This document shows positions 1 to 40,246 of a stretch of 40,246 nucleotides of DNA, piece by piece. This DNA comes from Bacteroidota bacterium (GTDB lineage: Bacteria; Bacteroidota; Bacteroidia; 2-12-FULL-35-15), in assembly GCA_947466965.1 (NCBI GenBank), contig CANIFU010000022.1:1-40246 (forward strand), written 5' to 3'. Both the position numbers and the translations under genes were made by a program. Within the stretch, counting starts at the first letter, position 1. Each line of letters begins with the position of its first letter. Below the pieces are notes generated by a model. That model worked only from the letters and a program-made list of their open reading frames with translations, made no database searches and was not told where the DNA came from.

Positions 1-253
1 CGTCAAATAAAACATTACTGCTTGCATCTTCCATATTAAAAAACACATCAGGCCCATTTGAAATATCCCAACTTGCGCTACTTCCATCTACGAAAGGCAT
101 AGCTGTAATCTTAACATTGGTTATTTTAAAGTTTGTGTAAACAACAGGAGAAGGAGCCGGTTCATCAGGTTGGGTTTCATCTTTTTTGCATCCTGTGAAA
201 GCTATAACAGAAAATATACTAATCATAGCGAATACTTTAATTGTGTTTTTCAT
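1..253 (-). CDS. N-terminal part of a lipoprotein (truncated by window edge)
   Basis: The reverse strand reads ATG at 253 and stays open for 84 codons to the window edge, so only the N-terminus is present. It begins MKNTIKVFAMISIFSVIAFT-GCKKDE: a basic start, a hydrophobic stretch and a lipobox ending in Cys21, which is a type II signal peptide. Lys-Lys-Asp-Glu right after the Cys resembles the lipoprotein export signal that sends Bacteroidota lipoproteins to the outside of the outer membrane. A Pro/Glu-rich linker follows, then a beta-rich start that includes SSASWDISNGPDVFF; I have seen similar Gly/Trp-Asp-Pro-Asp patterns in C2-like domains of Bacteroidota lipoproteins, but the fragment is too short to assign. 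A good promoter match lies just upstream (275-304). Function unknown. Confidence 0.75.
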   Translation of the reverse strand, partial: MKNTIKVFAMISIFSVIAFTGCKKDETQPDEPAPSPVVYTNFKITNVKITAMPFVDGSSASWDISNGPDVFFNMEDASSNVLFD

Positions 254-274
254 TTGGTTTTAGTTTGGTTAAAG

Positions 275-304
275 CAAAAATATAAATAAAAACAATATGT
301 GCAA
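275..304 (-). promoter_or_regulatory. Bacteroidota-type promoter for the lipoprotein gene at 1-253
   Basis: On the minus strand TTG (302-304) is followed after 19 bases by TATTTTTG (275-282), matching the Bacteroidota -33 TTG / -7 TAnnTTTG consensus with the usual spacing. The -7 element ends 21 bases before the start codon at 253. This is a pattern match only. Confidence 0.55.
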
Positions 305-382
305 ATAATATTATCATTATGAGAAGTAATACTGCACAATATTTTAATGTAAATTAGTCCACTTTTTGTGAATATTCGCCCT

Positions 383-739
383 ATGGTAGTTCATATAGGA
401 AAGATAATACAGAAGTTAGTAAAAGAAAGCGGAATGAGCGTCACCCGCTTTGCTGATGAAGTATATTATTCTCGAAGAAACATCTACGAAATATTTGACA
501 AAAAGACCATAGATACAGGCTTACTAATAAAAATAAGCAAGGTGCTAAAGCAAAATTTATTTCTCAATTATATTTCAGAGGCAGACATTGTTGATTTCAA
601 AAATGCTAAATCGACTAATGAAGAACTTACTGATATTTTAGCTGGATTGAAAAGTGAAGTTCAGAAATTAAAAGACAATAATGTTATTGTCAATAATAAC
701 AACAATATCAGCATTAATAAAAAAACTAAGAAAAAATAG
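383..739 (+). CDS. Small helix-turn-helix (XRE-like) regulator with Asn-rich tail
   Basis: A protein of 118 residues from the ATG at 383; an in-frame GTG at 368 would add five residues. Residues about 5-60 read as a Cro/XRE-type helix-turn-helix: HIGKIIQKLVKESGMSVTRF, then SRRNIYEIFDKKTIDTGLL with a helix-loop-helix spacing, then KISKVLKQNLF. This matches a group of small Bacteroidota regulators with SVxxFA and SRxNVYxIF motifs. The C-terminal half (about 75-100) is Glu/Lys/Leu-rich and could form a short coiled coil; the end is a run of Asn followed by lysines. It stands alone, divergent from the lipoprotein gene at 1-253, which it might control. Target unknown. The HTH call is fairly firm, the role is inference. 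Confidence 0.7.
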   Translation: MVVHIGKIIQKLVKESGMSVTRFADEVYYSRRNIYEIFDKKTIDTGLLIKISKVLKQNLFLNYISEADIVDFKNAKSTNEELTDILAGLKSEVQKLKDNNVIVNNNNNISINKKTKKK

Positions 740-780
740 CATATCAGGATTGCACAAGTGTATCTTTATTACTGCTATCA

Positions 781-1074
781 TTAAAGTCCATTCCTTGAAC
801 CACCGTCCTCAAAGCATAGTTTATCCATCGAGATTTTTTCGACTTCAAGTTCAAAACAGGCATTATCCCAATCAATCAAGATATTGGAGTGGAGTTCAGA
901 AACTACTAAAAAAACGAGAGTCGCTTGGTTATGGGCTTCTTCTCAAGACGACAGTAATTGGTTTGCCTTTTTCATTATACGAAGATCAAGCACATTAGAT
1001 CTTATTGCTGACACCCTTTTTGATTTGCGTTTAATGGCTCGAAAGGCATTGTTATTCCTAATTATTTCGCCTTT
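781..1074 (-). pseudogene. Possible decayed gene, minus strand
   Basis: The 430 bases between the HTH gene and the cold-shock gene contain no convincing intact gene. The best coding-like trace is on the minus strand: one frame is open from 1074 to 946 (43 codons, including RNNNAFRAIKRKSKRVSAIR), broken by a single TGA at 943-945, then open again for 53 codons (including ELEVEKISMDKLCFEDGG) to a TAA at 781-783. Residue composition is protein-like in both halves, but there is no start codon at the head and I do not recognise the family. Plus-strand frames here are Ser-rich and look like shadows. It may be a remnant of a lost gene, or chance. Confidence 0.25.
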
Positions 1075-1131
1075 TTATCAATATATTACAGGGAAAAATA
1101 AAATAATTCGCCCATTACCATTTATTTAGTG

Positions 1132-1139
1132 TATCTTTG
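1132..1139 (+). promoter_or_regulatory. -7 promoter element upstream of the cold-shock gene
   Basis: TATCTTTG fits TAnnTTTG exactly, 33 bases before the start codon at 1173. No clean TTG occurs about 20 bases further upstream (TTC at 1107-1109 is closest), so only the -7 box is supported. Confidence 0.45.
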
Positions 1140-1172
1140 CATTAATTATTAATCAAAATATTATTATCAAAA

Positions 1173-1364
1173 ATGAAAAATGGAATTGTAAAGTTTTTTA
1201 ATGAAACAAAAGGATTTGGTTTTATTAAAGCAAATGACTCAGGTGAAGAATTTTTTGTTCACGTGTCAGGATTGAAAGAAGAAATCCGTCAGAATGACGA
1301 AGTTCTTTTTGAAGTTCAAGAAGGCAAAAAAGGTTTAAATGCTGTAAACGTAAGATTAGCATAA
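1173..1364 (+). CDS. cspA: Cold-shock domain protein (CspA family)
   Basis: A 63-residue protein made of one cold-shock domain, an OB-fold that binds single-stranded RNA and DNA and melts mRNA structure in the cytoplasm. The RNP1 motif KGFGFI and RNP2 motif EFFVHVS are both intact, and the N-terminal NGIVKFFNETKGFG is standard for the family; usual length is 60-75 residues. It is monocistronic: a TAnnTTTG element precedes it and a strong hairpin terminator (1388-1425) follows. Whether it is induced by cold or is a constitutive RNA chaperone cannot be read from the sequence. Gene symbol is by family rather than orthology. Confidence 0.93.
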   Translation: MKNGIVKFFNETKGFGFIKANDSGEEFFVHVSGLKEEIRQNDEVLFEVQEGKKGLNAVNVRLA

Positions 1365-1387
1365 TTATAATCATCTATAATTTACCT

Positions 1388-1425
1388 AAAAAGTCCCGTT
1401 TTTTAATAAAAACGGGACTTTTTTT
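1388..1425 (+). terminator. Rho-independent terminator after the cold-shock gene
   Basis: AAAGTCCCGTTTTT pairs with AAAAACGGGACTTT around a short TAAT loop and runs into a T tract. It lies 24 bases past the stop codon. Confidence 0.85.
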
Positions 1426-1458
1426 GTGCCAAAAATACCTGAAATCCTATAAAATTCT

Positions 1459-1466
1459 TATTTTTG
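1459..1466 (+). promoter_or_regulatory. -7 promoter element upstream of tig
   Basis: TATTTTTG matches TAnnTTTG, 51 bases before the trigger factor start. No TTG at the right spacing, so a partial promoter match only. Confidence 0.4.
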
Positions 1467-1517
1467 TGTCCCTTAAAAAAATAGCATAATTAATTATTCA
1501 TTAAATATAAAATTACA

Positions 1518-2858
1518 ATGAACATTATTCAAGAAAACATTGATGAATTAAACGCAGTATTAAAAGTGAAAGTGATTGCTACTGATTATTTACCTAAAGT
1601 TGAAACAGCTTTAAAAGATTATCAGAAAAAGGCATCTATTCCTGGATTTCGTCCTGGAAAAGTACCTGCAGGCATGATCAAGAAAATGTATGGTAAATCT
1701 GTAATGGTAGAGGAGATAAATAAATTGTTGAATGATTCATTATATAAATATTTAAACGAAAATAAAATTGAAGTGCTTGGTAATCCATTGCCTAAAGCCG
1801 ATAGCATGATTGATTGGGATAACCAGCAGGAATTCGAATTCCTTTATGAAATGGGTTTGGCTCCTAAATTTAATGTGGAACTTTCTGCCAAAGATAAATT
1901 CTCTTTTCAAACTGTAAAAGTAGATGATGAATTGGTGAACAAGTACATGACGGATATTGCAAAGCGTTACGGTAAAGTTGAAAATGTAGAGGTTTCTGAA
2001 GAAACAGATTTGTTGAATGGTGATTTTGTAGAATTGGAAACAAACGGTGAAATTTTAGCCGGAGGGGTTTTCAAAACAGGTTCTTTGTTTTTAGATAGAG
2101 TAAAGGATGAAACAACAAAAAAAGCCTTGATCGGCTTGAAAAACGATGATAAAGTAGTAGTGGAGGCTCAGAAATTAGCTGAAAATCCGGATGACCTTGC
2201 CGCTTTATTGGGTATTGATAAAGCTCAGGCAGAAACGTTGAATTCTAAATTACAATTCACTGTAAAAGGGATCAGTAGATTAGCAGCAGCTGAAATTAAT
2301 CAGGAGTTCTTTAATAAAATTTATGGTGAAGGCAACGTTACTAGCGAAGAAGAATTTAAAGCCAAGATCAAGGATGAATTGGGGAATATGTTTGTGAATG
2401 ACAGTGATCGTAAATTCTATAATGACGTAGTGGAGCACTTAATGAATAAGATTAATTTCGACCTACCAACTGCATTTTTGAAAAGATGGATCGTTGCGGC
2501 AAATGAAAAGCCTGTAACTTTTGAACAGGTTGAGGCTGAATTTGATAATTATTCAAAAGGTTTGAAATGGCAATTGATCGAGAATAAGATTATTAAGGAT
2601 AACGAAATTCAAGTATCGAACGAAGAAGTTGTTGAACACACAAAAGAATTAATCCTTCAGCAGTTTGCTCAAATGGGACAAGGGAATATGGGTGATGAAG
2701 AATTAAATCAAACCGCTCAGCGTGTACTTTCCAATCAGGAAGAAGCAAAGAAGCTGTATGAAAAATTGTATGGACAAAAAGTTATGACACTGTTTAAAAC
2801 TAAATTTACTCTGGAAAACAAGGAAGTTGCGTATGATGATTTTTTTAAAAAGGCTTAA
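1518..2858 (+). CDS. tig: Trigger factor, ribosome-associated chaperone
   Basis: A 446-residue trigger factor, close to the usual length. It docks at the ribosomal tunnel exit and shields nascent chains. The ribosome-binding signature GFRPGKVP sits at about residues 42-49 and is followed by IKKMYGKSVMVEE, as in the family's N-terminal domain. The middle, where the FKBP-type PPIase domain sits in enterobacteria, is divergent here, as is common in Bacteroidota; I would not assume isomerase activity. The C-terminal substrate-holding arms are alpha-helical and Glu/Lys-rich. The neighbours clpP and clpX lie directly downstream, the classic tig-clpP-clpX order linking folding to proteolysis. There are 92 bases between tig and clpP without a clear terminator, so co-transcription is likely. 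Confidence 0.92.
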   Translation: MNIIQENIDELNAVLKVKVIATDYLPKVETALKDYQKKASIPGFRPGKVPAGMIKKMYGKSVMVEEINKLLNDSLYKYLNENKIEVLGNPLPKADSMIDWDNQQEFEFLYEMGLAPKFNVELSAKDKFSFQTVKVDDELVNKYMTDIAKRYGKVENVEVSEETDLLNGDFVELETNGEILAGGVFKTGSLFLDRVKDETTKKALIGLKNDDKVVVEAQKLAENPDDLAALLGIDKAQAETLNSKLQFTVKGISRLAAAEINQEFFNKIYGEGNVTSEEEFKAKIKDELGNMFVNDSDRKFYNDVVEHLMNKINFDLPTAFLKRWIVAANEKPVTFEQVEAEFDNYSKGLKWQLIENKIIKDNEIQVSNEEVVEHTKELILQQFAQMGQGNMGDEELNQTAQRVLSNQEEAKKLYEKLYGQKVMTLFKTKFTLENKEVAYDDFFKKA

Positions 2859-2950
2859 ACTGCCCAATCGTAAATAAAATTTTTTAGGTCTGTTATTTGT
2901 TTGTATTTTTAAACAATAAACATTCATTTTTAAACTCTAAACTATAACAT

Positions 2951-3625
2951 ATGTTTAATAACAACGAATTCAGAAAATATGCTGTAAAGCACAAAGGCAT
3001 CAATGGTAATACGTTTGATTCCTACACAAAACATAACATTTCTAATGTTACGCCTTATATTATTGAAGAACGTCAGTTAAACGTTACTCAAATGGATGTT
3101 TTTTCTCGATTAATGATGGATCGCGTGATTTTTTTAGGTACCGGTATTGATGATCAGGTTGCTAACATTATTCAGGCGCAGCTTTTGTTTCTTCAATCTG
3201 TTGATGCAAAAAAAGATATCCAGATTTATTTAAACAGTCCGGGTGGCTCTGTATACGCGGGTTTAGGTATTTATGATACCATGCAGTATATCACTCCCGA
3301 CGTTGCTACTATTTGTACTGGGATGGCTGCTTCAATGGGTGCAGTATTAATGTGTGCGGGTGCAAAAGGGAAACGCGCTGCTTTAAAACATGCGCGTGTA
3401 ATGATTCACCAGCCATTGGGAGGGGCAGAAGGACAAGCTTCTGATATTGAAATCACTGCTCGTGAAATTCAAAAATTGAAAAAAGAATTATATGACATTA
3501 TTGCAAATCATAGCGGACAAACGTATGAAAAAGTTTGGGCGGATAGTGACCGTGACTACTGGATGACTGCTGAAGAAGCAAAAGCATACGGTATGGTTGA
3601 TGAAGTTTTAACGAAATCAAAATAA
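2951..3625 (+). CDS. clpP: ATP-dependent Clp protease, proteolytic subunit ClpP
   Basis: A 224-residue serine protease subunit that forms a double heptameric chamber and degrades substrates delivered by ClpX. The fold markers are present in order: [19 protein letters not shown]; the nucleophile Ser in GMAASMGA; the catalytic His in [11 protein letters not shown]; and the Asp region [20 protein letters not shown]. The N-terminal ~30 residues ([12 protein letters not shown]) extend beyond the mature core and probably include a propeptide, usually removed by self-cleavage. Cytoplasmic. Sits between tig and clpX. Confidence 0.96.
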
Positions 3626-3656
3626 GTTTCGGAGAGAAAATATATTTAAAGTAGTT

Positions 3657-3686
3657 ATGCCGTGCTCCGCACGGCATCTGCTTTTT
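3657..3686 (+). terminator. Hairpin between clpP and clpX (terminator or attenuator)
   Basis: ATGCCGTGC and GCACGGCAT form a perfect nine-base stem around a three-base loop, followed after four bases by TTTTT. It may end part of the tig-clpP transcripts, or shield a processed 3' end, making clpX expression partly independent. Confidence 0.55.
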
Positions 3687-3717
3687 AGTATGTTCTGCAT
3701 CACATTTTTATTAATAA

Positions 3718-3737
3718 AGTATTTCCCTGAAAATACT
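3718..3737 (+). promoter_or_regulatory. Small inverted repeat just upstream of clpX
   Basis: AGTATTT and AAATACT flank CCCTGA, forming a possible seven-base-pair hairpin 17 bases before the clpX start codon. It could affect translation or bind a regulator; there is no direct support beyond the symmetry. Confidence 0.3.
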
Positions 3738-3754
3738 GCATAAATTTTAAAAAA

Positions 3755-5002
3755 ATGGCAAAAGAAGAAAAAGATATTAAATGTTCGTTTTGTGGTCGCA
3801 CAAAAAAAGATACAGATGTGTTAATAGCCGGAATTACCGGACACATCTGTAATCACTGTGTTACTCAAGCGCAAACAATTGTGAAGGATGAAGTTGGTGC
3901 TAAAAACTCGTCTAATTTTAATGCCGTTCAATTGTTAAAACCTATTGAGATAAAAAATCACCTCGATGAGTATGTTATCGGACAGAATGAGGCAAAAAAA
4001 GTTCTTTCTGTTGCTGTTTATAACCATTACAAGCGGTTAATATTAAATCAGTCTAAGACAACGTCCAAGGATGAAATAGAGGTGGATAAGTCGAATGTGA
4101 TTATGATTGGTGAAACAGGTACAGGAAAAACCTTGCTAGCCCGCACCATTGCAAAAGTATTGAATGTTCCTTTCTGTATTGCTGATGCTACCGTTTTAAC
4201 GGAAGCGGGTTACGTTGGTGAAGATGTGGAAAGTATTTTATCCCGTTTATTGCAAGCTGCAGATTTTGATGTGGCAGCTGCAGAAAGAGGGATCGTATTT
4301 ATTGATGAGATTGATAAAATTGCCCGTAAAAGTGATAACCCTTCCATTACGCGTGACGTTTCAGGTGAAGGTGTGCAGCAAGGATTACTGAAATTATTGG
4401 AAGGTTCTACTGTTGGTGTTCCTCCGCAAGGTGGAAGAAAGCATCCCGAACAAAAAATGATTCAGGTAAATACTAAGAATATTTTATTTATTTGCGGAGG
4501 CGCATTTGACGGGATTACCCGGAATATCGGAAACCGATTGAGTACGCAAGCAATCGGATATTCTGTAAATAACGAAACCACGGATGTTGATAAAGATAAT
4601 TTGTTGCAATATGTATCACCACAGGATTTAAAAAGTTTCGGTTTGATCCCCGAGTTGATCGGACGATTACCAGTTTTAACGTATCTGAATCCATTGGATG
4701 CGGATACTTTGTTACGTATCCTCAGTGAGCCAAAGAACGCCTTGATTAAACAATACACACACCTTTTTGAGATGGATGGTGTTAAAATTAAATTTGAAAA
4801 AGGAGTTCTTGATTTTATTGTTGAGAAAGCAATGGAATTTAAATTGGGCGCACGTGGATTACGTTCTATTTGTGAAGCAATCTTGATGGATATGATGTTT
4901 GATACTCCATCTGATACTTCAATTAAAGAAGTGAATGTTACACTTCGTTACGCTAAAGATAAATTAAAGAAATCGACGTTGAATAAATTAAAGGTTGCTT
5001 AG
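3755..5002 (+). CDS. clpX: ATP-dependent Clp protease, unfoldase subunit ClpX
   Basis: A 415-residue AAA+ unfoldase that recognises tagged substrates and threads them into ClpP. The N-terminal zinc-binding domain has the four cysteines as CSFC and CNHC (residues about 10-37). The AAA+ module shows Walker A GETGTGKT, Walker [11 protein letters not shown], the pore-loop region [11 protein letters not shown], and the sensor-2 motif GARGLR near the C-terminus. Length is normal for the family. Expected in the cytoplasm. It lies downstream of clpP in the same direction with two hairpins in between, and ends at a strong terminator. Confidence 0.97.
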
Positions 5003-5030
5003 TTTTTTAATTTAAAATAAAAGTCATAAA

Positions 5031-5072
5031 AACAAAGAGCCTCCTGCAAAGTTGCAGGAGGCTCTTTGTTTT
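5031..5072. terminator. Strong bidirectional terminator between clpX and the convergent lipoprotein gene
   Basis: AACAAAGAGCCTCCTGCAA pairs perfectly with TTGCAGGAGGCTCTTTGTT around a one-to-three-base loop; T-rich sequence follows on the plus strand and the A-rich flank gives T on the minus strand. It can serve both clpX and the gene ending at 5085. Confidence 0.88.
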
Positions 5073-5084
5073 ATAAAAATAGTG

Positions 5085-5900
5085 TTAAAGTGCTATATTA
5101 TAAACAACACCATTTATGGTGACTGTTGCGGCATTGTCGCAATCCCCATTCCCAAAATCCACATAACGTGAAGCCAAATTAATGGGTGATAATACCAATG
5201 CTCCTTTTTGTATAAACGGACAATTAACTGCTATTATCAGTGGGTTGTAAATGGTAACATTAAATCCATTCCCATTAATTCCTGTTCCGCTGGCCGAACC
5301 AACAATTGAATACACATCATCTAATGGATTTGTGATGGTGCTTTCTCCAGCAATCCATTCACGAGTTCGTGTTGAATTCCAGGTGATTGTTCCGTTAGAA
5401 GTGGTGATACTTGCATTTTGAACATTAATGCTGTAACTTAAATTTCCACTCGCATTGTGACCATTGTTTGTTATAGTATGTGTTCCTACCTGAACTAAGT
5501 TATTGTTGTGATGATAGCCAAGCAATGAAATACTTATTACAGTTAATGAATCACGGTAGCGACCACTAAAGGAAGCAATGATTTTTCCTCTTCTAGCATT
5601 CCCATCTGCTCCATAACAATTTGTTGGACCAAAATCAATGGTCAATGTTTTTGGCCATGATGCTGTACCAATAGAATCAACTGTAAATGTTGCACAACCT
5701 GCAACTCTTAATAGAGATGTTGAATCGGTGAATTCGCCTATTGATTTTAAAACCCCTGCAAATGTACTTTCTGCAATTGCATTGTCACGAGAAGATGTTG
5801 TTTCTGTGTCTTGATCTCTGTCGTTTTTTTTACAGGAATTAAAAGTAGCAGAAATAAAAACGGACAAAGCAATAATTACAATTCGATTGATGGTTTTCAT
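5085..5900 (-). CDS. Lipoprotein of unknown function, paralogue of the next gene
   Basis: A 271-residue protein with a type II signal peptide ending in FNSC-KKND (Cys23); the Lys-Lys-Asn-Asp after it fits surface-exported Bacteroidota lipoproteins. The body is beta-rich with many Thr, Asn and Gly. Two similar motifs suggest an internal duplication: GCATF ... IDFGPTNCYG in the first half and NCPF ... VDFGNGDCDN at the end, each pairing a Cys with a DFGxxxC motif. It aligns along its whole length with the protein at 5996-6832 (shared WPKT-DFG-TNC, RRG, and C-terminal DGD/NAAT-YNI patterns), so the two are tandem duplicates. I do not recognise a named family or an enzyme motif. Possibly an adhesin-like or metal-binding surface protein, which is inference. 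Confidence 0.8.
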   Translation of the reverse strand: MKTINRIVIIALSVFISATFNSCKKNDRDQDTETTSSRDNAIAESTFAGVLKSIGEFTDSTSLLRVAGCATFTVDSIGTASWPKTLTIDFGPTNCYGADGNARRGKIIASFSGRYRDSLTVISISLLGYHHNNNLVQVGTHTITNNGHNASGNLSYSINVQNASITTSNGTITWNSTRTREWIAGESTITNPLDDVYSIVGSASGTGINGNGFNVTIYNPLIIAVNCPFIQKGALVLSPINLASRYVDFGNGDCDNAATVTINGVVYNIAL

Positions 5901-5939
5901 TGTTGAATAATTTAAAATGTCATTCAGGTTCTAAAAGAT

Positions 5940-5956
5940 TTTCGGTTCAACCGAAA
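5940..5956 (-). terminator. Small perfect hairpin between the two paralogous lipoprotein genes
   Basis: TTTCGGTT and AACCGAAA flank one base and lie 39 bases past the stop of the upstream lipoprotein gene. The minus strand downstream reads ATCTTTT, so termination is possible but weak. Confidence 0.4.
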
Positions 5957-5995
5957 TGGCAGAAATCGTTTTCATTTAGAAAAGTATTCTGGTTT

Positions 5996-6832
5996 TTAAT
6001 ACATTGAAATATTATACGTTGTGCCGTCTAAAGTAGCCGTAGCGTCTCCATCACAAGCACCAGCACCATAATCAAAAACGATTGGGTAAGTAGGATAACT
6101 TCCAAGTGTTAATGTAAAATTTCCACTCACGATCCAATGACAGCCAATGTTTACACGCAAATCAGTGTTTGTCACAATTGTGTAAGATTCGCCTGACATT
6201 GAAACGCCATTTGCAGAACCTCTTATCAAATAAACGTCATCAAAAATATTGAAGTTCGTAAGGTAACCTGCAAAAAATTCACGATCCTGATTGGTATTCC
6301 AAGTGCTTGATTGTCCGTTTGTAGGATGCGTAATGATTGCGCCACTTACAGTTACATTATAAACTAAGTGACCGGCAGCATTGTTTCCTTTGTTTTTAAT
6401 CACTTGAGTGCCTTGTATGTGATAATCGTTGTGATAATAATTGGTAAGTGTAACTGTAATAACAGTACCAGAATCAAGATAGGGGCCAGAGAAAACAGCA
6501 GTAATGGTACCTCTTCTGTAGTTAAAATCAGAACCTAAACAATTGGTTGTACCAAAATCAATCACCACCGTTTTTGGCCAATTAACTAAATCAAAAGGAG
6601 CGATAGAAGCAGTTGCGCAACCTGCAGGAGATCGCAAGGCATTTGAACTATCTGTTACCGTACTTATTTGTTTCCAAATTCCTGCGAAAGCACTTTCTGC
6701 ATTTGCATTATCAGTAGCTGAAGATGCGTTTTTTGGTTTGGGATCTTCTTCCTTTTTACATCCTGTATAAAGGATAGATGTCAGCGCAATAAATGTTGCT
6801 GCTGCGAAAATTTGAAGGGTTGTTTTTTTCAT
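5996..6832 (-). CDS. Lipoprotein of unknown function, paralogue of the downstream gene
   Basis: A 278-residue lipoprotein from the ATG at 6832; an in-frame ATG at 6862 would add ten charged residues before the signal peptide, which is less likely. The leader MKKTTLQIFAAATFIALTS ends at TGC-KKEED, a lipobox with an acidic/lysine export tag. It shares its layout with the gene downstream: a linker with SATDNANAESAFAGIW, then AGCATA, NWPKTVVIDFGTTNC, YRRGTI, and a closing half with IGCHWI and FDYGAGACDGDATATL. The conserved cysteines could form two disulfides in the periplasm or on the surface. Located 32 bases after folA, so it may be read through from the folate genes, although a functional link is not evident. 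Confidence 0.8.
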   Translation of the reverse strand: MKKTTLQIFAAATFIALTSILYTGCKKEEDPKPKNASSATDNANAESAFAGIWKQISTVTDSSNALRSPAGCATASIAPFDLVNWPKTVVIDFGTTNCLGSDFNYRRGTITAVFSGPYLDSGTVITVTLTNYYHNDYHIQGTQVIKNKGNNAAGHLVYNVTVSGAIITHPTNGQSSTWNTNQDREFFAGYLTNFNIFDDVYLIRGSANGVSMSGESYTIVTNTDLRVNIGCHWIVSGNFTLTLGSYPTYPIVFDYGAGACDGDATATLDGTTYNISMY

Positions 6833-6864
6833 AGTTAACGTTTTTTGTTTTATTAATTTCAAAA

Positions 6865-7365
6865 TTAAGCAATTTTATCGAAAATAAGAAAATCGTATTC
6901 GTATTTGTTCATTTCGTCTGTAATGCCTTTTGATCGGTGAGTTTCTTTCCAAATTTCAGTAGTCAATTCAGGAAAAAAAGCATCACCTTCAAACGTGGAA
7001 TAAATTTTTGTCAGATAAACTCTGTCTGCTAAATGTAAACTCTGCTTATAAATTTCAGCACCTCCAATTATAAAAATTTCATCATCCCCTGTTGCACTTG
7101 CTTTCTTCAAAGCGTCTTCAATGGAGCTCACAACAATCGCTCCGGGAGCTGTATAATTTGTTTGTCTGCTTACAACAATATTTGTTCTATTCGGAAGTGG
7201 CCGAAACTTTTCAGGAATCGATTCATAGTTTTTTCTTCCAGTAATGATGATGTGCCCCGTAGTTTTTTCTTTAAAGAATTTCATATCGGCAGGTAAATGC
7301 CAAATCAAAGTATTGTCTTTCCCTATGACATTGTTTTCTGCTGTTGCAACAATTATGGAGATCAT
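6865..7365 (-). CDS. folA: Dihydrofolate reductase
   Basis: A 166-residue enzyme that reduces dihydrofolate to tetrahydrofolate with NADPH in the cytoplasm. The N-terminal strand MISIIVATAENNVIGKDN and the substrate loop LIWHLPADMKFFK with the catalytic Asp are typical, as are ITGRKNYESIP and the cofactor motif FIIGGAEIYK. Length matches bacterial DHFR. It lies downstream of thyA, which makes dihydrofolate while producing dTMP, so the pair closes the thymidylate cycle. The 154-base gap to thyA holds no recognised element apart from a weak AT-rich hairpin (7402-7415). This enzyme is the trimethoprim target; no obvious resistance change is visible by eye. Confidence 0.96.
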   Translation of the reverse strand: MISIIVATAENNVIGKDNTLIWHLPADMKFFKEKTTGHIIITGRKNYESIPEKFRPLPNRTNIVVSRQTNYTAPGAIVVSSIEDALKKASATGDDEIFIIGGAEIYKQSLHLADRVYLTKIYSTFEGDAFFPELTTEIWKETHRSKGITDEMNKYEYDFLIFDKIA

Positions 7366-7519
7366 ATCTTTCTTTTATTATGGAAAGTTGAAGATGAATA
7401 TGTTTGTAAACAAACTATAATTATTTCTTTATAACTTAAAACGACTGTCAATTATTGTGATCAGGCATTTATTTTAATAGCTATCCGTTTAAAGGGTTGT
7501 TCTATTAATTGAGTTTAAA

Positions 7520-8314
7520 CTATATCGCAACCGCAGCTTTAATGTGTGGATGCGGATCGTATCCTTCAAGAGCAAAATCTTCAAATGTAAATCCGAAAAT
7601 ATCTTTTATCTCCGGATTTATTTTTAATGTCGGAAGTTTACGCAAGTCGCGTGATAATTGCAAATTTGCTTGTTCAATATGATTGGAGTATAAATGGGCA
7701 TCTCCCAATGTGTGAATAAATTCACCTGCTTGCAGCTCACAAACCTGAGCAACCATCATTGTTAAAATAGCATATGAAGCTATATTAAAAGGAACGCCTA
7801 AAAAGATATCGGCACTCCGTTGATACAATTGGCAACTTAATTTTCCATCAGCTACATAAAATTGAAAAAATGCATGGCAGGGAGGTAATTTCATTTTGTC
7901 TATTTCACCAACATTCCAAGCACTCACTATCATTCGTCTGCTGTCGGGATTGTTTTTTATTTGATTGATCACTTGTGTAATCTGATCAATGTGTCTTCCG
8001 TCTGCGCTAGGCCAGCTGCGCCATTGTGAGCCATAAACAGGGCCTAAATTGCCATTCTCATCAGCCCATTCATCCCATATACTAACACCATTATCTTTTA
8101 AATATTTGATATTGGTATCACCTTTTAAGAACCAAAGCAATTCGTGCAAGATAGATTTCATATGCACTTTTTTTGTGGTCATCATCGGAAAACCTTCCTG
8201 TAGATCGAAACGCATCTGATATCCGAAAACGCTAATGGTTCCTGTTCCTGTTCGGTCTGTTTTTGTAGCACCTTTTTCTAAAACATGGCGCATTAAATCG
8301 TGGTATTGTTTCAT
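7520..8314 (-). CDS. thyA: Thymidylate synthase
   Basis: A 264-residue enzyme, the same length as E. coli ThyA, that methylates dUMP to dTMP with methylene-tetrahydrofolate. The catalytic cysteine is in [20 protein letters not shown], followed by [20 protein letters not shown], one of the most conserved stretches known. The N-terminal [21 protein letters not shown]-type phosphate-binding Arg region is present ([14 protein letters not shown]). Its neighbours are folA (recycling) and a nucleoside permease (salvage). Because thyA is present, a flavin-dependent ThyX is not expected. Confidence 0.97.
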
Positions 8315-8423
8315 GGTATGGATAACGAATTTTTACGAATATAAAAGTACTTCGATTTTTGCCTCATTATGAAGGAGCAGAAATGTTAATATTCACAAAG
8401 TATTAACGAAAAAGGAAAGAGGG

Positions 8424-9677
8424 CTAGTGACTAATGTTTTCAACTTCTTTGGGATTGTGCTTGTGCTTGAAGAGAAACGCAAATGCAATGGCAATAATCA
8501 AAGCATAAATGGCAAAGGAAAGCCAGATATTATGCCAGTCTTTTACGCCACCAGCAACGAAATATTTATCAATTACCCATCCGCTTCCGTAACTTCCAAA
8601 AAAAGCTCCGAAACCATTACTCATCATCATAAATAAGCCTTGAGCGCTGGAACGCATACTGGCATCAGTGGTGGTTTCTATAAACAAAGAACCGGAAATA
8701 TTAAAGAAATCGAATGCCATTCCATAAACAATACAGGACATGATGATCATCCATAATCCACCTGAAGGATCGCCAAATGCAAAAAAAACAAAACGAAGAA
8801 CCCAAGCAAACATGGAGATGAGCATTACTTGTTTTATCCCAAATCGTTTTAAGAAAAACGGAATAGCCAAGATAAATAGGGTTTCAGAAATTTGTGAAAT
8901 AGACATGATAATTGTTGAATATTTTACTACAAATGAATCGGCATATTGTGGTATTTTTTCGAAATCGGAGAGAAAAGAATTGCCATACATATTTGTCAAT
9001 TGCAACGCAGCTCCCAATAGCATTGAAAATACAAAGAATAACGCAATTTTATAAGTACCAAAAAGTTTGAACGCATCCAATCCTAATTTTTGAACTAAAG
9101 TTGCGTCTTTAGAAATGAGTTTTTGAGGCGGGCATTTAGGTAATAAAAATGAGTAAATTCCTAAAAAAATAGCTGCAGCAGAAGAAATATAAAACATTCC
9201 AGCGGATGCTTTGCTACCTGATAGGTTTGTAATCCACATGGCAGCAATAAATCCAATAGTTCCCCAAACACGAATAGGTGGAAACACTTTTACTACATCA
9301 TAGTTGTTGTTTTTTAATATAGTATAGGCGATTGAATTGGATAAAGAAATGGTTGGCATGTAACAAATCATTGCTGCAAATATTACCCAACAAAAAGAAG
9401 TAGGATTGTCAATTTGAGGAACGAAACAAAGAATTATTCCTCCTAAAATATGTAAAACTCCATATAATTTCTCTGCATTTATCCATTTATCGGCAATGAT
9501 TCCTGTTATAGCAGGCATAAAAATAGAAGATGCACCTAAGGTTGAAAAGATGATGCCGAATTCTTCAAAAGTCCAATGTTTGGTTACAAAACAATAATCG
9601 CCAACGGTAATTAACCAAGCTCCCCAAACAAAAAATTGAAGAAAACTCATTACTACAAGACGATTCTTTATATTCAT
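8424..9677 (-). CDS. Nucleoside permease of the NupG/XapB type (MFS)
   Basis: A 417-residue integral membrane protein with about twelve hydrophobic segments. The start NIKNRLVVMSFLQFFVWGAW, then GIIFSTLGASSIFMPAITGI and ADKWINAEKLYGVLHILGG, are characteristic of the nucleoside:H+ symporter family (NupG, XapB) of the major facilitator superfamily. It should import nucleosides across the inner membrane. In this strand it follows the bifunctional-nuclease gene and precedes thyA and folA, consistent with nucleotide metabolism. The specific substrate cannot be read from sequence. Confidence 0.88.
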   Translation of the reverse strand: MNIKNRLVVMSFLQFFVWGAWLITVGDYCFVTKHWTFEEFGIIFSTLGASSIFMPAITGIIADKWINAEKLYGVLHILGGIILCFVPQIDNPTSFCWVIFAAMICYMPTISLSNSIAYTILKNNNYDVVKVFPPIRVWGTIGFIAAMWITNLSGSKASAGMFYISSAAAIFLGIYSFLLPKCPPQKLISKDATLVQKLGLDAFKLFGTYKIALFFVFSMLLGAALQLTNMYGNSFLSDFEKIPQYADSFVVKYSTIIMSISQISETLFILAIPFFLKRFGIKQVMLISMFAWVLRFVFFAFGDPSGGLWMIIMSCIVYGMAFDFFNISGSLFIETTTDASMRSSAQGLFMMMSNGFGAFFGSYGSGWVIDKYFVAGGVKDWHNIWLSFAIYALIIAIAFAFLFKHKHNPKEVENISH

Positions 9678-9721
9678 GGAGTGTTATTTTTAAAATTTAA
9701 AATTGTTTTTATGAATTTAGC

Positions 9722-10315
9722 TTATGATTTTTTACGATTATTTAATTCATCACGAATATGAGATGCTTTCTCGTAATCTTCTTCAGTCAATGCTGTATCA
9801 AGCATTTGTTTTAATTCTTCAGTCGATTTTTTTAAATAGTCTGATTCTTCAATTTCATGTAATTCCTGTTTTTCAAGTGTGCTTTCTGTTCCTGCTATTG
9901 CATCATCATCCAGGAGAATACCAGCTTGAGATAAAATAAATTCGTAAGTATTGATTGGGCAATTAAATCGAACAGCCAATGCAATAGCATCAGATGTGCG
10001 TGCATCTATTTCAACTTCTTTGCTTCCATCGCTGGTAATTATTTTTGCGAAAAAGATGCCGTCAACAAGATTGTATACAAGAACTTCGCTTACATTAATG
10101 TTAAATCCTTCAGCAAAACTTTTAAATAAATCATGCGTTAGCGGTCGGCTAGGAGTCATTTTTTCTAACTCAATAGCAATGGCTTGTGCCTCAAAACCTC
10201 CAATGATGATAGGTAATCTGCGTTTACCTTTTTTTTCACCCAACACCAAAGCATAGGCACCCGTTTGTGTTTGGCTGTATGACAAACCTACTATTTCTAA
10301 TTTGACTTTTTTCAC
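9722..10315 (-). CDS. Bifunctional nuclease (DUF151) domain protein with C-terminal UVR motif
   Basis: A 197-residue protein of two parts. Residues about 1-135 form the BFN/DUF151 domain: VGLSYSQTQTGAYALVLGEK, LPIIIGGFEAQAIAIELE, RPLTHDLF, and ARTSDAIALAVRFNCPI, a layout shared with plant bifunctional nucleases and many bacterial proteins. Residues about 165-195 make a UVR motif (LTEEDYEKASHIRDELNN), a helical hairpin found in UvrB, UvrC and ClpC adaptors. Nuclease activity has been shown for some plant members; in bacteria the function is uncertain. It lies between etfA and the nucleoside permease, an arrangement I know from other Bacteroidota. Confidence 0.87.
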   Translation of the reverse strand: MKKVKLEIVGLSYSQTQTGAYALVLGEKKGKRRLPIIIGGFEAQAIAIELEKMTPSRPLTHDLFKSFAEGFNINVSEVLVYNLVDGIFFAKIITSDGSKEVEIDARTSDAIALAVRFNCPINTYEFILSQAGILLDDDAIAGTESTLEKQELHEIEESDYLKKSTEELKQMLDTALTEEDYEKASHIRDELNNRKKS

Positions 10316-10406
10316 TAACAGTATTTTTTATCTCTACATTGAGATGTAAATAGGGTGTATTAATAAGTTATGAATTATCCGTTAATCAATAACGGCAAGC
10401 GGTAAA

Positions 10407-11378
10407 TTAATTTTTATTTGCCTTAAAATGTTTAACCGCTGCGATCAATTTAGGAACAACTTCAAAAGCATCTCCTACAATACCGTAATCGGCCGATTTA
10501 AAAAATGGTGAATCTTTATCGGAATTTATTACCACAATGGTTTTGCTGCCATTTACTCCAGCCAAATGTTGAATAGCCCCAGAAATTCCAATAGCAATGT
10601 ATAAATTCGGACGAATAGCAACACCTGTTTGACCAACATGTTCGTGGTGTGGGCGCCAGTGCATATCCGCAACCGGACGAGAACATGCTGTTGCTGCGCC
10701 CAATTCTTTTGCTAATTCTTCAATCATTCCCCAGTTTTCAGGGCCTTTCATGCCGCGACCTGCAGATACAACTAATTCAGCATCCGGCAGGTTTAATTCG
10801 CCACTTACTTTTTTTACTTCTTTTACGATTATCGGAGAATTTATCGCATCTAAATTTATTGCAAATTCAATTGCTTCAACTGCACCTCCTGTTAATTCAA
10901 TAGGAAATGAATTTGGTAAAATAGAAATTACTTTTTTAGCTGAAGCTATGGTATAGGTTGCAATTGCTTTTCCTGAGAATACATTTTTATTTACAGAGAA
11001 AGTGTCGCCGGAAATAGTTGGATTATCAACTGCTCCGGCAACAATACCCGCTTTTATTTTTGCTGCCAAACGAGGTGCTACTTCTTTGCCGGTAAAGTCG
11101 TGAGCAAAAACAATGATGCTTGCATTTTCTAAAGTAGCAACTTGTTCAATTGCAGCAGTTATATATTGTCCATTTAAACCAGCCAGTTTATCATTTTTTA
11201 ATTTCAATACCTTTGTTGCTCCAGCTTTTCCCAAATCGGCCAAATCGGCATCTCCGATTACGACTGCCGTAACCGTTGAGTTTAATTGTTTTGCAATTCG
11301 ACTTCCGTAATTCACTGCTTCCAAAGAAGATTTTTTTACTTTACCTTTTGCTATTTCTGTGTAAATTAATATAGACAT
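10407..11378 (-). CDS. etfA: Electron transfer flavoprotein, alpha subunit
   Basis: A 323-residue protein from the ATG at 11378; an ATG at 11399 would add MTLKKNI, which does not fit the family start MSILIYTE. EtfA binds FAD and, with EtfB, passes electrons from acyl-CoA and other dehydrogenases to the quinone pool through ETF-quinone oxidoreductase. The C-terminal FAD-binding domain is clear: LVVSAGRGMKGPENWGMIEE, AACSRP-type CSRPVADMHWRP, QTGVAIRPNLYIAIGISGAIQHLAG and the closing NSDKDSPFFKSADYGIVGD. It lies 134 bases downstream of etfB in the same direction. Cytoplasmic. Confidence 0.96.
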   Translation of the reverse strand: MSILIYTEIAKGKVKKSSLEAVNYGSRIAKQLNSTVTAVVIGDADLADLGKAGATKVLKLKNDKLAGLNGQYITAAIEQVATLENASIIVFAHDFTGKEVAPRLAAKIKAGIVAGAVDNPTISGDTFSVNKNVFSGKAIATYTIASAKKVISILPNSFPIELTGGAVEAIEFAINLDAINSPIIVKEVKKVSGELNLPDAELVVSAGRGMKGPENWGMIEELAKELGAATACSRPVADMHWRPHHEHVGQTGVAIRPNLYIAIGISGAIQHLAGVNGSKTIVVINSDKDSPFFKSADYGIVGDAFEVVPKLIAAVKHFKANKN

Positions 11379-11512
11379 AATGTTTTTTTTTAATGTCATG
11401 CCTTCCTTTTCTTCAGTTTTTCTAAGTCCAGATTCGGCAATTGCTTGTTAATATTTTTTATTCTTTTCGTGTTATCTTTTGTAAAGGGATAAAAAAATGA
11501 AATGAAATTAAA

Positions 11513-12253
11513 TTAAATGACTTTTGCTTGAGTATGCAATAATTCGATTAATGATTCAGGATTTGAAGCGTCAATATATTTGCAATCAATTCTTCCTACT
11601 GATAGTGTATAGGAGGAAATACTTGTTAATTTATCAGCACTTGTTGCAGGAATCACCGTCAATGGTTTTGTACGTGCACTCATAATTCCTTTCATATTAG
11701 GTATGCGTTGCTCAGCCATCCCTTTGTTTGCAGACAATACTAAAGGTAGAGTGCATTCAACAACTTCAGTGCCTCCATCAATATCATGTTCTATGGTGGC
11801 AACACCACTCGTAACTTCCAATTTAGTAGCTAAAGACACGTATGGTAAATTCATTAGTTCGGCAAGCATTGCACCTACCATCGAACCATTATAGCTGATT
11901 GTTTCTTTACCTGCCATAATCAAATCAAAGTCTTTGTCTTTTGCATACGCTGCAATTTGTTCTGCCACAGCATACGCATCATTTGGTTCCGCATCAATTC
12001 GAACAGCATCATCTGCTCCTATAGCAAGTCCTTTGCGAATGGTTGCTTCACTGTCAGCTGCACCAACATGAATTATGGTTACGTTTCCGCCTTGTGCTTC
12101 TTTTAACTCAAGCGCTCGAACGAGAGCATACCATTCGTCATAAGGATTGATCACAAACTGAACACCGGCAGTATTGAAGTTTGCATTGTCCGCTGAAAAT
12201 GCAATTTTAGTTGTTGTGTCAGGCACATTACTTATACAGACTAGTATTTTCAT
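11513..12253 (-). CDS. etfB: Electron transfer flavoprotein, beta subunit
   Basis: A 246-residue partner of EtfA that binds AMP. Family signatures are MKILVCISNVPDTTTKI, FVINPYDEWYALVRALELK, ATIRKGLAIGADDAVRI, LIMAGKETISYNGSMVGAML and a recognition-loop region LPLVLSANKGMAEQRIPNMK followed by MSARTKPL, typical of group I ETFs of fatty-acid oxidation. It is the first gene of the minus-strand run and shares a 259-base divergent control region with the DUF4290 gene. A TAAATTTG -7 box lies 78 bases upstream. Confidence 0.96.
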   Translation of the reverse strand: MKILVCISNVPDTTTKIAFSADNANFNTAGVQFVINPYDEWYALVRALELKEAQGGNVTIIHVGAADSEATIRKGLAIGADDAVRIDAEPNDAYAVAEQIAAYAKDKDFDLIMAGKETISYNGSMVGAMLAELMNLPYVSLATKLEVTSGVATIEHDIDGGTEVVECTLPLVLSANKGMAEQRIPNMKGIMSARTKPLTVIPATSADKLTSISSYTLSVGRIDCKYIDASNPESLIELLHTQAKVI

Positions 12254-12330
12254 AATTTAAAAAATTTATTCAATTGTTTTCTCCCGAAAGTAGTCGAAGG
12301 ATGTTTGTTTTACTTTTTTATAATGATTCG

Positions 12331-12338
12331 CAAATTTA
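12331..12338 (-). promoter_or_regulatory. -7 promoter element upstream of etfB
   Basis: TAAATTTG on the minus strand matches TAnnTTTG exactly. No well-spaced TTG was seen, so the call rests on the -7 box and its position in a divergent intergenic region of 259 bases that otherwise shows nothing but AT-rich sequence. Confidence 0.4.
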
Positions 12339-12435
12339 ACAATATCTGCGGTATAAAAAAATGATTTTTTATGAGCAGTTGTTGATAAAATGCATTCGGA
12401 AAAATTAGGGTAAATCTGTCTAAAATGAGCAGATT

Positions 12436-12467
12436 TTGTCGGTTTCCAAATAAAATCACTACTTTTA
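12436..12467 (+). promoter_or_regulatory. Probable promoter for the DUF4290-murA genes
   Basis: TTG (12436-12438) is followed after 21 bases by TACTTTTA (12460-12467), one base off TAnnTTTG. The start codon of the next gene lies 45 bases further on. Confidence 0.4.
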
Positions 12468-12512
12468 CAATCTCTAAAAGAAAAGATACTACCAAAAAAA
12501 AATATAGATTAG

Positions 12513-13196
12513 ATGGAATATAATACTAGTCTGCCAAAAATGATCATTCCCGAGTATGGCAGAAACATTCAAAAAATGATTGACTTCGCGATGACTGTTA
12601 AAGATCGTGAAGAACGCAACAGAGTTGCACGCGCTATCATTGACGTGATGGGCCAACTTAACCCGCATTTGCGAGATGTTACAGATTTTAAACATAAATT
12701 ATGGGATCATATCTTTATTATTTCTGATTTCAAATTGGATGTAGATTCTCCTTATCCTTTACCTACGGCCGAAACATTTCAAACCAAACCCGACCGCGTA
12801 TTATATCCGAGTAATGATATCCGTTATAAACATTATGGTAAAACAGTAGAGCGCATCATTGCCAAAGGAAAAGAATATCCCAATGGACCAGAAAAAGATG
12901 CCTTGGTTGAGCAGATCGCTAACCTTATGAAACGTTCTTATTTAACCTGGAACCGCGATTCAGTAAATGATGAGGTGATCTTAAAGCAATTGGACGAATT
13001 GTCAAAAGGGCAATTGAAATTGACCGACCCTTCCTTGCTAAGAAGTACACAAACATTTGTTCCGCGCCCGCCAGCAAATCAAAGTAGAGATGGTAAAAAG
13101 AAGCAGAACAATAATCAGAGTGGAAAACAAAACAACGGTGGAGCACATCGCCATCACAAAAGTAATAATCAGAATTTTAAAAGAAAGCCATTTTAA
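12513..13196 (+). CDS. DUF4290 family protein
   Basis: A 227-residue protein of a family found in Bacteroidota, with no known function. The N-terminal part carries the family's recognisable pieces: LPKMIIPEYGRNIQKMIDFA, DREERNRVARAIIDVMGQLN, and DFKHKLWDHIFIISDF, followed by a Pro/Tyr-rich region (SPYPLPTAE). It is mostly helical up to about residue 170. The last 50 residues are basic and low-complexity (Asn, Gln, Lys, His, Gly), which suggests binding to RNA, DNA or another acidic partner. It precedes murA, a common neighbour in this phylum, with a terminator hairpin between the two. Confidence 0.85.
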   Translation: MEYNTSLPKMIIPEYGRNIQKMIDFAMTVKDREERNRVARAIIDVMGQLNPHLRDVTDFKHKLWDHIFIISDFKLDVDSPYPLPTAETFQTKPDRVLYPSNDIRYKHYGKTVERIIAKGKEYPNGPEKDALVEQIANLMKRSYLTWNRDSVNDEVILKQLDELSKGQLKLTDPSLLRSTQTFVPRPPANQSRDGKKKQNNNQSGKQNNGGAHRHHKSNNQNFKRKPF

Positions 13197-13228
13197 AGCT
13201 TTTTAAAATAACTGACGCTTAAATTTCC

Positions 13229-13264
13229 AGCACTTTTCTGATAAAGAAAGGTGCTTTCTTTTTT
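13229..13264 (+). terminator. Terminator after the DUF4290 gene
   Basis: AGCACTTTTCT pairs with AGAAAGGTGCT (one G-T pair) around a short loop and is followed by a T-rich tract. The rest of the gap up to murA (13265-13396) shows nothing recognisable. Confidence 0.7.
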
Positions 13265-13396
13265 AGGGCTATTAACAATCCGTAGTTCGTAAAAACCCAG
13301 TTTCCGTAATTTAATTTCCCTCTTTTAATACTTACTTCGTATTTAAGGAATTAAAGGGCGCTATGTCTTTAATCTTTCAAACTTTAAACTAAAAAA

Positions 13397-14701
13397 ATGA
13401 GTGTATTCGAAATTATTGGTGGAAAAAAACTAAAAGGCGAGATTATTCCACAAGGCGCTAAAAATGAAGCATTACAGATACTTTGTGCCGTTTTGTTAAC
13501 TCCTGAAAAGGTGGTAATACAAAATATTCCGGATATTGTGGATGTAAATAAGCTGATTGATTTATTGAGAGATCTGGGTGTTAAAATCGAAAAGACCGGT
13601 CATGAGGAATATACTTTTCAAGCCGATAATGTGGATGTAGATTACCTGAATTCGGAAGAGTTTAAAAGAAAAGGTGGTAGTTTGCGTGGTTCTATTATGA
13701 TAGTTGGTCCGCTTCTTTCCCGCTTTGGAAAAGGATATATTCCAAAACCGGGTGGAGATAAGATCGGCCGAAGGAGATTGGATACCCACTTTATTGGTTT
13801 TCAGAATTTAGGAGCAAAGTTCATATATGATGAAACAAATGAGTTTTATAAGGTAGAAGCAACAAATTTAAAGGGGTGCTATATGCTTTTAGATGAAGCA
13901 TCCGTTACTGGTACAGCAAATATATTGATGGCTGCTGTTTTGGCAAAAGGAACAACAACTATTTATAATGCAGCCTGTGAACCGTATATTCAGCAATTGT
14001 GTAAAATGTTGAATAGGATGGGTGCAAAAATTAGCGGAATTGGTTCCAACCTCTTGATGATTGATGGCGTTGAAAATCTGACAGGCACAACGCACCGAAT
14101 GTTACCCGATATGATTGAAGTAGGTAGTTTTATCGGATTAGCTGCAATGACTCAATCCGAAATTACAATCAAGGATGTTCAATTTGACGAATTGGGAATT
14201 ATTCCGAGTGTATTTCAGCGCTTGGGAATAAAATTGGAGCGCAGAGGTGATGATATCTTTATTCCTTCACAGGATCATTATGAAATTGATACATTTATTG
14301 ACGGATCGATTCTTACAATTTCTGATGCGATTTGGCCGGGTTTTACTCCCGATCTTTTGAGCATCATACTCGTTGTTGCAACACAAGCCAAAGGAACAGC
14401 ACTTATCCACCAAAAAATGTTTGAAAGCAGATTGTTTTTTGTGGATAAACTAATAGATATGGGAGCGCAAATTATTCTTTGTGATCCCCATCGTGCAACA
14501 GTTATCGGATTAAATCGCGAGCATCAGCTGAAAGGTATTTCTATGACATCTCCTGATATTCGTGCCGGTGTGTCACTTTTAATTGCAGCACTTTCAGCAA
14601 GTGGGAAGAGTACGATCCATAACATTGAACAGATCGACAGAGGTTATCAGAACATTGATATACGTTTACAAAAACTTGGCGCACAAATTGTAAGGAAGTA
14701 A
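13397..14701 (+). CDS. murA: UDP-N-acetylglucosamine 1-carboxyvinyltransferase (MurA) with Asp at the fosfomycin site
   Basis: A 434-residue enzyme for the first committed step of peptidoglycan synthesis: transfer of enolpyruvate from PEP to UDP-GlcNAc, in the cytoplasm. Family marks: FEIIGGKKLKGEI, GAKNEALQILCAVLLT with the catalytic Lys, SLRGSIMIVGPLLSRFGK, and RVDMIEVG-like LPDMIEVGSF and DIRAGVSLLIAAL. In the flexible active-site loop PGGDKIGRR the usual Cys (Cys115 in E. coli, in PGGCTIGAR) is Asp121 (codon 13757-13759). Substitution of this Cys by Asp is established to keep the enzyme active and to remove the fosfomycin target, as in Chlamydia and Mycobacterium. The 22-base gap to the downstream thioredoxin gene is short. 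Confidence 0.96.
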   Translation: MSVFEIIGGKKLKGEIIPQGAKNEALQILCAVLLTPEKVVIQNIPDIVDVNKLIDLLRDLGVKIEKTGHEEYTFQADNVDVDYLNSEEFKRKGGSLRGSIMIVGPLLSRFGKGYIPKPGGDKIGRRRLDTHFIGFQNLGAKFIYDETNEFYKVEATNLKGCYMLLDEASVTGTANILMAAVLAKGTTTIYNAACEPYIQQLCKMLNRMGAKISGIGSNLLMIDGVENLTGTTHRMLPDMIEVGSFIGLAAMTQSEITIKDVQFDELGIIPSVFQRLGIKLERRGDDIFIPSQDHYEIDTFIDGSILTISDAIWPGFTPDLLSIILVVATQAKGTALIHQKMFESRLFFVDKLIDMGAQIILCDPHRATVIGLNREHQLKGISMTSPDIRAGVSLLIAALSASGKSTIHNIEQIDRGYQNIDIRLQKLGAQIVRK

Positions 14702-14718
14702 AAAAAAATGTAATTTTG
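14688..14718 (+). promoter_or_regulatory. Possible promoter for the thioredoxin gene, overlapping the murA 3' end
   Basis: TTG (14688-14690) and TAATTTTG (14711-14718) are separated by 20 bases, a full match to the Bacteroidota promoter. The -7 box ends only five bases before the ATG at 14724, so transcription from it would give a leaderless or almost leaderless mRNA. Confidence 0.4.
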
Positions 14719-14723
14719 TAACT

Positions 14724-15284
14724 ATGAAAAAAGTAAATATTATTCTTGCCCTTGCAGCCGTATCGGTTTTAGCATTCGGATTTATTAAAAATGATTCAAT
14801 TCCTTCCCAAGATGAAAAATCAGTGGTAGAGGGAACAAGCATTGGAAACAAAGCCCCCGAGCTTAATTTTAAAACTCCTGAGGATAAAAATCTTGCGCTT
14901 TCTTCACTGAAAGGGAAAATTGTCTTAATCGATTTCTGGGCTTCCTGGTGTGGTCCTTGTCGACATGAAAACCCCAATGTTGTTAATGTTTACAATACTT
15001 ATAAAGATCAAAAGTTCGGTAAAAAAGTTAAAGGATTCACCGTTTTTAGTGTTTCTTTAGATAATAACAAAACTGCCTGGATCAATGCAATTGCAAAAGA
15101 TGGTTTGGTTTGGACAAACCACGTGAGCGATTTAGGTGGTTGGCAATCAAAAGCTGCCGCAATTTATGGTGTTAATTCCATTCCTGCAGGTTATTTAATT
15201 GACGAAAATGGTGTTATTGTAGCCAAGGGTGATGCTTTGAGAGGACCTGGTTTGGAAAACGAGTTAAAGAAACTGATCAAGTAA
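14724..15284 (+). CDS. TlpA/ResA-like thioredoxin-fold protein, exported
   Basis: A 186-residue protein. Residues 1-19 (MKKVNIILALAAVSVLAFGF) form a signal peptide or anchor. A thioredoxin-like AhpC/TSA-Redoxin domain follows: GNKAPELNFKTPEDKNLALS, KIVLIDFWASWCGPCRHE with the redox CGPC, and SIPAGYLID with the cis-Pro facing it. WASWCGPC plus an N-terminal KGK-IVLIDF strand is the TlpA/ResA pattern, so it probably reduces disulfides in the periplasm, for instance in cytochrome c maturation or cell-envelope proteins. No partner gene lies next to it. It is closed by a clear terminator at 15303-15333. Confidence 0.88.
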   Translation: MKKVNIILALAAVSVLAFGFIKNDSIPSQDEKSVVEGTSIGNKAPELNFKTPEDKNLALSSLKGKIVLIDFWASWCGPCRHENPNVVNVYNTYKDQKFGKKVKGFTVFSVSLDNNKTAWINAIAKDGLVWTNHVSDLGGWQSKAAAIYGVNSIPAGYLIDENGVIVAKGDALRGPGLENELKKLIK

Positions 15285-15302
15285 TAGTACTATTTTTAAA
15301 TG

Positions 15303-15333
15303 AAGACAGAACTCGAAAGGGTTCTGTCTTTTT
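15303..15333 (+). terminator. Terminator after the thioredoxin gene
   Basis: AAGACAGAAC and GTTCTGTCTT form a ten-base-pair stem around TCGAAAGG, followed by TTTTTA. Placed 18 bases past the stop codon. Confidence 0.8.
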
Positions 15334-15364
15334 ATTTCCGGACAATTATGTCAAAATGTCTTAT

Positions 15365-15372
15365 TATCTTTG
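15365..15372 (+). promoter_or_regulatory. -7 promoter element upstream of grpE
   Basis: TATCTTTG fits TAnnTTTG and lies 40 bases before the first candidate start of grpE; no clean -33 TTG. No CIRCE-type inverted repeat is visible here. Confidence 0.4.
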
Positions 15373-15412
15373 ATGGCAAGTAATTTGAGAAGTTCAGTGA
15401 GGAAAAAATCGA

Positions 15413-15979
15413 ATGAAAAAATTTAAAAATATATTTAAGAAAATGAGCACAACTGAAAGCGATATTTTGAATGATCAAAACCAAGAGCAAGTTCCTCAAG
15501 AGGAAGTAAATGTTTTAGATGAAAAGGAAAAACAAATAGCGGAATTAAAATTGAAATCAGATGAATTGAATGATAAATATTTGCGTTTATATTCAGAGTT
15601 TGATAATTTCAGAAAGCGAACAGCAAAAGAAAAAATGGACATGATTCAATCCGGAGGGGAAGATGTTTTTAAAAGCATATTGCCGGTACTGGATGATTTT
15701 GAGAGGGCCGTAAAGTCTAATTCGGAAACAACCGATGTAAAAGCGGTGAATGATGGTGTGAATTTGATTTTCAATAAATTGAAAACAACTTTAACACAAA
15801 AAGGATTATCTGAAATGAATTCCGTTGGAGAGGTTTTTAATGCAGATATTCACGAAGCTATTACGAATATTCCGGCGCCATCAGAGGATGACAAAGGTAA
15901 GGTAATAGAAGAGTTAGAAAAGGGATACAACTTAAACGGTAAAATAATTCGTTTTGCAAAAGTAGTAATAGGTAGTTAG
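15413..15979 (+). CDS. grpE: GrpE, nucleotide exchange factor for DnaK
   Basis: A 188-residue protein, or 178 if the second ATG (15443, MSTTESD) is used. The first ATG has GAGG ten bases upstream and is kept. GrpE dimers release ADP from DnaK. After a charged, low-complexity N-terminus come the long helix region LKSDELNDKYLRLYSEFDNF with RKRTAKEK, then SILPVLDDFERAV and the C-terminal beta domain with NADIHEAIT and KVIEELEKGYNLNGKIIRFAKVVIG. It precedes dnaJ by 59 bases; dnaK is not in the window. Expected to be heat-responsive, without a regulatory site I can point to. Confidence 0.95.
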   Translation: MKKFKNIFKKMSTTESDILNDQNQEQVPQEEVNVLDEKEKQIAELKLKSDELNDKYLRLYSEFDNFRKRTAKEKMDMIQSGGEDVFKSILPVLDDFERAVKSNSETTDVKAVNDGVNLIFNKLKTTLTQKGLSEMNSVGEVFNADIHEAITNIPAPSEDDKGKVIEELEKGYNLNGKIIRFAKVVIGS

Positions 15980-16038
15980 TTTGAACATTTGCTGAGTAAA
16001 ATCAAATTCTCAGCTTGATAAATTTACAAATTGATAAA

Positions 16039-17190
16039 ATGGCTAAGAAAGATTTTTACGATATATTAGAAATATCAAAGGGTTCAAGTGCAGAAGAAAT
16101 AAAGAAAGCATATCGCAAGATGGCGATAAAATATCACCCCGATAAAAATCCCGGTGATAAAGCAGCAGAAGAAAAGTTTAAGGAAGCAGCAGAAGCATAT
16201 GAAATATTAAGCAGTCCGGAAAAGAAACAGCGTTACGATCAATATGGCCATGCCGGAATGGGTGGTAGTAATGGTGGTTTTGGCGGAGGTCAGGGATTTG
16301 GCGGAATGAATATGGATGATATCTTCAGTCAGTTTGGAGATGTTTTTGGTGGACATTTTGGTGGAGGTGGAGGAAGCCGTAGAGGTGGACGCAGAGTAAA
16401 CAAAGGTTCTAATCTTCGAGTGAAGGTAAAGATGAATCTGGAGGAAATTGCAAATGGTGTTGAGAAAAAAATAAAAGTAACAAAGTACGTTGCGTGTAAA
16501 ACCTGTACTGGTTCCGGCGCAAAAAACGGATCGGCTTTTAATAGTTGTTCAACGTGTAAAGGTTCCGGACAAGTTACTCGAATTACAAATACGATTCTGG
16601 GTGCAATGCAAACAACAAATACATGTCCAACGTGTGGAGGTGAAGGTCAAACGATTACGGATAAATGCACTGCTTGTCACGGTGATGGAATTGTGCGTGA
16701 TGAAGAAGTAATCAATATTAACATCCCAGCAGGTGTTGCGGATGGGATGCAGTTGTCCGTTGCCGGAAGAGGAAATATGGGCGCTCGTGGAGGTGTTGCC
16801 GGCGATTTGATTGTTGTTGTTGAGGAAATTGAACACGAGCATTTGAAGCGTGATGGAATGAATTTATTCTACGATCATTTTGTGAGTTATTCTGATGCTG
16901 CTTTGGGCACACAAATAGAAGTTCCGACAATTGATGGTAAAGCGAAAATAAAAGTGGAACCGGGAACGCAAAGCGGAAAAGTACTCCGTTTAAAAGGAAA
17001 AGGATTGCCTGATATTAATACATATGGTCGTGGAGATATTTTAGTAAACATTAATGTTTGGACACCACAGCAGCTTTCCAAGGAGGAGAAGAAAATTCTT
17101 GAGGACTTAAAAGATGCTTCTAATTTTAAGCCGAACCCAACTAAAAAAGACAAAGGTTTCTTTGAACGAATGAAACAGTATTTTGAATAA
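16039..17190 (+). CDS. dnaJ: Chaperone protein DnaJ
   Basis: A 383-residue Hsp40 from the ATG at 16039 (MAKKDFYDIL); an in-frame TTG at 16015 would add an odd eight-residue extension. The J domain (about 1-70) carries the HPD tripeptide in KYHPDKNPGDK, which stimulates DnaK's ATPase. A Gly/Phe-rich linker follows (GGSNGGFGGGQGFGG and a long Gly run with SRRGGRR). The zinc domain has four CxxCxGxG repeats: CKTCTGSG, CSTCKGSG, CPTCGGEG and CTACHGDG. The C-terminal substrate domains end with GRGDILVNINVWTP. It pairs with grpE upstream, and an ABC exporter gene starts two bases after its stop. Confidence 0.97.
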   Translation: MAKKDFYDILEISKGSSAEEIKKAYRKMAIKYHPDKNPGDKAAEEKFKEAAEAYEILSSPEKKQRYDQYGHAGMGGSNGGFGGGQGFGGMNMDDIFSQFGDVFGGHFGGGGGSRRGGRRVNKGSNLRVKVKMNLEEIANGVEKKIKVTKYVACKTCTGSGAKNGSAFNSCSTCKGSGQVTRITNTILGAMQTTNTCPTCGGEGQTITDKCTACHGDGIVRDEEVININIPAGVADGMQLSVAGRGNMGARGGVAGDLIVVVEEIEHEHLKRDGMNLFYDHFVSYSDAALGTQIEVPTIDGKAKIKVEPGTQSGKVLRLKGKGLPDINTYGRGDILVNINVWTPQQLSKEEKKILEDLKDASNFKPNPTKKDKGFFERMKQYFE

Positions 17191-17191
17191 A

Positions 17192-18139
17192 ATGAATATT
17201 CTATCGGCAAAAAATATTGTGAAACGGTATGCAACACACACCGCCATAGATGATGTTAGTCTGGATATTCCTGCGCAAAGTATTTTTGGTTTGCTTGGAC
17301 CAAATGGTGCAGGAAAAACTTCTCTTATTAGAATTATTAATCAAATAACAGGACCCGATAGCGGAGAAATATTTTTCGAAAATGAAAAACTCTCACCCAA
17401 ACATGTTGAGCAAATCGGTTATTTGCCCGAAGAGCGCGGTTTGTACAAAAAAATGGAAGTAGGCGAGCAAGCATTATACTTAGCTCAGTTGAAGGGTATG
17501 AAAAAGTTTGAGGCGAAGAAGAAATTAAAATATTGGTTTGAAAAGTTTGAAATAGATGCATGGTGGCACAAAAAAGTAGAAGAACTTTCAAAAGGAATGC
17601 AACAGAAAGTGCAATTTATTGTAACGGTATTACATGAACCCAAGCTGTTGATTCTGGATGAACCTTTCAGTGGATTCGATCCTATAAATGCAAATATTAT
17701 AAAAAATGAGATATTAAATTTAAAAGCACAAGGCTCCACAATATTATTTTCAACGCATAATATGGGTTCTGTTGAAGAGTTGTGTGATAATATCGCATTG
17801 ATCAATCGTTCTAAAAAAATTATTGACGGTTCCGTGAAAGATATCCGGAAACAATATAAATCAAATCTTTTTGAAATAGAATTTACAGGAAACATGATGG
17901 GTTTCACAAATTCATTATGGACGTTTGGAAAGTTAGGTGAATATAAAGCGGATGGAGAGATGTGTAAAGCGCAAATTCAATTGACTCCAGGAAGTACAGC
18001 CAATCAATTATTGTCATCCGTTTTGACGGCGGTAGAAATTCAATCTTTTAAAGAGATTGTTCCGAGTATGAATGATATTTTTATTAAGAAAGTGAGCGAA
18101 CAAAATAGTATTGGAACACAAAGTAATTTTACAGAATAA
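17192..18139 (+). CDS. ABC exporter ATP-binding protein (ABC-2 / NatA-like)
   Basis: A 315-residue ATPase from the ATG at 17192, which abuts the dnaJ stop; a TTG three codons upstream inside dnaJ is less likely. Walker A GPNGAGKT, Q-loop region, ABC signature LSKGMQQK, Walker B LLILDEPFSG and the H-loop STHNM are all present. The first ~230 residues are the nucleotide-binding domain; the rest is a C-terminal extension ending MNDIFIKKVSEQ, common in NatA and drug- or polysaccharide-type exporters. It must work with the permease that starts eight bases downstream. The cargo is unknown; sodium export (NatAB) is the usual annotation for this type. Confidence 0.9.
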   Translation: MNILSAKNIVKRYATHTAIDDVSLDIPAQSIFGLLGPNGAGKTSLIRIINQITGPDSGEIFFENEKLSPKHVEQIGYLPEERGLYKKMEVGEQALYLAQLKGMKKFEAKKKLKYWFEKFEIDAWWHKKVEELSKGMQQKVQFIVTVLHEPKLLILDEPFSGFDPINANIIKNEILNLKAQGSTILFSTHNMGSVEELCDNIALINRSKKIIDGSVKDIRKQYKSNLFEIEFTGNMMGFTNSLWTFGKLGEYKADGEMCKAQIQLTPGSTANQLLSSVLTAVEIQSFKEIVPSMNDIFIKKVSEQNSIGTQSNFTE

Positions 18140-18147
18140 CATAGTAA

Positions 18148-19488
18148 ATGAATAAAATATTGCTCATCATAAAGCGTGAATATCTTTCACGGGTAAAGAA
18201 AAAATCATTTATTCTGATGACAATTCTTGGTCCTATCTTAATGGTAGGGATAATGATTGTGCCGATTTGGTTATCCATGCAAAAAACAGAGAAACAAAAA
18301 GTGGAGGTGATTGACGATAGTTTTTTGTTTACAGGTTTAATTCAGGAGAAAGACATCGTTCACTTTGATTATCCTCCTATTACAATAGAGCAGGCACGTG
18401 CTGGTTTTTTTGATACGGAGTACGATGCGATCCTTTGGATTCCTAAAAATGTTTTAAATGGCGGACAAAATGGGATCAATTTATTTTACAAAAAACAATT
18501 GAGCAATTCGGCTCAACAACATATTCAATATAGCATCAGCAAAATGTTATACGAAGTGATGCTCGCGAAGAATAAAGTTAATGTGAATCTGATTAAGGAT
18601 GCAAAAGATAAATCCACTTTTACAATGATCACAACACAAGTGGATGAGGCAGGCAATGATAAAAAAACAAATACAGGTTTATATATGGGAATCGGATTGG
18701 TTGCCGCTATTATGATTTATGTTTTTATTTTTATGTATGGTGTTCAGGTGATGCGGGGTGTGATGGAAGAAAAAACGAGCCGGATCGTTGAGGTGATTTT
18801 ATCATCGGTTAAACCTTTTCAGTTGATGATGGGAAAAATTGTTGGTGTTGCTCTTGTCGGTCTTACTCAGTTTTTATTATGGGTGATTTTGTCAGCTACA
18901 TTATACGGATTTGCTGCTGCAACTATTCTCAAAGATATTGACATGAAGCAAATTCAGGCGAAAGAAGAAATTATTAAGATTGGTGAAAATTTAGATTTTG
19001 AAAAAATGGGTAAAAATAACCAACCGACCGAAATTGCTCAATTGTGGAATGATTTTAAGTCAGTGGATATGGTTGATATTCTTTTATGTTTCTTGTTTTA
19101 TTTCTTAGCAGGATATTTATTGTATAGTGCATTGTTTGCTGCGATAGGTGCTGCTGTAGATAGTGAAGCAGAAACAAATCAGTTTATGCTTCCGATTACA
19201 ATTCCTCTCATCTTTGCTTTTGGAATTGCACAAACAGTAATGCAGGATCCTCAAGGGCAATTAGCATTTTGGTTTTCAATGATTCCATTAACTTCTCCTG
19301 TTGTAATGATGGTTCGACTCCCATTTGGTGTTCCTCCTTGGGAAATTGCCTTGTCAATGGGACTGCTTGTTCTCGGTTTTCTTTCCACTACCTGGTTGGC
19401 CGGAAAAATATACCGGACAGGTATTTTGATGTATGGGAAAAAGATAACATGGAAAGAACTTGGTAAATGGTTGTTTTATAAAGGTTAG
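18148..19488 (+). CDS. ABC-2 type permease (NatB-like)
   Basis: A 446-residue membrane protein, partner of the preceding ATPase. One transmembrane segment near residues 20-43 (SFILMTILGPILMVGIMIVP) is followed by a long extracytoplasmic part of about 150 residues, then a cluster of membrane segments from about residue 175 (YMGIGLVAAIMIYVFIFMYG) to the end. MEEKTSRIVEVILSSVKPFQ and MMGKIVGVALVGLTQF are hallmarks of ABC-2 permeases of the NatB type. The large periplasmic domain suggests that it may exchange a substrate with an external partner. Substrate unproven. Confidence 0.88.
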   Translation: MNKILLIIKREYLSRVKKKSFILMTILGPILMVGIMIVPIWLSMQKTEKQKVEVIDDSFLFTGLIQEKDIVHFDYPPITIEQARAGFFDTEYDAILWIPKNVLNGGQNGINLFYKKQLSNSAQQHIQYSISKMLYEVMLAKNKVNVNLIKDAKDKSTFTMITTQVDEAGNDKKTNTGLYMGIGLVAAIMIYVFIFMYGVQVMRGVMEEKTSRIVEVILSSVKPFQLMMGKIVGVALVGLTQFLLWVILSATLYGFAAATILKDIDMKQIQAKEEIIKIGENLDFEKMGKNNQPTEIAQLWNDFKSVDMVDILLCFLFYFLAGYLLYSALFAAIGAAVDSEAETNQFMLPITIPLIFAFGIAQTVMQDPQGQLAFWFSMIPLTSPVVMMVRLPFGVPPWEIALSMGLLVLGFLSTTWLAGKIYRTGILMYGKKITWKELGKWLFYKG

Positions 19489-19548
19489 TATACACTTTTA
19501 ATACTCCCATAATTTTTATACCTTGTAGCATCAAACGTTACTCAATTT

Positions 19549-20481
19549 ATGAAGATCGCTGTTATCGATTTAGGAACAAATACGTTTAACTTACTTATCG
19601 TAGAAGTTAAAACAGATAATACATACTCCACTGTTTTTCAAACTAAAATTTCGGTGAAACTTGCTGAGGGCGGAATAAATAAAGGATTTATTGCTGACGT
19701 TCCTTTTCAACGTGGAATAGCTGCGTTAAAATCACATTATACTACTTCACAAAAATATCAGGCAGATAAAATATACGCCTTTGCAACATCTGCTATTCGA
19801 GGAGCGTCTAACTGCTCCGACTTTGTTATGAAAGCGAAAGCTGAAACAGGCATCGATATCAAGGTAATCTCTGGAGATCGAGAAGCAGAATTGATCTGTT
19901 ATGGTGTTCGTTCGGCTGTTGAGATGAGTGAGGATACTTCTTTGATTATTGATATCGGTGGTGGAAGCACAGAGTTTATTATTGCAAATAAAAATAAAAT
20001 ATTCTGGAAGCAAAGTTTTTTGTTGGGTGCGGCTCGTTTATTAGAATTATTTCCTCCTTCTGATCCGATTACTGATTCGGAGATTTCTGTTTTTACTGTT
20101 CATTTAAAAAATGAATTACAGCCTTTGTTCGAAGCGGTAAAAAAATTTCCAATTATAGAATTAGTTGGTTCATCCGGTTCATTTGATTCATTGGCTGAAA
20201 TGATTGCACATCGTTTTTATTCGCCCTCTATTTTAGAAGGAAAAACAGAATATACTTTTAATTTAGAGGATTGTGAAACAATCTATTCTGATATTTTAAA
20301 GTCAACAAATGCAGCGCGATTGCAGATAAAAGGCTTGGTTGCAATGCGTGTAGATATGATAGTTGTTTCGAGTATTATTGTTCATTTTGTTATCCGTTCA
20401 TTGGCGATTCAAAAAATGCGATTGTCAACATACTCTCTGAAAGAGGGCGTTATTTATGATGTATTAAGAGGTAAATTATAA
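19549..20481 (+). CDS. Ppx/GppA family phosphatase (exopolyphosphatase-like)
   Basis: A 310-residue member of the actin-like ATPase fold. VIDLGTNTFNLLIVEV is the phosphate-1 loop and LIIDIGGGSTEFII the phosphate-2 region; the middle has FATSAIRGASN and SGDREAELICYG typical of Ppx/GppA. It corresponds to the N-terminal catalytic half of long Ppx enzymes and lacks the C-terminal HD-like domain, a short form common in Bacteroidota. The likely reaction is removal of phosphate from polyphosphate or hydrolysis of pppGpp to ppGpp; the sequence cannot decide between them. It lies between the ABC exporter and a sigma-54 activator gene. Confidence 0.87.
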   Translation: MKIAVIDLGTNTFNLLIVEVKTDNTYSTVFQTKISVKLAEGGINKGFIADVPFQRGIAALKSHYTTSQKYQADKIYAFATSAIRGASNCSDFVMKAKAETGIDIKVISGDREAELICYGVRSAVEMSEDTSLIIDIGGGSTEFIIANKNKIFWKQSFLLGAARLLELFPPSDPITDSEISVFTVHLKNELQPLFEAVKKFPIIELVGSSGSFDSLAEMIAHRFYSPSILEGKTEYTFNLEDCETIYSDILKSTNAARLQIKGLVAMRVDMIVVSSIIVHFVIRSLAIQKMRLSTYSLKEGVIYDVLRGKL

Positions 20482-20559
20482 AGGGTAAATTATAAATTTG
20501 CTTTTAGATTCATATCTGAGATAGAATATTCATATTAAAATTTAATTATTGTTTGAAAG

Positions 20560-21726
20560 ATGGCAAAACTCTTGATTATAGATGACGAGAAAAGTATACG
20601 TAAAACATTACGTGAAATTCTTGAATACGAAAAGTATCTGGTAGATGAAGCTTCTGATGGAGTGGAAGGGATTGCTATGATCCAAAAAGAAAAGTATGAC
20701 ATTGTATTGTGTGATATTAAAATGCCGAAGATGGATGGCATAGAAGTGCTTGATAAAATTATGCACTTATCCTCCGACACTCCTGTGGTAATGATATCTG
20801 GGCACGGAAATATAGAAACAGCTGTGGAAGCGGTTAAAAAAGGAGCATTCGATTTTATTGCAAAGCCATTGGATCTCAATCGTTTGTTGGTTACCATTCG
20901 CAATGCGATGGATAAATCTACACTGGTAACAGAAACAAAAGTGTTAAAGAAGAAAGTGAGCAAAACGTTTGATATGGTTGGAGAATCGAAAGCAATCCAT
21001 CAAATTCAAGAAATGATAGAGCGGGTTGCTCCAACTGATGCTCGAGTTTTGATTACTGGTGGCAATGGCAGTGGGAAAGAATTGGTTGCACGTTGGTTGC
21101 ATGAAAAAAGCAGCCGTTCAAATGCACCTTTGATCGAAGTAAATTGTGCCGCTATTCCGAGTGAATTAATAGAAAGTGAATTGTTTGGTCATGAAAAAGG
21201 TGCATTTACTTCCGCAATAAGCCAAAGAAAAGGAAAGTTTGAACAGGCAGAAGGTGGAACTTTATTCATGGATGAGATTGGAGATATGAGTCTTTCTGCG
21301 CAAGCTAAAGTATTACGTGCCTTACAGGAAAATAAAATAACAAGAGTGGGAGGAGAGAAAGAAATAAAAGTGAATGTAAGAGTAGTTGCAGCAACCAATA
21401 AGGATTTACAAAAAGAGATTGCTGCAGGAAACTTCCGTGAAGATCTTTACCATCGTTTGAGCGTTATATTAATTCATGTGCCTTCATTGAATGAGCGGAA
21501 AGAAGATATTCCATTGTTAGCCGATCATTTTTTGAAAATAATTTGTGAAGATCATGGAATGCCAAATAAAATATTTTCAAAAGAGGCAATCAAGGAGTTG
21601 CAAAAAATTAACTGGACAGGTAATATCCGTGAGTTCAGAAACGTTGTGGAGCGTTTAATTATCCTTTGCGATAAAACAATTACAGATAAGGATGTTATCG
21701 CTTATGCAAGACCATTAAAAGGGTAG
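20560..21726 (+). CDS. Sigma-54 activator response regulator without a DNA-binding domain
   Basis: A 388-residue two-domain protein. Residues 1-120 are a receiver domain: acidic pair DDE near the start, phospho-acceptor Asp52 in VLCDIKMPKMDG, SGHG and FIAKPLD. Residues about 140-375 are the sigma-54-interacting AAA+ domain: Walker A TGGNGSGKE, ESELFGHEKGAF, then GAFTSA instead of the usual GAFTGA (residues 214-219), Walker B TLFMDEIGDM, and FREDLYHRLSVILIH with the Arg finger. After IREFRNVVERLIILCDKTIT only about fifteen residues remain, so the C-terminal Fis-type helix-turn-helix is absent. It may activate sigma-54 RNA polymerase from solution. No histidine kinase is nearby. It converges on the glutaminyl cyclase gene, seven bases apart. 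Confidence 0.92.
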   Translation: MAKLLIIDDEKSIRKTLREILEYEKYLVDEASDGVEGIAMIQKEKYDIVLCDIKMPKMDGIEVLDKIMHLSSDTPVVMISGHGNIETAVEAVKKGAFDFIAKPLDLNRLLVTIRNAMDKSTLVTETKVLKKKVSKTFDMVGESKAIHQIQEMIERVAPTDARVLITGGNGSGKELVARWLHEKSSRSNAPLIEVNCAAIPSELIESELFGHEKGAFTSAISQRKGKFEQAEGGTLFMDEIGDMSLSAQAKVLRALQENKITRVGGEKEIKVNVRVVAATNKDLQKEIAAGNFREDLYHRLSVILIHVPSLNERKEDIPLLADHFLKIICEDHGMPNKIFSKEAIKELQKINWTGNIREFRNVVERLIILCDKTITDKDVIAYARPLKG

Positions 21727-21733
21727 ATTGTAA

Positions 21734-22552
21734 CTAATTTAGTTTTATTACAAAAATATAGGGGAACATTTTCCCGGTAATATAAAGTTTTTTTGTAGTG
21801 GGATTATAGGCAATTCCATTCAGAACATCCGCCTCTGGATTTTTGTTTCTTGCTTCATCTGTAAGAGAAGAGAAATCTAAGATTCCAACAACATTACCAC
21901 TATATGTATCGATCTTTACAACATAATTTTTTGTCCAAATATTAGCATAAATAAATCCATCAATAAATTCCATCTCATTTAAAAAGTCTTCAGCATATCC
22001 CGCATTCGTTACATTAATTGTTTTTGTAGGCGTTAATGTTGCCGGGTCAATATAGGTGAGTACGTTTGTGCCATCACTCATAATCAGTGAGGTGCCATCT
22101 GTAGTTAGTCCCCATCCTTCTTTATTTTTGTATCCGAATTGTCCGATTTGTTTATAAGTTTTTGCATCATAAATAAAACCGATTTGATTCTTATAAGTAA
22201 GTTGATAAATCTTATTATTTAGGATCGTAATTCCTTCCCCGAAGTATTTTCTAGCAAGGTCAGCTTTTACATTTATTTTCCCCGAAGCGGAATCAACAAT
22301 TCCTAATACAGATTTAGTTTGAGGAAGGTTTTCGGGTGAACCGGTGCTTTCGTATAGTTCACCTTTATAAACGAGTAAGCCTTCTGTGAATGAGTTGATA
22401 TCGTGTGGGATTTTTTCAATCACTTCGAAATTAATAGAAGCAACCATTTCCTCAGTTTTAGGAATTATAGTTTCCTTTTTGTTTGTTTTAGGATCCGAAG
22501 AGCAGGAAATAAAAAAAGTAAAAAGAATAAAATAGAGAACTACATTTTTCAT
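21734..22552 (-). CDS. Glutaminyl-peptide cyclotransferase (Glu_cyclase_2), lipoprotein
   Basis: A 272-residue lipoprotein: MKNVVLYFILFTFFISC gives a lipobox with Cys17. The body is a five-bladed-propeller-type glutaminyl cyclase, like plant and bacterial QC proteins: FEVIEKIPHDINSFTEGLLV, LYESTGSPEN, ARKYFGEGITIL, QLTYKNQIGF, LNEMEFIDGFIYANIW and DVLNGIAYNPTTKKLYITGK. These enzymes turn N-terminal Gln of peptides into pyroglutamate, which blocks aminopeptidases. Facing the periplasm or cell surface. The start codon overlaps the stop of the CpsB gene (ATGA), so the two are translated as a coupled pair at the 3' end of the sugar operon. Confidence 0.88.
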   Translation of the reverse strand: MKNVVLYFILFTFFISCSSDPKTNKKETIIPKTEEMVASINFEVIEKIPHDINSFTEGLLVYKGELYESTGSPENLPQTKSVLGIVDSASGKINVKADLARKYFGEGITILNNKIYQLTYKNQIGFIYDAKTYKQIGQFGYKNKEGWGLTTDGTSLIMSDGTNVLTYIDPATLTPTKTINVTNAGYAEDFLNEMEFIDGFIYANIWTKNYVVKIDTYSGNVVGILDFSSLTDEARNKNPEADVLNGIAYNPTTKKLYITGKMFPYIFVIKLN

Positions 22553-23307
22553 TCGTGTAAAAGGTTTTTGTTTTGCAGCATACCGCTTTCAGTGAGTTTT
22601 AGTAAGTAAGGTTCGTAGATTACTTCCTTTATTAGATTGATATGTCCCATATGATGACAATCTGTACCTAAAAAGGAAATCATATTCTTATCGATCATTT
22701 GTTCCGCTATTTTTTTTGTAGCGAGTGAATAATATCCTGTTAGTGAATTGATGTTCATTTGAAGCAATACACCTTTGTCAATAAAAGCTTCATATTTTTC
22801 AAAGTCTTTGTGCCAAAAATTATATCGTTCAGGATGTGCTAATACTGGCTTATATCCTAGAAGTTGCATTTTGAATAGAACATGATAAAGATTGTCGGGT
22901 GGATTCATGTACGAAATTTCAAATAACAAATGATTGTTACCAAAAGTTAATAATTTTTCCTCATCTAGTTTTCGTTCAAAATCATAATCTAAATAATATT
23001 CAGAAACGGCATCAAATTCAATGGGTATATTTTCTTCTTTTAAAGCTTGCTTTACTTTTTCGGAACCGCTTAAAATTGTTTCGGAAGTGTTACGGTAATA
23101 ATCACTCATGGTATGTGGAGACGTAATAATTTTTTTATATCCTAATTTGTGTAATTCAGAAATCATTTGAATGCTTTCCTCCATTGTTTTTGCACCATCA
23201 TCAATTCCTGGAATGAAGTGAGAGTGAATATCACAAACAATTCCAGACAAGTCGACAGGTGTCGTAAGCCGTTTTTTATTTTTACTGAAGATGTTAAATA
23301 TTCCCAT
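22549..23307 (-). CDS. CpsB/YwqE-type tyrosine-protein phosphatase (PHP domain)
   Basis: A 252-residue PHP-fold metallo-phosphatase. The metal-binding motifs are in order: DIHSHFIPGIDDGAKTMEES, ITSPHTMSDYY, a Glu in LLFEISYMN, LAHPERYNFW and the closing GTDCHHMGH. In Gram-positive capsule systems CpsB dephosphorylates the tyrosine kinase CpsD and so sets chain length and export; Bacteroidota use a similar phosphatase with Wzc-like kinases. No such kinase lies in the window. N-terminal hydrophobic residues MGIFNIFSKNKKR are short and not a signal peptide. It lies 53 bases after the UDP-GlcNAc epimerase gene. Confidence 0.9.
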   Translation of the reverse strand: MGIFNIFSKNKKRLTTPVDLSGIVCDIHSHFIPGIDDGAKTMEESIQMISELHKLGYKKIITSPHTMSDYYRNTSETILSGSEKVKQALKEENIPIEFDAVSEYYLDYDFERKLDEEKLLTFGNNHLLFEISYMNPPDNLYHVLFKMQLLGYKPVLAHPERYNFWHKDFEKYEAFIDKGVLLQMNINSLTGYYSLATKKIAEQMIDKNMISFLGTDCHHMGHINLIKEVIYEPYLLKLTESGMLQNKNLLHE

Positions 23308-23360
23308 TAATAATTAAATAGTTGCTTGTCAAAAACAAATTGAAAAAAATAAATACTCAA

Positions 23361-24344
23361 TTATTTTGTGCTAAACCATGTAAGCGTCTTTTTTAATCCT
23401 TCTTCAATTTTTACAGTCGGAAAATAATTCATTGTGTTTTGTGCTTTTGAAATATCAGCGAGTGAATCTCTTACATCACCCGGTCTCTGAGCTCGATAGG
23501 TTTGTTCCACAGTAGTACCTATCAGTGTTTTTAAAGTATGAATCAATTGATTCAATGAAACCCTTTCTCCAACGGCAATATTAAAAACATTACCTTCTGT
23601 ATTCATATTTTGTTCCAACATTGCTTTTATGTTTGCCTGAACAGCATTTTCTACGAAAGTAAAATCCCTTGTTTGTTCACCATCTCCATTTATAACAGGC
23701 GGAAGGTTATTTCGGAGAGCATTAATAAATAAAGGGATAGCTGCAGCATATTCGCCATTAGGATTTTGCCGAGGACCGAAAATGTTGAAATAGCGCAAAC
23801 CGATTATTTCCATGTTATATGTTTTTGCAAAAATCTCACCATATAACTCATTCGTCATTTTAGAAACTGCGTATGGTGATAATTGTTTGCCAATTTCATT
23901 CTCTACTTTGGGTAAGATCTTACTGTCGCCGTAAACAGAAGAAGAACTTGCATATACAACACGTTTTACTTTAGCATCTCGAGCTGCAATTAAAATATTT
24001 ATGAATCCTGATGCATTCACATGATGAGTAGCAATCGGATTAAGTATCGATCGGGGCACAGAACCTAATGCAGCCTGATGAAAAACGTAATCAATTTTTG
24101 TGCATGCCTTAATGCAATCATCTAAATTGCATATATCCCCTTTAATGAATTGGAAATTTGGTAATGAAAGATAAGGATGAATGTTTTCTTCCAAACCTGT
24201 TATCAGATTATCAAGTACAACAACTTTTTTCGCATTGTATTTAATCAGATATTCAATAATGTTGGAGCCGATAAAACCAGCACCACCTGTTACCAGAAAT
24301 GTTTTAGATGAAAGATCTGATGAATGGAAAGGGGTATTGTACAT
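23361..24344 (-). CDS. wbpP: UDP-N-acetylglucosamine 4-epimerase (WbpP/TviC type)
   Basis: A 327-residue extended short-chain dehydrogenase. The Rossmann motif VTGGAGFIGSNI and the catalytic YxxxK in SPYAVSKMTN are present. HQAALGSVPRSI is a signature of WbpP/TviC enzymes, which prefer N-acetylated sugars over UDP-Glc. NPNGEYAAAIPLF and GDGEQTRDFTFV follow as usual. It interconverts UDP-GlcNAc and UDP-GalNAc (and perhaps their uronic acids), in the cytoplasm. With the WbpO-type dehydrogenase at 25498-26787 it gives UDP-GalNAc uronate, as in the Vi antigen pathway. Symbol is by family. Confidence 0.85.
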   Translation of the reverse strand: MYNTPFHSSDLSSKTFLVTGGAGFIGSNIIEYLIKYNAKKVVVLDNLITGLEENIHPYLSLPNFQFIKGDICNLDDCIKACTKIDYVFHQAALGSVPRSILNPIATHHVNASGFINILIAARDAKVKRVVYASSSSVYGDSKILPKVENEIGKQLSPYAVSKMTNELYGEIFAKTYNMEIIGLRYFNIFGPRQNPNGEYAAAIPLFINALRNNLPPVINGDGEQTRDFTFVENAVQANIKAMLEQNMNTEGNVFNIAVGERVSLNQLIHTLKTLIGTTVEQTYRAQRPGDVRDSLADISKAQNTMNYFPTVKIEEGLKKTLTWFSTK

Positions 24345-24406
24345 TTTAGTTTAAAGTTGATGGTTTGAAAGTTTACTAAACAAATATTGAACTTTCATAT
24401 ATTGAA

Positions 24407-25459
24407 CTATCGTTTTGTATATTGTACTTCATAATATTTTTGATAGTCTCCAGAAGTAACATTGTTCAACCAATCTTCATTAGATAAATACCAATCAACC
24501 GTTTTTTCTAATCCTTCTTCAAATTGTAAAGAAGGCACCCATCCTAATTCATTTTGAAGTTTTGATGAGTCGATTGCATATCTTAAATCATGGCCTGCAC
24601 GGTCTTTAACAAAGGTTATCAGTTTAGCGGATTCACCGTCCGCGCGATTTAATTTCTTGTCCATTATTTTACATAACAGATGAATCAAATCTATATTCGT
24701 CCATTCGTTGTGTCCTCCGATATTAAATGTAGCACCTGTTTTTGCATTGTGAAAGATTACATCGATAGCACGAGCATGATCTTCAACATATAACCAATCA
24801 CGAATATTTTCACCTTTTCCGTAAATAGGAATTGATTTGTTGTTTTTAATATTGAGAATAGAAAGTGGTATTAACTTTTCAGGAAAATGATGACTACCAT
24901 AGTTATTGGAGCAGTTAGATATTACAGCATCCATACCATAGGTGTCATGATAAGCTCTTACAAAATGATCTGAGCTAGCTTTTGATGCAGAGTATGGGCT
25001 GTGAGGATCATATGCCGTTGTTTCTGTAAACAAACCTGTTTCACCTAATGTACCATATACCTCATCCGTAGAAACATGATAGAAGCGATGAGCTGAAAAA
25101 TTATCTTTCCATTCATTTTTTGCTGCATTTAATAAGTTAACAGTGCCGATCACATTCGTCATTACAAATTCTAGAGGATTACTGATGCTTCTGTCGACAT
25201 GACTTTCAGCAGCCAGATGTATAACACTATCAAATGTATGAATAGAAAACAATTCGGAAATAAAAGCTGCATCAACAATGTCACCTTTAATAAAAGAATA
25301 GTTCGGTTTGTTTTCAATGTCTTTTAAATTCGCAAGATTACCTGCATATGTAAGTTTGTCAACATTTATAATCTGATAGTTTGGGTATTTCGTTACAAAT
25401 AGACGTACAACATGAGACCCGATGAATCCGGCGCCACCGGTAATTAGAATTTTTTTCAT
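24407..25459 (-). CDS. rfbB: dTDP-glucose 4,6-dehydratase
   Basis: A 350-residue short-chain dehydrogenase. ITGGAGFIGSHVVRLFVTKY, NVDKLTYAGNLANLKDI, HLAAESHVDRSI, FYHVSTDEVYG and PYSASKASSDHFVRAYHDTYG are the RmlB family set; YSASK holds the catalytic Tyr/Lys and TDE the active acid-base pair. It makes dTDP-4-keto-6-deoxyglucose, precursor of rhamnose, fucosamine-type and other deoxysugars. The genes rmlA, rmlC and rmlD are absent from the window, so the final sugar cannot be named. Also called rmlB. Gaps to neighbours (38 and 62 bases) are small. Confidence 0.93.
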   Translation of the reverse strand: MKKILITGGAGFIGSHVVRLFVTKYPNYQIINVDKLTYAGNLANLKDIENKPNYSFIKGDIVDAAFISELFSIHTFDSVIHLAAESHVDRSISNPLEFVMTNVIGTVNLLNAAKNEWKDNFSAHRFYHVSTDEVYGTLGETGLFTETTAYDPHSPYSASKASSDHFVRAYHDTYGMDAVISNCSNNYGSHHFPEKLIPLSILNIKNNKSIPIYGKGENIRDWLYVEDHARAIDVIFHNAKTGATFNIGGHNEWTNIDLIHLLCKIMDKKLNRADGESAKLITFVKDRAGHDLRYAIDSSKLQNELGWVPSLQFEEGLEKTVDWYLSNEDWLNNVTSGDYQKYYEVQYTKR

Positions 25460-25497
25460 TTTATTTATCGTTTATGTTAATTAAGCATAAGTAACTT

Positions 25498-26787
25498 TTA
25501 TAAACTCCAGTAAGTTACATTTTTAATTTTCCCTTTTAAAATACCTTTAATATCAGTTAATATTCCACCCTCCGATAATATTGATTTAAAAAACGCCTCG
25601 TCGAGATTTAAATATTCTTTGTGATTAACAGCAACAACAACAGCATCGTAACCTTTGCCAATTGTTTTAGTTAATTCAAAACCATATTCATGCTTTAATT
25701 CATCTGAATCAGCATAGGGGTCAACAACATCCACCTGAACACCAAATGATTTAAATTCTTTTATTACATCCGATACTTTTGAGTTGCGGACATCACTCAC
25801 ATTTTCTTTGAACGTAGCTCCCATAACTAGAACGCGAGATTCTGTTAGATTCTTTTTTGCAGCGATAATTTTTTTCACAGTTTGTTTTGCTACATAAAAT
25901 CCCATCGAATCGTTTACATAACGACCCGAATTAATAACACGGGCATGGTATCCTAATGCTTCAGCTTTATAAGTTAAATAATAAGGGTCAACTCCAATAC
26001 AATGTCCACCAACAAGACCTGGAGAAAATTTCAAGAAATTCCATTTTGTACCTGCCGCTTCCAGCACATCGTAAGTGTTAATTCCTAAACGGCTGAAAAT
26101 GATGGATAATTCGTTCATCAAAGCGATGTTTACATCGCGTTGCGTATTTTCAATGATCTTCGCTGCTTCAGCAACTTTTATAGATGCTGCTTTGTGAACA
26201 CCTGGTTCAACAATAATTTTATATGTTTCAGCAACAACCTCTAATGATTCTTCATCACAACCGGAAACAACTTTTAGAATTTTAGTTATTGTATGTTCTT
26301 TATCGCCCGGATTAATTCGTTCGGGAGAATAGCCCACTTTAAAATCCGATTTGAATTTTAGTCCTGAAACTTCCTCCAAAACAGGGATGCAATCATCCTC
26401 TGTACAACCAGGATAAACTGTTGATTCATAAACCACATAATCTCCTTTTTTTAATGCCTTTCCAACAGAGCGTGAAGCTCCAAGCAATGGTTTCAGATCC
26501 GGCAGATTGTGTTCATCAATTGGTGTAGGAACAGCAACAATGAAAAAGTTTGCAGATTTCAACACTTCGATAGAAGCGGTGAATTCAATATCGCAACCCT
26601 CAAAATCTGTTGCATCTAATTCCTGAGAAGGATCGATACTATTTTGCATCATTTTTACACGATCTTCATTAATATCAAAACCAATAACTTTTACTTTTTT
26701 TGCAAAGGCTAAAGCAATTGGTAAGCCAACATAACCGAGTCCGATTACAGCAATTTTCGCTTCTTTGTTTTTTATTTTATTTATCAT
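25498..26787 (-). CDS. wbpO: UDP-N-acetyl-hexosamine 6-dehydrogenase (WbpO/TviB type)
   Basis: A 429-residue nucleotide-sugar dehydrogenase. IGLGYVGLPIALAFAKKVKV, VPTPIDEHNLPDLKPL, VVYESTVYPGCTEDDCIPVL, GYSPERINPGDKEHTIT, NTQRDVNIALMNELSIIF and the catalytic GGHCIGVDPYYLTYKA are the TviB/WbpO pattern. These oxidise the C6 hydroxyl of UDP-GlcNAc or UDP-GalNAc to uronic acid in two steps via a Cys thiohemiacetal. Here it is the probable first enzyme of the 2,3-diacetamido-glucuronate route (the job of WbpA in Pseudomonas) or, with WbpP, the source of UDP-GalNAc uronate. Three bases separate it from the oxidoreductase upstream in the operon. Confidence 0.86.
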   Translation of the reverse strand: MINKIKNKEAKIAVIGLGYVGLPIALAFAKKVKVIGFDINEDRVKMMQNSIDPSQELDATDFEGCDIEFTASIEVLKSANFFIVAVPTPIDEHNLPDLKPLLGASRSVGKALKKGDYVVYESTVYPGCTEDDCIPVLEEVSGLKFKSDFKVGYSPERINPGDKEHTITKILKVVSGCDEESLEVVAETYKIIVEPGVHKAASIKVAEAAKIIENTQRDVNIALMNELSIIFSRLGINTYDVLEAAGTKWNFLKFSPGLVGGHCIGVDPYYLTYKAEALGYHARVINSGRYVNDSMGFYVAKQTVKKIIAAKKNLTESRVLVMGATFKENVSDVRNSKVSDVIKEFKSFGVQVDVVDPYADSDELKHEYGFELTKTIGKGYDAVVVAVNHKEYLNLDEAFFKSILSEGGILTDIKGILKGKIKNVTYWSL

Positions 26788-26790
26788 AGT

Positions 26791-27816
26791 TTATGATTTT
26801 CTATCTGATTTTCTTAATAAATAAATCCGTTCAATAATGTCAACTACTTTCAAACCTTCCATTGCATTTGTAGTTAGATTCGTCGTTCTTCCTTTTAGTG
26901 TATCGATCACATTTGAGATCACTTGTGGATGATTATTTGCAGAACCTTTGTACAATCCATAATCATTTACTTCATTCGTTGGATCGAGTATTGGTAGTGT
27001 GTAATTCATAATATTACATTGTTCTATTTGATCCATATATTGACCACCAACTTTCACACTGCCTTTGCTGCCAATGACTGTGATACTACTTTCTAAATTA
27101 CTGTTCCAAACAGCAGTCGAATAATTGATACTTCCCATTCCACCATTTACAAAATTGAAATTTACAAATCCGCTGTCTTCAAATTCTGTTAAGTTGGCAT
27201 GGTTGAAATCATTGAATTTCGCTTGAATATCTTTTAGGTCTCCAAAGATCCAATAAAGCAAGTCGATCCAGTGTGAGAATTGAGTAAAAAGGGTTCCGCC
27301 GTCTAACTCCTGTGTCCCTTTCCATCCTCCCTTTTTATAATAACGTTCATCTCGGTTCCAATAGCAGTTCAATTGAACTATATTTATATCACCCATAATT
27401 TTTTCTTCAACAATTTTTTTTAGCCATACAGATGGCGGAGAAAAGCGATTTTGCATGACACAAAAAACTGTTTTGTGATTTTGCAATGCTTTAAAAATAA
27501 TTGTTTCACAATCCACTTTAGTAAGCGCCATCGGTTTTTCGCAAACAATATGTTTTCCTGCTTCCAATGCAGCTAAAGAATGATGGGCATGCAATCCATT
27601 GGGTGTGCAAATAGTCACTACTTCAACTTCCGGATGAGCCAATAAAAGTTCTTCCACTGAGGAGTAGAATTTCTCTTTCAGATCGTTTAGGTTTAATTTT
27701 TCTATTGGAAGCAAATCACATACAGCTATTAATTCTGCTTCAGGATTCCTTCGAATCATTTCAGCGTGTCGTTTCCCAATATGTCCTTGCCCGATTACTG
27801 CAAATTTAATTTTCAT
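26791..27816 (-). CDS. wbpB: Gfo/Idh/MocA oxidoreductase (WbpB/WlbA-like)
   Basis: A 341-residue NAD-dependent dehydrogenase. The N-terminal Rossmann motif is VIGQGHIGKRHAEMI, the catalytic loop CEKPMALT, and the substrate region QNRFSPPSVWLKKIV and LNCYWNRDERYYK resembles WlbA of Bordetella. Those enzymes oxidise C3 of UDP-GlcNAc uronate to a keto group, which an aminotransferase then converts. The genes for the acetyltransferase and a WbpE-like aminotransferase lie in the same operon, supporting this role over that of a general sugar dehydrogenase. Spacing to the acetyltransferase gene is nine bases. Confidence 0.85.
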   Translation of the reverse strand: MKIKFAVIGQGHIGKRHAEMIRRNPEAELIAVCDLLPIEKLNLNDLKEKFYSSVEELLLAHPEVEVVTICTPNGLHAHHSLAALEAGKHIVCEKPMALTKVDCETIIFKALQNHKTVFCVMQNRFSPPSVWLKKIVEEKIMGDINIVQLNCYWNRDERYYKKGGWKGTQELDGGTLFTQFSHWIDLLYWIFGDLKDIQAKFNDFNHANLTEFEDSGFVNFNFVNGGMGSINYSTAVWNSNLESSITVIGSKGSVKVGGQYMDQIEQCNIMNYTLPILDPTNEVNDYGLYKGSANNHPQVISNVIDTLKGRTTNLTTNAMEGLKVVDIIERIYLLRKSDRKS

Positions 27817-27825
27817 TCCTTTTCA

Positions 27826-28404
27826 TTATCCAATTTTATTCACTCTTCCTTTTTCCAAGGAGTACTTCTCTTTACTTTCTGAGCAAATAGCAATACCTTC
27901 TTTATCAAATTGCAATCGATGCCCGTATTCACTGATCCAGCCCATTTGTTTTGCAGGATTACCAACCCATAAAGAAAACGGTGAAACATTTTTTGTTACA
28001 ACAGCACCAGCACCAATAAATGCATAAGCACCAATATCGTGTCCACACACGATGGTTGCGTTTGCTCCGATGGTTGCACCTTTTCCTACATGCGTTTTTG
28101 CGTATTCGTTTTTACGGCTGATGGCGCTCCGTGGGTTGATTACATTTGTGAAAACCATTGATGGTCCCAAAAATACATCATCATCACAGGTAACGCCTGT
28201 ATAAATGGAAACATTGTTTTGGACTTTCACATTATTCCCTAAAATCACATTCGGAGATATAACTACATTTTGTCCGATGTTGCAATTTTCACCGATCGTG
28301 CAGTTAGTCATAATATGAGAAAAATGCCAAATATGTGTGCTTTTCCCAATTTTACATCCATCGTCAATGATGGCGGTTTCGTGATTGTAATAGTCTTTGT
28401 TCAT
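27826..28404 (-). CDS. wbpD: N-acetyltransferase of the left-handed beta-helix type (WbpD-like)
   Basis: A 192-residue hexapeptide-repeat acetyltransferase. Repeats such as [20 protein letters not shown] and [17 protein letters not shown] build the beta-helix; [20 protein letters not shown] and [13 protein letters not shown] hold the acetyl-CoA site. Members of this group (WbpD, WlbB) acetylate the 3-amino group of UDP-3-amino-GlcNAc uronate, yielding UDP-2,3-diacetamido-2,3-dideoxy-glucuronate. The start codon overlaps the last base of the UDP-glucuronate decarboxylase stop (TAATG). Trimeric and cytoplasmic by family. Confidence 0.87.
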
Positions 28405-29381
28405 TAATTAAAACTTCTATGCTCTGTTTTATTTAATTCGTCTTTTGAAAGCGATTTAAAATAGTCGTATGTTATTCTTAATCCTTCAGCTCTTTCTACT
28501 TTTGGTTCCCAACCTAAAATTTCTCTAGCTTTTGTGATGTCTGGTTTACGTTGTTTGGGATCATCTTGAGGCAATGGTTTGGAAATTAATTTCTGTGAAG
28601 TACCCGTTAATTTGATGATTTCTTCACCAAATTCTTTGATAGAAATTTCACTTGGATTTCCAATATTTACAGGTTGAGAATAATCGCTCATCAATAATCG
28701 GAAAATCCCTTCAACCAGATCATCAACATAACAAAAAGAACGTGTTTGTGAGCCGTCACCGAACATAGTAAGGTCTTCACCTCTTAATGCTTGTCCTATA
28801 AATGCAGGCAATACACGGCCGTCATTCAGTCGCATACGTGGTCCGTAAGTATTAAATATTCTTATAATCCTTGTTTCAACACCATGATACGTATGATAAG
28901 CCATTGTCATAGCCTCCATAAAACGTTTTGCTTCATCATAAACTCCACGCGGACCAACAGGGTTCACATTTCCCCAATATTCTTCTGTTTGAGGGTGAAC
29001 AAGTGGATCGCCATATACTTCAGATGTAGAAGCAACTAATATTCTAGCTTTTTTAACTCTCGCTAATCCAAGTAAATTGTGAGTTCCTAATGAACTTACT
29101 TTTAGTGTTTGTATCGGAATTTTTAGATAATCAATAGGAGAAGCAGGAGAAGCAAAATGAAGAATGTAATCCAGTTCACCTGGCACAAAAACAAATTTAG
29201 AAACATCATGATGATAAAACTCAAAATTTTCAAGTTTCATAAGATGTTCAATATTTTTAAGATCACCGGTGATCAGATTATCCATTCCAATTACATGATA
29301 ACCTTCTTTAATGAACCGGTCGCAAAGGTGAGAGCCCAAAAAGCCTGCCGCACCTGTTATTAATATCCGTTTTTTTGCCAC
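28404..29381 (-). CDS. uxs: UDP-glucuronate decarboxylase (UDP-xylose synthase)
   Basis: A 325-residue short-chain dehydrogenase with a GTG start (29379-29381), fixed by [20 protein letters not shown] just behind it. [55 protein letters not shown] with the Yxxx[14 protein letters not shown] and [16 protein letters not shown] are specific to UXS enzymes. It decarboxylates UDP-glucuronate to UDP-xylose, in the cytoplasm, using the product of the Ugd two positions upstream. A decarboxylase placed between a WbpD and a Ugd gene implies that a pentose is part of the polysaccharide. Confidence 0.93.
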
Positions 29382-29388
29382 GTTATTA

Positions 29389-29496
29389 TTTTATTTCAGT
29401 TAATTCGTTCATATTAATTTCTGATAATTTTTCTTTGAAGGCATCATCAAAATTATCCAAAAGCCTCAGTTCATCTCCAAAAAGGTTCAGTCTTTT
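29389..29496 (-). other. 36-codon in-frame open stretch right after the ugd stop codon
   Basis: The ugd gene ends with TAA at 29497-29499. In the same frame the next 36 codons are open, ending with TAA at 29386-29388, five bases before the start codon of the next gene. The residues are hydrophobic and acidic/lysine-rich (NLFGDELRLLDNFDDAFKEK and a closing NMNELTEIK), quite unlike random intergenic translation. There is no ATG near the head. It could be a read-through extension, a relict of a gene that stood here, or chance. Not assigned to any family. Confidence 0.35.
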
Positions 29497-30807
29497 TTAT
29501 TTTACTGTTTCTCTTCCGATACTTGTGTAATAGAAACCTAATTCTTTCATTTGGTCGATTCCGTATAGATTTCTTCCATCAAAAATTACTTTGTTTTTTA
29601 ACAGAGAAGAAACTTTTTCGAAATCTGGAGTGCGAAATAAGCTCCATTCTGTAGCAATTACTAGAGCATCGGCATCCCTAAGCGCATCATATTCATCCAT
29701 TGCAAATGTAATTGTATCACCTACTATTTTTCTTACATTGTTCATAGCTTCAGGATCGTATGCTGATATGTTTGCTCCGGCTTTCAGCAATTCATCAATT
29801 ATATACAAGGCAGGTGCTTCACGTATATCATCAGTATCAGGTTTAAATGCAAGACCCCATAACGCAATTTTTTTTCCTTTCAAATCCCCCTTGAAATAAT
29901 TTTTTATTTTAGGGATGATAATTGTTTTTTGTTTTTCGTTGATTTCCATTACCGATCCTAAAATTTTAAAATCGTAATTTACTTCAGCCGCAGATTTCGC
30001 TAATGCCTGAACATCTTTAGGGAAGCAGCTGCCACCATATCCGATACCAGGAAACAAGAAACGTTTTCCAATTCTCTCGTCGCTGCCAATACCAATACGA
30101 ACAGCATCCACATCAGCACCTACGAGTTCACACATATTTGCAATCTCGTTCATGAACGTTATTTTTGTAGCCAAAAAAGCATTTGCAGCATATTTGGTTA
30201 ATTCTGCAGAACGTTCATCCATAAATATGATCGGATTTCCTTGACGAACATATGGTTTGTAAAGCTCTTCCATTGTTTTTTTAGCTTTGTCGGAGCTAGC
30301 ACCAATTACTACGCGATCTGGCTTTAAGAAATCATCCACAGCAAAACCTTCACGTAAAAATTCTGGATTTGAAACGATATCAAATTCAACAGTAGCATTT
30401 TTTGCAACTGCAGCGCGAACTTTATCTGCTGTGCCAACTGGAACAGTACTTTTGTCAACGATTACTTTGTAGTCTTTAATTAGTTTACCAAGATCATCTG
30501 CAACACCAAGGATGTAACTGAGATCAGCAGATCCGTCTTCGCCTGGTGGTGTTGGCAGTGCTAAGAAAATAATTTTAGCCTTTTCAATGGCTTCCGCTAA
30601 GTTGGTAGTAAACGTTAATCGTCCTTGTTTGATGTTTCTTTCAAAAAGAACATCTAGATGAGGCTCATAAATGGGAACAACGCCTGCTTGCATTTTTTGC
30701 ACTTTCTCTTTATTGATATCAACACAGATAACGTGATTCCCTGTCTCTGCTAGACACGTTCCTGTAACTAATCCAACGTAACCAGTGCCTACTACTGCTA
30801 TATTCAT
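29497..30807 (-). CDS. ugd: UDP-glucose 6-dehydrogenase
   Basis: A 436-residue enzyme that oxidises UDP-glucose to UDP-glucuronate with two NAD+. NIAVVGTGYVGLVTGTCLAE, CVDINKEKVQKMQAGVVPIY, ALPTPPGEDGSADLSYIL, VDKSTVPVGTADKV, SNPEFLREGFAVDDF, the catalytic region GIGYGGSCFPKDVQAL, and GLAFKPDTDDIREAPALY are all present. It feeds the UDP-xylose synthase downstream. Length is normal, so the unusual open frame after the stop is not needed for activity. Located 33 bases after the aminotransferase gene in the operon. Confidence 0.96.
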   Translation of the reverse strand: MNIAVVGTGYVGLVTGTCLAETGNHVICVDINKEKVQKMQAGVVPIYEPHLDVLFERNIKQGRLTFTTNLAEAIEKAKIIFLALPTPPGEDGSADLSYILGVADDLGKLIKDYKVIVDKSTVPVGTADKVRAAVAKNATVEFDIVSNPEFLREGFAVDDFLKPDRVVIGASSDKAKKTMEELYKPYVRQGNPIIFMDERSAELTKYAANAFLATKITFMNEIANMCELVGADVDAVRIGIGSDERIGKRFLFPGIGYGGSCFPKDVQALAKSAAEVNYDFKILGSVMEINEKQKTIIIPKIKNYFKGDLKGKKIALWGLAFKPDTDDIREAPALYIIDELLKAGANISAYDPEAMNNVRKIVGDTITFAMDEYDALRDADALVIATEWSLFRTPDFEKVSSLLKNKVIFDGRNLYGIDQMKELGFYYTSIGRETVK

Positions 30808-30840
30808 ACTTTTTGTAAGGTTTATTTTGTATTCTAAAAA

Positions 30841-31983
30841 CTATTTATTAAAAAATTCTAATACCGTATCCGTAATGTAATTCAATGTTTCCTCATCTAA
30901 TTCGGTATGCATGGGCAATGAAACAACAGTATCACATAATTTTTCTGTTATAGGAAAATCACCTGCTTTGTAGCGGGGATCTAAATATGCTTTCTGAAGA
31001 TGTAATGGAATCGGATAATAGATCATTGCAGGGATTTCCTTTCCGGCTAAAAATTCGCGCAAGGCGTTTCTGTCAACTCCAATTAATTGTAGTGTATATT
31101 GATGAAACACATGATCAGAGAATTTTGCACGTGCTGGTGTTTTTAATTTTGGATGATTTGCAAACGCTTGATCGTAAAAGTTAGCCGCTTTATTTCTTGC
31201 CGCAGCATAAGTATCAAGGTCGCGTAATTTGATGCGGAGAACTGCCGCTTGAATACTATCTAAACGGGAATTAACACCAATTGAATCGTGAACATATTGC
31301 ACCGACTGTCCATGGTTGGCAATGATTCTAATCTTTGCAGCTAATGTGTCATCATTTGTAAAAATTGCTCCACCATCACCATAACAACCTAAATTTTTAG
31401 AAGGGAAAAAAGAAGTACAACCAATGGTTCCGATAGTGCCTGCCTTTTTTGATCTCCCATCAGAATACTTGAAGTTCGCTCCAATCGCCTGAGCGGTATC
31501 TTCAATAACATATAGATTATATTTTTTCGCCAAGGCCATGATCGCTTCCATATCAGCACATTGTCCGAATAAATGAACAGGCACAATTGCTTTTGTTTTT
31601 GGGGTAATTGCTTTTTCAATTGCTTTAACATCGATCTCAAATGTATTGGGAACAACATCTACCAATACGGGTTTTAAGCCAAGAAGGGCAATCACTTCAG
31701 CTGTTGCAACATATGTGAAATCGGCAGTAATAACTTCGTCTCCGGGTTTTAAGTCAAGCGCCATCATCGCTATTTGCAATGCATCTGTTCCGTTAGCACA
31801 TGGAATTACATGTTTAACTCCAAGGTATTGCTCTAGTTCTGCCTGAAAAGATTTAACTTCCGGACCATTAATAAATGCTGTATTATCCAATACATTCTGT
31901 ATTGCGGCATCCACTTCTATTTTTATTTTTTCATATTGACTTTTTAAGTCAACCATCTGAATTTTTTTTGCAGTTTTTGTCAT
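30841..31983 (-). CDS. wbpE: PLP-dependent sugar aminotransferase (DegT/DnrJ/EryC1; WbpE-like)
   Basis: A 380-residue aminotransferase of the DegT/DnrJ/EryC1 family. KIQMVDLKSQYEKIKIEVDA, CANGTDALQIAMMALDL, DTAQAIGANF and the PLP-binding Lys in FFPSKNLGCYGDGGA are standard. WbpE/WlbC-like members transfer an amino group from glutamate to UDP-3-keto-GlcNAc uronate, forming UDP-3-amino-GlcNAc uronate. The operon also has a WbpB-like oxidase and WbpD-like acetyltransferase, which supports that role. First gene of the minus-strand operon; no clear promoter in the 117 bases before it, shared with a divergent gene. Confidence 0.88.
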   Translation of the reverse strand: MTKTAKKIQMVDLKSQYEKIKIEVDAAIQNVLDNTAFINGPEVKSFQAELEQYLGVKHVIPCANGTDALQIAMMALDLKPGDEVITADFTYVATAEVIALLGLKPVLVDVVPNTFEIDVKAIEKAITPKTKAIVPVHLFGQCADMEAIMALAKKYNLYVIEDTAQAIGANFKYSDGRSKKAGTIGTIGCTSFFPSKNLGCYGDGGAIFTNDDTLAAKIRIIANHGQSVQYVHDSIGVNSRLDSIQAAVLRIKLRDLDTYAAARNKAANFYDQAFANHPKLKTPARAKFSDHVFHQYTLQLIGVDRNALREFLAGKEIPAMIYYPIPLHLQKAYLDPRYKAGDFPITEKLCDTVVSLPMHTELDEETLNYITDTVLEFFNK

Positions 31984-32100
31984 TCGTTTTTAGCGATTTA
32001 AATAATAATGCGAATATAATGAAAATATATAAATTCTAAGGGCAATTTTTGACTCGGGAATTCGTTTAAAAACCTTACATTTACAAACATTTTTATTGAA

Positions 32101-32853
32101 ATGAAGAAAGTCTGTTTTTTAATTATTTCTATTTGTGTTTTGTGTTTTAATTTATCTGCTCAGATAAGTATAAAAGACTCCTCAATTTATACGCCTTATG
32201 TAGGCTTGTCCTATGGTTATCAGTTTAGTTCAGGTGATATGGAGAAACGCTTTGGTGACAATTCTGCGATTGGTTTAAACCTTGATTTTAAAACAAAAAA
32301 ATATTGGTCATTTGGTATCAATGGAAGTTATATTTACGGTAAAGATGTAAAGGAAAGTCTGTTTGATAGTATTTCAACTCCAAATGGCGGGATAATAAAT
32401 GGAAATGGAGAGTATGCGGATGTTCGTTTGTTTGAGCGCGGTTTTACAGTTTCGGTTACCGGAGGAAGAATGTTTGCCTTTAAAAAACCAAATCCGAATA
32501 GTGGATTTATTCTAACCATAGGAGCTGGATTTATTCAACATAAAATAAGAATAGAAACAATTGGAAATAATGTTCCACAACTTTCAAAAGAATATAAAAA
32601 GGGCTATGATCGTTTAACAAATGGTTTTTTGTTGAGTCAGAATCTTGGTTATTTATATCTAAGCAATAATAGATTAGTAAATTTCTATATTGGTTTAGAA
32701 TGTATGCAAGGTTTTACTCAGAGCCGAAGAAGCTACGATTATGATCTAATGAAAAAAGATACTCAGAAACGAGTAGATATTTTATATGGTGGAAAAATCG
32801 CATGGATACTTCCTCTTTACAAAAAAGCGCCTCTTGAATTCTATACCTATTAA
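32101..32853 (+). CDS. Outer-membrane beta-barrel candidate, function unknown
   Basis: A 250-residue secreted protein. MKKVCFLIISICVLCFNLSA-Q is a signal peptide cleaved after LSA. The rest alternates polar and aromatic residues with many Tyr, Gly and Phe (YVGLSYGYQFSSGDM, KYWSFGINGSYIYG, FILTIGAGFIQHKI, LSQNLGYLYLS, VNFYIGLECMQGF), as expected of amphipathic strands, and it ends PLEFYTY with a terminal aromatic residue, which outer-membrane proteins often have. A small barrel of about 8-10 strands is inferred. The stop codon overlaps the start of waaA by one base, so the two are coupled; a role in lipid A / LPS handling is a guess. Confidence 0.7.
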   Translation: MKKVCFLIISICVLCFNLSAQISIKDSSIYTPYVGLSYGYQFSSGDMEKRFGDNSAIGLNLDFKTKKYWSFGINGSYIYGKDVKESLFDSISTPNGGIINGNGEYADVRLFERGFTVSVTGGRMFAFKKPNPNSGFILTIGAGFIQHKIRIETIGNNVPQLSKEYKKGYDRLTNGFLLSQNLGYLYLSNNRLVNFYIGLECMQGFTQSRRSYDYDLMKKDTQKRVDILYGGKIAWILPLYKKAPLEFYTY

Positions 32854-34076
32854 TGAGATTTTTTTATACTATTTCAATCTATTCTTACTATCTGGCAATC
32901 CATATTGCTTCATTTTTTAATCCAAAAGCTCGATTGTGGATTATAGGGCGAAAAAATATTTTTAAGGAAATAGAATTCGCTATACAGAAATTGAAAACAC
33001 AAAATCTGATTTGGTTTCATTGCGCTTCTCTTGGAGAGTTTGAGCAAGGAAGACCTTTGATGGAAGCGATGAAAAAAAAAGATCCTTCTGTTAGAATATT
33101 GCTTACCTTTTTTTCACCATCTGGATATGAAATTCGTAAAAATTATTCGGGAGCTGATCATGTTTTTTATTTACCCTTGGATACTCCGGCAAATGCAAAA
33201 AAATTTATTGAGATAGTTAAGCCTTCAAAAGTATTTTTTGTCAAATATGAATTCTGGTTCAATTTTCTCAAAGCGTTGAAACGTAAAAATATTCCTACCT
33301 ATTTAGTGAGCGGTATTTTTAGGGACGACCATCATTTTTTTAAAAGTTCTGGAGCGTGGTTTCGGAAACAATTAAGTGCCTTCACTCATTTTTATTTACA
33401 AGATGAAAAATCGGTTCGTTTGTTAAATTCAATTGGCTATTTTAATGTTACCTTGGCGGGAGATACCCGTTTCGACAGGGTGTTTGAAGTTGCTGCAAAT
33501 GTAAATCAGAATGACTTGATAAAGCAATTTGTTGCTGATAAAAAGATGTTGATCGTGGGAAGTAGTTGGATGGAAGATGAAGCAATTGTTTCAAGTATTA
33601 AATTGGCGCCATTGAAGTTGATTATTGCACCTCATGAAGTCAATAAAGCGCATCTTGACTCAATGGTTGACCGATTTGGCAGTGCTGCTTCTGTGTTGCT
33701 ATATTCAAATGCAAATGAATCGAATGTTTCAGATGCGCAAATCTTAATTATAGATAATATAGGAATGCTTTCTTCCCTTTATCAATATGCTACAGTTGCT
33801 TTTATAGGAGGAGGCTTCGGAAAAGGAATTCACAATATTTTGGAAGCGGCAACATTTGGATTACCCATTATTTTTGGACCGAATTACAAAAAATTTACAG
33901 AAGCAAAAGAGTTGATAAAATTAGGTGGTGCCTTTTCCATAAAAGATAGTTCTGATTTTGAAAAAACAATGCATTTGCTAGACGATGAACAGGTTTTGAA
34001 AACGGCTTCACTTATTTCTAAAATGTATATAAAAACTCATGTTGGTGCTACCGGCCGTATTTTAGCCTCAGTCTAA
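32853..34076 (+). CDS. waaA: 3-deoxy-D-manno-octulosonic acid (Kdo) transferase
   Basis: A 407-residue GT30 glycosyltransferase that adds Kdo to lipid A on the inner leaflet of the inner membrane. One N-terminal membrane anchor (FYTISIYSYYLAIHIASFF), then WFHCASLGEFEQGRPL with the catalytic Glu, FSPSGYEIRKNY, FVKYEFWFNFLK, YLVSGIFRDDHHFFK, AGDTRFDRVFEVA, GSSWMEDE and the nucleotide-sugar region FIGGGFGKGIHNILEAA. Length is normal. It starts on the last base of the upstream stop codon. After it, 208 bases without a gene hold only a weak AT-rich hairpin at 34088-34103. Also called kdtA. Confidence 0.95.
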   Translation: MRFFYTISIYSYYLAIHIASFFNPKARLWIIGRKNIFKEIEFAIQKLKTQNLIWFHCASLGEFEQGRPLMEAMKKKDPSVRILLTFFSPSGYEIRKNYSGADHVFYLPLDTPANAKKFIEIVKPSKVFFVKYEFWFNFLKALKRKNIPTYLVSGIFRDDHHFFKSSGAWFRKQLSAFTHFYLQDEKSVRLLNSIGYFNVTLAGDTRFDRVFEVAANVNQNDLIKQFVADKKMLIVGSSWMEDEAIVSSIKLAPLKLIIAPHEVNKAHLDSMVDRFGSAASVLLYSNANESNVSDAQILIIDNIGMLSSLYQYATVAFIGGGFGKGIHNILEAATFGLPIIFGPNYKKFTEAKELIKLGGAFSIKDSSDFEKTMHLLDDEQVLKTASLISKMYIKTHVGATGRILASV

Positions 34077-34284
34077 ACTTTCTAATTCCCTTTTATAATA
34101 AGGGTGTCTCAACTCTTAATAGCTCTAATGGAGTAATCGATTTTGAGTTTTGTTATCATTTATGTTTACCGGAGCAATGTTATTATTTCTTTTAGAAAGT
34201 AATGAACCATCCATTGCTAACAAAAATTAATCATTGCTGTTTGTCATTTATTAGATTAAGCTTATTTTAGGGTAAAATATAAAA

Positions 34285-35943
34285 ATGAATATTATGGAAA
34301 ATAATTCAACAAAAACATCCGCATTACTTGCATTAATAACTGTGTTTTTTTTCTGGGGCTTTTTGGCAGCATCAAACGGAATTTTTATTCCGTTTTGTAA
34401 AACGCATTTTAATTTAAGTCAGTTTCAATCACAATTAATTGATAGTGCTTTTTACGGAGCTTATTTTATCGGCTCGTTGTTATTGTATGTATTCTCGTTA
34501 CAGTTTAATAAAGACATTATCAATAAAATTGGGTATAAGAAGACAATCATTTATGGTTTGCTTATTTCCATTGTAGGTGCATTGATAATGATTCCTGCCG
34601 TGAGTTCGGGATCTTTTATGTTTATACTTGCTGCTTTTTTTATTATTGCTCTTGGTTTTTCTTTGCAACAAACATCTGCAAATCCTTTGGTATTAAATTT
34701 AGGAAATCCTGCAACGGGTTCTTATCGTTTGAATTTTGCAGGAAGTGTTAACTCTTTGGGAACAGCTATTGGCCCTATTTTAGTAAGTTTGGCTTTGTTC
34801 GGAAAAGTTGTGGCATCTGATACAGATAAAAATTCTGCATCTTTAGATTCTATTAATATTTTATATATGATTTTAGCAGTTGCTTTTGGAGCAGCTATTG
34901 TTATTTTAATTTTTTCGAAAATCCCGAAATTAGAAATTGAAGAAGATGAATCGGAAGTTAAGGTTTTGAAACAGCCTTTGTTTTTTATCATGGGTATATT
35001 GACTTTCTTGTTTGGCGTTTTTGCATATTCGGCTTATGGAAGTTGTCATAATGCTCCTGCAAATAATATAGAGGAATCGCATAGTAAAATGATTTTTTTA
35101 TCTTCTATTGCAGGTTTTATATTGTTATTGCTGATTGTTCTTGTACTTCTTTACAATAAAATTAAAAAGGGAAATCGTTTTGAATTAGAAGCTTATCCTC
35201 AAGTAACATTGGGAATGATTGCCATATTTATTTATGTGGGAGTTGAAGTTACGATTCAAAGTAATATGGGTACGCTTTTGAAAACGCCTGAATTTGGTGG
35301 TTTAGATGATTCTAAAATTAGCCCGTTTATTTCATTGTATTGGGGAAGTTTAATGATAGGTCGTTGGACAGGTGCTATCGATGCTTTTAAATTAAAGAAA
35401 TCGGTAAACACCATTTTAACTTTGATTATTCCTTTTGTTGCATTTGCATTTGTGATTTTCATGAATCATTTGAATGGTTCGGATATGAGTGATTTTTATT
35501 TTTATGCAATATGTGTAGCCATTCTTTTAGGAGGATTTATATTAGGAAAAAATCGACCGACATTTACTTTAATGTTGTTTGGGATTTTAGGAACACTTGC
35601 AATGATTGTTGGTTTGTTGAGTCATGGAACAATTGGCATCTACGCATTTTTAAGTGGCGGTTTGTTTTGTTCCATCATGTGGCCATGTATTTTTTCTTTG
35701 GCAATTGCAGGATTAGGAAAATATACCAGCCAGGCATCTGGTTTTTTAATTATGATGATTTTAGGTGGTGCATTTATTCCTCCAATGCAAGGTCTGCTGT
35801 CTGATTACACAAGCATTCATATTTCTTACATTATACCTGTTTTTTGTTTTGTTTTTTTAACTTGGTATGCTTGGAAAATGAAAATTATTTTAAAGAAAAA
35901 AGGCATCGATTATGACAAAGCAGAGACTGGTAGCGGCCATTGA
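34285..35943 (+). CDS. FucP-type MFS sugar permease with two extra membrane segments
   Basis: A 552-residue transporter, longer than the ~410-440 usual for the fucose:H+ symporter (FucP) family. ALITVFFFWGFLAASNGIFI, GAYFIGSLLLYVF, IALGFSLQQTSANPLVLNLG and LNFAGSVNSLGTAIGP are the N-terminal family marks, and SLYWGSLMIGRWTGAID, ILGGAFIPPMQG and GLGKYTSQASGF are from the C-terminal half. Between them lies an insert of about 100 residues with two hydrophobic segments (FFIMGILTFLFGVFAY and LSSIAGFILLLLIVLVLLY). An alternative start nine bases downstream (MENNSTK) is possible. The 3' end overlaps the ROK kinase by 32 bases. GlcNAc, released by the enzymes encoded downstream, is a plausible substrate (NagP belongs to this family). 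Confidence 0.88.
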   Translation: MNIMENNSTKTSALLALITVFFFWGFLAASNGIFIPFCKTHFNLSQFQSQLIDSAFYGAYFIGSLLLYVFSLQFNKDIINKIGYKKTIIYGLLISIVGALIMIPAVSSGSFMFILAAFFIIALGFSLQQTSANPLVLNLGNPATGSYRLNFAGSVNSLGTAIGPILVSLALFGKVVASDTDKNSASLDSINILYMILAVAFGAAIVILIFSKIPKLEIEEDESEVKVLKQPLFFIMGILTFLFGVFAYSAYGSCHNAPANNIEESHSKMIFLSSIAGFILLLLIVLVLLYNKIKKGNRFELEAYPQVTLGMIAIFIYVGVEVTIQSNMGTLLKTPEFGGLDDSKISPFISLYWGSLMIGRWTGAIDAFKLKKSVNTILTLIIPFVAFAFVIFMNHLNGSDMSDFYFYAICVAILLGGFILGKNRPTFTLMLFGILGTLAMIVGLLSHGTIGIYAFLSGGLFCSIMWPCIFSLAIAGLGKYTSQASGFLIMMILGGAFIPPMQGLLSDYTSIHISYIIPVFCFVFLTWYAWKMKIILKKKGIDYDKAETGSGH

Positions 35944-36871
35944 TATTGGAGGAACCAATACTGTTTTTGGATTGGTCGATCTTGATGGACAAATTTTATT
36001 GAAAGAAACAATCTCAACGGCACATTTCCCTGAGCCTGAAGATTTGGTGCATGGTGTATGTGAGCAAATTGATCTTGCTATGCGACTCTTCGATTCCAAA
36101 TATGTGCTTGCCGGTGTTGGTATTGGTGCTCCCAATGGAAATTATTTTAATGGAACCATCGAATTTGCTCCAAATTTAAAATGGAAAGGTATTGTACCCT
36201 TAGCGAAATTATTTTCAAATCGTTTGAAGGTTAAAACAGTTCTTTCAAATGATGCGAATGCAGCAACAATTGGAGAAATGATTTTTGGCGGAGCAAAAGA
36301 AATGACGGATTTTATTCTCATTACTCTTGGTACAGGTCTTGGCAGTGGCATTGTATCAAACGGTGAAATCATTCTTGGTCATGATAGTTTTGCAGGCGAG
36401 ATCGGACATGTTATTATGTTTCCTGATGGAAGACAGTGTGGTTGCGGTAGAAAAGGTTGCCTAGAAACATACTGCTCTGCAACAGGCATCAAACAAACAT
36501 ATGCTGATTTATTAATGAGTCGCCATAGAGATTCACACACAAAAGTTCAAAATGGAACTGCAAAATATATTTATGGCAAAGCATTACAAGGTGATGCGGA
36601 TGCTATAACCGCTTTTAATCAAACCGGTGAAATACTGGGTTTAGCATTGGCTAACAGCGTTGCATATACTAGTCCAGAAGCGATTTTTTTGTTTGGCGGT
36701 TTAGCCATGGCTGGTGATTTTATTTTTAAACCTACAATCGAAAGTTTTGAAAGAAACGTGTTGAATATTTATAAAAATAAAATTAAAATTCTTCCTTCAC
36801 AATTGAATGAAAATAACGCAGCAATTCTTGGAGCAGCATCATTAATAATAAAAGCGTTAAATATTTCATAA
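35912..36871 (+). CDS. ROK family sugar kinase (glucokinase or GlcNAc kinase)
   Basis: A 319-residue ROK (repressor, ORF, kinase) protein without the N-terminal HTH, so a kinase. AAIDIGGTNTVFGLVDLDG binds phosphate, LSNDANAATIGEMIFGGAKE carries the catalytic Asp, and HVIMFPDGRQCGCGRKGCLE is the zinc-binding motif CxCGxxGCxE. Substrate specificity cannot be read directly. The 32-base overlap with a FucP-type permease and the GH20 and glycosylasparaginase genes nearby favour N-acetylglucosamine or glucose. Cytoplasmic. Confidence 0.88.
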   Translation: MTKQRLVAAIDIGGTNTVFGLVDLDGQILLKETISTAHFPEPEDLVHGVCEQIDLAMRLFDSKYVLAGVGIGAPNGNYFNGTIEFAPNLKWKGIVPLAKLFSNRLKVKTVLSNDANAATIGEMIFGGAKEMTDFILITLGTGLGSGIVSNGEIILGHDSFAGEIGHVIMFPDGRQCGCGRKGCLETYCSATGIKQTYADLLMSRHRDSHTKVQNGTAKYIYGKALQGDADAITAFNQTGEILGLALANSVAYTSPEAIFLFGGLAMAGDFIFKPTIESFERNVLNIYKNKIKILPSQLNENNAAILGAASLIIKALNIS

Positions 36872-36937
36872 GATTTCGATTGAACTAATAATTGCCATAT
36901 AAAAAATATTCGAATTTTTTAAAAAATTAATAGAATT

Positions 36938-37127
36938 GTGACAAAAAATAAAGAGGAACATTGGTTAGATCTTTTTTTTAATTTTCTTTATTTCATTCAT
37001 GATTTTAATCGGTATTTTAGTTTACGTTTATTTAGTAGGTGTTCTTATAAGCAATTATAAAAGAAACGTGAATAGCTCTAGTTTTTTAAATTCAAATTAC
37101 TACTTTGATTTTGTATTTATTTACTAA
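36938..37127 (+). pseudogene. Possible small membrane protein split by a frameshift at a T8 tract
   Basis: From a GTG at 36938 a frame reads MTKNKEEHWLD and then enters a run of eight T (36972-36979). If the run had seven T, it would continue into the next frame: LFLIFFISFMILIGILVYVY, LVGVLISNYKRNV and on to the stop at 37125-37127, about 60 residues with a short polar head, one strong membrane segment and a polar tail. The unshifted second part also has its own ATG at 36999 (42 residues). Either a sequencing error, a phase-variable or slippery tract, or a dead gene. No other features were seen between the ROK gene and the hexosaminidase. Confidence 0.4.
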
Positions 37128-37140
37128 TTATTATATTGAT

Positions 37141-38781
37141 ATGAAAAGAATATTATTTATTGTTGCTTGTTTTTTATTTTCAATAGTTGGTGTTGCACAG
37201 AAACAAACACCATTGAAATCATTGCCCCTTATCCCTCTTCCAAAAGATGTGAAATGGAGTAATGATCATTTTATATTAAGTTCACAAACTAAAATTGTTT
37301 TAATGTCGGATGCCTTTAAACCGGAAGTCGACTATATCAATAATTATTTTAAAGCAAACTACGGGTTTGAATTAGCCACTGTCCTTGTTCTCCCTTCCGA
37401 TGGTAATTACATTCTTATTTCACGTCCTGATTTTGAAGCTGGCTGGCTCGAAAATTATGAATTAAATATAAATCAAAATCAGATTTTTATAGTAGCAGAA
37501 GGCAATGCTGGTTTGTTTTATGCAATACAAACGCTACAACAAATTCTTCCATTAGAAAAATCTCCAGAAATAAAAATCCCATGTGTTCAGATAAAAGACG
37601 CACCACGTTATAAATGGCGAGGGATGCATTTGGATTGCAGTAGGCACTTTTTTACCAAGGATGAAGTAAAAAAGTACATTGATTATTTAGCCATGTATAA
37701 ATTCAATGTTTTTCATTGGCATTTGGTAGATGATCAGGGCTGGAGAATTGAAATAAAAAAATATCCTTTACTAACATCTATTGGCGGAACAAGAAAAGAA
37801 ACAATCATCGGAAAAGCAGTTTGGAATAAAGATGGAACACCTTCAAAAGATAATAAATATGATGGTATAGCATATGGTGGTTTTTATACCCAGAACGACA
37901 TAAAAGAAATTGTTGCCTATGCCCAAAGTAAATACATAACTGTATTACCTGAGATTGAAATGCCCGGACATTCATTGGCAGCTCTTGCCGCTTATCCTCA
38001 ATTTTCATGTACAGGTGGTTCCTTCGAGACGTTCACTCGATGGGGTGTTTCAGATGATGTATATTGTGCCGGAAGGGATGAGACATTTTCTTTTTTAGAA
38101 GATATTTTGACGGAGGTAATGGAATTGTTTCCTGGAAAATATATTCATATTGGTGGTGACGAGTGCCTGAAGGATCGTTGGAAAGCATGCCCTAAATGTC
38201 AACAACGAATTTCTGTTGAGAAATTAAAAACAGAAGAAGGTCTACAAAGTTATTTTATCACCCGTATTGAAAAATTTGTGAACTCAAGAGGAAAACAAAT
38301 AATTGGCTGGGACGAAATTTTGGAAGGAGGATTGGCACCCAATGCTGCTTTAATGAGCTGGAGAGGAGTTAAAGGGGGAATTGAAGCTGCAAAGCAAAAA
38401 CACAATGTGGTGATGAGTCCCGGTAAACCTTGTTACTTCGATCATTACCAGTCGAAAGACAAAACAAAAGAACCCCTGGCAATTGGTGGTTTCAATCCCT
38501 TGGATTCAGTGTATGCATATAATCCCACACCCACATTTTTAAATGCTGGAGAATCAGAATTCATTATGGGTGCCCAAGCGAATGTTTGGACAGAATACAT
38601 TACATCCTTTGCACAAGTTGAATACATGTCTATGCCTCGTATGGCAGCATTGTCGGAAGTATTATGGACACCTACAGAAAAGAAAAATTACAAAGATTTT
38701 ATTATAAGATTAAAATTGCATGCACCAGCCCTAGATAAGTTAGGAGTAAATTATGCAAAGCACTTTAAATCATTGAAGTAG
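37141..38781 (+). CDS. Beta-N-acetylhexosaminidase (GH20), exported
   Basis: A 546-residue glycoside hydrolase family 20 enzyme. I choose the ATG at 37141 because MKRILFIVACFLFSIVGVAQ is a signal peptide; an ATG-like start 36 bases upstream would add an odd prefix. An N-terminal GH20b domain (about 25-150) is followed by the TIM barrel: RYKWRGMHLDCSRHFF, FHWHLVDDQGWRIEI, VLPEIEMPGHSLAAL, the catalytic Asp-Glu pair in HIGGDECLKDRW, and MGAQANVWTEYI. It removes terminal beta-GlcNAc or GalNAc from glycans by substrate-assisted catalysis. Periplasmic or secreted. Next to a glycosylasparaginase and downstream of a sugar permease and kinase. Confidence 0.95.
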   Translation: MKRILFIVACFLFSIVGVAQKQTPLKSLPLIPLPKDVKWSNDHFILSSQTKIVLMSDAFKPEVDYINNYFKANYGFELATVLVLPSDGNYILISRPDFEAGWLENYELNINQNQIFIVAEGNAGLFYAIQTLQQILPLEKSPEIKIPCVQIKDAPRYKWRGMHLDCSRHFFTKDEVKKYIDYLAMYKFNVFHWHLVDDQGWRIEIKKYPLLTSIGGTRKETIIGKAVWNKDGTPSKDNKYDGIAYGGFYTQNDIKEIVAYAQSKYITVLPEIEMPGHSLAALAAYPQFSCTGGSFETFTRWGVSDDVYCAGRDETFSFLEDILTEVMELFPGKYIHIGGDECLKDRWKACPKCQQRISVEKLKTEEGLQSYFITRIEKFVNSRGKQIIGWDEILEGGLAPNAALMSWRGVKGGIEAAKQKHNVVMSPGKPCYFDHYQSKDKTKEPLAIGGFNPLDSVYAYNPTPTFLNAGESEFIMGAQANVWTEYITSFAQVEYMSMPRMAALSEVLWTPTEKKNYKDFIIRLKLHAPALDKLGVNYAKHFKSLK

Positions 38782-38899
38782 TTTACTTATATTAGTAAGT
38801 AAGAAAAACTACCTTGTAAATGTATAACAGGATTTCCTTTTTAGTAAACTAATTTTTATTTGTTTTCAGAAATCGAAGTCGCTAAATCTTTTTATCTAT

Positions 38900-39892
38900 A
38901 TGACTACCAGACGAAATTTTATTAAATCAACAGCATTTGCATCCGCTGCTTTACTAATTAATAAATCGGAAGCTGCCGAATTAAATTTGAAACAGAATGA
39001 AACTACTCTTTCAAAACCAATTGTTTTGTCGACATGGAATTTTGGGTTAAAAGCAAATGAAGCTGCATGGGAAGTCCTCAGCAAAAATGGCAAAGCATTA
39101 GATGCGGTAGAAGCAGGAGTAAAAGTTCCCGAAGGCGATCCAACAGAGCGCAGCGTTGGGTATGGTGGTCGTCCAGATAGAGATGGAAGAGTTACTTTGG
39201 ATGCTTGTATTATGGATGAAAATGCTAACATTGGCTCCGTAGCATGTTTAGAGCATATCAAACATCCAATATCCGTTGCAAGAGCTGTGATGGAAAAAAC
39301 ACCTCACGTAATGTTGGTTGGTGATGGCGCGTTGCAATTTGCTTTATCTCAAGGATTCCAAAAAGAAAATTTATTGGTTGAAGATTCTGAAAAAGAATGG
39401 AAAGAGTGGTTACAAAATACTAATTACAAACCCATTGTGAACATCGAAAATCATGATACGATTGGAATGATTGCTTTAGATGCTTCCGGAAATTTGTCGG
39501 GTGCTTGTACAACTAGTGGAATGGCTTTTAAAATGCACGGTAGAGTTGGTGATTCTCCTATCATTGGAGCAGGTTTGTATGTGGATAATGAAATTGGTGC
39601 CGCCACTGCAACTGGTCATGGTGAAGAAGTAATACGCATTGCTGGTTGTCATTTGGTGGTGGAATTGATGCGTCAGGGAAAATCTCCTGAAGATGCTTGT
39701 AAAGAAGCGGTGAACAGAGTTGTGAAATTAACAGCAAACAGAAAAAAAAATTTAAAAGATATTCAGGTTGGTTTTATTGCTTTAAACAAAAAAGGGGAAT
39801 ATGGTTCCTATTGTGTTCAAAGTGGATTTAATTATGCGGTATATGATGGAAAAGGGAATAATTTAATTGATGCAGATTATCATCTAAAGTAG
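38900..39892 (+). CDS. N4-(beta-N-acetylglucosaminyl)-L-asparaginase (glycosylasparaginase)
   Basis: A 330-residue Ntn-hydrolase that cuts the GlcNAc-Asn linkage of N-glycoproteins. The N-terminus TTRRNFIKSTAFASAALLI is a twin-arginine signal, so export of the folded protein to the periplasm is expected. Self-cleavage takes place between Asp186 and Thr187 in NHDTIGMIAL, exposing Thr187 as the nucleophile; GGRPDRDGRVTLDACIMD and GRVGDSPIIGAGLYVDNEIG are other family regions, and TGHGEEVIR is near the active site. The closest characterised relative is the Elizabethkingia (Flavobacterium) enzyme. It is the final gene of the GlcNAc-handling group and is followed by the 81-bp repeats. Confidence 0.95.
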   Translation: MTTRRNFIKSTAFASAALLINKSEAAELNLKQNETTLSKPIVLSTWNFGLKANEAAWEVLSKNGKALDAVEAGVKVPEGDPTERSVGYGGRPDRDGRVTLDACIMDENANIGSVACLEHIKHPISVARAVMEKTPHVMLVGDGALQFALSQGFQKENLLVEDSEKEWKEWLQNTNYKPIVNIENHDTIGMIALDASGNLSGACTTSGMAFKMHGRVGDSPIIGAGLYVDNEIGAATATGHGEEVIRIAGCHLVVELMRQGKSPEDACKEAVNRVVKLTANRKKNLKDIQVGFIALNKKGEYGSYCVQSGFNYAVYDGKGNNLIDADYHLK

Positions 39893-39929
39893 ATTTAGTA
39901 GGTTAGTTTTGAATGAAAGAATAGACACT

Positions 39930-40246
39930 TCCCCCTTGGAGAAGAGGTTAGTGGGATTGATGTTGGCTTTTTTAATTTTAATAGTAAAGTAAAATTTCAA
40001 TAAGGACAATTTCCCCTTGGAGAAGATGTTAGTGGGATTGATGTTGACGCTTTTAATTTTATTAGTAAAGTAAAATTTTAATAAGGACAATTCCCCCTTG
40101 GAGAAGATGTTAGTGGGATTGATGTTGACGCTTTTAATTTTATTAGTAAAGTAAAATTTTAATAAGGACAATTTCCCCTTGGAGAAGATGTTAGTGGGAT
40201 TGATGTTGGCGCTTTTAATTTTATTAGTAAAGTAAAATTTCAATAA
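39930..40246. repeat. 81-bp tandem repeat array, about four copies, running off the window
   Basis: Copies start at about 39930, 40011, 40092 and 40173; the CTTGGAGAAG core is spaced at exactly 81 bases each time. The copies differ only by single bases (GAGG versus GATG near the start; GGCTTTTTTAATTTTAATAG versus GACGCTTTTAATTTTATTAG). The fourth is cut by the window edge. Between copies there are no unique spacers, so this is not CRISPR. The period is 27 codons, which keeps one minus-strand frame open across all copies (27-residue unit containing NKIKSVNINPTNIFSKG), with no clear start in the window. Confidence 0.9.

Follow-up and report, generated by a model that had tools for sequence, protein, structure and literature searches.

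The window, by which we mean the whole 40,246-nucleotide stretch of DNA analyzed here, comprises all of contig C22 of a Bacteroidota genome (G000; 3.1 Mb, 128 contigs). At its end a glycosylasparaginase gene is followed by a tandem array, and the features there are as follows:

38900..39892, plus strand: glycosylasparaginase (Asparaginase_2; Pfam PF01112, E 4e-73), the host-side flank
39924..40004, plus strand: array unit 1, a decayed hairpin core CCCCCTTGGAGAAGAGGTTAGTGGG and a spacer; 93% to consensus
40005..40085, plus strand: array unit 2; 98% to consensus
40086..40166, plus strand: array unit 3; 99% to consensus
40167..40246, plus strand: array unit 4, truncated where the contig stops and lying in the overlap with contig C16; 98% to consensus
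39884..40243, minus strand: open frame of 119 aa counted from a TTG, with nothing to indicate a gene; it extends past the contig end, and its continuation on C16 leads to an ATG

A preliminary description of this DNA had reported an 81-bp tandem array of at least 3.9 near-identical copies 3′ of the glycosylasparaginase. TRF confirmed this, finding a single array at 39924-40246 with a period of 81, 4.0 copies, 95% matches, 0% indels and a score of 569, starting just past the gene end at 39892. The core CCCCTTGGAGAAG recurs in exact copies that start at 39932, 40013, 40094 and 40175, in 81-base steps, and each unit pairs a one-armed hairpin remnant (GGGGGCTAGGGGG decayed to GATGTTAGTGGG or similar) with roughly 49 bases of spacer. 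Contig C22, and with it the assembled sequence, ends at 40246, which is why the array stops there. When the rest of G000 was searched for the unit, the ends of C22 and C16 gave the only full-length 81-bp matches; the short core was also found elsewhere, in arrays with periods of 48, 57, 58, 80, 98 and 139 bp.

The last 124 bases of C22 are identical to the end of C16, in an orientation that fits joining both contigs, and in G028, a genome of the same genus, the glycosylasparaginase, the units, an intact hairpin, the DUF559 gene and CutC lie on one contig. Given the overlap, the fitting orientation and the arrangement in G028, the two contigs are likely to be joined in the genome. Since the overlap falls inside the repeat, four units is the count on C22 alone, and the total in G000 may differ. 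On C16 the last unit is followed by an intact hairpin (CCCCCTTGGAGAAGGGGG-CA-GGGGG), a DUF559 gene (PF04480, E 1e-28), two hairpins in the opposite orientation, CutC, a GH2 mannosidase and a GH92 gene. This DUF559 gene is the sole one found in G000 at E <= 0.01, the genome being 95.6% complete. The genes on the two sides, a ROK kinase, a GH20 and the glycosylasparaginase (window 35912-39892) and then CutC, the GH2 mannosidase and GH92 on C16, look like an N-glycan degradation cluster that the element has interrupted.

On its 3′ side the DUF559 gene carries a separate 81-bp array, which is read in frame as 27-residue units of the DUF559 tail, within a frame of 224 aa in G009 and of 301 aa in G028; the G028 array makes six 81-bp steps and a final step of 80. 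The preliminary description had offered a repeat-rich gene beyond the window as one possibility, and this proved half right: the gene beyond is DUF559, with the far-side 81-bp array in its frame, but the far-side array is a different one. The idea that the repeats are coding fits, unexpectedly, the other side of the DUF559 gene (the 3′ array in G009 and G028), not the array in the window. An 81-bp period with unrelated spacers is seen in three arrays, namely the 5′ array of G000, the 3′ array shared by G000 (L061) and G028 (L161), and the 3′ array of G009 (L160).

Hairpins of the type that borders the DUF559 gene are frequent in G000, which has 35 CCCCCTTN2-6AAGGGGG sites versus 0 for the reversed control. 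Across 36 genomes of the genus there were 67 DUF559 matches. The analysis covered 61 loci, without G002:C15, G014:C3 (second fragment only), G021:C274, G022:C1254, G030:C66 and G033:C82, and these 61 were divided into stand-alone and long-frame loci according to whether or not the open frame was under 320 aa. Around the 41 stand-alone loci hairpins occurred at 3.5/kb within 150 bp (27/41 loci) and at 0.016/kb beyond 600 bp, and around the 20 long-frame loci at 2.7/kb within 150 bp (10/20) and at 0.028/kb beyond 600 bp. Hairpins lay within 200 bp on both sides of 14 of the 37 stand-alone genes with enough flank (37/41) versus 0 of 3399 control windows taken from elsewhere in the same loci, and on either side of 26 of the 37 versus 21 of the 3399. 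The corresponding figures for the long-frame loci were 7/20 versus 0/1603 on both sides and 10/20 versus 20/1603 on either side. A second G/C run accompanied the stand-alone hairpins on the gene side in 42/52 cases, on both sides in 8 and on the outside in 2; in the long-frame class it was on the outside in 17/17.

The association was incomplete. No CCCC hairpin was seen within 300 bp of L134, L136, L138, L141, L142 and L144, a DUF559 subgroup whose proteins start VHNKKSL or similar and which may use another terminus or be domesticated; their relative L135 has one. The same search within 300 bp was negative for L147 and L155, and 10 of the 20 long-frame loci had no hairpin above the cut-off.

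The glycosylasparaginase-CutC site is polymorphic within the genus. It was compared in 17 of the 18 relatives with a close glycosylasparaginase (L210 of G012, whose stretch has no CutC, was left out), and the states found were near-empty, hairpin-only, DUF559, and DUF559 with an array. With start codons placed by eye, the gap between the two genes is about 24 bp or less in 9/17 relatives, and the insertion is therefore recent relative to the age of the genus. The site in G027 holds a single unit without DUF559, and the hairpin there looks like a hybrid left by a deletion; G028 has two units, of 80 and 82 bp. This series of one unit in G027, two in G028 and four in G000 supports the earlier suggestion of an intergenic repeat family amplified in place; the accompanying suggestion of a recombination hotspot is plausible, and the interpretation given in the preliminary description is, overall, partly supported. 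Other repeat-like inserts occupy the same site in L202 (G013; an inverted pair, GTCATCCCGGGCTTGACCCGGGAT) and L197 (G035).

DUF559 domains with hairpin-like coded linkers were also found in frame inside host proteins, namely LeuS, IleS, MetH and acetyl-CoA synthetase (Acs); one protein per host passes the NCBIfam equivalog cut-off and the others of the 20 were assigned by eye. Four proteins with inserts (two LeuS, one IleS, one Acs) were scanned with Pfam, and none matched an intein family. At the LeuS position, 30 loci inspected by eye fell into four groups: DUF559 was inserted in 4 and a hairpin-type sequence in 6 (of these six, one is strongly decayed and one contains a further, nested palindrome), 15 were uninterrupted, and 5 had slightly longer linkers and no hairpin; the LeuS of G006, outside the 30 loci, is a fifth DUF559 insert. 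The states of this site vary like those of the glycosylasparaginase-CutC site, but without arrays.

Beyond the genus, we examined the best 80 of at least 569 relatives, retrieved with an alignment of 11 genus sequences; as most of these come from hairpin-flanked genes, the 80 loci represent that part of DUF559 and not DUF559 as a whole. By record titles and taxonomy this named set is mostly Bacteroidota and spans about a dozen phyla, many of the records being binned metagenome contigs that are possibly misassigned. A CCCC...GGGG hairpin was present within 300 bp at 73 of the 80 loci versus 73 of 2725 control windows, and eight alternative stem starts were found at 0-7 of the 80. Exact inverted repeats of at least 13 nt spanned the gene at 26/79 loci (one short flank was dropped) versus 4/2552 windows. 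The second G/C run was inside in 81 of 121 hairpins, outside in 12, on both sides in 3 and absent in 25.

Stem type co-varied with the enzyme. Of 141 DUF559 domains, four short ones were dropped to give 137, and a further 25 without a hairpin and 7 with rare stem types to give a tree of 105. On this tree the five stem types CCCCCTT, CCCCTCT, CCCCTCC, CCCCCTC and CCCCCGC required 12 changes versus a shuffled mean of 51.5, with 0/200 shuffles as low, for a tree made by a quick method from few columns, with many open forks, in which near-copies favor the clustering of any label. Paralogs from the genus sit in different clades, each with the stem type of its clade. This co-variation supports the view that a DUF559 enzyme may recognize its stem.

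The DUF559 family (COG2852) is widespread in bacteria and has no function assigned to it in Pfam. An AlphaFold2 model of the protein (mean pLDDT 85.6) matched in fold PDB 3hrl, an endonuclease-like Neisseria protein (8e-7), I-Bth0305I (8e-5) and, weakly, Vsr (0.01). Six residues (E17, D46, E57, D59, H63 and D70) show 99-100% conservation across 136-137 domains, the in-frame ones included; four of them, E17, D46, H63 and D70, presumably correspond to the catalytic E-D-H-D of the EDxHD family. The conservation of these putative catalytic residues argues for the DUF559 proteins here being active nucleases. PADLOC assigned the two DUF559 proteins submitted to it to 0 defence families at E <= 0.01.

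Taken jointly, these data make it probable, in our judgment, that the window array is a 5′ terminus, amplified in place and for the most part decayed, of a DUF559 hairpin element inserted between glycosylasparaginase and CutC, and that the element is spread by cut-and-repair through its enzyme. Such an element is made up of a DUF559 endonuclease gene between hairpin termini in inverted orientation (TCCCC-stem-loop-stem-GGGG, then a few bases and a second G run), and hairpin-only copies of the same stem type are scattered through the genome. In the scheme that we infer for how it cuts, moves and enlarges arrays, the enzyme would recognize its own stem type and nick or cut at or beside the extruded hairpin; repair against another hairpin-bearing copy would spread the element or its termini, and misrepair or slippage between neighboring hairpins would duplicate a hairpin together with its flank, giving rise to tandem arrays. 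The units in the window lack the stem, and therefore their amplification need not involve the enzyme; this array may have grown by slippage alone.

It is a short step from there to a plain minisatellite produced by replication slippage, whose closeness to DUF559 would be incidental. Amplification of the units despite the lost stem, and a copy number that varies among relatives, would suit such an origin, as would the presence of hairpin-less arrays at contig ends, where they make up 8 of 13 end rows. Yet the array sits at the element's own terminus, and among the 44 TRF array rows of period at least 24 on C49-C128 (80 contigs; some rows being the same array), units bearing a hairpin occurred in 5 of the 13 rows touching contig ends (four by script, one by eye) and in 0 of the 31 internal rows. 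As an account of the whole locus we regard the minisatellite as unlikely, though a serious contender; it may be right for the growth step alone.

Rather improbable, as we see it, is that the hairpins belong to a REP-like family of their own, mobilized by a different enzyme (e.g. RAYT), with DUF559 representing homing endonucleases that land there. The fold match to a homing endonuclease, and the sharing of one LeuS site by hairpin-type and DUF559 inserts, are what would be expected of a landing site, but stem type tracks the DUF559 tree, and this means enzyme-stem matching at the least. As regards RAYT, Y1_Tnp matches are present in 29/36 genomes, and these have somewhat more hairpins (p 0.05, ancestry ignored); against this, hairpin counts for the two types scored do not track the number of Y1_Tnp matches (rho 0.14 across the 36 genomes), G033, G035 and G016 have 23-40 hairpins of these types and no Y1_Tnp match, and G026 has 5 Y1_Tnp matches and no hairpin of either type. 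The counts thus disfavor RAYT as the mobilizer. The correlation with GIY-YIG matches was 0.18, and that with DUF559 matches 0.55 (p 5e-4, ancestry ignored).

Counts within genomes bear on the pairing of hairpins and DUF559 in other ways, again with ancestry ignored. DUF559 is present in 31 of the 36 genomes and absent from 5, and hairpins were commoner in the former group (p 0.0016); moreover, the hairpin type of a genome matched the type flanking its DUF559 genes once sites within 800 bp of DUF559 were removed (p 0.002 and 1.9e-4). Exceptions were G007, which lacks a DUF559 match but has 16 hairpins of a single type, and G002, G003, G016 and G027, with 18-36 CCCCCTT hairpins and no DUF559 flanked by CCCCCTT among the loci examined.

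That the hairpins serve small genes as transcription terminators and are linked to DUF559 as a by-product of dense gene packing is very improbable: they are G+C-rich stem-loops and often intergenic, but among 416 mechanical ORFs of 80-250 aa (G000 C49-C128) hairpins within 200 bp lay on both sides of 0 and on either side of 7, the hairpins in LeuS, MetH, Acs and IleS are read through in frame, and flanking hairpins mostly lead to a second G/C run and not to a T run.

The preliminary description had further noted that a minus-strand frame stays open through all copies. It does, at 39884-40246 (119-120 aa), and on C16, where it accounts for 72 aa, it extends as far as an ATG next to the start of DUF559. 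In G028, however, where the unit spacing is 80 and 82 bp, all three minus frames contain stops, and therefore the frame is not conserved. With these stops, this spacing and a Pfam scan of the frame that matched no family, coding of the array on the minus strand was ruled out, and since the core is a decayed hairpin found genome-wide at periods of 48, 57, 58, 80 and 98 bp, we give almost no credence to a genuine protein built of 27-residue repeats.

The best reading of the whole is a REP/REPIN-like system with a Vsr/EDxHD-like nuclease in place of RAYT. A broader proposition, which we hold to be evenly balanced, assigns DUF559 (COG2852), as dedicated enzyme, to a third bacterial REP-like hairpin superfamily in about a dozen phyla, with clade-specific stems, spread by cut-and-repair, in-frame insertion in essential genes without splicing, and arrays as a by-product. 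The pairing of a nuclease clade with a hairpin type provides a testable role for DUF559 and a candidate enzyme for a class of REP-like repeats, and it would account for odd peptides and extra domains in central enzymes, tRNA synthetases among them. Should the pairing reflect recognition, the substrate of each enzyme could be predicted from the genome alone.

In the portions of the REP literature drawn on here (PMC3733652), GTAG REPs come with RAYTs, and CGTC REPs are without a dedicated transposase. As in REP/REPIN and RAYT REPtrons, we found short scattered hairpins, inverted pairs and an enzyme gene flanked by the same hairpins, with some copies inside reading frames and clusters tandemly reiterated with flanking DNA, as that portion of the source describes (PMC3733652). 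Of the REPtron traits, the scattered hairpins and the inverted pairs around an enzyme gene are thus present here; a Y1_Tnp gene flanked by repeats is not, the flanked gene being PF04480 and the one weak Y1_Tnp match of G000 lying on C8 (E 1e-7). The enzyme here is accordingly DUF559, a Vsr/EDxHD-like nuclease, and theirs, in the sections consulted, an HUH tyrosine transposase (PMC3733652). Nor does GTAG stand at the stem foot, where at this locus CCCCCTAG or CCCCTG precedes the stem, with CTAA, CCAG and similar elsewhere; in place of the GTAG tag given in the source (PMC3733652), the stems here are accompanied by a second run of C or G, e.g. CCCCTAG. The palindromic hairpins, inverted dimers and in-frame insertion in genes resemble those of CGTC-tagged REPs and of Rickettsia palindromic elements, but stems here start with CCCC and there is one candidate enzyme, unlike in CGTC REPs as this account presents them (PMC3733652). 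In Legionella pneumophila, segments with a transposase and DUF559 have been described as mutation and recombination hotspots (PMC12308824), and like the elements here these DUF559 segments are repeated, recombining with each other in experimental evolution; unlike them, they are accompanied by a transposase, and hairpins are not described in the portion of that paper used here (PMC12308824). The open-access literature searched yielded no link between DUF559 and hairpin repeats.

The elements also resemble EDxHD/Vsr-like homing endonucleases, e.g. I-Bth0305I (PDB 3r3p), in fold, in what is presumably the same E-D-H-D order of conserved residues, and in insertion into conserved genes. Unlike endonucleases of the I-Bth0305I type, DUF559 here comes with hairpin termini and many hairpin-only copies, and the four in-frame proteins scanned matched no intein family. 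Occupied and empty sites were seen both between glycosylasparaginase and CutC and in LeuS. A DUF559 gene has been placed in the EDxHD family, according to the part of the report relied on here (PMC9403480). In the LeuS of G009 (L326), a CGTC-like palindrome, GTCATCCTGAGCGGAGTCGAAGGA, lies within a DUF559-type hairpin insert, as if nested. The LeuS matches of G000 fall on two contigs, C92:504-800 and C97:7394-7585, a split that may be another assembly break at a repeat.
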